Assembly: GCF_012940005.1 (NCBI RefSeq)
Contig: NZ_SPMX01000002.1
Coordinates: 1-64,000, forward strand
Reading direction: 5' to 3'
Length of the DNA: 64,000 nucleotides
Origin: Candidatus Accumulibacter contiguus
Lineage (GTDB): Bacteria > Pseudomonadota > Gammaproteobacteria > Burkholderiales > Rhodocyclaceae
A model generated the notes under the pieces. It did no database searches. It was given only the letters and a program-made list of their open reading frames with translations, and was not told where the DNA came from. Below are positions 1 to 64,000 of the stretch, piece after piece (position 1 is the first letter of the stretch; each line of letters opens with the position of its first letter). Both the position numbers and the translations under genes were made by a program.

Positions 1-301
1 GTATGCTCTCGAACGACGTCCAGAAACGTCGTCGATAATTCGGGCGTCAGGTCGAGCTTACGCTTCCGCCCACCGCCTTTTTTCGGAGCTTATCCCCCGT
101 CGCCTCTTCCGCTATGTCCAGGTCGGCCAGTCCTTGTCGGATCGTCTTGCTATCGATCTCAAACAACTGCGCGATGTACTGCTGGCCCCCATGCCCTAAC
201 TTGTCAGACTCCACCGCCGCGTACCGGCGACGATCCTTTTCCGATAGTCGCCGATAGAATTCCTTCATTCGCCGCTCTACGTCTTCCCGGTAATAGCCCA
301 C
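1..301 (-). mobile_element. ISAzo13-like transposase, N-terminal part (runs off window)
   Basis: A GTG start at 301 follows an AAAGGGA ribosome-binding site by about 8 bases. The first 80 residues carry the hallmarks I associate with ISAzo13-family transposases: a stretch on RRRYAAVESDKLGHGG followed by a helix-turn-helix like region (SKTIRQGLADLDI) and a basic GGGRKRK-type linker. The zero frame stops at 47, but the family-like continuation (RKKGGGRKRKLDLTPEL) is in the -1 frame and stays open to the window edge. The switch point is a run of six A at 77-83. Either programmed -1 frameshifting makes the full transposase or one base was lost. Only the start of the gene is in the window, so intactness and terminal repeats cannot be judged. 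Family assignment is from memory of the sequence pattern. Confidence 0.72.
77..83 (-). promoter_or_regulatory. A_AAA_AAG slippery heptamer, candidate -1 frameshift site
   Basis: On the minus strand the zero-frame codons are CGA AAA AAG, which places the heptamer A_AAA_AAG exactly in the phase needed for -1 slippage. After a -1 shift the next codons are GGC GGT GGG CGG, restoring the GGGRK linker expected of the transposase. A6G motifs are an established recoding signal in several insertion-sequence families. Downstream stimulatory structure was not assessed. Confidence 0.6.
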
Positions 302-410
302 GCTGCATTCCCTTTGCTGTTTTCAGAACAACCAAGCAAGCAAGTGGCATGCCCGAGCGCACAGTCAAAACGGGAAGTTATTTCGTAGGCGTTCCCTGGG
401 GCTCACGCCG

Positions 411-536
411 CTATGACAACCGAGTGGCAAGGCCCTGAGGTCTCCCCCACCCGAGCGGATGGCGTTCATTCAAGAACGGTTCTATTATTTTCCACTGTTC
501 GTTCGTCAGATCGGAATCGTAGGTTGCTCTGCTCAT
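411..536 (-). pseudogene. IS5-like transposase remnant (N-terminus only)
   Basis: From the ATG at 536 the product begins MSRATYDSDLTNEQWKIIEP, the typical opening of IS5-group (DUF4096) transposases, where a short SDLT..QW..IEP motif precedes the HTH region. Only about 41 residues remain before a stop at 411, against roughly 130-270 in intact members, and the sequence after the GRP motif no longer resembles a transposase. A longer in-frame reading from 626 only adds unrelated residues. It lies next to the ISAzo13-like element, so this edge of the window looks like a small insertion-sequence graveyard; the remnant may have been truncated by the neighbouring insertion. Confidence 0.65.
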
Positions 537-680
537 ATAATAGATAGACAATGGCGTGTTTAAACGGATGGAATATTCTCCCGGGTCAGACAGGCCTCTC
601 TTCCCGCCTTCCGGATGAGCAATCATTATAAATCAATAGGTTAGGTTTTTTAACACGCTCTGACGTTAGACACGGTTGCT

Positions 681-694
681 CCCCCGCGCGGGGG
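681..694. repeat. Perfect GC palindrome
   Basis: CCCCCGCGCGGGGG is a perfect 14-base palindrome about 40 bases downstream of the stop of the minus-strand zinc-ribbon gene. With the neighbouring hairpin at 710-725 it could terminate transcription from either side, but neither is followed by a T run, so I do not call an intrinsic terminator here. Confidence 0.4.
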
Positions 695-709
695 GAGGGG
701 AGATTCGTG

Positions 710-725
710 AGTCGCATACGCGACT
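710..725 (-). terminator. Short hairpin after zinc-ribbon gene
   Basis: AGTCGC and GCGACT form a perfect six-base stem with a four-base loop, starting 6 bases past the stop codon of the minus-strand gene that ends at 732. There is no U tract, so it would be at best a weak or Rho-assisted terminator. Confidence 0.3.
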
Positions 726-731
726 TTCACA

Positions 732-1478
732 TTAATTCTTCAGCAATAGCCACACGCCCTCGATACCGTTGAGCACGAGATCCACGACGTCGGGTGCTAA
801 TCGGTCCTTGTGCTCCTGCCGCTTCGCCCGCAATCTGGCACGCTCGTTGGCGATCAGCGCTTCGGCAAGGGCCTGCGGGTCAAGGTTTGCCTGCCGGTTC
901 GCTTTCTTGCCGAAGTCATCAAGTGCTTTCTGCACGGCGTCGGGGTCGAGAATGACGATCGGTGAACGGCAGTGATTGCAGACCTGGTCGCGACAAATAT
1001 CGACCGGCGCGCCGCAACCGGAGCAGCGAATGGTCTGCACCTGGCGCGCGAGTTGATCGACTTCGGCGCCGTTGAGCAGACGAACGAAGCCCTTTTCGAT
1101 CATGAATGCGGCAAATCCGGTGTAACGGCCGTGCCGTTGCGGGCAACGGTGGTAGGCAAAACGGCCGGCGCGCGTGCTGTCGAGGCAGGCCAGCAGCGAC
1201 TGCTGGCAGCGCGGGCAGCGCAGCGGCTGGCGCCAAGGCTGGCGCGAGTCGGCAAAATGCTGGTGCAGCAGCCGGAACAGTTCGAGGACCCCCGCTGGCG
1301 CCAATTGCGCACTCTCATATTCGTCGAACCAGATGCCCTGGCAGGCGAAACAGAGATCCAAAGTGAGTTCGCCGCTGAGCTGGCGCTGGAATCGATGAAC
1401 TGCCATCGGTACCTGGCAGCTCGGACATCGCGCAGCGTTGGTCGGAGGCGGGGAAAATGGCTTGGGGAGACTGGACAT
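732..1478 (-). CDS. Zinc-ribbon (zf-TFIIB-like) protein of unknown function
   Basis: 248 residues with three consecutive zinc-ribbon-like cysteine clusters. The first (C18-x2-C21 ... C43-x2-C46, with the signature LCFACQGIWFD) matches the zf-TFIIB domain found in many uncharacterised bacterial proteins. The second cluster begins near residue 88 (RCPRC ... HRCPQRHG) and the third is IRCSGC ... CNHC. The C-terminus is a charged helix (residues about 195-240) ending in a hydrophobic stretch. No catalytic motif is visible, so a structural or nucleic-acid/protein-binding role is all that can be inferred. It stands alone, separated by 157 bases from the next gene upstream, which reads in the same direction. 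Confidence 0.75.
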   Translation of the reverse strand: MSSLPKPFSPPPTNAARCPSCQVPMAVHRFQRQLSGELTLDLCFACQGIWFDEYESAQLAPAGVLELFRLLHQHFADSRQPWRQPLRCPRCQQSLLACLDSTRAGRFAYHRCPQRHGRYTGFAAFMIEKGFVRLLNGAEVDQLARQVQTIRCSGCGAPVDICRDQVCNHCRSPIVILDPDAVQKALDDFGKKANRQANLDPQALAEALIANERARLRAKRQEHKDRLAPDVVDLVLNGIEGVWLLLKN

Positions 1479-1635
1479 GGTGGCGAAGGGGCGAAGGCGG
1501 CAGGGGGTCAGTCGGCGGAGGCTCTGCGTTCAGCCCCGCAAGTGGTGTGAAACGATCAAAGGCGAACCAATGGGCCAGGTTCGGCGGTTCTACTGCATTC
1601 ACAAAACGATGTGAGCCCGGCTGCTAGCTGTTGCT

Positions 1636-2919
1636 TTACATCGCTGCACGCTGCACGACGCGACGGATGTGTCGGACCCCCATCGCGGCGCTGATGACCA
1701 CGATCGGAATCGCCACCCCGGTGACGACATCCGGATTGACATCGACGCCCGCCGCCTTGATTGCCTTGGTGATGTAAGCGATCAGGCCGACCACGTAATA
1801 GCTGACCGCGGCTACCGACAATCCCTCGACGGTCTCCTGCAGGCGCAGTTGCAGTCTGGCCCGCCGTGCCGTCGCGCTCAGGAGCGCCTGGTTCTGCCTT
1901 TGCATCGCGATGTCGACCCGCGTGCGCAACAATTCGCTGGCACGACCGACTCGTTCCGACAGGCTGTCCTGGAGCCTGGCCACGGTTTCGCAGGTGTTCA
2001 TCGCCGGCATCAGGCGCCGCTCGACGAACTCGCGCAGGGGCGACAGACCTTCGACACGCACTTCCCGCAGTTCGACGATACGACGATCGACCAACTCGTG
2101 GTAGGCGCGCGCGGCGCAAATCCGACCCAGAGTCGATGAAATCGTGCTCTCGACGACGGCGGCGAGTTTGGTGAGCCGGTCGAGCAGCGCCGGTTCATCT
2201 TCGCTCCTGGCCTCGACCATTTCGTTGATCAGCGCCGCCAGTCGCTGATCGACATCGACCAGCACCGGCATGGTCGCCCGGGCCACCGGGAGGGTGAGCA
2301 GCGCCCTCATCAGATAGGTTTCGATCTCCAGCAAGCGCTGCACCATCCGTCCCGCCTGGCGCGGGGTGAGGCTGAAATCTTCGATCAGGAAGCGGCTGTA
2401 GCCATCCGCATGGATGCGAAAGTCGGCCCACACGCTGGCGACGCCGTCGCCGACACGTGAACCGACGAGCGGGTTGCCTTCGAAATACGTCGCCAGTTCC
2501 TCGTTGCCGGTCGCTTTCCTGGGGGCTTTTCGCAGCGCGACGTGCGCGGCCACGAGCACCTGCCCCGGCAGGCTCTCCAGCCAGTCTGGCGGGACGCTGG
2601 CGATCACTGGCCTGGCGAAGGGATCGTCGAACTCGCCCTGACGGAAGAAGGTGTAGCTGTTGCACTCGGTACGCCGCTCCCATTTGATCCGGAAGGTGCC
2701 GAGATCGGCCTGGAAGTGATTGACATCCGGCGCCGGGGGAGGCACGCCGTAGCGCGTGCACAGCTCGACGAGGCGCTCGTACTCGGCCTCCCGGTTGGCA
2801 GGGTCGGTGGCGAGGGCCAGATAGGATGCCTGCTCCGGAATGTTGAGCGTTTCCGGTAAGCGGGCATGCAGCTCGTAGTTGAGAGCAAAGCGTTGCGGAT
2901 GATTCACTGCGGTTGCCAT
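1636..2919 (-). CDS. DUF3422 family membrane-anchored protein
   Basis: 427 residues, close to the usual length of the DUF3422 family of proteobacteria, whose function is unknown. The N-terminal two thirds are soluble (the WERRTECNSYTFFR region is characteristic), followed by a long helical, probably coiled-coil region (about 220-360) and two hydrophobic segments at the C-terminus (about 368-390 and 396-415) that would anchor the protein in the inner membrane with the bulk on one side. The start ATG at 2919 is followed by a plausible N-terminus; no operon partner overlaps it. Confidence 0.8.
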   Translation of the reverse strand: MATAVNHPQRFALNYELHARLPETLNIPEQASYLALATDPANREAEYERLVELCTRYGVPPPAPDVNHFQADLGTFRIKWERRTECNSYTFFRQGEFDDPFARPVIASVPPDWLESLPGQVLVAAHVALRKAPRKATGNEELATYFEGNPLVGSRVGDGVASVWADFRIHADGYSRFLIEDFSLTPRQAGRMVQRLLEIETYLMRALLTLPVARATMPVLVDVDQRLAALINEMVEARSEDEPALLDRLTKLAAVVESTISSTLGRICAARAYHELVDRRIVELREVRVEGLSPLREFVERRLMPAMNTCETVARLQDSLSERVGRASELLRTRVDIAMQRQNQALLSATARRARLQLRLQETVEGLSVAAVSYYVVGLIAYITKAIKAAGVDVNPDVVTGVAIPIVVISAAMGVRHIRRVVQRAAM

Positions 2920-3004
2920 GCCATTCCTTCATCAATCTTGCAGGGGATTTCTGGCGAATAGTAACCGATGAGCTTTCTTGAACGCTACCCGGCGCCCTCG
3001 ACAC

Positions 3005-4405
3005 TCAGGCGTCGAAACGACGTACCCAGAACAGTTCATGGCGGCGGACGGCCTTGCGGAAAAATTCGTTTTCGCCGGTGGGCGGCCAGGAACGACCAGT
3101 GAGCACTTGCTGGATGCGCCGGCGCAGACGTTTCTTGATCGGCAGGCGGCCCTGCAGATCGTGCTGCATGGCCAATGCCATGGCTTTGTCGAGCTGCACC
3201 GCTTCGCTCAGCGTCGGGCTCCAGAGAGCATCGGCGGGCAGCGATGTGAACGCCGGCGGCAAGGCGATGCCGCAGCCGGCCGGTCCCATCGGCCAGCGGT
3301 CGTTGTCGTGCAGGTGATTGGCGTAGAGCAGGGCGATTTCGGGCTGCCAATTCGCCAGTTTTGCCGCCAGATCGATCGCCAGAGTGGTGGCGTAGTGATC
3401 GGGATGCGGGTCGAGCTGCGGGTGCGGCGTGACGACAATTTCCGGGCGAAAGTGTTCGAGCAGAGCAACCAGATCACCGAGCAGGTTCTTCCCCGAAGGC
3501 TGGCCATCGGCATCGGCTGGCAGTGGCAGCGGATTGTGGCAGCGCGCGCTGCGGATGTCGGACTCGCCCGATGCGCGGGAAGCAAAGGTTTCCGCGGCAT
3601 CTTCGAGCATCGCCGATAGTTGCAGGCAGTAGTAACCGAGCTGCACGCAGCGCTTCTGCGGAACGTTGCCCCAGAGCGGTACGGCGATGCTGTCCCAACT
3701 GCGCAAGCGGCCTTTCAGCCTGGCCGCCTGCGCGGCATCGAGGTCGTAACGCTGGTACGCCTCTGCCTCGATCTCGCCCTGCGTCAGCGTCACGATGAGT
3801 ACTGCGGACGCTCGGCTATAGAGGCCGAATGCCGCCAATTCGGCGTCATCGGCGTGCGGCGCGAGCACCATGATGCGGCGCTGCGCATAATCCGGGTTAT
3901 GCAATGTGTAGAGCGTGGCGGTCGCCGGCAGGCGGCAGTGTCTCCCCTGGATCAGCAACTCGCTCCTGGCAAGCACATCGGCCTGTCCCGAGACATTCAG
4001 ATAGCGCCGACCCGAGACACCGCGCTCGAAATCCTGCCGGTCATCGCCGAGCAGAACCTGCGGGTCGAGCCAGTAGCCGAGCCCGCTGCTGCGCAACTCG
4101 ATTTCGAGGATCAAGGTCTCGCCAGCCGCCAGTGGCTCGCTCAACTGCACGCGGCCATCGCGCAGCGATACCTGCTGCCGGGGAGTATCGGGCGGGAAGC
4201 GGTACTGGTAGTCATCGTGTGGCGAATAGAAGAGATGATCGGCCAGCCAGGCCTCATGCGTGATCCAGCCGAGCAGCAGCAGGCCGGGCAGCAGCCACCA
4301 GGCGAGGAAAAAGCCAAGCACGACGAGCAGGAGCGCGGCCGAGAGTAGCAGATAGCGTTTCTGTCGGCGGTAGCGCGAGAGTAATTGCGGTTTACGTGAA
4401 AGCAT
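3005..4405 (-). CDS. PIG-L/LmbE-family deacetylase with N-terminal membrane segments
   Basis: 466 residues from the ATG at 4405, chosen because it has GAGG upstream and leaves 47 bases to the preceding gene; an in-frame ATG at 4483 would overlap that gene. Residues about 18-50 are strongly hydrophobic (one or two membrane spans). The catalytic half begins at IMVLAPHADDAELAAFG, the zinc-binding motif of LmbE-like N-deacetylases (usual form A/PHPDD), with a second metal motif HPHPDH further on. These enzymes remove acetyl groups from N-acetyl-sugars. The middle part (about 55-190) has no recognised domain. It follows the Mig-14-like gene and is probably co-transcribed with it, suggesting a joint envelope-polysaccharide role (inference). 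Confidence 0.78.
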   Translation of the reverse strand: MLSRKPQLLSRYRRQKRYLLLSAALLLVVLGFFLAWWLLPGLLLLGWITHEAWLADHLFYSPHDDYQYRFPPDTPRQQVSLRDGRVQLSEPLAAGETLILEIELRSSGLGYWLDPQVLLGDDRQDFERGVSGRRYLNVSGQADVLARSELLIQGRHCRLPATATLYTLHNPDYAQRRIMVLAPHADDAELAAFGLYSRASAVLIVTLTQGEIEAEAYQRYDLDAAQAARLKGRLRSWDSIAVPLWGNVPQKRCVQLGYYCLQLSAMLEDAAETFASRASGESDIRSARCHNPLPLPADADGQPSGKNLLGDLVALLEHFRPEIVVTPHPQLDPHPDHYATTLAIDLAAKLANWQPEIALLYANHLHDNDRWPMGPAGCGIALPPAFTSLPADALWSPTLSEAVQLDKAMALAMQHDLQGRLPIKKRLRRRIQQVLTGRSWPPTGENEFFRKAVRRHELFWVRRFDA

Positions 4406-4452
4406 GGCTGGCCTCGTGGAGGAATTCGCTGGCATCGCGGAGAAAACGTTTT

Positions 4453-5349
4453 CTAGATTTGATAGGCTGGCACGCGATGGCACCAGCGATCCTTGTATTC
4501 ACGATCGGCGCGACCGAAGGAATAACGCAAGGGTTTGCCGAGCGCGCGCGCATCCTGCCAGGCGGCTTGCGTGTTGACGAAGCTGAGGACGCTGCCGGGG
4601 CTGAACTCTCTGCATTGCGGGTCTACACCGCCATTGATGTATTCGAGAGAAATCCACTGCGGGGCTTCGACGCGGTAGAGAATCTGGATGGCGATCGGCT
4701 GCGCGTTGCGCAACAGCACCGCGCCGGTCATGAATTCACGCAACAGCGTAAAGACTTCGCTCAAATGCGCAGCGCCACGCGCGGCAAAGCCCCAGCGGCG
4801 CTCGAACAAATCTGCGTAGATGGCGGCCTGCTCGGACGGCGAAAAATCGAGCATCGAACGAATGCTGCCCCCCGCTTCCTCGAGCAGACGCAATTCGCGG
4901 CGCTGGTTGTAGCGGAACTTCTTGCCGTAGTCTTCGGGTGGGCGCGCCAACGCCAGGCCCTGCGGCTGCGGCCGCAGCGTGCTGATGCGTGCGGCGTTCA
5001 GTTCGGAGACGTATGGCACTCGCAAACGCACCGGTACAGAGGCCTCGGCAGCGATCGGCAGGATGATCTCGGCATTGCCGAGATCGAACAGGCCGCGCTG
5101 CCCGCGCTTTTTGAGCACCACCTTGGACAGCGCCAGATAAGGCCCCCAGCAGGGAATCGCTGCCAGCAGTCGATCGCCGGCAAACCAGCCGAGGTAACGC
5201 ACCGGTATCGCCGCCAGCCCCGCCAGCCGCTCGACGACGAGCGGATGCGTGGCGACGCTGCCACCGTACTGTTGCCAGGCCTGCGCGTAGCTCGCCGCAT
5301 CGATCGGCGTCCAGCCACGCTCGCGCCAGGCGCGCAACAGCGTCAGCAC
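4453..5349 (-). CDS. Mig-14/FemAB-like GNAT-fold protein
   Basis: About 298 residues from a GTG at 5349; the frame is open to an ATG at 5421, but the extra 24 residues are arginine- and proline-rich and unlike the family. The body (ERGWTPID near the start, VATHPLVV, KFRYNQRRELRLLEEAGG, FADLFERRWGF-type core, and YKDRWCH near the end) resembles Mig-14, a GNAT-superfamily protein linked in enterobacteria to antimicrobial-peptide resistance. It probably transfers an acyl or aminoacyl group to a cell-envelope component; the substrate is unknown. The gene ends 47 bases before the PIG-L deacetylase start, so the two are likely one transcription unit. Function by family resemblance only. Confidence 0.68.
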   Translation of the reverse strand: MLTLLRAWRERGWTPIDAASYAQAWQQYGGSVATHPLVVERLAGLAAIPVRYLGWFAGDRLLAAIPCWGPYLALSKVVLKKRGQRGLFDLGNAEIILPIAAEASVPVRLRVPYVSELNAARISTLRPQPQGLALARPPEDYGKKFRYNQRRELRLLEEAGGSIRSMLDFSPSEQAAIYADLFERRWGFAARGAAHLSEVFTLLREFMTGAVLLRNAQPIAIQILYRVEAPQWISLEYINGGVDPQCREFSPGSVLSFVNTQAAWQDARALGKPLRYSFGRADREYKDRWCHRVPAYQI

Positions 5350-5522
5350 GGGTCTCTGCCGGCAGCACGCGGCGCGCGCACTGCGACCAGGCGGGTGGCG
5401 TGCCAGGACTCTGCGCTGCACGCCGGTGGCTCCTGCCCCATGCTCCGATTGATCCCCAACGACTCGTCAAAACAAGAATGTACCGCTTTTTCCATGAAAT
5501 CAGCTTAAAGGCATGCGCGACC

Positions 5523-6509
5523 TCAGGGCTTGGCGCATTCGCGGACGAGGCGATCCCCGGCGCGGCCGCAGGGCGTGGGGGTACCGGCTTGCGGGTGCGG
5601 GGTGCCGTCTTCGTCGATCTGCGCGGCCACGGTATCCCAACTGAGCAGGCCATGCTTGTCGAGGGTCAGGCGCAGCAGCCAGCCGGTCCGGGCTGCGGGG
5701 AGGTCAAAACCGTCAAAGACGAAGTTGCCGAGGCTATAGACAATCAGCTTGCCCTGGTAATACTCGATGTCTTGCGTCACATGCGGATGCCCGCCGACCA
5801 CCAGGCTGGCACCGGCGTCGATCATCAAACGGGCCAGTTGCCGCTGCCGTTGGCTCGCCTGCCGTTCACGTTCCCAGCCCCAGTGCATGAAAGGAATCAC
5901 CAGGTCGGCACCGGCCGCGCGCGCAGCGCGGATGTCGGCGACGACCTGGCTATCCTCGCTCCAGGCGATTCCCGGCCATTCGGCACCGGCTTCGAAGGCG
6001 CGCGGCTTGAACTCGTTGTAGGCCAGCACGGCGATGCGCAGGCCGCGCCGTTCGATCCACAGCGGACGGTGCGCCTCGGTCAATTGGCGACCACCTCCGA
6101 AGGTGGCGATGCCGTGGCCGGCGAGATGAGCGAGGGTTTCGAGAAAAGCCGCCTGACCGTAATCGCCGGAATGATTGTTGGCCACACCGAGCGCATCGAA
6201 TCGCCCGCGCAGAACGGGCAGCACGCGCGGGTCGGCGCGGAAGCTGAAAATCTTGTTGTCGAGCGGTTTCCCGGTCGTGGCAATCGGGCATTCGAGGTTG
6301 CCGATGCGGTAGTCGGCGTCCTGCAGCAGCGCCGCGAAAGGTGCGAGCGGATCCCCACCGCGGTGGATCAGGCGGCCCGGACCATCGTCGAGCATGATGT
6401 CGCCGACGAAAATCAGACGGACGGGTTCGGCGCGCGCGCTTCCGGCGAGGATTGCCCCAGGTACGCCGAGCAGGATGACCAGCAGGCGCAAGCGGCCTCG
6501 CCAACTCAT
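5523..6509 (-). CDS. CapA-family metallophosphatase-like protein, exported
   Basis: 328 residues starting at the ATG at 6509, whose first bases overlap the stop codon of the upstream gene (ATGA), which fixes the start better than the upstream in-frame ATG at 6542. A signal peptide is visible (RLRLLVILLGVPGAILAGSARA). The mature part is a CapA/PGA-synthesis type calcineurin-like fold: FVGDIMLDDGPG, GNLECPIA, GVANNHSGDYG, and GGHPHVTQDIEYYQGK are the metal-site motifs in family order. CapA homologues act in poly-gamma-glutamate or capsule metabolism but most are uncharacterised, so the substrate here is unknown. The C-terminus ends in a Pro/Cys-containing tail of about 25 residues. Confidence 0.8.
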   Translation of the reverse strand: MSWRGRLRLLVILLGVPGAILAGSARAEPVRLIFVGDIMLDDGPGRLIHRGGDPLAPFAALLQDADYRIGNLECPIATTGKPLDNKIFSFRADPRVLPVLRGRFDALGVANNHSGDYGQAAFLETLAHLAGHGIATFGGGRQLTEAHRPLWIERRGLRIAVLAYNEFKPRAFEAGAEWPGIAWSEDSQVVADIRAARAAGADLVIPFMHWGWERERQASQRQRQLARLMIDAGASLVVGGHPHVTQDIEYYQGKLIVYSLGNFVFDGFDLPAARTGWLLRLTLDKHGLLSWDTVAAQIDEDGTPHPQAGTPTPCGRAGDRLVRECAKP

Positions 6510-6919
6510 CGTGCCGGCCCGCTGCTGGGAGACCATTCGCACCAGTATTGCAGCTCGCCATCGCGGATCGGCTCATAGACCTGGTTGAGGCCAGTAAAGC
6601 CGAAGCCTGCGCCCTTGCCTGCGAGCGGCGGGTAAGGGTGTGTTGCCTGCTGGATCGGCAGCGGTCCGCTGTCCCGATCGGCAAAGACATAGAGCTTGAT
6701 CGCCGCCAGGTCTGCCGGTTCTTTCTGAAAAACGATGCGAAAGAGGAAATACGAGCCGATCGGCTGCACCGGGACGGTGTAGGGCGAACTGACCGGCCGC
6801 GCTTCCAGATCCTGCGTTTCACCGCCGTAAGTGACGTGGCAGAGCAGCGTCTCGGCATGCACGGGCGCGGCAAACAGCAGGATGGCGGCGAGGAGGCGTT
6901 GGCAACGGTTGGGTATCAT
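6506..6919 (-). CDS. Small exported protein of unknown function
   Basis: 137 residues with a clear signal peptide (cleavage expected after APVHA, residue 22). The mature protein of about 115 residues has only two cysteines (C27 and the C of QYWCEW near the end), which could form one disulfide. I do not recognise the family. Its stop overlaps the start of the CapA-like gene by four bases (ATGA), so the two are translationally coupled and probably work in the same periplasmic process. Confidence 0.7.
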   Translation of the reverse strand: MIPNRCQRLLAAILLFAAPVHAETLLCHVTYGGETQDLEARPVSSPYTVPVQPIGSYFLFRIVFQKEPADLAAIKLYVFADRDSGPLPIQQATHPYPPLAGKGAGFGFTGLNQVYEPIRDGELQYWCEWSPSSGPAR

Positions 6920-6978
6920 CGGCGAGTGGCGGCTGGAAAACTGACTGGCGTCGGTGTAGGGACGAGCGATGTGCCAGC

Positions 6979-7776
6979 CTATGGCTGCCGCTCGATCCAG
7001 GCTGCGATTCGCTCGGCCGCGGCTTCCCAGTGGGCGTCGAGCATCAGCGTGTGTCCGGCACGCGGAATCACCGCCACTTCGGCCTGCCAGTGCGCGGCAA
7101 TGAAGCCCAGCCCTGCCGGCGGAAACAGGGCGTCCGCTTCGCCGCCGACGACCAGCACCGGCAGCTTCGGCCGGCGCCGGCCGATGTGCATCGCCAACAG
7201 CGTCAGGTCGAGGATGGCACGACGGGATTCGGACTGGAACAATGGCGCAAAGCGGAGCAGATTCTCGGTGCAGGTCTCCGGCGAATAGTAGACGTCGCGA
7301 ATCGTCTGCAGCGTCTCCGGCGTGTACTCGCCGCGAGTCGCGCGCGCTTGCTGGTCGAAGAATGCAGGCTCGGTCAAGGCAATCTTCATCGTCGCGCCGA
7401 GAATGCCCGTCGGCGGGACCGGTGCCATCAGGACTGCAGCCTGCGCCTGCTGACGTTCGAGAAAGCGTTCGACGACGACGCTGCCCATCGAGTGCCCGAT
7501 CAGGATCGCCGGCACATCGAGTTTCCGGGTCACCTGGGCGAGGTCTTCGGCATAATCGTCGATGCCGAAAGAGTGCAGATGCTCGCGGCCCTCGCTGGCG
7601 CCGTGACCGGAGAGGTCGAGCGCGTAGCAGTCGAAACCGCGACGGCTGAACCAGGGCAGAAAGTACGCGTCCCAGCAGCCGGCCGTGGCATAGCCGCCAT
7701 GGACAAAAACGAGTGCTGGAAAACGCTTCGCGCCGACCGCCGGCCGGTGCAGAGTATGGATGCGGCGAATTTTCAT
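6979..7776 (-). CDS. Alpha/beta-hydrolase fold protein
   Basis: 265 residues from the ATG at 7776. The same frame is open far upstream, but that part is antisense to the CARF nuclease gene and is not protein-like. Motifs in order: oxyanion loop FVHGGYATAGCW, nucleophile elbow GHSMGS (Ser in GxSxG), acidic residue in VVGGEADALFPP, and catalytic His in RAGHTLML. This is the arrangement of lysophospholipase/monoglyceride-lipase-like hydrolases. Substrate unknown. The gene is divergent from the CARF nuclease, with 282 bases between the starts. Confidence 0.82.
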   Translation of the reverse strand: MKIRRIHTLHRPAVGAKRFPALVFVHGGYATAGCWDAYFLPWFSRRGFDCYALDLSGHGASEGREHLHSFGIDDYAEDLAQVTRKLDVPAILIGHSMGSVVVERFLERQQAQAAVLMAPVPPTGILGATMKIALTEPAFFDQQARATRGEYTPETLQTIRDVYYSPETCTENLLRFAPLFQSESRRAILDLTLLAMHIGRRRPKLPVLVVGGEADALFPPAGLGFIAAHWQAEVAVIPRAGHTLMLDAHWEAAAERIAAWIERQP

Positions 7777-8058
7777 GATCGATGGGAAAGTGGCACGGCG
7801 AGGCCTGCTGGCCGAATGCCGAAGGTTGGCAGTTGGATCGAGCGCTTTGGCAGCTTTGGATGCCAGACAGGAAGCTGACGATGGCAAGTATCGCAGGGTC
7901 TTGCCAGTGCAGGCAATCCCCATTTTCTCAATGGACGTTCGCTGTCGGCCTGGCATTCTGATCAACGCAGGCATGGAAGCGCTCCCACGCCATCTCCATC
8001 TCCATCTCCGGCGAACAGGCGCACAATGGCGATTGCTTACCGTCCACGGAAACATCAC

Positions 8059-9291
8059 ATGCAATTCCAGCCACGCATCCTCGTCTGTCTGGCCTCCGAG
8101 CAGATCATGCAGAACACCCTGCCCGCCCTGCGCCTGCGACCGGCGCAGGTGATCATCGCCGCCAGCGACTCCGAACCGGCGCTTCAGGGCGCGCTGCAGG
8201 TCAGCCGCGTCCTGCACGATGCCGGTTGGCCAGCGGATGCGGTACGCATCGTCGAGCACACGCCGGACCACGATCTCGGGAGCATCAGCCGCTACGCTCA
8301 GGATCTCGCCAGCGAGTTGCAGAACCAGCATCCGGGTCTGCCGATCGACCTCAATGCCAGCGGCGGTACCAAGGTGATGTCCTTCGGTTTTGTCGGTGCG
8401 CTCGCCGGACTGGGCGATGCCTGGTATTGCGATACCCGCCATGGTCTGCTCGAGCATCTGGGCGGCGGTGCGCCTTTGCTGCTGCCGGCCGACATGCTCA
8501 AGCTCGGCGAGGTGCTGCAGGTGCAGGGATATCGCGTCGTTGCCGACCCTACCTGGAACCCGACATTCGTGTGCGCCGCTGCCGCGCGCGCTGGTCTGAC
8601 CGAGCGCCTGGTCCGTGAGGCACCGCAACTCAACGGCTTTTTCGGCTACGTCAACCGGCTGACCCGCGAAGCCTTGCCGCAGAGCCGTACGGACGGCAGC
8701 ATTCTGCGCACTTTCCGTGACGAAATCCTCGCTCAGCGCCCGTTGTTCTCGAACAACCACGAACTGGCGCGAGCCTTTGAAGAGGCCGGCATCTGGGAGT
8801 GGGACGGCGATTGCCGCTTCCTCTTTGCCAGCGAGGCCAGCGCCAGGTATGCCGGAGGCGGCTGGCTCGAGGAATGGGCCTGGCTGACGCTGGCCGGGCT
8901 GCAGGCCGATGGCCTGATCCCCGACGGCCATTGGGGCACCAATCTGCGCGTCGATGCCGGACACGGCCTGCAGGAGGCAGCCAGCAACGAGCTCGATGCG
9001 GCACTGGTGTGGCGCAACCAGTTGCTGGTGCTCGAATGCAAGACCGGAGTGCAGATCAGCACCGAAGGCGGCAGTCAGTCGATCCTCAACCGCCTGGACA
9101 GCCTGCGTCGCCATGTCGGTGGCGCGATGGGCGAAACCTGGCTGCTCACCGCGCGGCGCTTGCAACAGGGCACCGGATCGGCGGCGCGGGAACGCGCGCG
9201 TGCCTACCGCATCCGCCTGATCGAGCCTGCACAGCTGGTCGATCTGCGGGCGGAAATCTGCGCCTGGATGGACATCGATATCGCTGCATAG
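8059..9291 (+). CDS. Card1/Can2-like CARF-domain nuclease (DUF1887 type), orphan
   Basis: 410 residues from the ATG at 8059 (GGAA upstream; an in-frame ATG at 8026 is less likely). The N-terminal half is a CARF-type ligand-binding domain with the signature DLNASGGTKVMSFG (residues 97-110), where cyclic oligoadenylate is read in this family. The C-terminal half has the PD-(D/E)xK nuclease signatures of DUF1887: GGWLEEWAW (E271/E272), then D313 in NELDAALV and E326-C-K328 in LVLECKTG, so the active site looks complete. Card1 and Can2 are type III CRISPR ancillary nucleases that cut DNA and/or RNA when cyclic tetra-adenylate binds. No cas gene or repeat array occurs in the window; instead the next genes are hsp20 and lon, 65 bases downstream. 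Ligand and target are inferred from the family. Confidence 0.85.
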   Translation: MQFQPRILVCLASEQIMQNTLPALRLRPAQVIIAASDSEPALQGALQVSRVLHDAGWPADAVRIVEHTPDHDLGSISRYAQDLASELQNQHPGLPIDLNASGGTKVMSFGFVGALAGLGDAWYCDTRHGLLEHLGGGAPLLLPADMLKLGEVLQVQGYRVVADPTWNPTFVCAAAARAGLTERLVREAPQLNGFFGYVNRLTREALPQSRTDGSILRTFRDEILAQRPLFSNNHELARAFEEAGIWEWDGDCRFLFASEASARYAGGGWLEEWAWLTLAGLQADGLIPDGHWGTNLRVDAGHGLQEAASNELDAALVWRNQLLVLECKTGVQISTEGGSQSILNRLDSLRRHVGGAMGETWLLTARRLQQGTGSAARERARAYRIRLIEPAQLVDLRAEICAWMDIDIAA

Positions 9292-9356
9292 CGCTATACT
9301 TCACAGGCTTTGCGTCAGCAAGTACCAGTTTTGCAGTCTTGTCAGGGATGTAGCCA

Positions 9357-9776
9357 ATGAGAGCCGATGATCGAAGGTTATGGATGTGGGCGGAGGCACT
9401 CGATCTGCTGCAGGGCGGAGAGCGATTGCAGCGCCGCTTTCTTGCCCTGGAGAGCCTGCAGTCGGTGCCCTGCTGGGAACCATCGGTCGATCTGTACGAG
9501 AACGGCGACGAACTGAGACTGCTGGTGGCTCTGCCTGGCGTCCATTTCCGGCAGGTCGAAGTCGTCCTCGATGAAGCTGGCCTGGTCGTACGTGGTACGC
9601 GCCCGATACCACAGGCTTTGCGTCGGGCAACGATCCACCGCCTGGAGATTCCCTATGGGCGCTTCGAGCGCTGGATAGCGCTGCCGCCAGGAAACTACCA
9701 GCTGCACGAGCAGTTCCTGGAGGACGGCTGCCTGGTGTTGGTGCTGCGCCACCTGCGAGACGAAAATGCGATCTGA
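9357..9776 (+). CDS. Hsp20/alpha-crystallin small heat-shock protein
   Basis: 139 residues containing one alpha-crystallin domain: PSVDLYENGDELRLLVALPG opens it, followed by the beta-sandwich core (VEVVLDEAGLVVRG) and the A-x-x-x-n-x-L-like closing strand (EDGCLVLVLRHL). It lacks the C-terminal IxI tail common in oligomeric small heat-shock proteins, so assembly may be different. It should hold unfolded clients in the cytoplasm. Its end overlaps the lon start by 11 bases, implying coupled translation and a chaperone-protease partnership. The start ATG at 9357 has AGGGA upstream. Confidence 0.88.
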   Translation: MRADDRRLWMWAEALDLLQGGERLQRRFLALESLQSVPCWEPSVDLYENGDELRLLVALPGVHFRQVEVVLDEAGLVVRGTRPIPQALRRATIHRLEIPYGRFERWIALPPGNYQLHEQFLEDGCLVLVLRHLRDENAI

Positions 9777-12138
9777 CCGGACAGACGCGAGTCGCAACGC
9801 ACTCGCGACCGGCGCTGGCGTCCTGGTGATCCCGGACGACGCGATGGTCATCGTTCCGGTACGCAACGTGCTGCTTTTTCCCGGCATGATCCTGCCGCTC
9901 ACCATCAGCCGCGAACAGTCGATGCTGGCAGCGCAGCAGGCGGTCAAGACCGAGCGCCCGGTCGGTGTTCTCCTGCAGCGGGATGCCGAGGTCGAAGTGC
10001 CGGGACCGGATGATCTTTGCCTGGTCGGTACGGTGGCCAACATCCTGCGTTATGTGACCCTGCCGGATAACACGCATGTCATCGTCTGCCAGGGGCTGCA
10101 GCGATTCCGCGTCGTCGAGTACCTGCCAGGCTATCCTTTCCCGGTGGCGCGTGTCGGGCGGATGGATGAACCCGACGCGACAGACAGCCAGATCGAAGCG
10201 CGCATGATCCAGCTCAGGGAACGCGCGCTCGAAGTCCTGCAGTTTCTGCCGCAGGTCTCACAGGAACTGGTCGGTGCGGTCAAGAGCATTACCCAGGCGG
10301 GGGCTCTGGCCGACCTGGTGGCGAGCGTCGCGGAACTGAAAATTGCCGATCGGCAGAGGGTCCTGGAAAGCATTGATCTGCAGCGGCGGCTCGACATCGT
10401 TCTCGATTGCCTGCTCGCGCGCCTGGAAGTGCTGCGACTTTCACGCGAACTCGACGAGCGTACCAAGGCGAACATCGATCAGCGTCAGCGCGAATACCTG
10501 CTGCGCGAGCAGTTGAAGTCGATCCAGAAGGAACTCGGTGAAGGGGAAACCGGCAACAGCGTCGAGATCGAGGCGCTGCGCAAAGCCATCGCCGAAGCCC
10601 AGATGCCCGAGGAGGTGGCAAGTCAGGCAAACAAGGAGCTGCAGCGCCTGGCGCGCATGTCGGACGCTTCGGCGGAGTACTCGATGGTGCGTGCCTATCT
10701 CGACTGGCTGATCGAGTTGCCATGGCGGGCACCCGAGCCGGATCGGATCGAGATTGCCGAAGCCCGTCAAATCCTCGACGCCGATCATTTCGGCCTCGAC
10801 CAGGTCAAGAAGCGTATCGTCGAGTTTCTCGCGGTGCGCAAGCTCAACCCGAGCGGGCACGGACCCATTCTGTGCTTTGTCGGCCCGCCCGGAGTTGGCA
10901 AGACCTCGCTTGGCCAGTCGATCGCCAGAGCGCTGGGACGAAAGTTCGTGCGCGCATCGCTCGGCGGCGTCCACGATGAAGCCGAAATCCGCGGCCACCG
11001 GCGCACCTACATCGGCGCCCTGCCCGGCAACATCATTCAGGCGATCCGCAAGGCCGGATCGCGAGGCTGTGTGATGATGCTCGACGAGATTGACAAGCTC
11101 GGTGCCGGTATTCAGGGTGACCCTTCGGCCGCCCTGCTCGAAGTGCTCGATCCGGAGCAGAACAATACCTTCCGCGACAACTATCTGGCCTTGCCGTTCG
11201 ACTTGTCCCGGATGCTGTTCATCACCACCGCGAATGTGCTGGACAACATTCCGGGGCCACTGCGTGACCGCATGGAGATCATCCAGTTGCCCGGCTACAC
11301 ACAGGAGGAAAAGCGGGAGATCGCCCGGCGTTATCTCGTCGGACGTCAGATTACCCAGAATGGCCTCCAGGAAGGTCAGATCGAGTTTTCGGAACAGGCA
11401 CTCGTGGCGATCATCCGCGATTACACGCGCGAAGCCGGCGTGCGCTCGCTCGAGCGGGAAATTGGCGCGGTGTGCCGACGCGCCGCGGTGAACATTGCCG
11501 AGGGCAAGATGCCGTCGATGCGGGTCGATGAGGGCGATCTCGCCAGCATACTCGGTCCAGGCAAGTACGATAACGAAGTCGCCTTGCGCACCGGTCTTGC
11601 CGGAGTGGCCACCGGGCTGGCGTGGACGCCGGTCGGTGGCGACATTCTGTTCATTGAAGCCAGCCGTACGGCGGGTGACGGCAAGTTGATCCTCACCGGG
11701 CAACTCGGGGAGGTGATGAAGGAATCCGCACAGGCAGCGCTGACCCTGGTGAAAACGCGTGCAGCAGACCTCGGCATCGATGCCGGCAGCTTCGAGAAAA
11801 GCAACGTACATGTGCATGTGCCGGCGGGGGCGATCCCCAAGGATGGTCCGAGTGCGGGCGTGGCGATGTTCATCGCGCTGGCCTCGCTGTTTGTCGACCG
11901 CCCGGTCCGCAACGATACCGCGATGACTGGCGAGATCAGCCTGCGGGGACTCGTTCTGCCAGTGGGCGGAATCAAGGACAAGGTGCTCGCCGCCATGCGC
12001 GCCGGGATTCAGCGGGTGCTGTTGCCGGCAAGGAACCGCAGGGATCTCGATGAAGTGCCGCAGGAGGCGAAGGAGCGACTCGAATTCATCTTCCTGGAAA
12101 ATGTGGACGATGCGGTCCGGCATGCCATGCGGCAATGA
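9766..12138 (+). CDS. lon: ATP-dependent Lon protease
   Basis: 790 residues, full length for a bacterial LonA. The N-terminal substrate-binding domain begins at VIVPVRNVLLFPGMILPL; a coiled region precedes the AAA+ module with Walker A GPPGVGKT (373-380) and Walker B MMLDEIDKL; the C-terminal serine protease domain has Ser696 in KDGPSAGVAM and Lys739 in GGIKDKVLAA, 43 residues apart as in E. coli Lon. It degrades misfolded and regulatory proteins in the cytoplasm. Overlap with hsp20 by 11 bases suggests a dedicated pair. Many betaproteobacteria carry a second lon linked to clpX; whether this is the only copy cannot be told here. No sigma32-like promoter was evident upstream. Confidence 0.95.
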   Translation: MRSDRTDASRNALATGAGVLVIPDDAMVIVPVRNVLLFPGMILPLTISREQSMLAAQQAVKTERPVGVLLQRDAEVEVPGPDDLCLVGTVANILRYVTLPDNTHVIVCQGLQRFRVVEYLPGYPFPVARVGRMDEPDATDSQIEARMIQLRERALEVLQFLPQVSQELVGAVKSITQAGALADLVASVAELKIADRQRVLESIDLQRRLDIVLDCLLARLEVLRLSRELDERTKANIDQRQREYLLREQLKSIQKELGEGETGNSVEIEALRKAIAEAQMPEEVASQANKELQRLARMSDASAEYSMVRAYLDWLIELPWRAPEPDRIEIAEARQILDADHFGLDQVKKRIVEFLAVRKLNPSGHGPILCFVGPPGVGKTSLGQSIARALGRKFVRASLGGVHDEAEIRGHRRTYIGALPGNIIQAIRKAGSRGCVMMLDEIDKLGAGIQGDPSAALLEVLDPEQNNTFRDNYLALPFDLSRMLFITTANVLDNIPGPLRDRMEIIQLPGYTQEEKREIARRYLVGRQITQNGLQEGQIEFSEQALVAIIRDYTREAGVRSLEREIGAVCRRAAVNIAEGKMPSMRVDEGDLASILGPGKYDNEVALRTGLAGVATGLAWTPVGGDILFIEASRTAGDGKLILTGQLGEVMKESAQAALTLVKTRAADLGIDAGSFEKSNVHVHVPAGAIPKDGPSAGVAMFIALASLFVDRPVRNDTAMTGEISLRGLVLPVGGIKDKVLAAMRAGIQRVLLPARNRRDLDEVPQEAKERLEFIFLENVDDAVRHAMRQ

Positions 12139-12145
12139 GTCGGCG

Positions 12146-12160
12146 GGACGCGCTGCGTCC
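12146..12160 (+). terminator. Hairpin after lon
   Basis: GGACGC-GCT-GCGTCC is a perfect six-base stem 8 bases after the lon stop codon. A run of eight T begins 18 bases later, too far for a standard intrinsic terminator, so termination here is uncertain. Confidence 0.35.
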
Positions 12161-12338
12161 TGGCAAGGTGGATCTCGTTTTTTTTCCTGGAAAATGCCAT
12201 CGGACGACCTATCATGAATGTGTCAGCAGGCTGTTTCCTAAGGGTTGCGGTGCTGGCAATACCCAGGGTGGGCAGAGTGTGAAGAATGGGTGGTTTTCGC
12301 CTGTCGCCGGGGTGACATTTTCATTGAGGAGTTTTGTC

Positions 12339-12842
12339 ATGAGTAGCAGATCCATTCCCCCCGGTTATCAGCCGGTTCGCCATGATCGCCTGTTGCAGGA
12401 AGCGCAGCATGACAGCTACAAGAGCCGGGGAAAACTTCCGGAGCCTACCATCTGCGCGCATTGCGGCGCCGTTTTCCATGCTGGCCGTTGGCAATGGGGT
12501 ATCTCGGCAGCAACCGATGCGCATCGGGCAAGCTGTCCGGCCTGCCAGCGCGTGCACGATCATTGTCCGGCCGGGTTTGTCTTCCTTGCCGGCGCCTTCC
12601 TGCAGGCGCATCACGAGGAGATCTTGCACCTGGTGCGCAACGAAGCCGAGCGTCAACGTGCGGAGCATCCCTTGAAGCGGGTGATGGCCATCGACGAAGC
12701 CGAGGGAGAGGTTCGGGTCAGCACCACCGACATCCATCTCGCGCGCGCCCTGGGTGAAGCCGTGCATCACGCGTACCAGGGCGAACTCGAATTTCATTAC
12801 AACCCGCAGGAAATGCTGCTGCGCGTTCATTGGTCGCGATGA
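12339..12842 (+). CDS. BCAM0308-like zinc-ribbon protein
   Basis: 167 residues from the ATG at 12339, preceded by a strong GAGGAG site 7 bases upstream; the open frame extends to 12135 without a plausible start. A zinc ribbon is formed by ICAHCGAVFH and SCPACQRVHD (two CxxC pairs), after an N-terminal basic segment. The C-terminal half looks like a small alpha/beta domain. It resembles what I recall as the BCAM0308 family, whose function is unknown. Its position between lon and pcm suggests a role in protein or translation quality control, but this is contextual inference. Confidence 0.7.
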   Translation: MSSRSIPPGYQPVRHDRLLQEAQHDSYKSRGKLPEPTICAHCGAVFHAGRWQWGISAATDAHRASCPACQRVHDHCPAGFVFLAGAFLQAHHEEILHLVRNEAERQRAEHPLKRVMAIDEAEGEVRVSTTDIHLARALGEAVHHAYQGELEFHYNPQEMLLRVHWSR

Positions 12843-12945
12843 TCGGCATGGCCAGCAGGTCTTGCCCTACGACGAGAGTGCCATGGCCAGGTCGGTCTCC
12901 GTGGCAGGAAGTCTGTGCGCCGGGCCAGCGTTCAGTGAGGCGTCA

Positions 12946-13620
12946 ATGAGCAAGGCGGATCATCGGGAGGTCGATCTGTTGCTCGATGAAATCCGCGACG
13001 AAATGCTCGCGACCGGCCATCTGACCGGTTGCGCGGCACTGGAGCAACGGGTATTCGAGGTCTTGAGCGCGGTACCGCGGCACGCTTTTGTTCCGGAAGA
13101 ACTGGTGGACTGCGCTTATGCCAACCACCCGCTGCCGATCGGGCATGGGCAGACCATTTCGCAGCCCTATATCGTCGCCTTGATGACCGAACTGATCCGC
13201 CCCAAGGCGGAAGACGTGATCCTTGAAGTAGGTACCGGTTCCGGATACCAGGCGGCCATTCTGGCCGGCCTGGTCAAGCAGGTCTATTCGCTGGAAATCA
13301 TCGCGGAGCTCGCCGAACAGGCGCGCCAGCGCCTGCAGCGGCTGGGCTATCACAATGTCGAGGTGCGCACGGGCAACGGCCACTTCGGCTGGCCGGAGCA
13401 CGCTCCGTACGACGCGATCGTCGTCACCGCGGCCGCTGCACGGGTTCCTCCGGCACTCGTCGAGCAGCTCAAGCCTGGCGGAATGCTGGTGATGCCGGTG
13501 GGCAGTCGGTATTTCGGACAGGATCTATGGACGATCCGCAAGGACGCGCAAGGCCGGATTGCCGAAAGGCGGGTCCTGCCGGTCGCATTCGTGCCTCTGA
13601 CCGGAGCACCGGCGGAGTGA
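12946..13620 (+). CDS. pcm: Protein-L-isoaspartate O-methyltransferase
   Basis: 224 residues from the ATG at 12946 (GTGAGG upstream). Family motifs are all present: AYANHPLPIGHGQTISQPY in the N-terminal part and the SAM-binding loop LEVGTGSGYQAAILA, then DAIVVTAAA and the closing GGMLVMPVG. The enzyme methylates L-isoaspartyl residues from damaged asparagine/aspartate sites so that they can be repaired. With Hsp20, Lon and the zinc-ribbon protein it completes a proteostasis block on the plus strand. It is convergent with trpE, with 58 bases between stops. Confidence 0.93.
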   Translation: MSKADHREVDLLLDEIRDEMLATGHLTGCAALEQRVFEVLSAVPRHAFVPEELVDCAYANHPLPIGHGQTISQPYIVALMTELIRPKAEDVILEVGTGSGYQAAILAGLVKQVYSLEIIAELAEQARQRLQRLGYHNVEVRTGNGHFGWPEHAPYDAIVVTAAAARVPPALVEQLKPGGMLVMPVGSRYFGQDLWTIRKDAQGRIAERRVLPVAFVPLTGAPAE

Positions 13621-13678
13621 GCGAGCTGCCGGGCCTGCCCAGCGAAGTCGCGGTCGCACCTGCCTGGCCGACCGCCCC

Positions 13679-15151
13679 TTACATGCGGGTGTCGAGGCCG
13701 TGCTCGGCGAGTTCGGCAGCGCGCAGTACGGCGCGGGCCTTGTTCTGCGTTTCCTGCCATTCGGATGCCGGGTCGGAATCGGCGACGATGCCGGCGCCCG
13801 CCTGCACGTGCAGTTGGCCGTCCTTGACGATGGCGGTGCGGATCGCGATCGCGAGATCCATGTCGCCGTTGAAACCGAGGTAACCGACCGCGCCGGCATA
13901 GATGCCGCGTTTGACCGGTTCCAGTTCGTCGATGATCTCCATGGCCCGCACCTTGGCCGCGCCGGAGACGGTTCCTGCCGGGAAAGTCGCCTTGAGCACG
14001 TCGAGCGCGTTCAGGCCTGGCCGCAGTTTGGCTTCGACGTTCGAAACGATGTGCATCACGTGCGAATAGCGCTCGACGATCATGTTTTCGGTGAGCTTGA
14101 TCGTACCGACGCAAGCGACGCGGCCGATGTCGTTGCGACCGAGATCGAGGAGCTGCACATGCTCCGCACGTTCCTTCTCGTCGGCCAGTAATTCGGCAGC
14201 GAGTTCCTGATCTTCCTCGAAGGAAACGCCACGTCGGCGTGTGCCCGCGATCGGCCGGACGGTGACCGTGTCGCCTTCGAGACGAACGAGAATTTCGGGC
14301 GAAGCGCCGACGACGTGGAAATCCTCGAAGTCGAAGTAGAACATGTACGGCGACGGATTGAGCGAGCGCAGCGACCGGTACAGCGCCATCGGGCTGGCAG
14401 CCAGGGGTTTGCTCATGCGCTGTGACAGAACCACCTGCATGATGTCGCCCTCGGTGATATAACGCTTGGCTTTCAGTACCGCCTGCCTGAACTGCGTCTC
14501 ACCAAACATCGAGGCCGCCGGCTGCGAAGGTTGCGGCGCTTCGGGTGGAATGCGCACCGGTTCGCGCAGGCGGGCGAGCAGTTTCCTGAGCCTGGCCTGC
14601 GCTTTCTGGTAGGCGCCGGGAACACCGGGCTCGGCATAGACGACCAGCGTCAGCTTGCCGGAAAGGTTGTCGACCACCGCAATTTCTTCCGAAAGCAGCA
14701 GCACGATGTCGGGAATTCCAAGGTCGTCCGCTTTCTGGGAGCGCGTCAGCCGGGTTTCGATATAGCGGACGGTGTCATAGCCGAAGCAACCGACCAGGCC
14801 ACCGCAGAAGCGTGGCAGACCGGTAGTCGGAGCGGCACGAAAGCGCTTCATGTACTTGCCGATGAAGTCGAGCGGGTTGGTGTCGTCTTCGCGTTCGGCG
14901 ATGCGGTTGCCGTTCAGCACCAGCACCTGATGCGCATTGACGACGATCCGCGTCGGGCTGGCAAGACCGATGATCGAGTAACGGCCAAAGCGCTCGCCGC
15001 CCTGCACCGATTCGAGCAGGTAGCTGTACGGGCCATTGGCGAGCTTCAGGTAGATCGACAGCGGCGTATCGAGATCGGCGAAGGTCTCGAGCGTCACCGG
15101 GATGCGATTGTAGCCTTCGCCAGCGAGGCGATTGAAATAAGCTTCGGTCAT
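13679..15151 (-). CDS. trpE: Anthranilate synthase component I
   Basis: 490 residues, usual length. It uses chorismate and ammonia (from the TrpG subunit) to make anthranilate, the first step of tryptophan synthesis. The LLES tryptophan-feedback motif is seen in YSYLLESVQGGERFGRYS; the chorismate-binding domain has PSPYMFYFDFEDF, ATFPAGTVSGAAK and the GYLGFNGDMD-type end motif. The start overlaps the gph stop by four bases. In relatives trpG, trpD and trpC follow trpE; here the next gene is the convergent pcm, so these partners must lie elsewhere. Confidence 0.95.
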   Translation of the reverse strand: MTEAYFNRLAGEGYNRIPVTLETFADLDTPLSIYLKLANGPYSYLLESVQGGERFGRYSIIGLASPTRIVVNAHQVLVLNGNRIAEREDDTNPLDFIGKYMKRFRAAPTTGLPRFCGGLVGCFGYDTVRYIETRLTRSQKADDLGIPDIVLLLSEEIAVVDNLSGKLTLVVYAEPGVPGAYQKAQARLRKLLARLREPVRIPPEAPQPSQPAASMFGETQFRQAVLKAKRYITEGDIMQVVLSQRMSKPLAASPMALYRSLRSLNPSPYMFYFDFEDFHVVGASPEILVRLEGDTVTVRPIAGTRRRGVSFEEDQELAAELLADEKERAEHVQLLDLGRNDIGRVACVGTIKLTENMIVERYSHVMHIVSNVEAKLRPGLNALDVLKATFPAGTVSGAAKVRAMEIIDELEPVKRGIYAGAVGYLGFNGDMDLAIAIRTAIVKDGQLHVQAGAGIVADSDPASEWQETQNKARAVLRAAELAEHGLDTRM

Positions 15152-15834
15152 GCGCGAACCAGGAGTTGGGCAGCTTCTGCAAGGGACGAGACTATAGCAT
15201 CACACGCCAGATCACGAACATCACGTCCTTCATTGTAGCCGTAAGGAACCAGGAAAACGGGGCAGCTGGCCGCCCTCCCGGCGTGAAAGTCATGTACCGA
15301 ATCGCCGATCATCAGCACGTCGACCGGCGAAAAACCCAGGCGACCGCAGGCCCAGAGCAAGGGCATCGGATCGGGCTTCGGACGCGGCAGGACGTCGCCA
15401 CTGACGATCACCTCGAAAAAGGGAAGCAGGCCGGTACGCTGCAGCAGTGGCAGGGTGAATGCTTCGGCCTTGTTGGTAATGACGCCGAGTGGCAAATCCA
15501 GCGCCTTGAACGCCTCCAGGCCTTCGCGAACGCCAGGAAAAAAGGCGGCATTCCGACCGTTCTCGATACTGTAGTGGTGCCTGAAGCTGGCCAGTGCCGC
15601 CGCTGGTGGCGGCGTGGCATCGTCAGCGGCGGCCATCGAACCTGCCAGGACGCGCTTGACCAGGTTGGGAATGCCGCGCCCGACATAGCTGCGAATCGAC
15701 TCGACCGAAATTTCGCTGCGCCCCAGGTCGCGCAGCATGGCGTTGGCAGCGGCATGGAGATCGAGAACGGTATCCAGCAAGGTGCCGTCGAGATCGATGA
15801 GCACGGCGCGTACGGCGAGCGGTGAAGAGATCAT
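15148..15834 (-). CDS. gph: Phosphoglycolate phosphatase (HAD family)
   Basis: 228 residues. HAD motif I is [11 protein letters not shown] with nucleophile and acid aspartates, motif II is VITNK, motif III K in PRPKPDP, motif IV GDSVHD. It hydrolyses 2-phosphoglycolate formed during repair of 3'-phosphoglycolate DNA ends or by oxygenase side reactions. Four-base ATGA overlaps with rpe upstream and trpE downstream show tight translational coupling of rpe-gph-trpE, the gene order known from many proteobacteria. Confidence 0.93.
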
Positions 15835-16520
15835 GGCTTTTCCAGTTGCGCGCGCAGCGCTGCGAGTATGCTGTTGTAGCGGTGGCGATCGCTGTCGCTG
15901 CCGGCACCGAAAACCGCCGAGCCGGCGACGAAAGTGTCGGCGCCGGCTCGGGCAATTGCGGCGATGTTGTCGACCTTGACTCCACCGTCGACCTCAAGCC
16001 GGATTCGCCGCCCGCTGTCCTGCTCATAGGCGTCGATTCTGGCGCGTGCGGCCGCGAGCTTGGCCAGCGTGGAAGGAATGAACTGCTGCCCACCAAAACC
16101 CGGATTGACACTCATCAGCAGGATGATGTCCAGCTTGTCCATGACGTGATCGAGGTAGTCGAGCGGTGTCGCCGGATTGAACACCAGCCCCGACTGACAA
16201 CCGTTTTCCCGGATCAGGGCGAGCGTCCGGTCGACATGTTCGGACGCCTCCGGATGAAAAGTGATGATGTTGGCTCCCGCCCGGGCGAAGTCGGGAACGA
16301 TGCGATCGACCGGTTTGACCATCAGGTGTACGTCGATCGGTGCCTGCGTCAGTGGGCGGATGGCCTCGCAGACCAGCGGACCAATGGTCAGATTGGGGAC
16401 ATAATGGTTGTCCATCACGTCGAAGTGAATCCAGTCGGCGCCAGCGGCGATGACATTCACGACCTCTTCGCCAAGCCGGGCGAAATCGGCAGAAAGGATG
16501 CTTGGAGCAATCACGTACAT
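15831..16520 (-). CDS. rpe: Ribulose-phosphate 3-epimerase
   Basis: 229 residues with a TIM-barrel sequence typical of Rpe: [26 protein letters not shown] (metal His and Asp), [16 protein letters not shown] and the phosphate-binding end ([25 protein letters not shown]). It interconverts D-ribulose 5-phosphate and D-xylulose 5-phosphate in the pentose phosphate pathway. First gene of the coupled rpe-gph-trpE unit; divergent from apaG with a 145-base spacer that should hold both promoters. Confidence 0.95.
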
Positions 16521-16665
16521 GGCAGGTACCCCAGAGAAGTTGGGCTGGATTCTAGCGCGAAAAGGCTTGTCCGCTTAGAAGAAAGGTTCGCTTTCTCAAC
16601 AAGCTTGTCATTACCGCCAGTTTGGTGTGCAATGCCGGTTCTGATCGTTCCGACATTGAGCACAC

Positions 16666-17049
16666 ATGGCCGAAAGCAAGAAATACGAGGTCGCCGTCAG
16701 CGCGATCCCGCAATATATCGCCGAGCAATCGGATCCGACGAACGACCACTACGTTTTTGCGTACACGATCACCATCGAAAACGTCGGGACCGTGCCGGCG
16801 CAGTTGATTTCGCGGCACTGGATCATCACCGACGCGAGCGGTGAGGTCCAGGAGGTGCGTGGTCTTGGCGTTGTCGGACGGCAGCCGTTGCTGCAACCGG
16901 GCGAGAAGTTTGCCTACACCAGCGGCTGCCAGCTCGACACGCCAGTCGGCACGATGCGCGGCAGTTACCAGTTGACGGCCGTCGACGGCAGGCAGTTCGA
17001 GGCGGAAATCCCCGAGTTCACCCTGGCCGTTCCGCACGTTCTGCACTGA
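16666..17049 (+). CDS. apaG: ApaG/DUF525 domain protein
   Basis: 127 residues, the standard length for ApaG, a single fibronectin-III-like beta-sandwich. Conserved elements: YVFAYTITIENVG, LISRHWIITD, VRGLGVVGRQP, the glycine-rich core near TPVGTMRGSYQL, and the C-terminal IPEFTLAVP. Bacterial ApaG is linked to cobalt/magnesium tolerance and to ApaH in enterobacteria, but its biochemical role is unresolved. Divergent pairing with rpe is the common betaproteobacterial arrangement. Confidence 0.93.
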   Translation: MAESKKYEVAVSAIPQYIAEQSDPTNDHYVFAYTITIENVGTVPAQLISRHWIITDASGEVQEVRGLGVVGRQPLLQPGEKFAYTSGCQLDTPVGTMRGSYQLTAVDGRQFEAEIPEFTLAVPHVLH

Positions 17050-17057
17050 TTGCCGAC

Positions 17058-17072
17058 GCTTGAGTCTCAAGC
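17058..17072. terminator. Inverted repeat between convergent apaG and argJ
   Basis: GCTTGAG-T-CTCAAGC is a perfect seven-base inverted repeat with a one-base centre, just past the apaG stop, between convergent genes. No T run follows, and a one-base loop would have to open to a four-base or larger loop, so its terminator role is tentative. Confidence 0.3.
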
Positions 17073-17142
17073 ACAGCTACATCCTGCACCTGATCCTCGC
17101 CGTCCTGCCGAATCCGCTCGCCTGCCTCATTAAGGTGAAAGG

Positions 17143-18381
17143 TTAGCTGCGGTAGTCCGCATTGATCTTCACGTAATCGTAGGTGAGATCACAAGTATAT
17201 ACGGCGGCGCTGGCAGTGCCGCGGCCCAGGGCGACGCGGATGCCAATCTCGGATTGTTGCATGATGGCGGCGCCGTCCTCTTCGCGATAGGAAGCCGCTC
17301 GCCCGCCCTTTTCGGCAACCAGAATCTCCGTTTGGCCGCTGCTCAACCAGACGCTGACTGGCTCCACGTCGAGATCATCCAGCTCGGCATAGCCGATGGC
17401 GGCCAGGATGCGGCCGAGGTTGGGATCGGAAGCGAAGAAAGCGGTCTTGACCAGCGGCGAGTGCGCGATTGCATAGCCGACGCGCTTGCATTCTGCGCGG
17501 TCGCGGCCCCCTTCGACGGCGATGCTGATGAACTTGCTGGCGCCTTCGCCGTCGCGAATGATCGCCTGCGCCAGTTCGACGGCAACGGCGATCACTGCCT
17601 CGCGCAGCTCCGTGTAGCCGGGTGCCGCCGCGTCGGCAAACTCGATCCCGGCCTGGTCCGTCGCGATCAGGAGGAAGGAATCATTGGTCGAGGTGTCGCC
17701 ATCGACGGTGATGCAGTTGAATGAGGCGTCGGCGGCCGCACGCAAGAGCTGTTGCAGCAGCGGTGTGGCGATGCCGGCATCGGTGGCGATGAAACCGAGC
17801 ATGGTTGCCATGTTTGGCCGGATCATTCCGGCACCCTTGCTGATGCCGGTGATGGTCACGGTCCGGCCGGCGACATCGATGCGGCGCGAGGCGGCTTTGG
17901 CAACCGTGTCGGTGGTCATGATGGCGTGCGCGGCGGCGTGCCAGTGGTTCTCATGGAGATCGGCGACGCAGCGCGGCAGGCCGGCCACCAGACGATCGAC
18001 CGGCAAGGGTTCGAGGATGACGCCGGTCGAGAAGGGCAGCACCTGCCGGTCGTCGATGCCCAGCAAGTGAGCGGTGGCGGCACAGGTGTGCACCGCCGCC
18101 TGCCAGCCCTGCTCACCGGTACCGGCATTGGCGACGCCGGTATTGATCACCAGCGCGCGGATGTCGCTGCCGAGTTCGAGATGACGACGGCAGACCTGTA
18201 CCGGTGCGGCGCAGAAACGGTTGCTGGTAAACACGCCGGCAGCTCGAGAACCCTCTGCCAGCGACAGCAAGGCCAGGTCACGCCGGTCAGGTTTGCGGAT
18301 GCCTGCCTCGGCGACACCGAGGCGAACGCCAGCGACTGGAAACAGTTGCGCAGGGGAGGGAGTGCGGTAATTGACGGGCAT
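17143..18381 (-). CDS. argJ: Bifunctional ornithine acetyltransferase / N-acetylglutamate synthase
   Basis: 412 residues. The autoproteolytic site that splits the precursor into alpha and beta chains lies in [20 protein letters not shown] (cleavage before the Thr of the ATML motif). ArgJ transfers acetyl from N-acetylornithine to glutamate, closing the cyclic arginine pathway; some members also use acetyl-CoA. The catalytic region [12 protein letters not shown] and C-terminal GEGASKF are present. It lies 109 bases downstream of secA on the same strand, the order usual in betaproteobacteria, and may be co-transcribed. Confidence 0.95.
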
Positions 18382-18490
18382 TACAACCTCACGGGCGGAG
18401 ACGACCAGGATCCGGGAGCGAAGCAGAGCGGCAGTCGCCAGGACAGAGCGTAGATCCGCACGCTCCGACGCGGCAGTTCACTCCAGGCAA

Positions 18491-21208
<2,718 letters not shown>

Positions 21209-21660
21209 TCTGGGAACGATAAAGAAATGCGAAGTTGATATGAGGACCCGAGCCAAAAAGCGGGGCCGGTTCTTTTCCACGGCGAACAACTGGAGCACGG
21301 TTCGGGTTGGGCCGCCGGACCGGTAGGGTGACGGGATCTACACCAGCATGCGGTGCGCGGCATGGATACTACCTTCAAGACTCGATGGACGCAATTCTGG
21401 CGTCGTCTGCGGGGTGTGAATTCGTGAATTCGAGATCTGCATCAGGGCGGCCAGAACCTCTCTGGAGCATGCAGGCCACGGAGCGGAACGGGCGCGCAGG
21501 GATGAAAAAAAACTCATGCGTCGAGTGAGATTTTATCGTTTGCCGCCTGGCCACCAACCGATTATCTTATGAATGCGATCTTGAATACCGGGAATCACAC
21601 GATCTACAACAAAACGTAATCCGGCCTCAGCCATTGCGAGGCCAATCAAGGAGAAAGAAA
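21209..21660. other. Intergenic region between secA and a small divergent gene
   Basis: 452 bases between divergent starts, more A/T-rich than its neighbours towards the right. Small open frames at 21307-21528 and 21375-21557 have no ribosome-binding site or protein-like composition. A direct repeat of GTGAATTC occurs around 21415-21431. The right end holds a hairpin and a strong Shine-Dalgarno for the 44-residue gene. Promoters for both directions should lie here but none matches consensus well. Confidence 0.5.
21623..21643 (+). promoter_or_regulatory. Leader hairpin immediately before the small-gene ribosome-binding site
   Basis: GGCCTC (21623-21628) pairs perfectly with GAGGCC (21638-21643) across a nine-base loop. 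The 3' arm ends 5 bases before AAGGAG, so folding could influence ribosome access. This is structural inference only. Confidence 0.4.
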
Positions 21661-21795
21661 ATGGGCGAGAGCATCCCCGTCCTGGGCGCAGGTTTTACCA
21701 TTCTATTCATGGTCTTGTGTTTATCATCACCAAGTATTGGTTTGCTTGTTGACTGGCTGGCACGTCATCGCCAGCATGGCCCGGCAGTTCAATAA
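21661..21795 (+). CDS. Small single-span membrane protein (44 aa)
   Basis: The ORF starts ATG GGC GAG AGC and ends TAA at 21795, with an excellent AAGGAG ribosome-binding site 7-8 bases upstream. Residues about 8-31 form one hydrophobic helix (VLGAGFTILFMVLCLSS...), followed by a short WLARHRQH basic tail, so the N-terminus is likely outside and the basic end in the cytoplasm. It vaguely recalls OadG-type or other small membrane subunits, but I do not recognise it. It is followed by a hairpin and stands alone between secA and ubiB. Confidence 0.6.
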   Translation: MGESIPVLGAGFTILFMVLCLSSPSIGLLVDWLARHRQHGPAVQ

Positions 21796-21802
21796 GCGAC
21801 TG

Positions 21803-21819
21803 CGGATACAGCTTATCCG
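21803..21819 (+). terminator. Hairpin after the 44-residue gene
   Basis: CGGATA-CAGCT-TATCCG is a perfect six-base stem with a five-base loop, 7 bases after the stop codon and followed by the T-rich GGTTATTCATTT. A plausible weak intrinsic terminator. Confidence 0.5.
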
Positions 21820-21868
21820 GTTATTCATTTATCCGAGCGTGCAGGCCTCGAATAATCGTGCTTGAAAG

Positions 21869-21889
21869 CATCGAAAACACCTTTCGATG
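21869..21889. terminator. Eight-base-pair hairpin between small gene and ubiB
   Basis: CATCGAAA (21869-21876) and TTTCGATG (21882-21889) form a perfect eight-base stem with a five-base loop, 27 bases past the ubiB stop codon. Placed between convergent genes, it could terminate both. Neither side has a full T run. Confidence 0.5.
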
Positions 21890-21916
21890 GACTTGCCGCT
21901 TCTCAGAGATTATTCA

Positions 21917-23455
21917 TCAATTCATCAATAGCTGACCGAGGAGTATCGCCGTCAGCAGCACGGCGATGACCCCCAGCAAGCGCCTCTGCTGGCGCTGTGT
22001 GCGTGCCAGATCGGCCAGCAAGGGCGCCAGATCCGGCGCTTTCGTCTGTGCCAGTGCCTGGTGTACCAGGCGTGGCAACTGCGGCAGGATGCGTGCCCAG
22101 TAGGGGGCTTCCTGCTGCACGCTGCGATGGAATGCACGGCTGCCGAGTTGCTCGCTCATCCAGCGTTCCAGGAAAGGTTTGGCGGTCTTCCACAGGTCGA
22201 GATTGGGGTCGAGTTGTCGGCCCAGGCCCTCGATGTTGAGCAGGGTCTTCTGCAGCATCACCAGTTGCGGTTGGATTTCGACATTGAAACGGCGCGAGGT
22301 CTGAAACAGACGCAGCAGGACGCGGCCGAACGAGATTTCGTGTAGTGGCCGGTCGAAAATCGGTTCACAGACGGCGCGGATGGCGGCCTCGAATTCGTCG
22401 GCACGCGTCTCGGGCGGCGCCCAGCCAGCCTCGATATGGGCCATCGCCACGCGTTTGTAGTCGCGCTGGAAAAAGGCGAGGAAGTTCTGCGCCAGGTAAT
22501 TCTTGTCGTTGTCGGTCAGCGTCCCGACGATGCCGAAATCGAGTGCGATATAGCTGCCGTGATGGGCCGGATCGGTGGCGATGAATATATTGCCGGGGTG
22601 CATGTCGGCATGAAAAAAGCCATCGCGAAACACCTGCGTGAAGAAGATTTCGACGCCGGCACGTGACAACGCCGGCAAATCGATGCCAGCAGCGATCAGG
22701 GCCTCGATCTGACTGATCGGGATGCCGCGCATGCGCTCCATGACCATCACCGTCGTCGTGCATTGGTCCCAGTACACTTCGGGTACCTGCAGCAGCCGCG
22801 AGCCGCTGAAGTTGCGCCGCAGTTGCGAGCAGTTGGCGGCTTCGCGCATCAGATCGAGTTCGTCGTAGAGGTATTTGGCGAACTCGCCGACCACTTCGCG
22901 CGGCTTCAGCCGCTTCCCGTCCGACCACACCTTTTCGAGCAGGCCGGCCAGGGTTTCGAGCAGCGCCAGATCATTGGCAATCACGCCGTGCATGTCCGGA
23001 CGCAGGATCTTGACGGCAACTTCCTGGCCGCCGTCTTCTGGCCGCAGACGGGCAAAATGGACCTGCGCGATCGAGGCGCTGGCGATCGGCGTCGAATCGA
23101 ACTCGGCAAACACGGCACTGGCCGGCCGGCCATAGGCTTTCTCGATCTGCGTCAGTGCCAGTTCGGGCGAGAACGGTGGTACGCGATCCTGCAGCCTGGC
23201 CAGTTCATCGGCGATGTCGGTACGCAGCAGATCGCGACGGGTGGACAGAACCTGTCCAAACTTGACGAAGATCGGCCCCAGCGACTCGAGTGCCTGGCGC
23301 AGGCGAACCGCCGGCGGGGTGTCGAAACGTCGCCAGAAATGCAGGGCACGCGACAGCGCCGCCAGGCGACCGCTTGGTTCGTGCTCGAGAATCATCTCGT
23401 CGAGGCCGTAGCGGCTCGCAATACTCAGGATTTTGGCGAGGCGGAAAAGTCGCAC
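21917..23455 (-). CDS. ubiB: Ubiquinone biosynthesis accessory kinase UbiB
   Basis: 512 residues, UbiB/ABC1/ADCK atypical kinase-like family. The family-specific KxGQ motif appears in [14 protein letters not shown]; the alanine-rich loop that replaces the usual P-loop is ASASIAQVH; the VKILRP lysine, catalytic HADMHPGN and metal-binding DFG (ALDFGIVG) are intact. A hydrophobic C-terminal segment ([19 protein letters not shown]) anchors it to the membrane. UbiB is an ATPase needed for coenzyme Q synthesis, probably for extracting lipid intermediates. In many proteobacteria it follows ubiE-ubiJ; here it stands alone. Confidence 0.93.
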
Positions 23456-23540
23456 GGCTGACGGGCAGGTCTTGAGGTCGGCAAAGGAGTGAGTTTACAC
23501 AGAAACGAGCGTCATCGCTCCGCCCTGATACGCATATCAG

Positions 23541-24371
23541 TCAAGCTGCTCTCGACAGGCGCGAAATGGTCAATCGATGCTGCTCGATCCAGGCCGGAAA
23601 ACGGCTGTCGGCAAGCACCGAGTGTTCCCGCATCCTTTGCTGCCCGATCGGGTCTGCAGCCTCGATAGCGCTTGCGGGATGGCACATCAACAGGTCGCCG
23701 TCTGCAGCACCGACGAACCAGGACATCAGCAGTTGCCGGTATTCTTCGGGGCTTGCCGAGAAACCGTAGACCCCCAGCAGATGACGGTTCATCGGCAGAC
23801 CCTGCGCATCCGCCAATCGGCGCATCGTCCGCGCACCCAGGCAGGCAATGATCCGGGCCTTCAAGCGTTTGCCGCGATCGACTGTCAAGTGGCGCGCCGT
23901 TTGCGTCGAGCGCAGCCAGAGAGCATGCGTCGGATAGCGCCGAGCAATGCGCTCCAGCAACTGCTCGCGAATCAGCGGCAATTGATGGACATGCTGGTGG
24001 CCGTCGATGAAATCCGGAGGACATCCGAAGTGGGTCTCGAAAGCATCCAGCTGGCAATCAATGGTCGCGGTGACCAGGAACCGCGGCAATTGTCGCAGAT
24101 AACAGGCGCTGATCAGGCGCGGCAGCGAGAAGCAGATTTGGCCCCTGGCAAAGGCCTCGGTAAAATTGAGGTGCAGCCCGATGTCCACCGGCAGCAGCGC
24201 CAGCGAAGAAACATGTTCGCTCAGCGTCGGCCCCTGCACCAGACAACTGACCGCACTGAGGCGGCCCAGTCGGGCCAGTTCAAGAATGCCTTCGTCGATT
24301 CCGGCCGACATTCCGAAGTCGTCGGCGCAAATGGCGATCCGCCTGCGGGCCACATCAAGGGAAGTTTTCAC
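23541..24371 (-). CDS. YdjC/NaxD-like polyisoprenyl-sugar deacetylase
   Basis: 276 residues from a GTG at 24371. ATG at 24392 and GTG at 24353 are alternatives, and none has a clear ribosome-binding site. Motifs of the YdjC/ChbG/HpnK carbohydrate deacetylase family: ICADDFGMS with the metal aspartate, LHLNFTE, DGHQHVHQLP with metal histidines, and LLMCHP. Francisella NaxD and Bordetella LgmC in this family deacetylate an undecaprenyl-phosphate amino sugar before transfer to lipid A; HpnK acts in hopanoid metabolism. Neighbouring ArnT-like and Und-P-sugar synthase genes favour the NaxD-type role. The start is immediately back-to-back with the plus-strand GtrA gene, so its mRNA probably crosses GtrA in antisense. 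Confidence 0.75.
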   Translation of the reverse strand: MKTSLDVARRRIAICADDFGMSAGIDEGILELARLGRLSAVSCLVQGPTLSEHVSSLALLPVDIGLHLNFTEAFARGQICFSLPRLISACYLRQLPRFLVTATIDCQLDAFETHFGCPPDFIDGHQHVHQLPLIREQLLERIARRYPTHALWLRSTQTARHLTVDRGKRLKARIIACLGARTMRRLADAQGLPMNRHLLGVYGFSASPEEYRQLLMSWFVGAADGDLLMCHPASAIEAADPIGQQRMREHSVLADSRFPAWIEQHRLTISRLSRAA

Positions 24372-24390
24372 CTTACTAGAGGCACCTGGC

Positions 24391-24783
24391 ATGGTAGTGA
24401 TGTTCACGCAACTCGCCTGGTTTGTGCTCGTCGGCTGTGCAGCGGCGGCAACGCATTGGCTGATCGCGGTGGGCTGCGTCACCATTTGGCAGCAGCCTCC
24501 GCTGCTGGCCAACCTGATCGGATGGCTGGTCGCTTTTCTGGTTTCCTTTGGTGGACATTATCGCCTGACCTTTCGTCATCAGCAGAATTCCCTGGCGGTC
24601 GCCTGCGGTCGCTTCTTTCTCGTCTCGGCAAGCGGGTTCATGATCAACGAACTGAGCTACGCCTGCTTGTTGCACGTCACCAATATCGCCTATGACCTGC
24701 TGCTCGCAGTGATTCTGGTGGCGATCGCGGTGCTGACCTTCATCCTCAGTCGTTGCTGGGCTTTTCGCCACAGAGTTTCCTGA
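24391..24783 (+). CDS. GtrA-family small membrane protein (putative Und-P-sugar flippase)
   Basis: 130 residues with four hydrophobic segments, the usual GtrA layout (FVLVGCAAAATHWLIAVG, LLANLIGWLVAFLVSF with the GGHYRLTF motif, SGFMINELSYACL and the C-terminal VAIAVLTFILSRCWAF). ATG at 24391 has AGAGG 8 bases upstream; an internal ATG at 24400 is possible. GtrA-like proteins are thought to flip undecaprenyl-phosphate-linked sugars. It lies on the opposite strand to the three sugar-modification genes around it, its 3' end overlapping the end of the ArnT-like gene by 38 bases. Confidence 0.83.
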   Translation: MVVMFTQLAWFVLVGCAAAATHWLIAVGCVTIWQQPPLLANLIGWLVAFLVSFGGHYRLTFRHQQNSLAVACGRFFLVSASGFMINELSYACLLHVTNIAYDLLLAVILVAIAVLTFILSRCWAFRHRVS

Positions 24784-26317
24784 GGGCTGCCGGCTGCAGC
24801 CGCCACAGCGCGTGCCTTTGGTCGGCGGCAAATACCGGCTGCTGCTGCAGCCACCCCAGCCACTCAGGCGCCGACGGCTTGCCCCAGATCCACAATACGC
24901 CGGCAGCAGAACTGCAGAGTCTTGCCGCGAACTCTGCGGGCGTGAGCAGGACCGCCTGCCGGCTGGCATGGTCAAACTCTCCGGCATCGGCGAGTTCCTT
25001 TCGCCAATTGTCGCGCCTGGCGATTTCCGGATCCTGCCAATCGCTGACTACCCAGGCAGGCTTGCGGGCTTGCAGATAGAACGGCAGGTCGTATGGATAC
25101 TGATCGATCAGCACCACTTGGTCCGGTGGCTGCAGCAGGGAACTGGCCGTGCTCGCCAGAGATTTGGCGGAAACTTTATCGGCAAGCGCAACGCCGACCA
25201 CCAGCGCGACACAGGCGATCGCGGCCAGGCTCAGGCTCCCAACATACCAGCGCAGGGCACGCGTCCGGTCACGATCCAGCCAGTGCGAGAAGGATTCGGC
25301 AATCAGGTAGGCAACCGGCGGCATCGCCGGCAGAATGTAGCCCAGCAGCTTGGAACTCGGCAGAGAGAAAAAGATGACGATGAACAGGAACCAGATCACC
25401 ATCAGGCTTCGCAAGCCACCCCGCCCGGCATCTCCGTGGTCGACCTGGACGAATACGCGTGCAAACCATGGCGACCACGGCAAAGTGGCCAGGAAAATGA
25501 CCGGAATATAAAACCAGAAGGCCATCTGGTTATTGAAGCCGGTTTCCGAAAAGCGCCGGAAGTGATGATAAACCACCAAATAATCGAAAAATCCGGGGTA
25601 GGAATGCTGCATCCAGAAAAACCACGGGAGCGCAATCAGCAGCAGGAGCAGAGTTCCCGGCAGCCAGAAGATCGCTGGCAAAACCCGCCACGCTCGACGC
25701 CAGAGCAGCCAGAGCAGCAAAACGCCGCCCGGCAAGACGATACCGATCAGCCCCTTGGCAAGAATGCCGAGTGCGGCAAAGGCATAGCTCATGGCCAGGA
25801 CAGCACGATAGGGAAGTTTCTTTTCGAGACGAAGGACGGCATCGGCCCCGGCAAGAATCGTCAGGGTAATCAGACCGGCGACCAGCATGTCGAGGTTCGC
25901 GAATTGACTCCCTGCGTAGAAGATCGGCTGAGTGACCAGGATGACGATCGACAGGGTAGCGAGCTGGCTGTCCCGGTAACGACGGATGAACCGGTAGAGA
26001 CCTACGGCGGCAAAGAGGCCGGCGACCAGTGATGCCGCTCGCGCCGGCAACTCGTGCGCTCCGAATAGGCTCAGGCTCAAAGTCGTCAGCCAATAAAACA
26101 GTGGCGGCTTGTGGAAGAATGGCATGCCGTCGAGGCGGGGAACCAGCCAGTCAGCGGCGGTCAGCATTTCCCAGGCAACGCCGACATAGCGCCCTTCGTC
26201 GGGAAGCATCAAGGGCCGGATTCCCGCCGTAGCCGCCAGCCACACGGCCGTGGTCAACATCACCAGCCACGTTGATCGGGTATCAACAAATGCCGACAGC
26301 CGCTTGCTTGTGCTCAT
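24746..26317 (-). CDS. ArnT-like GT-C glycosyltransferase (lipid A amino-sugar transferase candidate)
   Basis: 523 residues from the ATG at 26317, 10 bases after the upstream gene's stop. The protein is a multi-span GT-C/PMT_2 transferase: LMLPDEGRYVGVAWEML carries the DE-RY signature of ArnT just after the first membrane span, FHKPPLFYW is also characteristic, and about eleven hydrophobic segments follow, with a soluble C-terminal domain from about 415. ArnT enzymes move an amino sugar from undecaprenyl phosphate to lipid A phosphates on the periplasmic face, lowering negative charge. Co-transcription with the polyprenyl-sugar synthase upstream is likely. Exact sugar unknown; glucosamine or galactosamine is inferred from the NaxD-like neighbour. 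Confidence 0.82.
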   Translation of the reverse strand: MSTSKRLSAFVDTRSTWLVMLTTAVWLAATAGIRPLMLPDEGRYVGVAWEMLTAADWLVPRLDGMPFFHKPPLFYWLTTLSLSLFGAHELPARAASLVAGLFAAVGLYRFIRRYRDSQLATLSIVILVTQPIFYAGSQFANLDMLVAGLITLTILAGADAVLRLEKKLPYRAVLAMSYAFAALGILAKGLIGIVLPGGVLLLWLLWRRAWRVLPAIFWLPGTLLLLLIALPWFFWMQHSYPGFFDYLVVYHHFRRFSETGFNNQMAFWFYIPVIFLATLPWSPWFARVFVQVDHGDAGRGGLRSLMVIWFLFIVIFFSLPSSKLLGYILPAMPPVAYLIAESFSHWLDRDRTRALRWYVGSLSLAAIACVALVVGVALADKVSAKSLASTASSLLQPPDQVVLIDQYPYDLPFYLQARKPAWVVSDWQDPEIARRDNWRKELADAGEFDHASRQAVLLTPAEFAARLCSSAAGVLWIWGKPSAPEWLGWLQQQPVFAADQRHALWRLQPAALRKLCGEKPSND

Positions 26318-26327
26318 CGATGCCTGC

Positions 26328-27317
26328 TCAGGATTTGTTTTCGGGCAGTTTTTGCCCAATGTTCCGCTTGACCACGTAGAGCGGGCGCTGTTTGACCTCG
26401 TCGAAAATCCGCGCGATATAGGCGCCCATGGTACCGAGTGCCATCAGGTTGATTCCGGAGAAGAAAAACATTCCGGTGACGATGGTGGTCCAACCCGAGA
26501 CGTCGTGCCCATTGATCAGATAATCGATCACCAAGTAACTGCCATAGCAGAAAGAAAGCATCGCAATCAGGCTGCCGACCAGGTTGAAAGTGCGCAGAGG
26601 CCAGGTCGAGAAAGCGGTGATGCCATCGACCGCGAAACGAATCAGTTGCAGCAGATTGAAATGGCTTTGCCCATGCAGCCGTTCGGCAGGAACATAGAGC
26701 ATCGGCTCGGCCTTGAAGCCAACCCAGGCATAGAGCCCCTTCATGAAGCGGGTGCGTTCAGGCAGGCGAATCAGCGCGTCTACGACCTGCTTGTCCATCA
26801 GCCGGAAATCACCGGCATCGGGGGGAATACGAACCCTCTGCCCCTGCCCCAGGATGCCGTAGAAGATCGAAGCGCCGACGCGTTTGAGCCAGGATTCGTC
26901 GTCGCGATTCCTTTTTACCGCATAGACGGTGTCGACACCTGCTTGCCAGCGTACGAGCATCTCCGGGATCAGGGCGAGCGGGTGTTGCAGATCGGCATCG
27001 ATGCAGATCACCACATCTCCACTGCTCACTTCGAGCCCGGCGCTGAGCGCTGCTTCCTTGCCGAAGTTACGCGACAATTGCAGGTAGTAGACACCCGGGT
27101 TGCTGGTCACATAGGTCGTCATGAGTTGCGGCGTACGATCGGTACTGCCATCATCGACGACGATGATTTCCCAGGCGGAACTGATTTGATCCAGCAATTC
27201 GGCCATTTCCGGGAGCAGCAGGAGCAGGCTGTCATGTTCGTTCAGTGCCGGGACAACACAACTGATGCGAGGCCGTTCGGGTCGGGGAGAACCGTACCGA
27301 AGCGGGGGGGGGCACAC
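26328..27317 (-). CDS. Family 2 glycosyltransferase, polyprenyl-phosphate sugar synthase type (FlmF2/LgmA-like)
   Basis: 329 residues as read from a GTG at 27317. GT-A motifs: CVVPALNEHDSL, EIIVVDDGSTDRT, and DxD in ICIDADLQHP; two C-terminal membrane spans (about 230-252 and 263-290) as in GtrB/DPMS-like enzymes that charge undecaprenyl phosphate with a sugar at the cytoplasmic face. A better start, ATG at 27327 with AAAGGGATC before it, reads MISSV then a nine-C tract (27304-27312 on the plus strand) and is out of frame by one base: eight C would join it to the enzyme. The locus may be phase variable or the tract miscounted. As it stands expression depends on the weak GTG. Confidence 0.8.
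   Translation of the reverse strand: MCPPPLRYGSPRPERPRISCVVPALNEHDSLLLLLPEMAELLDQISSAWEIIVVDDGSTDRTPQLMTTYVTSNPGVYYLQLSRNFGKEAALSAGLEVSSGDVVICIDADLQHPLALIPEMLVRWQAGVDTVYAVKRNRDDESWLKRVGASIFYGILGQGQRVRIPPDAGDFRLMDKQVVDALIRLPERTRFMKGLYAWVGFKAEPMLYVPAERLHGQSHFNLLQLIRFAVDGITAFSTWPLRTFNLVGSLIAMLSFCYGSYLVIDYLINGHDVSGWTTIVTGMFFFSGINLMALGTMGAYIARIFDEVKQRPLYVVKRNIGQKLPENKS
27304..27312. repeat. Homopolymer G9 (C9 on coding strand) at the 5' end of the sugar synthase gene
   Basis: Nine consecutive G lie within the first 8 codons of the minus-strand glycosyltransferase. Tract length decides whether the ATG at 27327 is in frame: 8 or 11 C would be in frame, 9 is not. Such tracts are classic slipped-strand sites and also classic sequencing-error sites. 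Confidence 0.75.
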
Positions 27318-27509
27318 TTGAAATCATGATCCCTTTCCAGAGACAAAACGTATTGCTGGTGGCAGGCGCCAATGCCCGCGACCAACCTCCATGCGGATCT
27401 CGCAATTTAACACCAGTCATGCCAGTTCCTGCATTCCAGAGGCAGAAAAGACAGACCGCGCAGTCGGCTACCCTCGCCAATCATTCGCCCGGTCGCGCGT
27501 TGTGCGTCG

Positions 27510-27515
27510 TATAAT
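27510..27515 (+). promoter_or_regulatory. Candidate -10 box for argS
   Basis: TATAAT, a perfect sigma70 -10 hexamer, ends 36 bases before the argS start. No good -35 hexamer is seen 16-18 bases upstream, so this is a partial match only. Confidence 0.5.
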
Positions 27516-27551
27516 CAGCGGCTTGACCAAATTCTCTGCCAGAAGCATCCG

Positions 27552-29318
27552 ATGAGTCACGATCTCAAGAGCCACCTCGCCGAACTGATGCGGGCCGCAC
27601 TGCTCAGTGTTGCACCGAGCGAGTCCGACGCTGCCATCCATATCGAGCGACCGAAGCAGGCCACACATGGGGATTTTTCCTGCAATCTTGCGATGCAACT
27701 GGCGCGATCGATCAAACGCAATCCCCGGCAACTGGCGCAACTGCTGATCTCGGAGTTGCCGTATTCGCCCCTGGTCGATCGGAGCGAAGTCGCTGGCGCT
27801 GGTTTCATCAACTTTCACCTGTCGCCTGCGGCCAAGCTCGAAGTGCTGCACAGCATTCTCGAACAGGGCGCAGCGTTTGGTCGCTCGACGACTGGCGGCA
27901 AGCGCCGCGTACTGGTCGAGTTCGTATCGGCCAACCCGACCGGACCGCTGCACGTCGGGCACGGCCGTGGTGCCGCTTATGGCGACAGCCTGTGCAAGCT
28001 GCTCGGTTATGCCGGCTGGGACGTGACCAGCGAATACTACGTCAACGACGCTGGCCGTCAGATGGATATCCTCGCCCTGTCGACCTGGCTGCGCTACCTG
28101 GAACTGAACAAGCCGGACAGCGTGCCATTCCCCCCGAGCGGCTACCAGGGTGAATACGTTCGCGACATGGCCAGGCAGTTGCTGGCGGCACATCCTGACC
28201 GTTACCTGCGACCGCTCGCCAGCATCAGCGAAGGCCTGCCCGACCTGCCCGATCCCGAACGCACCGACGCCGCCGCCGGGCAACAGCGTGAAACCCTGCT
28301 CGATGCGCTGATTGCCAGGGCCAAGAAGTTGCTTGGCGAGGAGTGGAAAACCCTGCACGACTTCGTTCTCACCGAGCAACTCGCAGATTGCCGCAGGGAT
28401 CTCGAGGAATCCGGTGTGCATTTCGACGTGTGGTTTTCCGAACAGTCGCTGTTTGATATCGGACTGGTCGCGCGTTGCGTCGAGCGGCTCGACAAAAAAG
28501 GTCATCTCTACGTTCAGGATGGCGCCCGCTGGTTCCGGTCGACCGCTTTTGGCGACGAGAAGGATCGCGTTGTGCAGCGCGACAACGGTCTTTACACCTA
28601 CTTCGCGTCGGACATCGCCTACCACCTCAACAAATACGAACGCGGCTTCCAGCGCATCATCAACGTCTGGGGAGCCGACCATCACGGTTATATTCCACGA
28701 GTCAGGGGCGCAATCAGCGCTCTGGGGCTTGATCCTGATGTGCTCGAAGTGGCGCTGGTGCAGTTTGCCGTACTCTATCGCTCTGGCTGGAAGGCACAGA
28801 TGTCGACGCGTTCTGGAGATTTCGTCACCCTGCGCACGCTGCGCGAAGATGTCGGTAACGATGCCTGCCGCTTCTTCTATGTCCTGCGCAAATCCGACCA
28901 GCACCTCGATTTCGACCTCGATCTGGCCAAGAGCCAGTCGAACGACAACCCGGTCTATTACATTCAGTACGCGCACGCTCGCGTCTGCTCGGTGCTGGCC
29001 CTGTGGGGAGGCGAGCAGGAAGCACTGACCACCGCCGACCTGGCCCGCCTGGAAAGCCCGCATGAACTCGCCCTGGCCGTCAGGCTGGGTGAATTCCCGG
29101 AGGTCGTCGAAACGGCCGCGAGCGAACTGGCACCGCATCTGATCGCTTTCTACCTCAAGGATCTGGCCGCCGAGTTCCACAGCTATTACAATGCCGAGCG
29201 AATTCTGGTCGACAATCCGGTGTTACGAGATGCACGTGTGGCACTGGCGGCTGCCGTCAGGCAGGTGATCCATAATGGGATGACAATTCTGGGCGTCAGT
29301 TGCCCGGAGTCGATGTGA
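27552..29318 (+). CDS. argS: Arginyl-tRNA synthetase
   Basis: 588 residues, full length. Class I signatures: NPTGPLHVGHGRG (HIGH box) and AQMSTRSGDFVTL (KMSKS-like box), with the N-terminal additional domain (GDFSCNLAMQLAR) and the all-alpha anticodon-binding C-terminus (YIQYAHARVCSVL, YYNAERILVDN). It charges tRNA-Arg in the cytoplasm. The coding end overlaps the following SPOR gene's open frame, although the preferred SPOR start is 20 bases past the argS stop. Confidence 0.97.
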   Translation: MSHDLKSHLAELMRAALLSVAPSESDAAIHIERPKQATHGDFSCNLAMQLARSIKRNPRQLAQLLISELPYSPLVDRSEVAGAGFINFHLSPAAKLEVLHSILEQGAAFGRSTTGGKRRVLVEFVSANPTGPLHVGHGRGAAYGDSLCKLLGYAGWDVTSEYYVNDAGRQMDILALSTWLRYLELNKPDSVPFPPSGYQGEYVRDMARQLLAAHPDRYLRPLASISEGLPDLPDPERTDAAAGQQRETLLDALIARAKKLLGEEWKTLHDFVLTEQLADCRRDLEESGVHFDVWFSEQSLFDIGLVARCVERLDKKGHLYVQDGARWFRSTAFGDEKDRVVQRDNGLYTYFASDIAYHLNKYERGFQRIINVWGADHHGYIPRVRGAISALGLDPDVLEVALVQFAVLYRSGWKAQMSTRSGDFVTLRTLREDVGNDACRFFYVLRKSDQHLDFDLDLAKSQSNDNPVYYIQYAHARVCSVLALWGGEQEALTTADLARLESPHELALAVRLGEFPEVVETAASELAPHLIAFYLKDLAAEFHSYYNAERILVDNPVLRDARVALAAAVRQVIHNGMTILGVSCPESM

Positions 29319-29338
29319 TCGGAGGACCGAAGACTTCC

Positions 29339-30148
29339 ATGAGTCTTGACATGAAACCCCGCAAAGCACCTCCTGCCAGGAAATCGGGAGGAGGCACCCT
29401 GTTCGGCCTGTTCATTGGCCTGGTCATCGGCGTCATCGGCGTGGCCGGCGTGGTCTGGTATATCAACAAGGCACCGCTGCCTTTCACCACCACCGGCCAG
29501 CAACCCAAGCTACCGCCGCCCGTTGCCGGCAAGCCGCCAGCAGCCACTCCCGAAGTGCCGCCGGTCGCATCGGCGCCGGTGGCACTGCCTGGCAAGCCAG
29601 GTGACCCGGTCACCGAAAAACCGCGCTTTGACTTCTACAAGATCCTGCCTGGCAATGCTGAGGCCATTCCCGATCCCAAGCCCGAGGAAATCAAGCCAGC
29701 GGAGGCTAGGCCTGTGCCTGCCAAACCGACCGAAACGAAGGCAATCGAAACGAAGCCGATCGAAACGAAGCCCAGCGAGGGGAAACCGGCCGAGGGGAAA
29801 CCGGCCGAAACCAAGCCGACAGAGAGCAAAGCCGCTGCCAGCAAGACCGCCGAGAGCAAACCGGCGGACGCCAAACCGGCAGACAGTACCAGGAGCAAGG
29901 CCGACGGCACACTCAAGGAACCACTCTATCTGCAGGCCGGCTCGTTCCAGAGCGCGAATGAGGCTGACAACCAGAAGGCACGCCTGGCCTTACTTGGAAC
30001 CGAGGCGCAAATTCAGCAGGTGATGTTGCAGGACAAGGTGTGGTACCGCGTTCGTATCGGGCCCTATCAAAAGATCGACGATGTCAATCATTTGCGTGCC
30101 GACCTCGCCAGGCAGGGCATCGATGCCAATGTGGTCAGGAAAGACTGA
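29339..30148 (+). CDS. SPOR-domain protein (FtsN-like)
   Basis: 269 residues from the ATG at 29339. GGAGG lies 13 bases upstream, rather far; ATG at 29351 is an alternative. One membrane span near the N-terminus (LFGLFIGLVIGVIGVAGVVW) is followed by a proline/lysine-rich periplasmic linker made of about ten five-residue repeats, then a C-terminal SPOR domain (LYLQAGSFQSANEADNQKA ... VWYRVRIGPYQ) that binds denuded septal peptidoglycan. Topology matches FtsN-like division proteins. The argS-SPOR-dsbA order is typical of Rhodocyclales and related betaproteobacteria. Confidence 0.88.
   Translation: MSLDMKPRKAPPARKSGGGTLFGLFIGLVIGVIGVAGVVWYINKAPLPFTTTGQQPKLPPPVAGKPPAATPEVPPVASAPVALPGKPGDPVTEKPRFDFYKILPGNAEAIPDPKPEEIKPAEARPVPAKPTETKAIETKPIETKPSEGKPAEGKPAETKPTESKAAASKTAESKPADAKPADSTRSKADGTLKEPLYLQAGSFQSANEADNQKARLALLGTEAQIQQVMLQDKVWYRVRIGPYQKIDDVNHLRADLARQGIDANVVRKD
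29729..29878 (+). repeat. Ten tandem 15-bp units in the SPOR-protein linker
   Basis: Ten consecutive in-frame 15-base units encode TETKA, IETKP, IETKP, SEGKP, AEGKP, AETKP, TESKA, AASKT, AESKP and ADAKP. The first three and the fourth/fifth are almost identical in DNA, so unit number may vary between strains by slippage without breaking the frame, changing the reach of the SPOR domain. Confidence 0.8.
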
Positions 30149-30162
30149 GAGAGGAGAAACTT

Positions 30163-30810
30163 ATGCATCGAGCTCGCAGCGGATGGCTGCTTGCCATCAC
30201 CCTGGCCATGCTGGCAGTCATTCTGCCAGTTCGGGCCGAACTTGCGGTAGGTCGCGACTACCTACCAATCGTCCCGGCACAGATGACCGATACGCCGGCG
30301 AAGATCGAAGTGATCGAGTTCTTCTCGTACGGCTGTCCGCACTGCAGCGAATTCCATCCGATTGTCGGCAAGTGGGCAGCCGCATTGCCGAGCGACGTCA
30401 CCTTCAAACGCGTGCCAGTCACCTTCGGACGTCCTCAGTGGGCCAGTCTGGCCCGACTTTTCTATGCGCTGGAGGCCACCGGCGATCTGGCCAGACTGGA
30501 TAACGCGGTCTTCGATGCCCTGCACAAGGCGGGCAGCAAGCTTTATGACGACAAGAGCATCACCGAGTGGGTGACCGGGCAAGGCATCGACGCCAGGAAA
30601 TTCACCGAAGCCTACAACTCCTTCAGCGTCGTCAGCAAGGCCAAGCGCGCCGACCAGATGGTGCAGGCGTACAAGATCCAGGGCGTCCCGGCCATGGCCG
30701 TCGACGGCAAGTACCTGGTCACCGGCAAGGAGATCAAGGGATTGGCTGATCTGCCGGCGCTGACCGACCAGGTGATCGGCATGGCGCGCAGTGATCGCAA
30801 GAAAAAGTAG
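30163..30810 (+). CDS. dsbA: Thiol:disulfide interchange protein DsbA
   Basis: 215 residues from ATG at 30163 with GAGGAG 6 bases before it. The signal peptide ends near LPVRA-E; the thioredoxin-fold active site is SYGCPHCSEFHP (CPHC, as in E. coli DsbA), with the cis-proline loop in QGVPAMAVDGKY. It introduces disulfides in exported proteins and is re-oxidised by DsbB; a dsbB gene lies 21 kb away at 51383-51871. Confidence 0.94.
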   Translation: MHRARSGWLLAITLAMLAVILPVRAELAVGRDYLPIVPAQMTDTPAKIEVIEFFSYGCPHCSEFHPIVGKWAAALPSDVTFKRVPVTFGRPQWASLARLFYALEATGDLARLDNAVFDALHKAGSKLYDDKSITEWVTGQGIDARKFTEAYNSFSVVSKAKRADQMVQAYKIQGVPAMAVDGKYLVTGKEIKGLADLPALTDQVIGMARSDRKKK

Positions 30811-30904
30811 CGATTCTAGCGGTCACTCTGGCGCATTCTCCACAAGCCTTGCGCCGTCGCAGCAGAGCCGCTGCCGGCGAATCTTCCCGATCCTGGCTTC
30901 CCGC

Positions 30905-31666
30905 ATGCTCAAGGTCTTCATCACCGGCGCCTCGTCCGGCATCGGTTGGGCACTGGCCGAATACTACGCGCGGCAAGGAGCACAACTCGGACTGGCTGCG
31001 CGCCGGGCCGAGCCTTTGCAACGACTGTCCGCACGCTGGCCCGGCCAGGTCCGCTGCTACCCGCTCGATGTCACCGACGCCGCGTCCTTGCGCGCCGCCG
31101 GCGCAGACTTCATCGCGGCGCGCGGCGTTCCCGACATCGTGATCGCCAATGCGGGCGTCTCGGTCGGCACCCTGAGCGAATGCGCAGCCGATCTCGAAGT
31201 CATCCGGAGAATCATGGACGTCAATTTCTTCGGCATGGCCGCGACTTTTTCTCCGTTCATTGGAGGCATGCGGCAAGCGGGTTGCGGGCGGCTGGTGGGG
31301 ATCGCCTCGGTCGCCGGAATCCGCGGCCTGCCCGGTGCGGAGGCCTACAGCGCGTCGAAAGCCGCAGTGATCAGCTATCTCGAAAGCCTGCGTGTCGAAC
31401 TGCGCAACGCCGGGGTGCAGGTGCTCACCATCTGCCCCGGCTACATCCGCACCCCGATGACTGCCGCCAACCCTTTCCCGATGCCTTTCCTGATGCCGGC
31501 CGACGAGGCTGCGCGGCGCTTTGCGCGAGCGATCGAGCGAGGCGGCAGCTACACCGTCATTCCCTGGCAAATGGGCTTGGTGACCAAGGTTCTGCGGCTG
31601 CTGCCCAATGCCCTCTACGATCGTCTGTTCGCCGCCGCGCCGCGCAAGCCACGACAAGCGCCGTAG
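30905..31666 (+). CDS. Short-chain dehydrogenase/reductase
   Basis: 253 residues from ATG at 30905; the frame is open from 30791 but there is no start with family-like sequence before 30905. NAD(P) motif TGASSGIG, NAG motif IANAGVSVG, catalytic Ser in GIASVAG and YSASK. The C-terminal part has a hydrophobic MPFLMPADEAARRFARAIERG segment as in the classical SDRs related to DltE/YqjQ. Substrate unknown. It follows dsbA by 94 bases, an arrangement I recall from related genomes. Confidence 0.85.
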   Translation: MLKVFITGASSGIGWALAEYYARQGAQLGLAARRAEPLQRLSARWPGQVRCYPLDVTDAASLRAAGADFIAARGVPDIVIANAGVSVGTLSECAADLEVIRRIMDVNFFGMAATFSPFIGGMRQAGCGRLVGIASVAGIRGLPGAEAYSASKAAVISYLESLRVELRNAGVQVLTICPGYIRTPMTAANPFPMPFLMPADEAARRFARAIERGGSYTVIPWQMGLVTKVLRLLPNALYDRLFAAAPRKPRQAP

Positions 31667-31690
31667 TCATTTGATCTCGTCGCGATGCCT

Positions 31691-33235
31691 TCAGTCGATC
31701 GCCGGAGCTACCCGCCAACTGCGTGACATCTTGCCGTTGTGGTCGACGCTTTCCAGATGTACCGGGAAGCCCCACAGCCGCGCGACGTGCTTGAGCACCT
31801 CCTCGGCACTGTCACCGAGCGGGCGCTCGTTGTGCTGTGTATGGCGGAGGACCAGCGAACGGTCGCCGCGCAGGTTGACGCTCCACACCTGGATATTGGG
31901 TTCGCGCGAACCCAGGTCGTACTGGCGCGACATCGCCTCGCGCAGAACGCGATAGCCGGCCTCGTCGTGGATGGCGGAGACCTCGAGCTTCGGCGCTTTC
32001 TCGTCGTCGACGATGGTGAACAGCCGGAAGGCGCGCATCAGGCGCGGCGACAGGTACTGGCCGATGAAACTTTCGTCCTTGAAGTTGCGCATCGCGTGAT
32101 CGAGCGTGGCCAGCCAGTCGCTGCCGGCGATGTCCGGGAACCAGTCGCGGTCTTCGTCGCTTGGCGCTTCGCAAATGCGCTTGATGTCGGAGTACATCGC
32201 GAAACCCAGCGCATAGGGGTTGATGCCGTTGTAGGCCGGGTGGCCGACCGGCGGCTGGAATACGACGTTGGTATGGGACTTGAGCCACTCGATCATCAGG
32301 CCATCGGTGAGGTAGCCATCGTCGTACAGGGTGTTCAGCAGATGATGGTGCCAGAAGGTCGCCCAGCCTTCGTTCATCACCTGCGTCTGCCGCTGCGGGT
32401 AGAAGTACTGCGCCACCTTGCGCACGATGCGAACGATTTCGCGCTGCCAGGGCTCGAGCAGCGGCGCGTTCTTCTCGATGAAATAGAGCAGGTTTTCCTG
32501 CGGCTCGGCGGGAAAACGTGTCGCTTCCTTCTCGGCGGCCTCCTTTTCCGGTCGCCGCGGCAGCGTGCGCCAGAGTTCATTGACCTGCTGCTGCGCATAG
32601 GCTTCGCGATCCGCCGCCCGTGCACGTTCTTCGCCGAGGCTCAACCGGCTCGGCCGGCGATAGCGGTCCACACCGTAGTTCATCAGCGCATGGCAACTGT
32701 CCAGCAACAACTCGACCGCGTCGATGCCGTGACGCTCTTCGCAGCCGGCGATGTAGTCTTTGGCGTAGACGAGGTAGTCGATGATCGACGAGGCGTCGGT
32801 CCACATCCGGAACAGGTAGTTGCCCTTGAAGAAGCTGTTGTGGCCGTAGGCTGCATGCGCGATCACCAGCGCCTGCATCGCCATCGTATTCTCTTCCATC
32901 AGATAGCTGATGCACGGGTTGGCATTGATGACGATTTCGTAGGCCAGACCCATCTGACCGCGCCGGTAGTTCCGGTCGGTGGCAATGAACTCCTTGCCGT
33001 AGCTCCAGTGGCGGTAGTTGACCGGCATGCCGACCGAGGCATAGGCGTCCATCATCTGTTCGGCGGTGATGATCTCGAGCTGGTTGGGATAAGTGTCGAG
33101 GCCGAAGCGCCGGGCGGTGCTGCGGATGACCTCGTGATACTGATGAAGCAACTCGAAGGTCCAGTCGCTTGGCGCCGGCAGCTTCGCCGCCGATGCTTGG
33201 GCCGGCAGCGGCCGGTCGATCAGGGTATGGTTCAT
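31691..33235 (-). CDS. SpoVR/YcgB family protein
   Basis: 514 residues from ATG at 33235, preceded by GGAGGTGAGGG; the stop of the yeaH gene overlaps it by four bases. Conserved features of SpoVR: YGKEFIATDRNYRRGQMGLAYE, VINANPCISYLMEENTMAMQ, AAYGHNSFFKGNYLF, NEGWATFWHH and NPYALGFAMYSDI. Function is unknown; in E. coli ycgB belongs to the RpoS regulon and in Bacillus spoVR affects the spore cortex. The conserved prkA-yeaH-spoVR set is a general stress/starvation module of proteobacteria. Confidence 0.93.
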   Translation of the reverse strand: MNHTLIDRPLPAQASAAKLPAPSDWTFELLHQYHEVIRSTARRFGLDTYPNQLEIITAEQMMDAYASVGMPVNYRHWSYGKEFIATDRNYRRGQMGLAYEIVINANPCISYLMEENTMAMQALVIAHAAYGHNSFFKGNYLFRMWTDASSIIDYLVYAKDYIAGCEERHGIDAVELLLDSCHALMNYGVDRYRRPSRLSLGEERARAADREAYAQQQVNELWRTLPRRPEKEAAEKEATRFPAEPQENLLYFIEKNAPLLEPWQREIVRIVRKVAQYFYPQRQTQVMNEGWATFWHHHLLNTLYDDGYLTDGLMIEWLKSHTNVVFQPPVGHPAYNGINPYALGFAMYSDIKRICEAPSDEDRDWFPDIAGSDWLATLDHAMRNFKDESFIGQYLSPRLMRAFRLFTIVDDEKAPKLEVSAIHDEAGYRVLREAMSRQYDLGSREPNIQVWSVNLRGDRSLVLRHTQHNERPLGDSAEEVLKHVARLWGFPVHLESVDHNGKMSRSWRVAPAID

Positions 33236-34506
33236 TTTGCCCTCACCTCCTTGCTGAACAGCTCGCGAAATACCGGATAGATCTGGTCGACCGTACTGGC
33301 CTTGCGCATCGCGAAGGCATCGGAGATTGCCGCCAGCGCTGCGTATTCCTGCCACAGGTTCTGCTCCTGCTCGACCACCTGGATATAAGCGAAGTAGCGG
33401 CACAGCGGCAGAATGTCGTTCGCCAACAGTTCACGACAGCGCGCGCTGTCGTTGTGCCAGTTGTCGCCATCGCTGGCGTGTGCGCCATAGATGTTCCATC
33501 CGCTGCTCGGGTAGCGAGCGCGGATGATCTGCTCCATGAGAACGAGCGCGCTCGAGACGACGGTCCCGCCGGTTTCCGTGGCGTGGAAGAAGTCGTGCTC
33601 GTTGACTTCCTGCGCCTGTGTGTGATGGCGGATGAAGACGATGTCGATCCGTTCATAGTGCCGGGTCAGGAAGAGGTAGAGCAGGATGAAAAAGCGCTTG
33701 GCCAGATCCTTGCGCGCTTCGTCCATCGAACCGGAGACATCCATCAGGCAGAACATGACCGCCTTGGCGGTCGGCACCGGCGTCCGCACGCGGCTGCGAT
33801 AGCGCAGATCGATCGGGTCGAGGTAGGGGATGCGCTGGATGTGTACGCGCAGCGCTTCGATGTCATGCTGGAGCGCCTGGATTTCCTGCCGGCGCGACGG
33901 GTCAAGAGGCGGTGCGAGCAGGGCCTCGAGAAGTGCTTCGAGGCGGATCAGTTCGCGCCGCGCCTGGCTGCCGAGTGCGATGCGCCGGCCGATGGCGCCG
34001 CGCATCGAGCGTACGACATGCAGATTGTTCGGCGTACCGTCGCTGGAAAAGCCGGCCCGGTGCGTCTTGTACTCGGGGGTGTCGGCGAGCGTCGTGCGCA
34101 CCAGATTGGGCAGCGCCAGGTCGTCGAAGAAGACCTGCATGAACTCCTCTTTCGTCAGGTGAAAGACGAAGTCGTCTTCTCCCTCGCCGGAATCGCCGGC
34201 CTGCCCGGAACCGCCCCGGCCAGCGCCGCCCTGTGGACGGTCGATGCGGTCACCGCGAACGAAATCCTGGTTGCCAGGATGCACCATTTCGCGTCGTCCG
34301 CCCGGGCCGTGGCCGAACACCGGCTCGCTGATGTCGCGGCGCGGGATCGGGATATCCTCGCCCTGGGCGATGTCACGGATGCCACGCCCGGCGACGGCAC
34401 GCTTCACCGCTTCACGGATCTGCTCGCGGTGCCGGCGCAGGAAGCGTTCACGGTTGCCGATCGACTTGTTCTTGCCGGCCAGCCTTCGATCGATGATCTG
34501 TTGCAC
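33232..34506 (-). CDS. YeaH/YhbH family protein (DUF444), von Willebrand A fold
   Basis: 424 residues. The C-terminal half has a von Willebrand A-type fold with the MIDAS motif CLMDVSGSMDEARK and later TGGTVVSSAL. The N-terminus is basic, then comes a glycine-rich stretch (about 92-110). In E. coli, YeaH is encoded with the kinase YeaG and both affect stress and nitrogen-starvation responses. It lies between prkA (51 bases upstream) and spoVR (four-base overlap), so the three form one operon. Confidence 0.93.
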   Translation of the reverse strand: MQQIIDRRLAGKNKSIGNRERFLRRHREQIREAVKRAVAGRGIRDIAQGEDIPIPRRDISEPVFGHGPGGRREMVHPGNQDFVRGDRIDRPQGGAGRGGSGQAGDSGEGEDDFVFHLTKEEFMQVFFDDLALPNLVRTTLADTPEYKTHRAGFSSDGTPNNLHVVRSMRGAIGRRIALGSQARRELIRLEALLEALLAPPLDPSRRQEIQALQHDIEALRVHIQRIPYLDPIDLRYRSRVRTPVPTAKAVMFCLMDVSGSMDEARKDLAKRFFILLYLFLTRHYERIDIVFIRHHTQAQEVNEHDFFHATETGGTVVSSALVLMEQIIRARYPSSGWNIYGAHASDGDNWHNDSARCRELLANDILPLCRYFAYIQVVEQEQNLWQEYAALAAISDAFAMRKASTVDQIYPVFRELFSKEVRAK

Positions 34507-34539
34507 GGGATGTCCTCCACGCCTCGGCTTGATGCCGGG

Positions 34540-34566
34540 TCACGAATGTCACGAATTTCACGAATT
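34540..34566. repeat. Three tandem 9-bp repeats across the prkA stop codon
   Basis: TCACGAATG, TCACGAATT, TCACGAATT follow one another without gaps. The last unit covers the prkA stop codon and final codon; the other two occupy the prkA-yeaH spacer. No structure or known binding site is apparent. Confidence 0.6.
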
Positions 34567-36480
34567 CTTGCGGACACGCAGATACCACTCGCAGAGCAGT
34601 CGCACCTGCTTCGACGTGTAGCCCTTGTTGACCATGCGATTGACGAAATCTTCGTGCTTCTTGACATCGTCGGCGCTGGCCTTGGCATTGAAGCTGATGA
34701 CCGGCAACAATTCTTCGGTGTTCGAGAACATCTTTTTCTCGATTACCGTGCGCAGCTTTTCGTAGCTGGTCCACAGCGGGTTCTTGCCCTGGTTGTTGGC
34801 GCGCGCGCGCAGCACGAAATTGACGATCTCGTTGCGAAAATCCTTCGGGTTGGCGATTCCCGCGGGCTTTTCGATCTTCTCGAGTTCGGCATTCAGCGAG
34901 GCGCGGTCGAATACCTCGCCGGTATCGGTGTCGCGATACTCCTGATCCTGGATCCAGTAGTCGGCGTAGGTGACATAGCGGTCGAAAATGTTCTGGCCGT
35001 ACTCGCTATAGCTTTCCAGGTACGCGGTCTGGATTTCCTTGCCAATGAATTCGGCGTAGCGCACCGACAGGTGTTCCTTGATGAAAGCGAGGTACTTTGC
35101 CTCGGTTTCGGCCGGGAACTGTTCGCGCTCGATCTGCTGCTCGAGCACGTACATCAGGTGCACCGGGTTGGCGGCGACCTCGGTCGAGTCGAAGTTGAAC
35201 ACCTTGCTGAGGATCTTGAAGGCGAAGCGGGTCGAAATGCCGCTCATGCCTTCATCGACGCCGGCGTAGTCGCGGTACTCCTGGTAGCTCTTGGCGCGCG
35301 GATCGGTGTCTTTGAGGTTTTCACCATCGTAGACCAGCATTTTCGAATACAGGCTGGAGTTTTCCGGCTCCTTCAGGCGCGTCAGTACGGCGAACTGCGC
35401 CATGATCGGCAGGGTCCCCGGCGCGCAGGTGGCTTGCGCAAGCGAGGAACCGCGCAGCAGCTTCTCGTAAATCTTCACTTCTTCGGAAACGCGCAGGCAA
35501 TAAGGCACCTTGACGATGTAGATGCGGTCCAGAAAGGCCTCGTTGTTCTTGTTGTTGCGGAAGGCTTTCCATTCGCTTTCATTCGAGTGCGCGAGAACGA
35601 CGCCGTCGAAGGGGATCGCGCCAAAGCCTTCGGTGCCCTTGAAATTGCCTTCCTGCGTCGCAGTCAGCAGCGGGTGCAGCACCTTGATCGGCGCCTTGAA
35701 CATTTCGACAAACTCGAGCAGCCCCTGGTTGGCGAGGCACAGACCGCCCGAAAAGCTGTAGGCGTCCGGATCGTCCTGGGCATAGGTTTCGAGCTTGCGG
35801 ATGTCGACCTTGCCGACCAGGCTCGAAATGTCCTGATTGTTCTCGTCACCGGGTTCGGTCTTGGCGATGCCGACCTGCTTGAGCACGCTCGGGTAGCGCT
35901 TCACTACCTTGAACCTGCGGATGTCGCCGCCGAATTCTTCCAGCCGCTTCACCGCCCACGGCGACAGGATGCGCGTGAGGTAGCGGCGCGGAATGCCGTA
36001 TTCCTTTTCGAGAATGGCGCCATCTTCATCCGGATCGAACAGGCCGAGCGGCGACTCGTTTACCGGCGAACCCTTGATCGCGTAGAAAGGCACCTCCTGC
36101 ATCAGCGACTTCAGGCGCTCGGCGATCGAGCTCTTGCCGCCGCCGACCGGGCCAAGCAGGTAGAGGATCTGCTTCTTTTCTTCGAGCCCCTGCGCCGCGT
36201 GGCGGAAGTAGCTCACCACCTGCTCGATGGCGTCTTCCAGCCCATAGAACTCGGCGAAAGCCGGATAGATCTTGATCACCTTGTTGGCAAAAAGGCGTGA
36301 CAGCCGCGGGTCGTTGCGGGTGTCCACCGCCTGCGGTTCGCCGATGGCGCGCAGCATGCGCTCGGCGGCGCTGGCATAGCTCAGCGGATCTCGCTTGCAC
36401 GCCGCGAGATAGTCCTCCAGCGAAAGCTCCTCTTCGCGGGTGCGGTCGAAGCGGGCGGCAAAATGACTGACGATATCCAT
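34558..36480 (-). CDS. prkA: PrkA/YeaG serine protein kinase
   Basis: 640 residues from ATG at 36480, with GGAG 6-7 bases upstream. An N-terminal AAA+ type domain has Walker A LLGPVGGGKSS near residue 107 and family-specific SPVNESPLGLFDP and GLLEFVEMFKAPI; the C-terminal part holds the PrkA kinase region (SGISTRFAFKILSKVFNFD). PrkA was first described as a serine kinase and YeaG has reported kinase activity; AAA+ function is also discussed. First gene of the prkA-yeaH-spoVR stress operon. A long inverted repeat lies 65-106 bases upstream of the start. Confidence 0.95.
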   Translation of the reverse strand: MDIVSHFAARFDRTREEELSLEDYLAACKRDPLSYASAAERMLRAIGEPQAVDTRNDPRLSRLFANKVIKIYPAFAEFYGLEDAIEQVVSYFRHAAQGLEEKKQILYLLGPVGGGKSSIAERLKSLMQEVPFYAIKGSPVNESPLGLFDPDEDGAILEKEYGIPRRYLTRILSPWAVKRLEEFGGDIRRFKVVKRYPSVLKQVGIAKTEPGDENNQDISSLVGKVDIRKLETYAQDDPDAYSFSGGLCLANQGLLEFVEMFKAPIKVLHPLLTATQEGNFKGTEGFGAIPFDGVVLAHSNESEWKAFRNNKNNEAFLDRIYIVKVPYCLRVSEEVKIYEKLLRGSSLAQATCAPGTLPIMAQFAVLTRLKEPENSSLYSKMLVYDGENLKDTDPRAKSYQEYRDYAGVDEGMSGISTRFAFKILSKVFNFDSTEVAANPVHLMYVLEQQIEREQFPAETEAKYLAFIKEHLSVRYAEFIGKEIQTAYLESYSEYGQNIFDRYVTYADYWIQDQEYRDTDTGEVFDRASLNAELEKIEKPAGIANPKDFRNEIVNFVLRARANNQGKNPLWTSYEKLRTVIEKKMFSNTEELLPVISFNAKASADDVKKHEDFVNRMVNKGYTSKQVRLLCEWYLRVRKNS

Positions 36481-36968
36481 GTTGATCTCCAATAAACGGG
36501 TTCTATCCTCCCCGATGATCTCGACCGTGCCGGGTGGAATCAGCACTGGCGCATTACACTTAAGATCAAGCAAGTAACGCGCCAGTTCCCGTAACGGCTT
36601 ACCCGATGGCATCTGCCCCGTGCTTCGGCAAGGCATTCCCGGCGTCGGCGTCCTCCTCTCCATGCGCAGCCTGATGGCGGCAATGCCTGATGGCGCCGAC
36701 AGGTTGTCGGCATGACCATGATATTCGCGTAGCAGACGAGGCTGCTGGCGGGCGCGCACCAACACGGTGCGTAACGCTGCGGTCGATGCCACAGAAAGGG
36801 GACAGATACGGCAAGGTGTAAAATTTTCCGAGGAGTGGCAGTGTTGCTCCTGGTGACTCAGCAAGTCCATCTTTCTTTTTGGTGGTATTGTCTTTGCGTT
36901 AGTTCAGCACCCCGACATTGCTTCATGCGAAAGCCATCGATTCCACCCCATTCAAGCTGCCTGTCCTC
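36481..36968. other. Divergent intergenic region between prkA and a diguanylate cyclase
   Basis: 488 bases without a supported gene. It holds the inverted repeat at 36545-36586 and, near 36795, a GGGGACAGATAC stretch of the kind often seen beside transposon-derived repeats. The right third is A/T-rich. Promoters of both divergent genes should be here, but I could not assign one with confidence. Confidence 0.5.
36545..36586. promoter_or_regulatory. Long inverted repeat in the prkA leader
   Basis: ACTGGCGC-a-TTAC (36545-36557) mirrors GTAA-c-GCGCCAGT (36574-36586), 12 of 13 positions pairing around a 16-base centre that itself contains a near-palindrome. It lies 65-106 bases before the prkA start, so it could be an RNA hairpin in the leader or a binding site for a dimeric regulator. 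Confidence 0.55.
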
Positions 36969-38440
36969 ATGGCCATGAAAATGCCGGCCCATATTTTCGA
37001 TCGTCGCAGTTTGCTCATCCTGTTGAGTTCGGTCTTGAGCATCGGCTTTTTTTGCGACAACGATGTTCGGATATTTCGTTTCCAAGCAGGCCATTCGTGC
37101 GGCCATCATCAGCGAAGACCTACCGCTAACCTCAAGCAACATCTATTCGGAGATTCAGAAGGATCTGGTGCGCCCGGTGCTGATTTCTTCCAACATGGCA
37201 CACGACACCTTTGTCCGGGACTGGGTGATTGCGGGTGAGCGCGAGGTCAGTGCCATGGCGCGCTACCTGAAGGAAGTCAGGGAGCGCAACGGCGCCTTCA
37301 GCAGCTTCTTTGTCTCTCAGCAGAGTCAGCTCTACTACACCGGCCTCGGCGTGCTCAAGCAGGTCAACCGCAAGGAACCGCGTGATGCCTGGTATTTCCG
37401 AGTCAGTGAAATGAAGGAGGATTACGAGATCAATGTCGACCCCGATCTGGCCAACAAGGATGCGCTGACCATATTCATCAATTATCGGGTCTTCGATTAC
37501 GCCGGCCGCTATATCGGCGCTACCGGCATCGGTCTGACCGTGGATGCCGTCCGGCATTTGATCGCGCTGTATCAGGAGCGTTTTCACCGGACGGTCTATT
37601 TTGTCGACCAGCAGGGCCGAATCGTCCTGTTCGCCGATCAGACCGGACTTCATCCGGATCTGCGCACCAATCCCGGCGTGGGGCCGCTGGTGGACCGGAT
37701 CCTGGAAGAGAAAAAAGGCTCGTACCAGTTTACAGTGGCCGGTGACAACCACATCCTCAACGTCAATTATCTGCCCGAGTTGAAATGGTATCTGTTCGTC
37801 GAACAGAATGAGGAAGTCGCGCTGGCCAAGATCCGCCATACCTTATACGTCAATTTGGCGATCAGTATGGTCGTGACGCTGATCGCCATCTATCTGACTT
37901 ATCTGGCGCTGGGGCGCTATCAGTCGCGGATCGAGGAGATGGCTTCGAGCGACGAACTGACCGGGCTGCTCAATCGTTACGCCTATTCGATTCTGCAGGA
38001 ACGCATGCTGGCAAGCTGGCGTCGTACGCCTAAGCCGATCAGCGTCCTGCTGATCGATATCGATCACTTCAAGTCGGTGAACGACCGTTATGGGCACCTG
38101 TTCGGCGACCGGATTCTGGCCGCCGTGGCCAGACTATTGCGCGAGGTATCGAGGAATTCGGACATCGCGGTGCGTTGGGGGGGGCGAGGAATTCCTCTTG
38201 GTTCTGGCGGATTGCGGCCAGGAGAACGCGCTGCGGATTGCCGAAAACCTGCGCGAACGGATCGCCAGATCGCCTCTCGGGCCACCGGAGGCGATGCTGG
38301 TGACAGTCAGCGTCGGCGTTGCCGAATTCGATGGCGCGCAGACATTTGACCGTACCATCGCTTGTGCCGACGAGGCACTGTATGCCGCAAAGAAGGCAGG
38401 ACGCAATCGCATCTGCTCAGCCGAAACGACGACAACTTGA
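36969..38440 (+). pseudogene. Cache-sensor diguanylate cyclase, frameshifted twice
   Basis: Read in three frames the product is complete: a first membrane span (RRSLLILLSSVLSIGFF), a periplasmic Cache-like sensor (about residues 35-265), a second span (NLAISMVVTLIAIYLTYLALG) and a GGDEF domain. Two frame breaks occur in homopolymers. T7 around 37047-37053 would need T6 to join the first span to TTMFGYFVSK. G8 at 38177-38184 would need G7 to give RWGGEEFLLVLAD, so the second break falls exactly in the GGEEF active site. The I-site RxxD (RNSD, five residues before GGEEF) is present. If intact it makes c-di-GMP in response to a periplasmic signal. As written, the largest frame (37063-38349) lacks the catalytic motif. 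Either sequence error or true decay. Confidence 0.8.
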
Positions 38441-38640
38441 TCGAGCTCGCCCACGCCTGACCGAATCAGATATCGTTGCGCACCGATCGGACATCGGGCG
38501 CAAGCAGCGGCACGGGCGCGGCTGCCCCGACAGTCCGGCATCGGACGAGAGGGACCAGACCTGTCGAAGTACGTTTACCCTCGGGACTTGTCTCAGACTC
38601 TGCCGGAGATCAACGCCAGGCGACTCCCCCTTGCCGAGTC

Positions 38641-39366
38641 TCACCATTCGATCACTTGACCATCACGGAAGAAACCACCGCTCGGGCCGTCGTCCGGCAG
38701 CAGTGCCGCCCATACGATTCCTTTGGCACCCTCTTCGGCGCTGCGGGTAGCGTTCTCGCCACCCATCCCGGTACGGCACCAGCCAGGGCAGACCGAATTG
38801 ATCTTGATCGGAGTGCCTTCCAACTCCTTGGCAGTGAGGCGAGTCAACGCGTTGAGTGCCGCTTTCGACATCCGGTAGCCCGGCCAGAAGCCGCCCATCT
38901 GGGCCAGTTGCCCCATGCCGGACGAGACGTTGACGATCCGCCCCCAGCGATTTTCGCGCATCAAGGGTACAAGCACCTGAATCAGTCGCAGCGGCGCGAG
39001 CGCGTTGCAAGCGTGCGTCGCCGCCACCAATTCCGGATCGACCACGAAAACGCTGGCCGCCTGCGGAACCACGAAATCCGCTGCTTCGAGAAAAACGCCG
39101 GCATTGTTCACCAGAATGTCGGCGCGGCCAAACTCGCGGCGCAGGCGGGCGCCAAGGGCGGCAACGGCGCCTGCATCGGTAACGTCGGCGATGTGCGGCA
39201 GAACCTCGTGCCCACTCTCGCGCAATTGTCGGGCTGCATCTTCGATCGCTTCGGCGCCGCGCCCGACCATCAGTACCATGCACCCGGCGGCGGCAAGGTC
39301 GCGCGCCACGGCGAAGCCGATGCCACGCGCGGCACCGGTCACGACGGCAAGTTTCTGAGCTAGCAT
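38641..39366 (-). CDS. SDR-family oxidoreductase (carbonyl-reductase-like)
   Basis: 241 residues. NAD(P) motif VTGAARGIG, NNAG motif LVNNAGVF, catalytic Ser in NVSSGMGQ and the YRMSK tetrad. The PGWCRTGMGG and C-terminal LPDDGPSGGFFRDG pattern is that of the carbonyl-reductase-like SDR group common in bacteria and plants. Substrate unknown. It is divergent from the metal-receptor gene at 39403, with 36 bases between the starts. The 200 bases between it and the diguanylate cyclase hold nothing recognisable. Confidence 0.88.
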   Translation of the reverse strand: MLAQKLAVVTGAARGIGFAVARDLAAAGCMVLMVGRGAEAIEDAARQLRESGHEVLPHIADVTDAGAVAALGARLRREFGRADILVNNAGVFLEAADFVVPQAASVFVVDPELVAATHACNALAPLRLIQVLVPLMRENRWGRIVNVSSGMGQLAQMGGFWPGYRMSKAALNALTRLTAKELEGTPIKINSVCPGWCRTGMGGENATRSAEEGAKGIVWAALLPDDGPSGGFFRDGQVIEW

Positions 39367-39402
39367 GCTTGTCTCCTGTTATTTGAACGTGGAGCCTTCA
39401 TC

Positions 39403-40203
39403 ATGCAATGGTCTGACGCGCTCGGCAAGCTGCACACTCGCTATCCCGGCACGCCGCGCATCGTCTCGCTGGTGCCCAGCCTGACCGAGTTGCTGGTCGA
39501 CCTCGGCCTCGCCGAACTGCTGGTCGGTCGCACCGGTTTCTGCATCCATCCGCGGCAGGTCGTCCGGCGGGTGCCGAAGCTCGGCGGCACCAAGGGTTTC
39601 GACATTGACAAACTGCGCGTGCTGCAGCCTACGCATGTACTGGTCAACATCGATGAAAACCGTCGCGAAGAAGTCGAAGCTCTGTCCGATTTCGTTCCAC
39701 ACCTGATCGTCACCCACCCGCTGGCCGCCCGCGACAACCTCGAACTGTATCGCATGCTGGGCGGGATTTTCGGGCGAGAGAAAGAAGCCGAGGCCTTGTG
39801 TGCCGACTTCGAGCACGCATGGGCAGCGCTCGGCGCACTGGCCAACGGGCTACCGCGGCAGCGGGTGCTCTACCTGATCTGGCGAGAACCCTGGCTCAGT
39901 GTTGCCCGTGACACCTACATCTCGCGTATGCTGGCTGCCGCCGGCTGGGATACGCTGCCACTGGCAAGCCTGGTTCGCTATCCGGAAATCGATCTGCCGG
40001 AGTTGGTGCGGGAAGCCGAGATCGTTTTTCTTTCCAGCGAGCCCTACCCCTTCCGTGCCAGGCATCTGCATCCATTGACAGAACACCTGCCGGGCATTCG
40101 CGTGGCTCTGATCGACGGCGAAATGGTCTCCTGGTATGGCAGTCGCGCGATCCAGGGACTCGCTTATCTGCGCGAGCTGCGCGCCAGCCTCGCCGAGCGC
40201 TGA
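39403..40203 (+). CDS. Cobalamin/helical-backbone metal receptor (BtuF-like), no signal peptide
   Basis: 266 residues with the periplasmic-binding fold of BtuF/FhuD-like receptors: RIVSLVPSLTELLVDLG at the first lobe, then the long backbone helix (about 130-150) and the second lobe with VLYLIWREPWLSVARDTYIS and SSEPYPFRARH. No signal peptide is present and no BtuCD transporter genes are adjacent, so it may act in the cytoplasm or be a receptor-derived protein of other function. This signal-less form is widespread in betaproteobacteria. Confidence 0.8.
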   Translation: MQWSDALGKLHTRYPGTPRIVSLVPSLTELLVDLGLAELLVGRTGFCIHPRQVVRRVPKLGGTKGFDIDKLRVLQPTHVLVNIDENRREEVEALSDFVPHLIVTHPLAARDNLELYRMLGGIFGREKEAEALCADFEHAWAALGALANGLPRQRVLYLIWREPWLSVARDTYISRMLAAAGWDTLPLASLVRYPEIDLPELVREAEIVFLSSEPYPFRARHLHPLTEHLPGIRVALIDGEMVSWYGSRAIQGLAYLRELRASLAER

Positions 40204-40237
40204 TGAATCTTCAGTGCACACCAGAACGTCATGAGGC

Positions 40238-41750
40238 TCACTCGTCATCCAGCGCCCAGCCCTTGCAGCGTTCGACCGCCTGGTGCCATCGCCGGAACAG
40301 ACGTTGGCGCTCGGCCTCGTCGATGCGCGGCGTATAACGGTTGTCGAGCTGCCATTTTGCGGCCAGCTCCGAACGGCTGCTCCAGAAACCGGTGGCCAGT
40401 CCGGCCAGATAGGCGGCGCCCAGGGCGGTGGTCTCGACAATCCGCGGCACTTCCACCGGCACCCCGAGAATGTCGGCCTGGAACTGCATCAGCAGACGGT
40501 TGACCGAGGCGCCGCCATCGCAGCGCAAATCCTTGAGGGTGATTCCGGAATCGCGCTGCATCGCCTCGATCACGTCGCGCGTCTGGTAGGCCATGCTCTC
40601 GAGCACTGCCCGCACGAGGTGTCCCTGGGTGGTGCCACGGGTGATGCCGATCAGCAGGCCGCGGGCGTAGGGATCCCAGTGTGGTGCGCCCAGACCGACC
40701 AGTGCCGGCACAAAATAGACGCCTTCGTTGTCCGGCACCGAGCGCGCCAGCGCCTCGACCTCGGCAGCCGATTGAATGATCTTCAGACCATCGCGCAGCC
40801 ACTGCACGGCCGCGCCGGTGATGAAGATGGCGCCTTCCAGAGCATACTCGACCGGCTCGTCGCCAATCCCCCAGGCGATGGTGCTCAGCAGTTTTTCCTT
40901 GCTGAAGACCAGTTTTTTGCCGGTATTCATCAGCACGAAGGAACCGGTGCCATAGGTGTTCTTGGCGAGACCCGCGCCGTGGCAGGCTTGCCCGAACAAT
41001 GCCGCCTGCTGGTCGCCGGCGATTCCCGCGACGGGAATACCGTGTGTTCCGAAGAACATCTCCGGATCGGTCGATCCGAAAATGCACGCAGAAGGCCTGA
41101 CCGCGGGGAGAACCGCCTTGGGGATATCGAGCAGTTCGAGAATTTCTTCGTCCCAGCGTAATTCCTGAATGTTGTACAGCAGCGTACGCGAAGCGTTGGA
41201 ATAGTCGGAGACATGCGCCTTGCCACCGGTCAACTGCCAGACCAGCCAGCAATCCATGGTGCCAAAAGCGATTTCGCCGCGCTCTGCGCGCGCGCGCAGA
41301 CCGTCTACGTGATCCAGCAGCCACTTCACCTTGGTGCCGGGAGAAATACGGGTCGATCACCAGACCGGTCTTGTGGCGGACCCATTCCTCCAGTCCCCGC
41401 TCTTTCAGCTCGTCGCAATAGCGTGCTGTCCGACGGTCCTGCCAGACAATGGCCCGGGCCACCGGCCTGCCGGTGGCCCGATCCCAGAGCACTGTCGTTT
41501 CCCGCTGGTTGGTGATGCCGATGGCTTGCAGATCGCTGGCTCGGACACGCGCGACGCGCAGGGCTTCGCCGATGACCCTGACGGTCACCTGCCAGATCTC
41601 CTCGGCGTCGTGCTCCACCCAGCCAGGCCGGGGATAGTGCTGGGCGAACTCGGAATAGGCTCGGCCCTTGACCTGCCCGTCGTGGTCGAAGATCAGCACC
41701 GTCGAGCCGGTAGTGCCCTGGTCGATCGCGAGAACGTAGCCTTCACTCAT
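40238..41750 (-). pseudogene. glpK: Glycerol kinase with single-base frameshift
   Basis: The N-terminal frame starts at ATG 41750 ([22 protein letters not shown]) and runs to DPYFS; the rest continues from [13 protein letters not shown] in another frame to the stop at 40238. One extra C in TCCCGG (41339-41341 on the plus strand) explains the break: with TCCGG the protein is 503 residues, a normal GlpK length. Phosphate-binding DQGTTGST, substrate motif WQDRR, and C-terminal GLGAPHWDP and CDGGAS are intact. GlpK phosphorylates glycerol to sn-glycerol 3-phosphate. No glpF or glpD lies nearby. I suspect a sequence error but cannot exclude an inactive gene. Confidence 0.88.
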
Positions 41751-41874
41751 GGTTCGAGAGTCTAGGCAAGTATCGATCGACCGGTCAAGGGATATCCTGG
41801 CTGCACGATCTGCTGGAATGGCGCCAGCACTGTTAGAATCTGGAATTCCGTGATTTCCTTCTTCAGACGCAAGC

Positions 41875-42909
41875 ATGCAGATCACCATCACTCGTCCCGA
41901 TGACTGGCACCTCCATCTGCGCGATGGTGCGGCGCTGGCAGCGGTCCTGCCGCACACGGTGCGCCAGTTTGCCCGCGCCATCGTGATGCCCAATCTGCGC
42001 CCGCCAATCACCACGGTCGCCGCTGCCCAAGCGTATCGTGCGCGCATCCTCGCCGCGCTGCCGCGGAGCGTGGCTTTCGAACCACTATTGACCCTCTATC
42101 TGACCGACAAAACGCCCGCCGACGAAATCCGCCGTGCCGTCGATTGCGACAGCGTGCACGCCGTCAAGCTCTACCCGGCCGGAGCGACGACCAACTCCGA
42201 TTCGGGAGTGACGGATGTCGATCGATGCGCGCCAGCGCTGGAAGCGATGGCCGAGCTGGGAATGCCTTTGCTGGTGCACGGCGAAGTGACCGACCCGACG
42301 ATTGATGTATTCGATCGCGAGCGGGTGTTCATCGAGTGCGTGCTGCGACCTCTGCTGGCGCGGCACCCGCAGCTCCGGGTCGTTTTCGAACATATCACGA
42401 CCGCTGACGCCGCCAACTTCGTTGCCGATTGCGGGCCGAATGTCGCGGCGACGATCACTGCTCACCACCTTCTTTACAACCGCAACGCCATTTTTGCCGG
42501 TGGGGTGCGCCCGCATTACTACTGCCTGCCGGTCCTCAAGCGCGAGAGGCATCGCCAGGCACTGCTGCGCGCGGCCACTTCAGGCAACCGTAAATTCTTC
42601 CTCGGAACCGATTCCGCGCCACATGCGCGCACCGCCAAGGAGACCGCCTGCGGTTGCGCCGGTTGTTACACGGCACATGCAGCGCTCGAACTCTACGCGG
42701 CAGCCTTCGAGTCGGCAGGCGCTCTCGATCGGCTGGAGGCCTTCGCCAGTTTTCATGGCCCGGACTTCTACGGTTTGCCGCGCAATGGCGGCCAGGTAAC
42801 GCTCGAACAGCAGGACTGGCGTGTACCCGAAACCTACGCGTATGCTGATGACGATCGGCTGGTCCCCCTCGGGGCTGGCGAGTGGCTGCACTGGCGGATG
42901 CTCGACTGA
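41875..42909 (+). CDS. pyrC: Dihydroorotase, class II
   Basis: 344 residues, matching E. coli-type PyrC. Metal ligands: [10 protein letters not shown] (HxH), the carbamylated lysine in [23 protein letters not shown] and the catalytic aspartate in LGTDSAPHA. It closes carbamoyl aspartate to dihydroorotate in pyrimidine synthesis. The [10 protein letters not shown] segment is family-typical. It is divergent from glpK with 124 bases between starts, and a lipoprotein gene follows 40 bases later. Confidence 0.95.
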
Positions 42910-42949
42910 TGCCGCCACCAGGTTCCGGAATTCGCCAGAGGAAATTTCC

Positions 42950-43381
42950 TTGTCATTGAAAAAGCTGCTCCCCTGCTTGCTTCTGCCTCTGTTGATGGCC
43001 TGTTCGGATCAGCGCGCGTCTTTCGAAATTGCCTCGCGCCAGCATTCGCTGACGCTGATTCGTGTTCAGAACTTTTTCTGGGAAAAAACCGCCAGGTACG
43101 CGATCGTCGCGGCGCGCATGCCCGATTGCCAGCGGCGGCACGAGATGGGACCGGGAGGTGCTGAAAGCAGGGTAGAGGTCTATGCGCCGGGTAACGATGC
43201 CTGGATTCTCAAGCAAGGCAAGCGCATGTTTGTCGTCGAAACGCGCAGCTGCGAGGGCTTTGCGAAACTTGACGGAGAACCCGACGGTGGCATGGGCCCC
43301 TTGCAGGGAACGTTCCAGATGCGCAGCGGGACGCTTTCCTTTGTCGCCGCACCGCCGAGCGAGGCGCCAGTCGCGCAGTGA
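42950..43381 (+). CDS. Small lipoprotein of unknown function
   Basis: 143 residues from a TTG at 42950, chosen because GAGG lies 8 bases before it and because it places a textbook lipoprotein signal at the start (KKLLPCLLLPLLMAC, lipobox LMAC, lipidated Cys18). The frame is open further upstream into pyrC, but with unlike sequence. The mature protein has a compact beta-rich pattern with two further cysteines (PDCQRR, TRSCEGF). Family not recognised. It directly follows pyrC and may share its transcript. Confidence 0.72.
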   Translation: MSLKKLLPCLLLPLLMACSDQRASFEIASRQHSLTLIRVQNFFWEKTARYAIVAARMPDCQRRHEMGPGGAESRVEVYAPGNDAWILKQGKRMFVVETRSCEGFAKLDGEPDGGMGPLQGTFQMRSGTLSFVAAPPSEAPVAQ

Positions 43382-43536
43382 GCGGGGCATGGTGCGCCTG
43401 GTCACATCGGTAAAAGTTGACCCATCGATCGGATCGGGCAGCGCTTCCTCCTTCTGCAGGCACCGGCAGACCTACCGGTTTGCTCGCCGTCTCTTTAGGG
43501 TTCGGGTTCAGGCCGCGAGTGTGGCTGCGCTGCAGC

Positions 43537-43674
43537 TCACTTCTTCTTGACTTCGGGTGTGTGCGAGCCGGCACTCGACGATGTTCCACCAAAAGGTGTC
43601 GTCGGCACGACGGGCTTCTGGGGTTGCTTCGGTTTCTTGACTTCGCGATTACTGCGTAACTGACTCTTGGCCAT
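43537..43674 (-). CDS. Small basic conserved protein (45 aa)
   Basis: From the ATG at 43674, which has AAGGAG 7 bases upstream, the product begins MAKSQLRSNREVKKPKQP, a lysine-rich opening that I recall from short hypothetical proteins annotated across proteobacteria. The remainder is Pro/Ser/Thr-rich and ends in KKK, so it is probably disordered. An upstream in-frame ATG at 43719 is less likely. Function unknown; the composition would suit nucleic-acid binding. Confidence 0.65.
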   Translation of the reverse strand: MAKSQLRSNREVKKPKQPQKPVVPTTPFGGTSSSAGSHTPEVKKK

Positions 43675-43794
43675 GCGGATTCTCCTTAAGCTGTTGCAGT
43701 GTGGCATGCCAGATGGCACGCGCCAGCATACGCGCTATTTAGCTCACACGGAAGGGGTTGGTGGAGCTGCTGCCAGAATTGTCCATCGTCAAGC

Positions 43795-44970
43795 CTAGAG
43801 TGCCGCGCTGCGGTCGCCGTTGACGAAGCCCAGTAGTGGTTCGCTGATGCCTTTACCAAGGGCGATCACCTTGAAAAGTTCTCCCATTTCCGCTGGTGAA
43901 ACCAGTTTTTGTGCCGCGTTGGCGAGCGGCAGGTAGCGCATCGGGTCGCTCGCCGGCGTTCTTGCCAGGATCTCGGTCAAGCCGCAGTTGAAGAGAAAGT
44001 TCGACTGCGTGGTGTAGCCCAGCAAATCCAGTCCGGCCTCACAGCCTGCTTCGACGATGGCGGTGAAGTCGACATGCACCGTGATGTCCTGCAAGCCCGG
44101 CAGGTAGAAGGGTTCACCATGTGCGTGGTGACGGTAGTGACACATCAGCGTGCCAGCATCGCGCTGCGGGTGGTAATATTCGCGCCGCGGAAAGCCATAG
44201 TCGATCAGAAGCAGCGCACCGTGTCCCAGGATCGCGGCCCATTGCGCCACCCAGGCCGGCGCCAGCAGTGCGATTTCACTCAGATAGCCGGGTGCTATCG
44301 CACATTCCGCGGCCAGAACTCGGGCACGTTCGAGCAGCCGGCCATTGGCCGGGCGATCGCTCCAGATGAACTGCCCATCCTTGACCGCAACACCGCGCTC
44401 GGCGATTGTTGCCCCGTTCCAGCTCACGAGATGTGCCGGCATCGCATCGAGCACTTCGTTGGCTAGCACCAAACCATCGAAATGCTCGGGCAGGTGGTCA
44501 AGCCAGCGTACGCGTGGCAGGAGATGCGGTGCACGCTTGCCAAGCGTTTCGTGCTGGCGGGCACACAATTCACCGGACACTTCGAGGATGCCGTAACATT
44601 TGGGAAGCTGGTCGCGCCGAGCCAGTTCAAGCAGCAGGTCGGCGGCGAGTTGCCCGCTCCCGGCGCCAACCTCGACGATTTGTGGAGAAGTCAGTGCAAG
44701 CAGTTGCGCTGCCTGCGCGGCCAGGGTCTGAGCGAAGGTCGAGCCGAGCTCCGGTGCGGTAATGAAATCTCCGCCTGCGCCAAACTTGTGCGCACCACCG
44801 GCATAATAGCCCTGAGCTGGTGAGTAGAGCGCGAGATCCATGAAGCGATCGAAGCCGATCCAGCCGCTTGCGGCTTCAATCCGCGCCGCGATGTCGCGGC
44901 TCAGCGCTGCGCTGCCGGCCAGCGCATCGGCCGTCGGAACGGGCAGCGAGGCTGCGATCCGGGCAGTCAA
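43795..44970 (-). CDS. MidA/NDUFAF7-like class I SAM-dependent methyltransferase
   Basis: 391 residues if it starts at the TTG at 44970, four bases after the stop of the upstream gene; no ATG or GTG gives a family-like N-terminus. Motifs of the DUF185/MidA family: FDRFMDLALYSPAQGYYAGG, FITAPELGSTFAQ, SAM loop EVGAGSGQLAADLL, LANEVLDAMP and LLIDYGFPRREYYHPQR. Eukaryotic NDUFAF7 methylates an arginine of complex I; bacterial substrates are unknown. Probably co-transcribed with the upstream hypothetical gene. Confidence 0.82.
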   Translation of the reverse strand: MTARIAASLPVPTADALAGSAALSRDIAARIEAASGWIGFDRFMDLALYSPAQGYYAGGAHKFGAGGDFITAPELGSTFAQTLAAQAAQLLALTSPQIVEVGAGSGQLAADLLLELARRDQLPKCYGILEVSGELCARQHETLGKRAPHLLPRVRWLDHLPEHFDGLVLANEVLDAMPAHLVSWNGATIAERGVAVKDGQFIWSDRPANGRLLERARVLAAECAIAPGYLSEIALLAPAWVAQWAAILGHGALLLIDYGFPRREYYHPQRDAGTLMCHYRHHAHGEPFYLPGLQDITVHVDFTAIVEAGCEAGLDLLGYTTQSNFLFNCGLTEILARTPASDPMRYLPLANAAQKLVSPAEMGELFKVIALGKGISEPLLGFVNGDRSAAL

Positions 44971-44974
44971 TGCT

Positions 44975-45787
44975 TCACTGTTCGCAGACTTCGAAGCGGA
45001 CCTGGCCGTACACTTCCGGATGCGTCGTCGCCAGCCAATGCTCCGCCTCCGATTCTGCACGCGCCCAGGTGGCTGCGCGCAAGGGCACGAACTGCTTGCG
45101 GTCGTCGGCTTCGGGCCATTCGAGCGTGTAGCTGTGGAAACTACCGTGCCCTTGCAGGTGGATCTTGCACGTCATACTCGGCGGTTCGCGATGCAGTCGG
45201 GCAGTCGTGCCGTCGGTCAGCCGCAGCCGGTAGCGCGGTCCCTTGCCCTGGTATTGCACGATGAATTCCTGTTGCCCGGCGTCTTCTTCGATGATCTGCC
45301 ACTCGGCACAAGCTTCGATGATCGCCCCGATCGGCAGATCCTCTTCATCGCGAATGACTTCAGCATTTACCGTGTGGGTTTGCTCTGCCTGGCCTTCGAG
45401 GAGTTCGTGCCAGGGCAAGCCCTGCCGGGTCGGCGGTGCAAACGGAAGGGCGTGCTTGCCCTGGCGAATACGGGCAAAGAGCGAGGATTTCCGGATATCT
45501 TCGAGGTCAATCGACGGAAATGTCGAGCGTGGGTCGGCACGAAAGTTGCCAGCTCCCATGTAGCCGACATTCCACAGTGTTTTCAACCACTCGGCGGTGT
45601 CGAGAGCGAGCTGTGCCAGGTGATCGTCAAGCTCAGCGCTGTGCGCCTCGGTTTCTCGCCGGAGGGTTGCTTCCCCGGCCAGCAATTCAGCTTCGCGTGC
45701 GCGCGCGCGCAGTAACTCCTGCAGCAGGACGCTGACCCATTCGGCTTCGGCTGCCGGGAGTTTGCCGATACGCTCGGTAATCATCAT
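44975..45787 (-). CDS. Hypothetical protein, 5' end disrupted by a C7 tract
   Basis: 270 residues read from ATG at 45787. I do not recognise the family. A helical N-terminal part (about 1-80) precedes a beta-rich region with RYRLRLTDGTTARLHREP. The better start is probably ATG at 45827, which has GGGAG 7 bases upstream and reads MSHLDTP, but it is one base out of frame: the tract at 45805-45811 has seven C on the coding strand and six would give MSHLDTPLDADDLMMITER. As written, translation must use the 45787 start, which has no clear ribosome-binding site. Four bases separate its stop from the methyltransferase start. Confidence 0.65.
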   Translation of the reverse strand: MMITERIGKLPAAEAEWVSVLLQELLRARAREAELLAGEATLRRETEAHSAELDDHLAQLALDTAEWLKTLWNVGYMGAGNFRADPRSTFPSIDLEDIRKSSLFARIRQGKHALPFAPPTRQGLPWHELLEGQAEQTHTVNAEVIRDEEDLPIGAIIEACAEWQIIEEDAGQQEFIVQYQGKGPRYRLRLTDGTTARLHREPPSMTCKIHLQGHGSFHSYTLEWPEADDRKQFVPLRAATWARAESEAEHWLATTHPEVYGQVRFEVCEQ

Positions 45788-45973
45788 CAGATCGTCGGCG
45801 TCGAGGGGGGGTGTCCAGGTGGCTCATCAATGATCTCCCAATATCAGTTTTGTTACAGTTTACCGCGACGCCGATGGAAAGGAGCGTTTTTCGGAAGACG
45901 GTGGCAAGAATCCGCTAGAATCAACTCTTGGTTGCTTTCCTGATCGTTGGGATAGCATGGGGATGAGCAGGGG

Positions 45974-46711
45974 ATGAGCGGAAAGACGATCTTGGTAACC
46001 GGTGCCGCCAAGCGGGTGGGCAGCGCCATTGCGCGCGAAATGCACGCAACCGGAGCCAACATCATGGTGCACTACCGCCAGGCATCGGCGGCTGCCGCAG
46101 CGCTGGTTGCCGAACTGAATGCGCTCAGACCCTTTTCGGCAGCTTGTCTGCAGGCCGATCTGCGGGACATCGAGACCTTGCCATGGCTGGTGACCGGCAC
46201 CATTGATCGTTTTGGCCGTCTCGATGCCCTGGTGAACAACGCCTCAAGCTTTTTTCCAACGCCTTTCGGCAGCATTGACCAGGAGGCCTGGGATGATCTG
46301 GTGGGCAGCAATCTCAAGGCGCCGCTGTTTCTGACCCAGGCTGCCGCGCCACATCTGCTGGCTGCGCGCGGCGCCGTCGTCAACATCACCGACATCCATG
46401 CCGAAAGACCACTCGCCGGTTATCCACTGTACTGCGCAGCGAAAGCGGGCCTGCTGGGACTGACGCGTGCCCTGGCCATTGAACTGGGGCCGCTGGTGCG
46501 CGTGAATGCCGTTGCTCCGGGGCCGATCCTGTGGCCCGAGGATGGCTTTTTTGACAGTAGCACGCGCGCAGAAATCGTGGCACATACCTTGCTGGAGCGA
46601 GCCGGCTGTCCGCAGGACGTCGCCCGGGCGGTACATTATCTACTCGAAGACGCAACCTACGTGACCGGTCAGGTCATCAATGTGGATGGCGGTCACAGTG
46701 CGCATCTGTAA
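45974..46711 (+). CDS. Pteridine reductase-like SDR (FolM type)
   Basis: 245 residues. The cofactor loop VTGAAKRVGSAIA (TGxxxRxG) marks the pteridine reductase/FolM branch of SDRs, with NNASSFFPTPFG, DIHAERPLAGYPLYCAAK (catalytic Tyr and Lys) and the closing TGQVINVDGGHS. FolM-like enzymes reduce dihydromonapterin or dihydrofolate. It lies directly before ttcA (6 bases), the common arrangement in betaproteobacteria, so an operon is likely. A TAGAAT hexamer near 45915 may be the -10 box. Confidence 0.87.
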   Translation: MSGKTILVTGAAKRVGSAIAREMHATGANIMVHYRQASAAAAALVAELNALRPFSAACLQADLRDIETLPWLVTGTIDRFGRLDALVNNASSFFPTPFGSIDQEAWDDLVGSNLKAPLFLTQAAAPHLLAARGAVVNITDIHAERPLAGYPLYCAAKAGLLGLTRALAIELGPLVRVNAVAPGPILWPEDGFFDSSTRAEIVAHTLLERAGCPQDVARAVHYLLEDATYVTGQVINVDGGHSAHL

Positions 46712-46717
46712 TTCATC

Positions 46718-47626
46718 ATGCCATTGGAAAGGGCTCCTTTGGAACTGTCGAATACCCTGCTGCGCCTGAGAAAACGCCTGGAGAGCCAGGCTGGCAAGGC
46801 GATTGCCGACTACAACATGATCGAGGATGGCGATACGGTTCTGGTCTGCATTTCCGGCGGCAAGGACTCGTACACGCTGCTGTCGCTACTGATGGCCTTG
46901 CGTGAACGTGCACCGGTCGATTTTCGCTTGATCGCCATGAATCTCGACCAGAAACAGCCGGGTTATCCTGCTGATGTGCTACCGAGATATCTGACGAAAA
47001 TTGGTGTCGACTATCGGATCGTCGAACGGGATACCTATTCGGTGGTCAAGAGCAAGATTCCGGAGGGCAAGACGACCTGTTCGCTGTGTTCTCGACTGCG
47101 TCGCGGCATCATTTATCGTACCGCCAAGGAAATCGGTGCCAACAAGATCGCGCTTGGTCACCATCGCGATGACATCGTACACACGCTCTTCCTCAATCTT
47201 TTCTTTGCCGGACAGCTCAAGGCAATGCCGCCCAAACTGGTCACCGACGACGGCGTGCATGTGGTGATCCGACCGCTGGCCTACTGCGGCGAAGCGGACA
47301 TCGCGCGTTTCGCGCGCGGCATGGACTACCCGATCATTCCCTGTAATCTCTGCGGCTCGCAGGACAATCTGCAACGCCAGAAAATTCGCGAAATGATGGC
47401 TGACTGGGATCGGCGCTACCCTGGACGCACGGAATCGGTTTTTTCTGCGCTCCAGAAAATCGTTCCCTCGCATCTGGCCGACCAGACCTTGTTCGACTTC
47501 AAGGATTTGCGTCCCGGGACCGAGCTGACAACCATGGCTGGAGGCGATTCGGTGTTCGACCCGCAGCCACCCGGCGATCGCTGCTCATCGCCGGAAATCA
47601 TTCCGCTACAGGTCGTGCGGCGATGA
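46718..47626 (+). CDS. ttcA: tRNA 2-thiocytidine synthetase TtcA
   Basis: 302 residues. PP-loop ATP-pyrophosphatase signature [11 protein letters not shown], two CxxC motifs ([12 protein letters not shown] and IPCNLCGSQ) that hold the [4Fe-4S] cluster, and the [13 protein letters not shown] segment. TtcA thiolates C32 of certain tRNAs. The sequence around [15 protein letters not shown] fits the family. Downstream lies the cyclase-FHA gene after 85 bases. Confidence 0.95.
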
Positions 47627-47711
47627 ACAGCAAGCCCAGCAGCGATGATGACCGGCCTGCAGAATCGATGCAGCAGGCTGATGCCAAGGAACAAGACAGG
47701 GAGTACGATAC

Positions 47712-48607
47712 ATGAGCAGCAGAGAAAGGATGCTGTCGGTAGTGTTTGCTGCGGTTGCCGGGAGCTCACGACTATTCGAAAAACTCGCTGGTGCCGAAGC
47801 CCTGCACGCCGTTGACCGTTGCATGAAACGCATGCGCCGTGGCATTGATGGCTTTCACGGCCGCATTGTGAAGACCGGTCGGGACGACCTCACCGCAGTC
47901 TTCGCCAACGCCAACGATGCCTGCCAGGCGGCCATCGCCATGCAGCGGCGGGTCGCCGACCTGCCACCCGTCTCCGGCGTTCAACTGGCGATCCAGGTCG
48001 GTTTTCATCATGGAGCCGTGATCGAGGAGCTTGGTGAGTTCCTCGGCGAGTGCGTGAACACTGCGGAATCCCTGGCGAGGCTGGCCGGCGCCGGGCAGGT
48101 GTTGACCAGCGGCACCACACAGGTACTTTTGTCGCCGCATCAGCAGTTGTCGATACGCCCCCTGGAAAATCGGTCGATCGCCGGACAGCCTGCTGAACTG
48201 CAGGTCTTCGAAGTGCTCTGGCTTGAGCATGCGAGTGAGCCTGCCAAAGCGATTGTCGAGCCGCATGCGCCCGTGCAGGATAGGGACTGCGGCTTTGCGT
48301 ACGTTATGGTCACATTGTGAAAGTGCTCGACAAGCACCGAACCAGCCTGCTCATGGGCCGTGATACGAGTTGTGAGATCACGGTTCGCGATCGCCGCGCC
48401 TCTCGCAACCACGCGCTGATTGAGCGGCGAGGCGAGCATTTCGTACTTACGGATGTCAGTACCAATGGCACTTTCGTGACGGTCAACGGCGAGCAGGAGC
48501 TGTTTCTGAAGCACGAGGAACTTGCCCTGCACGGCAGCGGAATCATTGCCTTTGCCGCTCCAGCAGGCAGTTCGGGCGCAGACATCGCCGAATTCGAACA
48601 TCTTTGA
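47712..48607 (+). pseudogene. Class III nucleotide-cyclase-like/FHA protein, frameshifted
   Basis: Family members are single chains with an N-terminal cyclase homology domain and a C-terminal FHA domain. Here the cyclase part (from MSSRERMLSVVFAAVAGSS) ends at 48320 and the FHA part (LRLCVRYGHIVKVLD ... LLMGRDTSCEITV ... STNGTFV) is in the -1 frame from about 48284. One extra G in the GGG at 48283-48285 would join them. The GTG at 48317 could start a truncated FHA protein. The first metal-binding aspartate (FADVSGST in relatives) is Ala in FAAVAGSS, while the second site KTGRDDLTAVF keeps its Asp, so catalysis is doubtful even if the frame is intact. Probably a signalling adaptor that binds phosphothreonine. 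Confidence 0.75.
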
Positions 48608-48681
48608 GAAGACCGGGCTGCTGCGCGTATAACGGTGCATGCCACTGGCGACACAGCAACTCTGTTCCGGAATGCCGGCGA

Positions 48682-49389
48682 TTACGCAGGCAAGGTGCGG
48701 GCGACGACCAGCAACACCACCCGCACAGCACCGTGCAACTTCACCGTACGCGCCAATTCGTCCAGTGACGCGCCGGTGGTCATCACATCGTCGATCAGGA
48801 GTAGTCGCTTGCCGGTAAAATCCGATTCGCAGTGAAAGGCACCACGAACATTTCTTGCTCTTTCTCGCCAGGGTAGGTCAGCCTGCATGGCGGTGCGACG
48901 GATGCGGCGGCAACTGCGCGTGTCGATAGGGATTCGGCAGGCTTTGCCGACCGGTCGGGCGAGTTCGAGCGCCTGGTTGAAGCCGCGTTCGCGAAGACGC
49001 AGGGGGTGTAACGGCAAGGGGATGATCAGGTCGGCAAGCTCGTTCTCGCTCAGCAAGGCAAGATGGTGGCCGAAGTAGTCTGCGAGTGCCAGACGATGTC
49101 CATACTTGAATGACTGCACCAGCTTGTCCATCGGGAAGGCATAGCGAAAAGCGGCGAACGTGGCATCGTAGTGCGGTGGCTTGGCGAGGCAGCGGCCACA
49201 GACTTCACCATGCGACGTCGGCAGCGCACAGCGAGGACAGACTGGCAGCGGCAGTCGCGGCAAATCCGCCTCACAGGCTCGACAGAGGAGGTGCTCGCCG
49301 CTGTCGGCGCCGCATAACAGACAGTCCTGCGAAAGCAGCCTTGCGCACGATCTGCGGACCAAGCCGGCGCTTTGAGTTAAGATTGACAT
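48682..49389 (-). CDS. ComF/GntX-family phosphoribosyltransferase-like protein
   Basis: 235 residues. The N-terminal double zinc motif (CLLCGAD, LCRACE, CPRC, CGRC) and C-terminal PRPP-binding motif [12 protein letters not shown] identify the ComF/GntX family, with [14 protein letters not shown] between. ComF is needed for DNA uptake in competent bacteria; in others its role is unclear. It is divergent from bioB, as in many betaproteobacteria. Confidence 0.9.
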
Positions 49390-49458
49390 TTTTCAAGTGC
49401 TCGCAAAGAATCCGTACTGCCGGGCCTTAATTTACCCCAACCCTTAGGTTTACCGACC

Positions 49459-50451
49459 ATGAATGCCATTCCTCAAGCCGCCGCGCTTACTCCCGAACAT
49501 GCTGCCGCTGCAGCCCGCACAGCGTGCTGGACTGTCGCCGAAGTCGAGGCGCTATACCAGCTTCCCCTGATGGACCTGATCTTCCGTGCACAACAGGTGC
49601 ACCGCGAGAACTTTGACGCCAATGAGATTCAACTCTCGACGCTGCTCTCCGTCAAGACCGGCGGTTGTTCCGAGGATTGCGGCTATTGCTCGCAGGCGGC
49701 ACGCTACAATACCGAAACCGGACGTGAAGCCTTGCTGCCGCTCGACGAGGTCATCGCCGCGGCGCAGGCCGCCAAGGACAAGGGCGCCTCGCGCTTCTGC
49801 ATGGGTGCTGCCTGGCGAGGTCCGAAAGACAAGGATCTCGCGAAAGTCAGCGAAATGATCCGCGCCGTCAAGGGCCTCGGTCTGCAGACCTGCGTCACCC
49901 TGGGCATGCTCAAGGATGGCCAGGCCAACGAACTCAAGGAAGCCGGTCTCGATTACTACAACCACAACCTCGATACCGATGCCTCTTTCTATGGACAGGT
50001 GATCACCACCCACAAGCACGCCGACCGCATCGATACCCTTGGCCAGGTACGTGAGGCCGGCATCAAAGTCTGTTCCGGAGGAATCATCGGCATGGGCGAG
50101 TCGCGCCGCAACCGCGCTGCGCTGATCGTCCAGCTTGCCAGCCTCAATCCGCCGCCGGAATCGGTGCCGATCAACAATCTGGTACCGATTCCCGGTACAC
50201 CGCTGGCCGATGTTGCGCCGATCGATGGTTTCGAGTTCGTGCGCACCATTGCCGCCGCGCGCATCACCATGCCATCCAGTTTCGTACGTCTGTCGGCCGG
50301 CCGTCAGGCGATGGCCGAAGAACTGCAGGCCCTGTGTTTTCTGGCTGGCGCCAATTCGATCTTCTACGGTGACAAACTGCTGACCACCGGCAACCCTGAA
50401 GCCGATCGTGATCAAGTGCTGTTCGAGAAGCTTGGGCTACGGCCGATCTAG
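49459..50451 (+). CDS. bioB: Biotin synthase
   Basis: 330 residues. Radical-SAM cluster motif [12 protein letters not shown] (CxxxCxxC), followed by AWRGPKDKD and YYNHNLDT, and the GGIIGMGES element. It inserts sulfur into dethiobiotin, the last step of biotin synthesis, using a second [2Fe-2S] cluster. The gene lies 15 bases before bioC; bioF and bioD are not in the window. No complete BirA operator was found upstream, only a GGTTTAC half-site near 49450. Confidence 0.96.
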
Positions 50452-50466
50452 GCGAGCCAGTCGTCA

Positions 50467-51354
50467 ATGAAGGCACCGGCGCAGTTCGTCGAGCAGCGCC
50501 AGGTGCGACGAAATTTTGCGCGGGCGGCGTCGACCTACGACGAGGTAGCAGTTCTGCAGCGCGAAATCGGCAGTCGCATGCTCGAACGCCTCGACTATGT
50601 GCGTATCGAGCCGCAGCGTGTCCTCGATCTCGGTTGCGGCACCGGTGCCAGTCTCACCGCGCTGCGTGAACATTATCCCAAAGCTTTGCTTCTTGGCGTC
50701 GATCTTTGCGCAGCGATGCTGCAGGCGGGACAGGCACAACGCTCGCGGCTGCGCTACTTGCTGCCGTTTCTGCGCGGCAGGCAAGCGCCGCTGCTGGTCG
50801 CGGATGCAGCCTGCCTGCCCTTGCCAAGGCAGTCGATCGATCTCGTCTGGTCAAATCTGATGCTGCACTGGCTTGATGATCCACTGGCAGTGTTTCGTGA
50901 AGTGCATCGGCTGCTCGCCATCAATGGGCTGCTGATGTTCTCGACTTTTGGACCGGACACCCTGAAAGAACTGCGCGCCAGTTTTGCCGATGGTTACGTC
51001 CATACCCAGCGTTTTACCGACCTGCACGACTACGGCGACATGCTTGTCGAGTGTGGTTTTACCGACCCGGTGATGGATGCGGAGGTCCTGACCATGACCT
51101 ACGCGAGCTTTGACGACCTGCTCAACGATTTGCGCAGAAGTGGCTCGACCTGTGCCATGCGGGCTCGCCGGCATGGCCTGATGGGGCGCTCGGCCTGGGC
51201 CGCGGCGCGCGCTGCCTATCCACAACTCGCGCACTCCGGACGGCTGCCGGCGACCGTTGAAGTGGTCTATGGACATGCCTGGAAAGCGCCACCGAGAAAG
51301 ACCGCTGACGGGCGGGCGATTGTCCGTTTCGATCCCAGACAGCGCATGCGTTGA
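50467..51354 (+). CDS. bioC: Malonyl-ACP O-methyltransferase BioC
   Basis: 295 residues. Family start QVRRNFARAASTYDEVAVLQREIG is typical, followed by the SAM loop VLDLGCGTGAS, and later WSNLMLHWLDDP and FSTFGPDTLKELR. BioC methylates malonyl-ACP so the fatty-acid machinery can build the pimeloyl chain. It is directly downstream of bioB. The end is convergent with dsbB, 28 bases away. Confidence 0.92.
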   Translation: MKAPAQFVEQRQVRRNFARAASTYDEVAVLQREIGSRMLERLDYVRIEPQRVLDLGCGTGASLTALREHYPKALLLGVDLCAAMLQAGQAQRSRLRYLLPFLRGRQAPLLVADAACLPLPRQSIDLVWSNLMLHWLDDPLAVFREVHRLLAINGLLMFSTFGPDTLKELRASFADGYVHTQRFTDLHDYGDMLVECGFTDPVMDAEVLTMTYASFDDLLNDLRRSGSTCAMRARRHGLMGRSAWAAARAAYPQLAHSGRLPATVEVVYGHAWKAPPRKTADGRAIVRFDPRQRMR

Positions 51355-51382
51355 TCCGGCAACCTGCGTTTCAGCGCGGTCT

Positions 51383-51871
51383 CTAGCACTCGCCGCGCCT
51401 CATCACCAGTACGGCAGCGACGACCAGAATAGCCAGAAAACAAAGACAAGACCAGTTGGCCATCGACAGGCCGAGGAACAGCCAGTCCTTGCTTGAACAG
51501 AAACCGGTGGCCATGAACAGCGACGGCCAGCGTACGCCAAACCAGTCGACAATCTGCTCGATCAGCGTCGGCTCACCAAAACCGCAGGCCATGCTCGCGT
51601 CGGGCAGAAGCTGCAGCCAGCTCTGGTAGGCTGCGGTCGCCAGGCCGCCGGCTGCCGTCAGGCCGAGCGGCACGCCCCAGAAGCGGGAGTAGCCGGGCAA
51701 CAGCACACCGGCCAGCGCGAACAAGGCAATCAGCAGATAGAGCAGGCGCTGAAAGATGCACAGAGGACACGCCTGCAGCCTGAGCATCTCGCCGAGCAAC
51801 CATCCGGCCAGCGTCAGACCGGTCGCCGCCAGCATCAGCAGGCCGAAGGCAAGACGCGGCGAAACGCGCAT
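51383..51871 (-). CDS. dsbB: Disulfide bond formation protein B
   Basis: 162 residues with four membrane spans. First periplasmic cysteine pair in LQACPLCIFQR (CxxC), second pair in SMACGFGEP and ATGFCSSKD, as in DsbB. It oxidises DsbA and passes electrons to quinone. The partner dsbA is at 30163-30810. It follows the desaturase gene with 12 bases between, suggesting co-transcription. Confidence 0.93.
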   Translation of the reverse strand: MRVSPRLAFGLLMLAATGLTLAGWLLGEMLRLQACPLCIFQRLLYLLIALFALAGVLLPGYSRFWGVPLGLTAAGGLATAAYQSWLQLLPDASMACGFGEPTLIEQIVDWFGVRWPSLFMATGFCSSKDWLFLGLSMANWSCLCFLAILVVAAVLVMRRGEC

Positions 51872-51883
51872 CAGTGGGCTCGA

Positions 51884-53047
51884 TCAGGCCAGTACATAGC
51901 TGCGCAGGCGCAGCGATAGTTCCTGCAACTGCCGAACTCCCGAATGCTCGGCGCGCTCGCACCAGTCCTGCAAAGCCTTGAGCAGATGCTCACGGGACGC
52001 GTTCGAGCGTTCCCAGACGGCCACCAGTTCCTCGCGCATGGCGTAAGCGGTTTGCAGCGCACGACTCTCGCCGAGCAGCAACTCGAGTCGCCCGCGCTGT
52101 TCCTGCGGAACAGCACCGGCATCCGCCGCCAGCCAGCGTTTCATGCCCTTGAAGCGACTGCCGTCCTGCAGCGTGACGAGTTCCTCGCGGTATACCTGTT
52201 TCAGCGAGCGAGCGTACTGCGAAAGTACGTCGTAACGGTTAATGATTACCGCCTGCAGGGTGTCGAAATCGACGACCGGCCGCAGATGACCCAGACGTGG
52301 TCTGGGTGCCACCTTCTTCACATGTGCCAGGCCAAGTGCAGAAAGGATGCGGATATAGAGCCAGCCGATGTCGACTTCGTACCATTGGATCGACAACCTG
52401 GCAGAAGTCGGAAAGGTGTGATGGTTGTTGTGCAGCTCTTCTCCACCAATCAGGATACCCCAGGGGGAAATGTTGGTGCTGGCGTCCGGGGAAGCGAAAT
52501 TACGGTAGCCCCAGAAGTGCCCGAGACCATTGATCACGCCAGCCGCCCAGAATGGAATCCAGGCCATCTGCGCAACCCAGATCAGGGTGCCCGGCAGCAC
52601 GCCCAAAACCGCGATGTCGATGAGCAGCATGAGCAGGACGCCGAGTTTGTGCCATGGCGAGTAGAGATGATTCTCGAGCCAGTCGTCGGGTGTGCCGCGG
52701 CCGTAACGCTCGATGGTATCCTGGTTTCGGGCCTCCCTGACGTAGAGCAAGACGCCGGTCCAGAGGACCCTGTGAATGCCGAAAACCTGCGGACTGTGCG
52801 GGTCTTCCGCAGTCTCGCACTTGGCGTGATGCTTGCGATGGATCGATGCCCACTCCCTGGTCACCATGCCGGTACTCATCCACAGCCACAGGCGAAAGAA
52901 ATGTGCGACCAGAGGATGCAGATCCAGTGCACGATGCGCCTGATAACGGTGTAGGAAGATGGTCACCGCGGCGATCGTGACATGCGTCAAACCCAGGGTG
53001 AGCAACACATAAGCCCACCAGGGCCAATCGACTAATCCAGCGTACAT
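51884..53047 (-). CDS. Membrane acyl (delta-9 type) fatty-acid desaturase
   Basis: 387 residues from ATG at 53047, with AAGGA 8 bases upstream; the open frame to 53218 lacks another start with a site. Three histidine boxes for the di-iron centre: HRYQAH (about 33), HRKHH (about 71) and HNNHH (about 208), with membrane spans between. It introduces cis double bonds into acyl-CoA or phospholipid acyl chains. The roughly 120-residue C-terminal extension after the third box is longer than in plant/animal homologues and helical. A good promoter and an adjacent palindrome lie upstream (53076-53128). Confidence 0.9.
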   Translation of the reverse strand: MYAGLVDWPWWAYVLLTLGLTHVTIAAVTIFLHRYQAHRALDLHPLVAHFFRLWLWMSTGMVTREWASIHRKHHAKCETAEDPHSPQVFGIHRVLWTGVLLYVREARNQDTIERYGRGTPDDWLENHLYSPWHKLGVLLMLLIDIAVLGVLPGTLIWVAQMAWIPFWAAGVINGLGHFWGYRNFASPDASTNISPWGILIGGEELHNNHHTFPTSARLSIQWYEVDIGWLYIRILSALGLAHVKKVAPRPRLGHLRPVVDFDTLQAVIINRYDVLSQYARSLKQVYREELVTLQDGSRFKGMKRWLAADAGAVPQEQRGRLELLLGESRALQTAYAMREELVAVWERSNASREHLLKALQDWCERAEHSGVRQLQELSLRLRSYVLA

Positions 53048-53075
53048 AAACCGTCCTTTAATGAGCAAGCACGCG

Positions 53076-53103
53076 ATTCTAAGGCAATAAGCCGTCGTGC
53101 CAA
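53076..53103 (-). promoter_or_regulatory. Sigma70-like promoter of the desaturase gene
   Basis: On the minus strand TTGGCA (53103-53098), a 16-base spacer and TAGAAT (53081-53076) fit the sigma70 pattern. The start point would be near 53069, giving a leader of about 20 bases before the desaturase ATG. Confidence 0.55.
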
Positions 53104-53109
53104 AGCAAC

Positions 53110-53128
53110 TTGTCAGAAACTTTGACAA
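53110..53128. promoter_or_regulatory. Palindrome TTGTCA-N7-TGACAA, candidate operator
   Basis: A perfect six-base inverted repeat with a seven-base centre, six bases upstream of the desaturase -35 box and 110 bases before the rstA start. The position suits an activator or repressor that senses membrane state, but the cognate regulator is unknown; the adjacent RstA is one candidate. Confidence 0.5.
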
Positions 53129-53237
53129 ACCCTGGGGGTATTCGCCACCGGCAGGCTTTGTGGGTCGCCGGCAGGCCAAACACGGCCTTCTCGGGTGCAA
53201 GTGTGTACGCACAGCCACAAGCCGTTATCATTGGCGA

Positions 53238-53969
53238 ATGAAAACACATATCCTGCTGGTCGAGGACGATGAGCGCCTCGCCAACCTGACTGCCGAGTAC
53301 CTGCGAAAGAACGATTTCGAGGTCCAGATCGAGCCGCGTGGCAACACTGCCGAGGCACGCATTCTCGACGAACGACCCGACCTGGTCATTCTCGACGTGA
53401 TGCTGCCCGGCAAGGACGGATTCGAGGTCTGCCGCACCGTCCGCCCGCATTACGGCGGGGTGATCCTGATGCTGACGGCACGCGACGAGGACTTCGACCA
53501 GATCCTTGGCCTGGAACTCGGTGCCGATGATTACATTGCCAAACCGGTACAGCCGCGCCTGCTGCTGGCGCGCATCAAGGCCTTGCTGCGCCGCTCACCG
53601 GTCAACCCGGGCAGCACTGGCAGCACTGGCAGCGACTCGGCGGAACCAGGCGAACCTTCCGAACTGGCTTTTGGCAGCTTTCGTATCAGCCAGGCGACCC
53701 GCAGCACGCAGCTCGGCAGCAATGGCATCGACCTGACCACAGCCGAATTCGATCTGCTGTGGCTGCTCGCCCGCCACGCCGGCAGCATCCTGTCTCGCGA
53801 CGACCTGCTGCAGGAACTGCGCGGGATCGGCTTTGATGGGCTAGACCGCTCGATTGACGCCCGCATTTCAAGGCTGCGCCGCAAGCTCGGAGACGATCCG
53901 GAAAACCCGACGCGAATCAAGACCGTACGCGGCAAGGGCTATCTGTTCAGCAAGCATGACTGGCAATAG
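53238..53969 (+). CDS. rstA: OmpR-family response regulator (RstA-like)
   Basis: 243 residues from ATG at 53238. Receiver domain with acidic DD pair (LLVEDDE), phospho-acceptor Asp53 in VILDVMLPGKDG and conserved Lys in YIAKPV; a Gly/Ser linker (GSTGSTGS, built from a 12-base DNA repeat) leads to a winged-helix DNA-binding domain (DGLDRSIDARISRLRRKLGD, VRGKGYLF). Similar throughout to RstA. It overlaps the sensor kinase gene by 14 bases, so both are made together. Targets unknown; the divergent desaturase promoter is near. Confidence 0.88.
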   Translation: MKTHILLVEDDERLANLTAEYLRKNDFEVQIEPRGNTAEARILDERPDLVILDVMLPGKDGFEVCRTVRPHYGGVILMLTARDEDFDQILGLELGADDYIAKPVQPRLLLARIKALLRRSPVNPGSTGSTGSDSAEPGEPSELAFGSFRISQATRSTQLGSNGIDLTTAEFDLLWLLARHAGSILSRDDLLQELRGIGFDGLDRSIDARISRLRRKLGDDPENPTRIKTVRGKGYLFSKHDWQ

Positions 53970-55362
53970 CAACAAGCTGCTCGCCATCCTCGGGACTTAC
54001 AAGCCGGCGCCCTGGCGAGGGCGCTACAGCCTATCCCGACTATTCTTCAATTTCTACCTGCTGGTCATGGGCTCCTTCGTGGCCATTGCGATCTTTGCCG
54101 ACTTCGTCATTTCGACTGCGGTCAAGGGCATCACCGACGACTACACCAGCCGCTTCATGCGCGGCACGGTGCTCCTGATCGAAGACGAACTGTTTCGCAG
54201 GCCACGTTCGGAATGGCCAAAGACGATCGCAGCGCTCGATCGGAAGTTCGCCTACAAGCTTGACATCGTCGACCGCTGGACGCTGAATCTGCCGCCAATA
54301 CAGGCAGAGAGACTCGATAGTGGAGAACTGGCGATTGACGCGCAGGGAGACATCATCTACCACCGCCTCAAACAGACCCCGCAGATTCTGGTAGTCGGCC
54401 CGATTTCCCCCGAGCGCAACCCGGAATACCCGCGCGGGATTCCGCTCGATCTACGCATCAGTCTGCTGACCTGGAGTCTGATCGGTGTCTGTCTGGCGAT
54501 TGTCGTGTGGCTATGGGTGCATCCGGTCTGGCGAGATCTGGAAGCGATGCGACAGACCGCACGCGCCCTCGGCGAGGGACTCTTCGCGGCGCGTGCCCCA
54601 AGCATGCGCAGCAGTGCTTTCAGACCGCTGGCAGAAACTCTGAACGGGATGGCCGAACGGATCCAGCAGTTGATTGCAACGCAGAAGGAGTTGTCGAGCG
54701 CCATCTCGCACGAGTTGCGCACACCGATTGCGCGCCTGCGCTTCGCGCTCGAGATGCTGGCGGAAACTCCTGACCCAAACGAGCGTGAGCGTTTGTGGCG
54801 AACGATGGAAGCTGACCTCGATGAACTCGACGGCCTGATCGATTCCAGTTTGACCTACGCTCGCTTCGAGCGCGAGCAGCCTGACCTCGACCTGACCGCG
54901 GTCGAGATCGCTCCCTGGCTTGAAGAACAGGTGGAGGCCAGCCGCGTGCTGGCGCGCAAGCTTGAGCTGCAGGTCGACAACACCGCCTTGCCGCCGCTGC
55001 TGCGCGTTGAACTCGATCGCAGAAGCATGCCATACGCGATCACCAACCTGCTGCGCAACGCCATCAAGTACGCCAGGACGCGTATCCGGGTCAGTACGGA
55101 AGTGCGCGATGGCCGGATCCAGGTGCACGTCGACGACGACGGCATCGGCATACCGGCTGATGAACGTGAACGTGTCTTCTCTGCCTTCACCCGCCTCGAC
55201 CGTTCGCGCGACCGTGCGACCGGTGGTTACGGACTCGGGCTGGCGATCGCACGACTGGTACTGGAACAGCATGGCGGCAATGCCAGCGCCGCGGCATCAC
55301 CGCTTGGCGGGGCCCGCTTCACGCTCAGCTGGCCCCTGTCACAGAACGTCACGGAAAGCTGA
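53956..55362 (+). CDS. rstB: Sensor histidine kinase (RstB-like)
   Basis: 468 residues from ATG at 53956, inside the end of the regulator gene. First membrane span about 25-50, a periplasmic sensor of about 120 residues, second span (SLIGVCLAIVVWLWV), HAMP linker, DHp domain with the phospho-accepting His in SSAISHELRTPIARLRF, and HATPase domain with NLLRNAIKY, DDDGIGIP and GGYGLGLAIA. The LVVGPISPERN region near the second span resembles RstB. It phosphorylates the paired RstA-like regulator. The signal is unknown. Confidence 0.88.
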   Translation: MTGNSNKLLAILGTYKPAPWRGRYSLSRLFFNFYLLVMGSFVAIAIFADFVISTAVKGITDDYTSRFMRGTVLLIEDELFRRPRSEWPKTIAALDRKFAYKLDIVDRWTLNLPPIQAERLDSGELAIDAQGDIIYHRLKQTPQILVVGPISPERNPEYPRGIPLDLRISLLTWSLIGVCLAIVVWLWVHPVWRDLEAMRQTARALGEGLFAARAPSMRSSAFRPLAETLNGMAERIQQLIATQKELSSAISHELRTPIARLRFALEMLAETPDPNERERLWRTMEADLDELDGLIDSSLTYARFEREQPDLDLTAVEIAPWLEEQVEASRVLARKLELQVDNTALPPLLRVELDRRSMPYAITNLLRNAIKYARTRIRVSTEVRDGRIQVHVDDDGIGIPADERERVFSAFTRLDRSRDRATGGYGLGLAIARLVLEQHGGNASAAASPLGGARFTLSWPLSQNVTES

Positions 55363-55441
55363 CGCAATTGCTGCAGACGAATGCTCTGGTCGGCCTCTAT
55401 CATTGCTTCCCATGTACAGAACAACGATCAAGGAAGACAAG

Positions 55442-55597
55442 ATGAGCGACTTCAAGCTGAACTGCGAGCACTTCCTCGCCACTACACGTCAACACTTCTT
55501 CGCCAGTGACTCGGCCTCGTCCGGCCAGCAGGGCGTTTCTGAAGATGATTCTGCGGATCACTTCTGCGAAACAGCGCACGGCGCACACTGCGGGTAG
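55442..55597 (+). CDS. Small Cys/His-containing protein (51 aa)
   Basis: Starts at ATG 55442 with AAGGAAG 6-9 bases before it, ends at TAG 55597. Acidic middle (GVSEDDSADHF) and a C-terminal CETAHGAHCG motif that could bind a metal, with one further Cys near the start. No family recognised. It lies between the sensor kinase and another small ORF and ahead of a strong terminator, so it may be part of the two-component operon. Confidence 0.5.
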   Translation: MSDFKLNCEHFLATTRQHFFASDSASSGQQGVSEDDSADHFCETAHGAHCG

Positions 55598-55795
55598 ATG
55601 AGGGCGGTGGCGCAACTCCCGCAGCCCTTCCCGGTGGCTGAAGGAATCGGCATCTTCATCGGGATTGTCGCTTGGGATGTGCTCAGCGCCGGAGAAATGG
55701 AACTGCTCAAGGCTTCGCTGATCGCCGCCGTCGGCGCGCTGGTCTGGTACGGCGCACGCTGCTGGCTGAGCAGGCGCAGGCGCCGAACATCATGA
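55598..55795 (+). CDS. Small membrane protein (65 aa)
   Basis: ATG at 55598 follows the stop codon of the preceding small gene with no gap. Two hydrophobic stretches (EGIGIFIGIVAWDVL, LLKASLIAAVGALVWYGA) precede a strongly basic C-terminus (SRRRRRTS), implying two short membrane spans or one span plus a re-entrant loop with the tail in the cytoplasm. Family not recognised. A strong terminator lies 56 bases downstream. Confidence 0.55.
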   Translation: MRAVAQLPQPFPVAEGIGIFIGIVAWDVLSAGEMELLKASLIAAVGALVWYGARCWLSRRRRRTS

Positions 55796-55800
55796 CCGTA

Positions 55801-57204
55801 TCAGCAAATGGTTTGACCTCCCTGTAGCCCGTCGCAACGATGGGCCTTCAATCCCGCGCAGATTACGGCGCGGGATTTTTTTTCGTCACGAGAAGCGCCA
55901 GGCACGCTCGCTGACGGCATACCACCAAGCAGGCGTACCTCGCGCTGCGGGAAGGGAATCTCGATGCCGTGCTCGCGGAACGAGTTCCAGATCATCAGGT
56001 TGATCGCCGAACGGACGCCACCGGTCCCCTCCTGCGGGTCGGCAATCCAGAAACCAAGCTCGAGATTGATGCCACTATCGGCAAACAGTGTCAGCAGCGC
56101 TTGCGGCGCAGGTTCGGCCAAGACGCGCGGCTGTGCCTGCGCTGCCTCGGTCAACAGGCGCATCGCCTGCTCGAGATCGGTGCCATAGGCCACCTGTACC
56201 GGTACCATCATCCGCAGTCGTGAATCGGTGAAGGACTCATTGCGCACGATGTTCGACACCAGGTACTCGTTGGGAATGATCACCTCGGTACCGGCCAGTG
56301 TGCGCAGGACCGTATAGCGGGAAGTGATCTGGGTGACGACTCCGGAGGTCGTCGCATCGAGACTGACCAGGTTACCGATGCGAATCGATCGGTCGAGCAG
56401 AATGATGAAGCCACTGACGTAATTGCTGGCGATTCTCTGCAGGCCGAGTCCGAGACCGACGGCAAATGCGCCACTGAACACCGACAGAGCAGTGATGTCG
56501 ATGCCGACGATCGACAGGCTCAGCAACAAGGCCACCACCGACAGCACTGCCTTGACCAGGCGGCCCAGCACCACGCGCAGATTCGAGTCCAGCGTCTCGC
56601 TGGCGAGCAGGCGAGCCTCGATCTCGCCCGAGAGCCAGAGTGCGACCAGGACTGTGACGACGACGGTCAGCAGGCCGGTCAACAGGGTCCACAGGTCCAG
56701 CTTCTGCTTGCCGACGTGGAAACTCACCTGTTCGAGGATCTCGATCAGAGGTTCCGCTAGCCCGGTCAGATAGAGCGCCAGGCATAACCAGATGGCTGTG
56801 GCGATGAAGCGCTCGGAACTGGCCAGCCAGCCACTCGGCGAGAAAGCGTGGCGCAGAACATAGATCGCCGCCCGTACCAGCGCCATCGAGAGCAGCAATG
56901 GCACGGCCAGATCGAGCAGGCTGACCGGCCCGAGCTGCCAGTGCCTGAAACTCTGGCGGACAATCAACACCGACAGCAGCGCCAGCAGGGGAAACGCGAC
57001 GCGCTTCAGGCTACCGGTACCGAAGGCGCGCAAGGCACCGTGCGCCGTACTCACGCGCGCGAACTCGTGCCGTCGGCCGTAGCGCGCGCCCCCCCAGGCG
57101 AGCAGCAAACTCGCACCCAACGCCAGCACCTGCCAGAGAAAAGCCGGATCCTGAAAATCCCGCCAGAGGTCGAACAGCAGGGCAAACATCTGCTTTTCGG
57201 TCAT
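55801..57204 (-). CDS. MscS-family mechanosensitive ion channel
   Basis: 467 residues from ATG at 57204, overlapping the rsmB stop by four bases. About six N-terminal membrane spans lead to the pore helix GAFAVGLGLGLQRIASNYVSG and the cytoplasmic beta domain (DRSIRIGNLVSLDATTSGVV, IPNEYLVSNIVRN). It should open on osmotic downshock. The last 35 residues (after REVRLLGG) are antisense to a perfect plus-strand terminator and are probably not family sequence: with one A fewer in the A8 run (55876-55883 on the plus strand) the protein would stop after DEKNPAP. Confidence 0.88.
   Translation of the reverse strand: MTEKQMFALLFDLWRDFQDPAFLWQVLALGASLLLAWGGARYGRRHEFARVSTAHGALRAFGTGSLKRVAFPLLALLSVLIVRQSFRHWQLGPVSLLDLAVPLLLSMALVRAAIYVLRHAFSPSGWLASSERFIATAIWLCLALYLTGLAEPLIEILEQVSFHVGKQKLDLWTLLTGLLTVVVTVLVALWLSGEIEARLLASETLDSNLRVVLGRLVKAVLSVVALLLSLSIVGIDITALSVFSGAFAVGLGLGLQRIASNYVSGFIILLDRSIRIGNLVSLDATTSGVVTQITSRYTVLRTLAGTEVIIPNEYLVSNIVRNESFTDSRLRMMVPVQVAYGTDLEQAMRLLTEAAQAQPRVLAEPAPQALLTLFADSGINLELGFWIADPQEGTGGVRSAINLMIWNSFREHGIEIPFPQREVRLLGGMPSASVPGASRDEKKSRAVICAGLKAHRCDGLQGGQTIC
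55851..55883 (+). terminator. Rho-independent terminator of the rstAB transcript
   Basis: ATCCCGCGC (55851-55859), an eight-base loop and GCGCGGGAT (55868-55876) form a perfect nine-base-pair stem followed by eight T (55876-55883). It lies inside the 3' end of the convergent MscS-like reading frame. Confidence 0.9.
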
Positions 57205-58472
57205 CGCCGCTCCATTACTGCAGCATAAAAGGCGTCGGTCCCGTGATGATGGGGAAACAAGCGCAGGCGCTCGCCGACGTCGATCGCGATCCCCTGCCTG
57301 GTCAGGACATCCTGTGCAGAACACAGAACAAAGTCCGGGTGCGCCGCCAGGAAGGCCTGGACCACCGCCTCGTTCTCGACTTCGAGCAGACTGCAGGTCG
57401 CGTAGACGAGGCGTCCACCCGCTTTGACCAGACTCCCGGCGGCCGCCAGAATCGCCGTCTGTTTGACCCCCAGCTCGGCAACACTTGCCGGCGTCTGCCG
57501 CCACTTCAAGTCCGGGTTGCGACGCAGGGTACCGAGGCCGGAGCATGGCGCGTCGACCAGCACCCGATCGAGTTTGCCGGCAAGGCGCCGGATCCTGATG
57601 TCACGTTCGGATTCGATCCGCAGCGGATGCACATTCGACAGGCCGGAACGTGCCAGGCGTGGTTTCAGCCTGGCCAAGCGCCGCTCGGCGACGTCGAAGG
57701 CGTAGAGCCGGCCCTGCGAACGCATCAGCGCTCCAAGCAACAAGGTCTTGCCACCCGCACCAGCACAGAAGTCGGCAACCATTTCGCCGCGCTTGGGCTG
57801 CAACAGGAAACCGAGCAGCTGGCTGCCCTCGTCCTGCACTTCGATGCTGCCATCGATAAATAACGGATGCTTCGACAGGGCTGGCTTGCCGAGCAGACGA
57901 ATTCCCAGCGGCGAATAGCGACAGGCCTCGGCCGCCAGCCCGTCGGCCAGCAAGCTCGCCAGCACCTCCGACCGACCAGCCTTCAGGGGATTGACGCGCA
58001 GATCCAGCGGCGCCGGCTGATTGAGAGCGTTTGCCAGGCGATCGACTTCATCGGCTGCGTACTGCGCCATGAACTCGGCGTACAGCCAGTCGGGCAGATC
58101 GAGGCGAACCGCCGGCGGCAGTTCGTCGATCTTCACCGCCTTGGCCTGTGCCAGCCATTTGCTCTCGGATTCGCTCAGCACGCCCTCCAGCTGGCGCCGG
58201 TTCATTCCCTGCAGGCAGGCCAGGGCGGCGAGCAGCAGCCGCCGCGAGCTCAGTTCACCGGCACAACGCGCCGACAGCGAGCGCTTGCGACGCAGCACGG
58301 CGAACACCGATTCGGCGACGAAACCGCGGTCGGCATGGCCGAGTTCGCGATGCTGGCGAAAATAGTGGGAAACGATCAGGTCGGCTGGAAAAGCCGAGCG
58401 CAACAGTTCCGACAGCAGTGCTTCGGCGTGGCGAAAGAGGGCGGGAGTAAAACGCGCGGTGCTTGCGGTCAT
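57201..58472 (-). CDS. RsmB/NOP-family 16S rRNA (cytosine-C5) methyltransferase
   Basis: 423 residues. SAM-binding CAGAGGKTLLLGALM, catalytic motif VDAPCSGLGTLRRNPDLKW and TCSLLEVENE with the second cysteine, as in RNA m5C methyltransferases. The N-terminal NusB-like helical region is present (about 10-110). Probable target is C967 of 16S rRNA if orthologous to RsmB. It is coupled to DUF3108 upstream and the MscS channel downstream by four-base overlaps. Confidence 0.87.
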   Translation of the reverse strand: MTASTARFTPALFRHAEALLSELLRSAFPADLIVSHYFRQHRELGHADRGFVAESVFAVLRRKRSLSARCAGELSSRRLLLAALACLQGMNRRQLEGVLSESESKWLAQAKAVKIDELPPAVRLDLPDWLYAEFMAQYAADEVDRLANALNQPAPLDLRVNPLKAGRSEVLASLLADGLAAEACRYSPLGIRLLGKPALSKHPLFIDGSIEVQDEGSQLLGFLLQPKRGEMVADFCAGAGGKTLLLGALMRSQGRLYAFDVAERRLARLKPRLARSGLSNVHPLRIESERDIRIRRLAGKLDRVLVDAPCSGLGTLRRNPDLKWRQTPASVAELGVKQTAILAAAGSLVKAGGRLVYATCSLLEVENEAVVQAFLAAHPDFVLCSAQDVLTRQGIAIDVGERLRLFPHHHGTDAFYAAVMERR

Positions 58473-59506
58473 TGCGGTTCCTGGCTGATTTCAATGGCGG
58501 TCGCGACCTGCACGTAAAGATCGCCCTTGCGGTCAACATGCTGGATTTTCACCGGCAGCAGCGCACGCTGGTAGGCCAGCCAGAGTTCGGTCGTGGCCAC
58601 GCCCGGCACGCGCAGGTGCAGGCAGCGAAAGGTTCCTGCCGGAACCACGACGTCCTCGTCGCCGACGACTTCGACTCGATAGTCTGCATATTTTTTCCCG
58701 GTCACGATCGGCAAGCTGCGGCTCGCGCCGAGGTCAGGCAACAAGCCCAACTGGTAGGGAAAGCTCAACAGGTCCTGCGTACCGGGGCGCAAGGCCTGCA
58801 CCGGCCGATCGCCGATCCGCAACTGCAGCGCATCCCAGTCGAACTCGGCTCGCTGGTCGCTTGCGCGCCCCTTCTGGTGGGTCATCACCCGCTCGGGAAG
58901 CAATCCGGCAGCGGTCCACCGGCCGCGACTTTCGACTTCGAAATGCAGCGGCCGGAAAAACCCTACCAGTCCGTTGGTTTCGGTCACCGCCGTGATCCGG
59001 TATCTGCCGTCGACGACTTCCCAATCGTGGATCGAGAAACCGATCTGAAAACCCTGATCGCCGCGATCGACGCGGTAACGAATCCTGCCATGCGCCGGCA
59101 ATTGCGACGCGACCGGCGCCGAATGGGCAAGCGGTGACGGGATTGCCGGCAACAGGTCCGGCATGGCCTCGAGTTCTTGACTTCCTTGTAGCACAGGCGC
59201 CGGGTCGGGCTCTTGCGCAGAGACGGGCGCCGGGGTCGCCGCTGGCGAATCACGAGCGCTCAGCACCGACCGGGGCGCGGCTGACGCCGTCGGCTTGCGC
59301 CGCGCCGGATGCCGATTCGCTGCCACAGGCTTCACTTCAGCCTTCGCCTCCGGCTGGAGGGACGGCAGAGGCGCTGGCGGCGTCTTCAGTTCAGCAATCA
59401 GCGTCGGCGGCTCGCTACCGGCCGACCAGTCGATCTCCGGAGCAAAGAGCAGCAGCGAGTGGACACCGAGCGAGGCAAGGAAGGCGATGATCAGAACGAC
59501 AGGCAT
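58469..59506 (-). CDS. DUF3108 domain protein, TonB-like N-terminus
   Basis: 345 residues. One N-terminal membrane span (VVLIIAFLASLGVHSLLLF) and a Pro/Ala-rich periplasmic linker (about 35-135) resemble TonB-like anchors, followed by a DUF3108 beta domain (IRYRVDRGDQGFQIG ... PAGTFRCLHLRVPG). DUF3108 proteins are uncharacterised periplasmic or exported proteins. Stop overlaps the rsmB start (ATGA) and the start is 12 bases after purN. Confidence 0.82.
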   Translation of the reverse strand: MPVVLIIAFLASLGVHSLLLFAPEIDWSAGSEPPTLIAELKTPPAPLPSLQPEAKAEVKPVAANRHPARRKPTASAAPRSVLSARDSPAATPAPVSAQEPDPAPVLQGSQELEAMPDLLPAIPSPLAHSAPVASQLPAHGRIRYRVDRGDQGFQIGFSIHDWEVVDGRYRITAVTETNGLVGFFRPLHFEVESRGRWTAAGLLPERVMTHQKGRASDQRAEFDWDALQLRIGDRPVQALRPGTQDLLSFPYQLGLLPDLGASRSLPIVTGKKYADYRVEVVGDEDVVVPAGTFRCLHLRVPGVATTELWLAYQRALLPVKIQHVDRKGDLYVQVATAIEISQEPQ

Positions 59507-59518
59507 CGGCTCACCGAA

Positions 59519-60173
59519 TTACCCCGCGACGAGCTGCGGAGCGATCAGCACCACGCCGCCAGCCTGCGGCGCATCCAGCGATACGCGTCCGTCACGCAGT
59601 CGCAGGCGGCCTTCGGCAAACCAGCGCACCGCCAGTGGGTAGACCTGATGTTCCTGCGCCAGGACGCGCGCGGCAAGCGTCGCCTCGTCGTCGTCGTCGA
59701 GTACCGGTACGGCTGCCTGCACGATGACCGGTCCATGATCCAGGTCGGGGGTCACGAAGTGTACGGTGCAGCCGTGAATCCGGACGCCTTCGGCCAGCGC
59801 GCGGCGGTGCGTGTGCAGGCCGGGAAATGCCGGCAACAGCGAAGGGTGAATGTTGATCAGGCGATTCTCGTAGCGACGCACGAAAGCCTTGCCGAGAATC
59901 CGCATGAACTCCTGCCAGCACCACGAGGTCTGGTGCGAAGCCGTCAATTGCCGCGGCGACCGCGACATCGAATTGTTCGCGCTCGGCAAACCCTCGATGG
60001 TCGATGACGCACGTTGGCACGCCGTGTGCTTCGGCGGTCTGCAGGCCCAGGGCATCGGGCCGGTTGGAGATGACGCCGACGATACGCGCCGGCATCGCTC
60101 CGGAAGCCGCAGCGTTCAGCAGCGAAGTGAGGTTGCTGCCACGCCCGGAGATCAGGATCACCAGGGTAATCAT
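59519..60173 (-). pseudogene. purN: Phosphoribosylglycinamide formyltransferase with frameshift
   Basis: The N-terminal frame begins at ATG 60173 (MITLVILISGRGSNLTSLL, the GRGSN substrate loop) and reads to LVVLAG; the rest (FMRILGKAFVRRYENRLINI, HPSLLPAFPGLHTH with catalytic residues, and DLDHGPVI) continues in another frame to 59519. One surplus base between 59909 and 59912 separates them; without it the product is 217 residues, normal for PurN. The enzyme formylates GAR in purine synthesis using 10-formyl-THF. Because the gene is normally essential for purine prototrophy, sequence error is the likelier explanation. The start overlaps the DedA stop by four bases. Confidence 0.87.
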
Positions 60174-60811
60174 GCGCTAGCCTTGTGGTGTTGCAGCCAG
60201 CTGACGAACACCGGCAGCAGCGAAATCACGATGATCGCAACGATCACCAGCGTCAGATTCTGCTGAATCCACGGCAGGTTGCCGAAGAAGTAGCCCGCCA
60301 GAGTCAGCGAGCCGACCCAGCCGATCCCACCGATCAGATTGAAGAAAGTGAATTTTCCGTAGCTCATCGCGCCGATGCCCGCCACGAACGGTGCAAAGGT
60401 GCGAAACAGTGGCAGGAAACGCGAAATGACCAGGGTCTTGCCGCCGTGCTTCTCGTAAAAGGCGTGCGTCTTTTCGAGCGCCGATCGGTTGAAAAAACGC
60501 GATTGCTCCCAGTGGAAGACCTTTGGCCCGAGATAGCGGCCGATCTGGTAGTTGAGCATATTGCCAAGCAGCGCTGCGGCAATCAGCACCGCGAGCAGGA
60601 CGCCGATCTGCATGCCACCCAGCGCTGCCAGCGCACCGGCGACGAAGAGCAGCGAATCACCGGGCAGGAAAGGCGTCACCACGAAGCCGGTCTCGCTGAA
60701 GATGATCACGAAAAGGATCGCATAGATCCACGACCCGTATTGCTGCACCAGTATCGCCAGGTGCTTGTCGAGGTGCAGGATGATATCGATAAAGCTGGTC
60801 AGGTATTCCAT
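60170..60811 (-). CDS. DedA-family membrane protein
   Basis: 213 residues from ATG at 60811 (an ATG at 60835 is also in frame; neither has a good ribosome-binding site). Family motifs: ETGFVVTPFLPGDSLLFVAG, GNMLNYQIGRYLG, and FLPLFRTFAPFVAG with the conserved arginine; the segment after gives the FNLIGGIGWV motif. DedA proteins support proton motive force and envelope homeostasis, and members act as undecaprenyl-phosphate or lipid scramblase/transporters. First gene of a coupled five-gene operon DedA-purN-DUF3108-rsmB-mscS. Confidence 0.9.
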   Translation of the reverse strand: MEYLTSFIDIILHLDKHLAILVQQYGSWIYAILFVIIFSETGFVVTPFLPGDSLLFVAGALAALGGMQIGVLLAVLIAAALLGNMLNYQIGRYLGPKVFHWEQSRFFNRSALEKTHAFYEKHGGKTLVISRFLPLFRTFAPFVAGIGAMSYGKFTFFNLIGGIGWVGSLTLAGYFFGNLPWIQQNLTLVIVAIIVISLLPVFVSWLQHHKASA

Positions 60812-60863
60812 CGTCAGAAAGGAGGCTGGAGGCAAGGAGCGATTCTACCGGAAGCCGGGCCGG

Positions 60864-60869
60864 TATAAT
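60864..60869 (+). promoter_or_regulatory. -10 box just upstream of the mutL start
   Basis: A perfect TATAAT ends 6 bases before the mutL ATG. Transcription from it would begin at or next to the start codon, giving a leaderless or nearly leaderless mRNA. There is no consensus -35 and no Shine-Dalgarno before the ATG, which is consistent with that idea. Confidence 0.45.
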
Positions 60870-60875
60870 GAGCCG

Positions 60876-62690
60876 ATGCCCGAAACCACCCGCATCCATC
60901 TCCTGCCCGATCTCTTGATCAGCCAGATCGCTGCCGGCGAGGTCGTCGATCGGCCGGCCTCGGTACTCAAGGAACTGCTGGAGAATGCCCTCGACGCCGG
61001 CAGCTCGACGATCCAGATCCAGCTCGAAGAAGGCGGCGTCAAACTGATCCGCGTCATTGACGACGGTGACGGCATTGCACGCGACGAACTGGCGCTGGCA
61101 CTGGTCCGCCACGCGACCTCGAAGATCAGCTCGCTCGATGACCTCGAACGCGTCGGCACGCTCGGTTTCCGTGGCGAAGCGCTGGCCTCGGTGGCCGCCG
61201 TCGCGCGGGTCACCATCGCCAGTCGGCAGCAGGTCGGCAGCACCGCCGGACAGCATGCCTGGCGGCTCAGTGCGGAAGCGGGGGCAACGCCCGAACCAGC
61301 CTCCCTGCCCTTCGGAACCGTGGTCGAAATGCGCGATCTTTATTACAACACGCCGGCACGCCGAAAATTCCTCAAGTCCGACAACACCGAATTCGCCCAT
61401 TGCGCCGAAGCCGTCAAGCGCATCGCGCTGGCCCATCCAGAAGTGGGGTTCACGCTCACGCACAATGGTCGTGTCAGTCTGCACCTGCCCAGGAGCGATG
61501 TGCGAACGCGTGCCGGCGCGATTCTTGGCGAGGATTTTCTCGCCGAGTCGCAGCGCCTTGACGCCGCTGCCGGGCCACTGCGCGTTCTTGGCTTCTGCGC
61601 GCTGCCGGCCTACTCGCGCGCCCGCGGCGACGCCCAGTACGTCTATGTCAATGGCCGTTTCGTTCGCGACAGGCTATTGAGCCATGCCCTGCGCGAGGCT
61701 TACCAGGACCTGCTGCACGGCAGCCGCTACCCGGCTTACTGTCTGTTTCTGGAAGTCGATCCGGCGACTGTCGATGTCAATGTCCACCCGCAGAAGACCG
61801 AGGTCCGCTTCCGCGACGCGCACTCGGTGCACCAGTTTGTCTTCCATGCCGTGCAGCGGCTGTTGTCGAGTCCGCTGGCAACCCCGCCAGCGCCGACTGC
61901 GCAGATGCCGGCAGCAGACGAGTCGTCATCGCGCTGGCCCGATCATCCGGCGAGCGCGACCCAGGCCGAGCGCCCGACCTTCACCGGCCAGACAGCGTAC
62001 CAGGGTTCTCTCGGCGTTGGCGAACCTGCCAGCAACAGTACTTACCTGGCGTTCGCGCAGGCCGCGCAAGTCCCGGATTCACTGCCGCCAGCCGCCGAAG
62101 CCGAAGCAGCGCCGCTTGGTTATGCCCTCGCGCAACTGCACGGCATCTACATCCTGGCGGAGAACCGCCAGGGTCTGGTGGTCGTAGACATGCATGCGGC
62201 GCACGAACGCATCCTGTACGAGAAGCTCAAACACGCACTCGACGAGCAAGGACTGGCGACGCAGGCGCTGCTGATTCCCGCGGTGTTCAATGCCGAAGCG
62301 ATCGACGTCGCCACCGCCGAAGAGCATGCCGCAGCACTGCGACAACTCGGTTTCGATCTCGCGCCGATGGGTCCCCGGCAGCTCGCGGTGCGTGGCGTTC
62401 CATTCCTGCTGCAGGCCGCCGACCCGGCCGCGCTGGCGCGTTCGCTCTTGAACGAACTGCGCGAGCATGGCGTCACGCAACTGCTGACCACAGCGCGCAA
62501 CGAGTTTCTCGCCAGCATGGCCTGCCAGGGCGCAGTGCGCGCCCGGCGGTTGCTGTCGCTGGCGGAAATGAATGCTCTGCTGCGGCAGATGGAGGAAACC
62601 GAACGTTCCGGCCACTGCAACCATGGCCGTCCAACCTGGACGCAGTTGAGCATGACCGATCTCGACCGCCACTTCCTGCGCGGCCGATGA
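60876..62690 (+). CDS. mutL: DNA mismatch repair protein MutL (endonuclease type)
   Basis: 604 residues from ATG at 60876. The N-terminal GHKL ATPase is complete ([51 protein letters not shown]). The C-terminal domain contains [12 protein letters not shown], matching the DxHA(x)2E(x)4E endonuclease motif, plus [10 protein letters not shown] and CNHGRPT metal-site motifs, so this MutL should nick DNA itself, as in Neisseria and unlike E. coli. A long Pro/Ala/Ser linker (about 335-420) joins the domains. Stop overlaps the miaA start by four bases. Confidence 0.96.
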
Positions 62691-63643
62691 GCGAGGTCGC
62701 CGCACCTCCGGGAGTTCTGCCGCCGGCAATCCTGCTGATGGGACCGACCGCCAGCGGCAAGACCGCGGTGGCGCTCGAACTTTCGCGGCGCTTCCCCGTC
62801 GAGCTGATCAGCGTCGATTCAGCGCAGGTCTTTCGCAACATGGACATTGGCACCGCCAAACCCGACGCGGCAACCCTGGCCGAATTCCCACATCAACTGA
62901 TCGACCTGATCAGCCCGCAGGAAGCCTACTCGGCGGCCCGCTTCCGTGCTGACGCACTGCGCGCAATGGCAGCGGTCACGGCGCGCGGCCGCGTGCCCTT
63001 GCTCGTCGGCGGCAGCATGCTCTACTTCAAGGCACTCGTCGACGGCCTGGTCGACTTGCCGGCAGCCGACCCGGCAACACGTGCGGCGATCGACCGGGAT
63101 GCCGCTGCCCGGGGGTGGCCGGCGCTGCACGCCGAACTCGCCGAGGTCGATCCGGCAACGGCGGCGCGCCTGCAGCGCAGCGATGCACAACGCATCCAGC
63201 GCGCGCTCGAAGTCTTTCGCCTTTCCGGCCGCCCGCTGTCGGCGCTGATCATGAGCGAGGAGAAAGCGGCGCCGCCCTACCGCTTCGTTTCGGTCGGCCT
63301 GCTGCCCTCGGATCGTAGCGTCCTGCACCAGCGCATCGCCGACCGCTTCGCAGCGATGCTTGCCGCCGGGCTGGAGGCCGAAGTCGAGTGCTTGCGCAAA
63401 ACATACCACTTACATCCTCATCTGCCGTCGATGCGCTGCGTCGGTTACCGGCAGGTGTGGGAAGTCCAGGACGGCCTCGCGCCCCGTCGCGAACTGCGCG
63501 AGCGTGGCATCTACGCCACCCGCCAGCTCGCCAAGCGACAGATCACCTGGATCGGCAACACGCTGCGGCCGCAGACCGTCGATTGCCTGAGCCCCGATCT
63601 GGCCGGTCAGGTCAGCCGGATCATCGGCAGCATCTTCGCCTGA
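62687..63643 (+). CDS. miaA: tRNA dimethylallyltransferase
   Basis: 318 residues. P-loop [32 protein letters not shown], substrate-binding [14 protein letters not shown] and RCVGYRQVW. MiaA adds the isopentenyl group to A37 of tRNAs reading UNN codons. ATGA overlap with mutL is the classical mutL-miaA arrangement. hfq often follows in other genomes, but here a convergent glycosyltransferase comes next. Confidence 0.96.
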
Positions 63644-63688
63644 CCGCAAATATTCGGCCAGGCACTGCCTGCAGCGCTCAGTGCGGGA

Positions 63689-64000
63689 TCAGGTCTCCGC
63701 TGCAAGATCTGCGTGCTTCAACAGCATTTCACAGCGATCGACTACCCGAGCTACAGCAGGCGTCTGATCGGTACTGGGCCACTGCCGAGAATAGGCTTCG
63801 GCACGCGCGGCGAGATGGCCATCCTCCAGCAAGCGTTTGATCAGCCGAGGCAACACCGCCGGGTTACCTTCAATGGGCAGCAAAACGCCGGCACCGAGGA
63901 CTTCCACACGGTGACTGGTCATCGTCTGTTCCATCTGCATCGGTAGCAGCAGCAGCGGTTTGCCGTGATCGAGGGCGATGTCGGTCATCCCGCCAGCGTG
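63689..64000 (-). CDS. Glycosyltransferase, C-terminal part (runs off window)
   Basis: About 104 residues of a GT-B fold (GT1/GT28-like) transferase C-terminus: the sugar-nucleotide binding segment HAGGMTDIALDHGKPLLLLP, then MEQTMTSHRVEVLGAG, the pattern of MurG/UDP-glucosyltransferase-type enzymes. The gene begins outside the window. Substrates cannot be inferred. It is convergent with miaA. Confidence 0.7.
   Translation of the reverse strand, partial: HAGGMTDIALDHGKPLLLLPMQMEQTMTSHRVEVLGAGVLLPIEGNPAVLPRLIKRLLEDGHLAARAEAYSRQWPSTDQTPAVARVVDRCEMLLKHADLAAET

What the first reader, a model, noticed from the sequence alone, without database searches (positions are those of the whole stretch)
8059..9291. 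Orphan Card1/Can2-like CARF nuclease with an intact active site
A cyclic-oligoadenylate-sensing nuclease normally guards type III CRISPR loci. Here no cas gene or array lies within 8 kb to the left or 55 kb to the right. It could be served in trans by a distant type III system, or respond to a different nucleotide signal in a CRISPR-independent defence or stress circuit.
Basis: partly seen in the sequence, partly recalled or inferred. Interest (0 to 1): 0.72.

Follow-up and report, generated by a model that had tools for sequence, protein, structure and literature searches.

The report
Stand-alone CRISPR-signal-sensing nuclease in Accumulibacter
A nuclease that looks built to switch on when it senses a CRISPR alarm molecule sits on its own in the chromosome of wastewater bacteria (Accumulibacter), away from CRISPR genes and in some species with no matching CRISPR system found, which makes it a good test case for alarm signalling between distant genes.

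Summary
ORF 8059-9291 (410 aa) is a CARF plus PD-(D/E)xK nuclease of the Can2/Card1 family (Pfam 1.9e-21; PADLOC CARF4 9e-81; AlphaFold2 pLDDT 91.8, nearest folds VC1899 and cA4-bound Can2). No cas gene was found in the window, but the same genome has a type III-B locus with a GGDD Cas10 on another contig; in a single-contig sister genome nuclease and cas10 lie 1.95 Mb apart. The hsp20-lon neighbourhood is peculiar to this genome. The gene occurs in 14 of 28 Accumulibacter genomes, apparently by vertical descent. Among 79 relatives fetched, type III markers lie beside 1 of 12 orthologues but 59 of 67 others. Unlike the published orphan VC1899, 12 of 14 copies keep the cA4-contacting residues of Can2 (S13, S36, K105, Y123), and all 14 keep the nuclease residues. 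Four of 14 carriers, one rated 100% complete, have no type III found; dN/dS among three of them is 0.075-0.096. Carriage and Cas10 are not significantly associated. Best reading: a former type III effector, now a resident stand-alone cA4-activated nuclease used in trans. Orphan CARF proteins are known; a genus-wide, pocket-intact one under selection is the new part.

The parts
8059..9291 (+). stand-alone CARF-PD-(D/E)xK nuclease gene (Can2/Card1 family), 410 aa; alternative in-frame ATG at 8026
8074..8538 (+). CARF (ligand-sensing) domain, about residues 6-160; cA4-pocket residues S13, S36, K105, Y123 (Can2 Ser19, Thr42, Lys99, Tyr118)
   Evidence: contact list read in PMC7969007 sections 21-22
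8833..9270 (+). PD-(D/E)xK nuclease domain, residues 259-404; active-site residues E311, D313, E326, K328
6979..7776 (-). alpha/beta-hydrolase gene, divergent neighbour; within about 2.1 kb of the nuclease in 10 of 14 carriers
9357..9776 (+). small Hsp20-like ORF (by eye; no Pfam hit at 1e-5); adjacent in this genome only, not part of the unit
9766..12138 (+). second Lon protease gene; adjacent in this genome only, not part of the unit

Best explanation
It is a Can2/Card1-type type III CRISPR effector that became uncoupled from its CRISPR locus in an ancestor of Candidatus Accumulibacter and is now a resident chromosomal gene. Two subunits most likely form a CARF dimer that binds cyclic tetra-adenylate (cA4) made in trans by the Cas10 of whichever type III system the cell carries; in this genome that is the Cmr-type locus on contig C117. 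Binding would open the PD-(D/E)xK nuclease, which then cuts RNA and/or nicks or degrades DNA non-specifically to stall infection. Shown by computation: family, predicted fold, pocket and active-site residues, purifying selection, uncoupling from type III loci, and a GGDD Cas10 in the same genome. Inferred: dimerisation, cA4 binding, nuclease activity, service in trans.
For: Family and fold: (Foldseek ranks 1-2: VC1899 1xmx 9.5e-26; Can2-cA4 7bdv 1.7e-24). Pocket: Can2 contacts Ser19/Thr42/Lys99/Tyr118 are S13/S36/K105/Y123 here. In A2 (12 orphans, 62 others): K105 74 of 74; Y123 73 of 74 (one F, an orphan); position 13 S or T in 72 of 74 (2 gaps); position 36 S in 12 of 12 orphans and S or T in 58 of 62 others. 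cOA source: own Cas10 has GGDD and scores as Cas10/Cas10b; 10 of 14 carriers have Cas10 and RAMPs. In single-contig genome G010 nuclease and cas10 are 1.95 Mb apart. Origin: the orphan clade is one side of a branch (SH-aLRT 100, quick tree) among mostly type III-linked relatives; type III markers lie beside 59 of 67 other relatives against 1 of 12 orphans (79 loci, the best 80 of 148 confirmed relatives). Selection: dN/dS 0.075-0.243 over the 14 pairs computed.
Against: Carriage of the nuclease is not significantly associated with Cas10 (10 of 14 against 7 of 14, Fisher p 0.44). In tree-aware pairs Cas10 goes the same way in 2.5 and the other way in 0.2 of 4 pairs on average, too few to test. 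Four carriers (G001, G002, G009, G012) have no Cas10, RAMP or NE0113-type CARF found, yet keep the gene. One of them, G002, has T13 and F123, the only carrier to lose the Tyr hydroxyl. In 15 of the 17 type III-bearing genomes the locus carries its own Csx2-type CARF protein (CARF-HEPN by PADLOC tested in G000 and G010 only), so an extra effector is not obviously needed. No biochemistry could be done.
Confidence: 0.62

Rival explanations
1. The nuclease has been re-wired to a signal not made by type III CRISPR: a CBASS-type or metabolic nucleotide, or an RNA-damage product. It works in type III-free cells as a stand-alone defence or stress nuclease.
For: Four of 14 carriers have no detectable type III, among them G001 (rated 100% complete). 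G001/G009/G012 form a supported SecA clade (99/96) with pairwise dN/dS 0.075-0.096. The orphan clade sits on a long stem, 1.13 changes per column. RtcR shows a CARF used outside CRISPR, bound directly by RtcAB (start of abstract of PMC9650030, listing).
Against: The cA4-contacting residues are kept in 12 of 14 copies. SMODS cyclases are over cut-off in only 5 of 28 genomes and not in G001, G002 or G012. mCpol is over cut-off in 0 of 150 genomes. No conserved operon partner was seen apart from a divergent alpha/beta-hydrolase. In the nuclease tree G015 and G022, which have type III, fall inside the G001/G009/G012 group (88/83), so the type III-free clade rests on SecA.
Confidence: 0.18
2. A sub-case of the best explanation (same mechanism, so the odds overlap): in type III-free species the gene is idle, kept because type III loci come and go faster than it is lost, or because the type III locus sits on plasmids or islands that metagenome binning dropped. 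It is a waiting effector.
For: On the SecA tree Cas10 needs at least 8 changes of state and the nuclease 7 (bootstrap 6-7; 4 forced by starred branches). Csm-like and Cmr-like type III loci both occur in the genus. 10 of the 12 orthologue record titles say MAG; completeness scores do not measure accessory DNA.
Against: dN/dS among the three type III-free species is as low as elsewhere. No NE0113-type CARF is left in the four genomes. The CRISPR repeat probed is absent too, but that is weak: it also misses 3 of 17 type III-bearing genomes (G018, G020, G023).
Confidence: 0.3
3. It is a degenerating or exapted relic like VC1899, no longer regulated by cOA.
For: VC1899 is a published orphan of the same family with weak RNase activity not regulated by cA4 (PMC7969007). 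The G015 copy lacks residues 1-26 beside a DDE transposase gene. G007 has Ser in place of G102 of the GGTK motif; G002 has T13 and F123.
Against: VC1899 has Asp9, Asp34, Arg96 and Val115 at the four positions and lacks the GGTK motif; 12 of 14 copies here have S13, S36, K105 and Y123, and 14 of 14 have E311, D313, E326 and K328. dN/dS is 0.075-0.243.
Confidence: 0.1
4. The gene belongs to a stress operon with hsp20 and lon.
For: Same strand, 65 bp from the nuclease stop to the next ORF in this window.
Against: Only 1 of 14 carriers has this arrangement. Six carriers (G002, G004, G007, G011, G015, G022) showed only one lon, of the 46% type, in the search of G000-G024. The second lon lies near secA in seven other genomes.
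Confidence: 0.02

Closest known systems
Can2 of Sulfobacillus thermosulfidooxidans (PDB 7bdv) and Card1 (6wxw, 6xl1; host Treponema succinifaciens recalled)
   Same: CARF + PD-(D/E)xK architecture, fold (Foldseek 1.7e-24 and 6.3e-20), GGTK motif, cA4-contact residues of Can2, E/D/E/K active site
   Different: Those are described as type III-associated effectors (Can2: PMC7969007 passages); this one is stand-alone, and about 19% identical to Can2 in the fold alignment
VC1899 of Vibrio cholerae (PDB 1xmx), the published orphan of the family
   Same: Best PDB fold match (9.5e-26), not linked to type III, conserved nuclease domain
   Different: VC1899 lost the cA4 pocket and is not cA4-regulated; here the pocket is retained in 12 of 14 copies
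In-locus Card1-like protein of Accumulibacter G018/G023 (L177, L178) and Dechloromonas (L176)
   Same: Among the nearest relatives in the tree, 34-36% identical, same active site
   Different: Encoded inside type III loci with cas10, RAMP and cas6 genes
Orphan Csx15 (PMC13148439)
   Same: A CARF-like type III accessory protein, about 25% of whose genes are reported as orphans; the orphan PfCsx15 sequesters cA4 (passages)
   Different: Csx15 is a ring nuclease or cA4 sponge, not a nucleic-acid nuclease
Daci_4198 (VC1899 family) of Delftia acidovorans
   Same: CARF gene of this Pfam family reported as not linked to CRISPR-Cas (PMC4012209 passage)
   Different: Embedded in a proposed type VII secretion/ter cluster; none was recognised in the ten window neighbours scanned here

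Membership tests
Can2/Card1 (CARF4, DUF1887) family | N-terminal CARF domain with N-x-[TS]-G-G-[TN]-K-x-M motif | tested here: met
   NASGGTKVM, residues 99-107; PADLOC CARF4 full length 9e-81; A1/A2. The Pfam CARF_Card1 model alone is sub-threshold
Can2/Card1 (CARF4, DUF1887) family | C-terminal PD-(D/E)xK nuclease with E/D ... E-x-K | tested here: met
   E311, D313, E326, K328, each in at least 73 of 74 rows; PF09002 1.9e-21
Can2/Card1 (CARF4, DUF1887) family | overall fold of Can2/Card1 | tested here: met
   AF2 pLDDT 91.8, pTM 0.89; Foldseek to 7bdv E 1.7e-24, TM 0.72/0.83
Can2/Card1 (CARF4, DUF1887) family | cA4-contact residues of Can2 (Ser19, Thr42, Lys99, Tyr118) | tested here: met
   S13, S36, K105, Y123 in the window protein (list)
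type III CRISPR effector (in-locus) | encoded in or beside a type III locus | tested here: not met
   No cas gene in the window or the next 20 kb; 1 of 12 orthologue loci has cas1/cas2/arrays nearby
type III CRISPR effector (served in trans) | a cyclase-competent Cas10 in the same genome | tested here: met
   Own genome: Cas10 with GGDD on C117. Across the genus 10 of 14 carriers have Cas10; 4 do not
Can2/Card1 (CARF4, DUF1887) family | homodimer activated by cA4; DNase/RNase activity | not testable with these tools
   needs purified protein; no multimer prediction was run
CBASS effector | linked or co-occurring CD-NTase | tested here: not met
   SMODS over cut-off in 5 of 28 genomes; own genome only 21.7 bits (cut-off 26.5); no match in G001, G002, G012. 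Other CD-NTase families not searched
mCpol/Panoptes-type system (system name recalled) | mCpol cyclase | tested here: not met
   PF18182 over cut-off in 0 of 150 genomes

The most novel reading that the evidence does not exclude
A type III effector has become a vertically inherited, selected, pocket-intact stand-alone cOA receptor in a whole genus, and in at least one clade (G001/G009/G012) it functions without any resident type III system, answering a cA4-like signal from an unknown source.
Probability: 0.2. Interest if true: 0.78.

Novelty: new variant of a known kind. Interest (0 to 1): 0.5.

Why it matters
[quoted passage not shown] Here effector and cyclase are clearly separated (1.95 Mb in a single-contig genome), the receptor pocket is intact, and species with the receptor but no detected cyclase are on hand for comparison. 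It contrasts with the known orphan VC1899, which lost cA4 control. If the type III-free copies prove functional, a new source of cOA-like signal in bacteria would have to exist.

Tried and rejected
Hsp20-lon synteny: rejected, found in 1 of 14 carriers. The second lon lies within about 10 kb of secA in seven other genomes (G001, G005, G014, G016, G017, G018, G023), so this genome's arrangement looks like a rearrangement.

A type III locus just off the left end of the contig: not seen. The only type III locus found in the genome is on C117. C117's right end carries a CRISPR repeat also found within 160 bases of the end of C76, so C117 probably continues into C76. A junction of C117's left end with C52's left end is not excluded but would still leave more than 20 kb between cas10 and the nuclease.

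CBASS (SMODS) and mCpol as the signal source: no tracking.

Mobile element: no phage record hit, one plasmid hit at 24% identity. The gene tree repeats the main SecA clades, except that G015 and G022 fall with G009 and G012 (88/83) while SecA joins G001, G009 and G012 (99/96).

Association of nuclease and Cas10 across species: tested, not significant.

PF22335 also matches weakly in many genomes (104 of 150 at 1e-3, 59 of 150 over cut-off). Within the genus I counted only hits of about 60 bits or more as Cas10. The 11 genomes counted as negative had at most about 26 bits, except G008 (27.7 with neighbouring pieces, cut-off 27; not a carrier). That the weak hits are GGDEF-type cyclases is my inference. 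RAMP hits gave the same 17 of 28 genomes.

Rows dropped: 5 of 79 loci (L191, L197, L222, L232, L237: short, or a stop in frame) were left out of the family set. L174 (truncated copy) was also left out of A2 but kept in the tree. The SecA rows of G003, G012 and G027 are partial. The lon search covered G000-G024 of the genus only.

Full report
WHAT IS THERE. The ORF at 8059-9291 encodes 410 aa. Its C-terminal part matches Pfam Card1_endonuc (1.9e-21). The Pfam CARF_Card1 model is only suggestive (0.026, below its cut-off), but PADLOC's CARF4--CARF_PDDEXK model covers the whole protein at 9e-81. NCBIfam gives nothing. An AlphaFold2 model built from 74 sequences has mean pLDDT 91.8 and pTM 0.89. 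Foldseek ranks VC1899 (1xmx, 9.5e-26) and cA4-bound Can2 (7bdv, 1.7e-24) first, with Cdn1 and Card1 following. It is a Can2/Card1-family protein by sequence and predicted fold.

IS IT ORPHAN? HMMs that I built from Accumulibacter cas10, RAMP, cas1, cas2, cas6, Csx2 and NE0113 genes found nothing at 1e-5 in the 64 kb window or the next 20 kb of the contig. Whole-genome searches put Cas10 over cut-off only on contig C117 and RAMPs likewise. That contig carries a Cmr-type locus: a Cas10 with GGDD, Cmr1/3/4/6-like genes, Cas6, a Csx2-type CARF-HEPN and NE0113-type CARF proteins (Cmr names recalled or by similarity). So the gene is an orphan by locus, not by genome.

GENUS. Contigs of the same-genus genomes match, by length and sequence, public records named Candidatus Accumulibacter (for example G001 A. 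regalis, G009 A. appositus, G012 A. adiacens). Of 28 genomes of the genus held (G000-G027), 14 carry the gene, own included, the other 13 at 75-92% identity. In the single-contig genome G010 the nuclease is at 1.18 Mb and cas10 at 3.13 Mb. In G011 the nuclease lies about 2.7 kb from cas1-cas2 and near CRISPR arrays, the only such case among the 12 orthologue loci tested. The most frequent neighbour is a divergent alpha/beta-hydrolase, within about 2.1 kb in 10 of 14 carriers. In five carriers the gene sits upstream of a run that reads as thrS-infC-rpmI-rplT-pheST (names by eye; in G012 only the first two before the contig ends). Hsp20-lon adjoins it in this genome alone. The lon is a second copy, found within about 10 kb of secA in seven other genomes.

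ORIGIN. A scan of the genome collection with the alignment confirmed 148 relatives, of which the best 80 were kept as 79 loci. Outside the orphan group, 59 of 67 loci carry cas10, RAMP, cas1 or cas6 (40 bits or more) within the stretch held, up to 10 kb each side. Counting NE0113, Csx2 and cas2 at 25 bits or more it is 64 of 67. The orphan group has 1 of 12 by either count (Fisher 9e-8 and 5e-10). Cas10 itself: 36 of 67 against 0 of 12. Of the eight without a strong marker (L187, L192, L195, L209, L215, L224, L226, L241), three are contigs of about 3-4 kb; L226 is a full 21 kb stretch with nothing, so unlinked relatives exist elsewhere too. In the quick tree the orphan rows form one side of a branch with SH-aLRT 100 and a stem of 1.13; their neighbours L176-L179 and L184 are type III-linked (L179 and L184, short contigs, by cas6 alone). 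Within the genus the nuclease tree repeats the main SecA clades ({G002,G007}, {G004,G013}, {G000,G010,G026}, G011 with the G001/G009/G012/G015/G022 group). It differs inside the last group, where G015 and G022 fall with G009 and G012 (88/83) while SecA joins G001, G009 and G012 (99/96). Presence needs 7 changes on the SecA tree (bootstrap 6-7, 4 forced by starred branches). I read this as one uncoupling, vertical inheritance and repeated loss; the count cannot tell gain from loss.

POCKET. For SthCan2 the paper lists side-chain contacts Ser19, Asp20, Thr42, Lys99, Tyr118 and Ser121, of which Ser19, Thr42, Lys99 and Tyr118 are shared with Can1. In the orphan VC1899 these four are Asp9, Asp34, Arg96 and Val115, and VC1899 is not cA4-regulated (PMC7969007: passages; sections 21 and 22 in full). 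Aligned residues here are S13, E14, S36, K105, Y123 and T126. In A2, K105 is in 74 of 74, Y123 in 73 of 74 (F in orphan L165), and position 13 is S or T in 72 of 74 with two gaps. Position 36 is S in 12 of 12 orphans and, among 62 others, S or T in 58, R and N once each, gap twice. Of the 14 genus copies, 12 have all of S13, S36, K105 and Y123; all 14 have E311, D313, E326 and K328. Departures: G002 has T13 and F123, and is one of the type III-free genomes; G007 has S102; G015 lacks residues 1-26 beside a DDE transposase gene.

SIGNAL SOURCE. Cas10 (hits of about 60 bits or more) and RAMPs agree on 17 of 28 genomes. Of the 19 Cas10 ORFs I called in these loci, 17 show GGDD; G026's Cas10 is cut by a contig end. 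Ten of 14 carriers have type III and four do not: G001 (100% complete), G002 (87%), G009 (93%), G012 (88%). Those four also lack NE0113-type CARF and the probed CRISPR repeat, though the repeat probe also misses three type III-bearing genomes. Nuclease and Cas10 are not significantly associated (10 of 14 against 7 of 14, Fisher p 0.44; in tree-aware pairs the direction agrees in 2.5 and disagrees in 0.2 of 4, too few to test). CBASS SMODS cyclases are over cut-off in 5 of 28 genomes: three carriers (G009, G013, G015) and two non-carriers. mCpol is over cut-off in 0 of 150. In 15 of 17 type III-bearing genomes the locus has its own Csx2-type CARF gene. dN/dS is as low without type III (G001-G009 0.082, G001-G012 0.075, G009-G012 0.096) as with it (G022-G015 0.087, G000-G010 0.107); the 14 pairs computed span 0.075-0.243 (NG86, no correction for codon bias).

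HOW IT MOST LIKELY WORKS. By analogy with Can2: a CARF dimer binds cA4 and opens the nuclease, which degrades RNA and/or nicks DNA. In this cell the cA4 would come from the type III-B locus on C117. Those steps are inferred. What happens in the four type III-free genomes is open: a waiting effector for type III loci that come and go, type III on DNA lost in binning, or another signal.

PRIOR ART. Members of each CARF family not linked to CRISPR, this one included, were noted in 2014 (PMC4012209, passages). VC1899 is the studied orphan. About a quarter of csx15 genes in one data set are orphans (PMC13148439, passages). Signalling between loci is posed as a question in PMC11229360 (passages). 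PMC12669027 was seen in passages only. A 2025 study of 136 Accumulibacter MAGs surveys defence systems, but its main text has no occurrence of 'CARF' or 'type III' (PMC12766714, find). In my searches, read as listings, I saw no description of this gene. The library holds only open-licence papers, and the 2020 CARF classification (PMC7498327) was not held.

VERDICT. A real Can2/Card1-family nuclease and a well-supported case of a type III effector uncoupled from its locus in one genus, with pocket and active site intact.

Noticed in passing
L076 (G015:C87), nuclease start: The A. phosphatis SBR_S copy has lost residues 1-26 (CARF strand 1 with S13) beside a DDE transposase gene, in a genome that has a type III locus.
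   Followed up: partly
L287 (G016:C1:2957000-2976900), about 9561-11774: A single-contig genome without Cas10 keeps an NE0113-type CARF gene followed by a piece matching my Csx2 and cas2 models: a second decoupled CARF or a type III remnant.
   Followed up: partly
L149 (G010:C1:3119000-3138900): The Csm-type locus of G010 has a GGDD Cas10, but the probed repeat occurs once in the whole genome, so its guide source is unclear.
   Followed up: no
window 9766-12138: A second lon gene, about 47% identical to the lon on C53; in seven other genomes of the genus it lies within about 10 kb of secA.
   Followed up: partly
type III loci of the genus (L059/L060, L072, L077, L078, L146-L163): In 15 of 17 type III-bearing genomes a locus pairs an NE0113-type CARF protein with a Csx2-type CARF protein, whether the complex is Csm- or Cmr-like; G000 also has an ADP-ribosylglycohydrolase-like gene between two NE0113-type genes (name by eye).
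   Followed up: no
L226 (Kiritimatiellae, 21 kb) and L195 (Desulfobotulus, 15 kb): Two distant relatives with no type III marker in the stretch held: further unlinked Can2-like genes outside Accumulibacter.
   Followed up: no
window 4453-5421: A Mig-14 family protein (PF07395, 4.9e-116) lies in the block left of the nuclease that is shared with G010 and G026.
   Followed up: no
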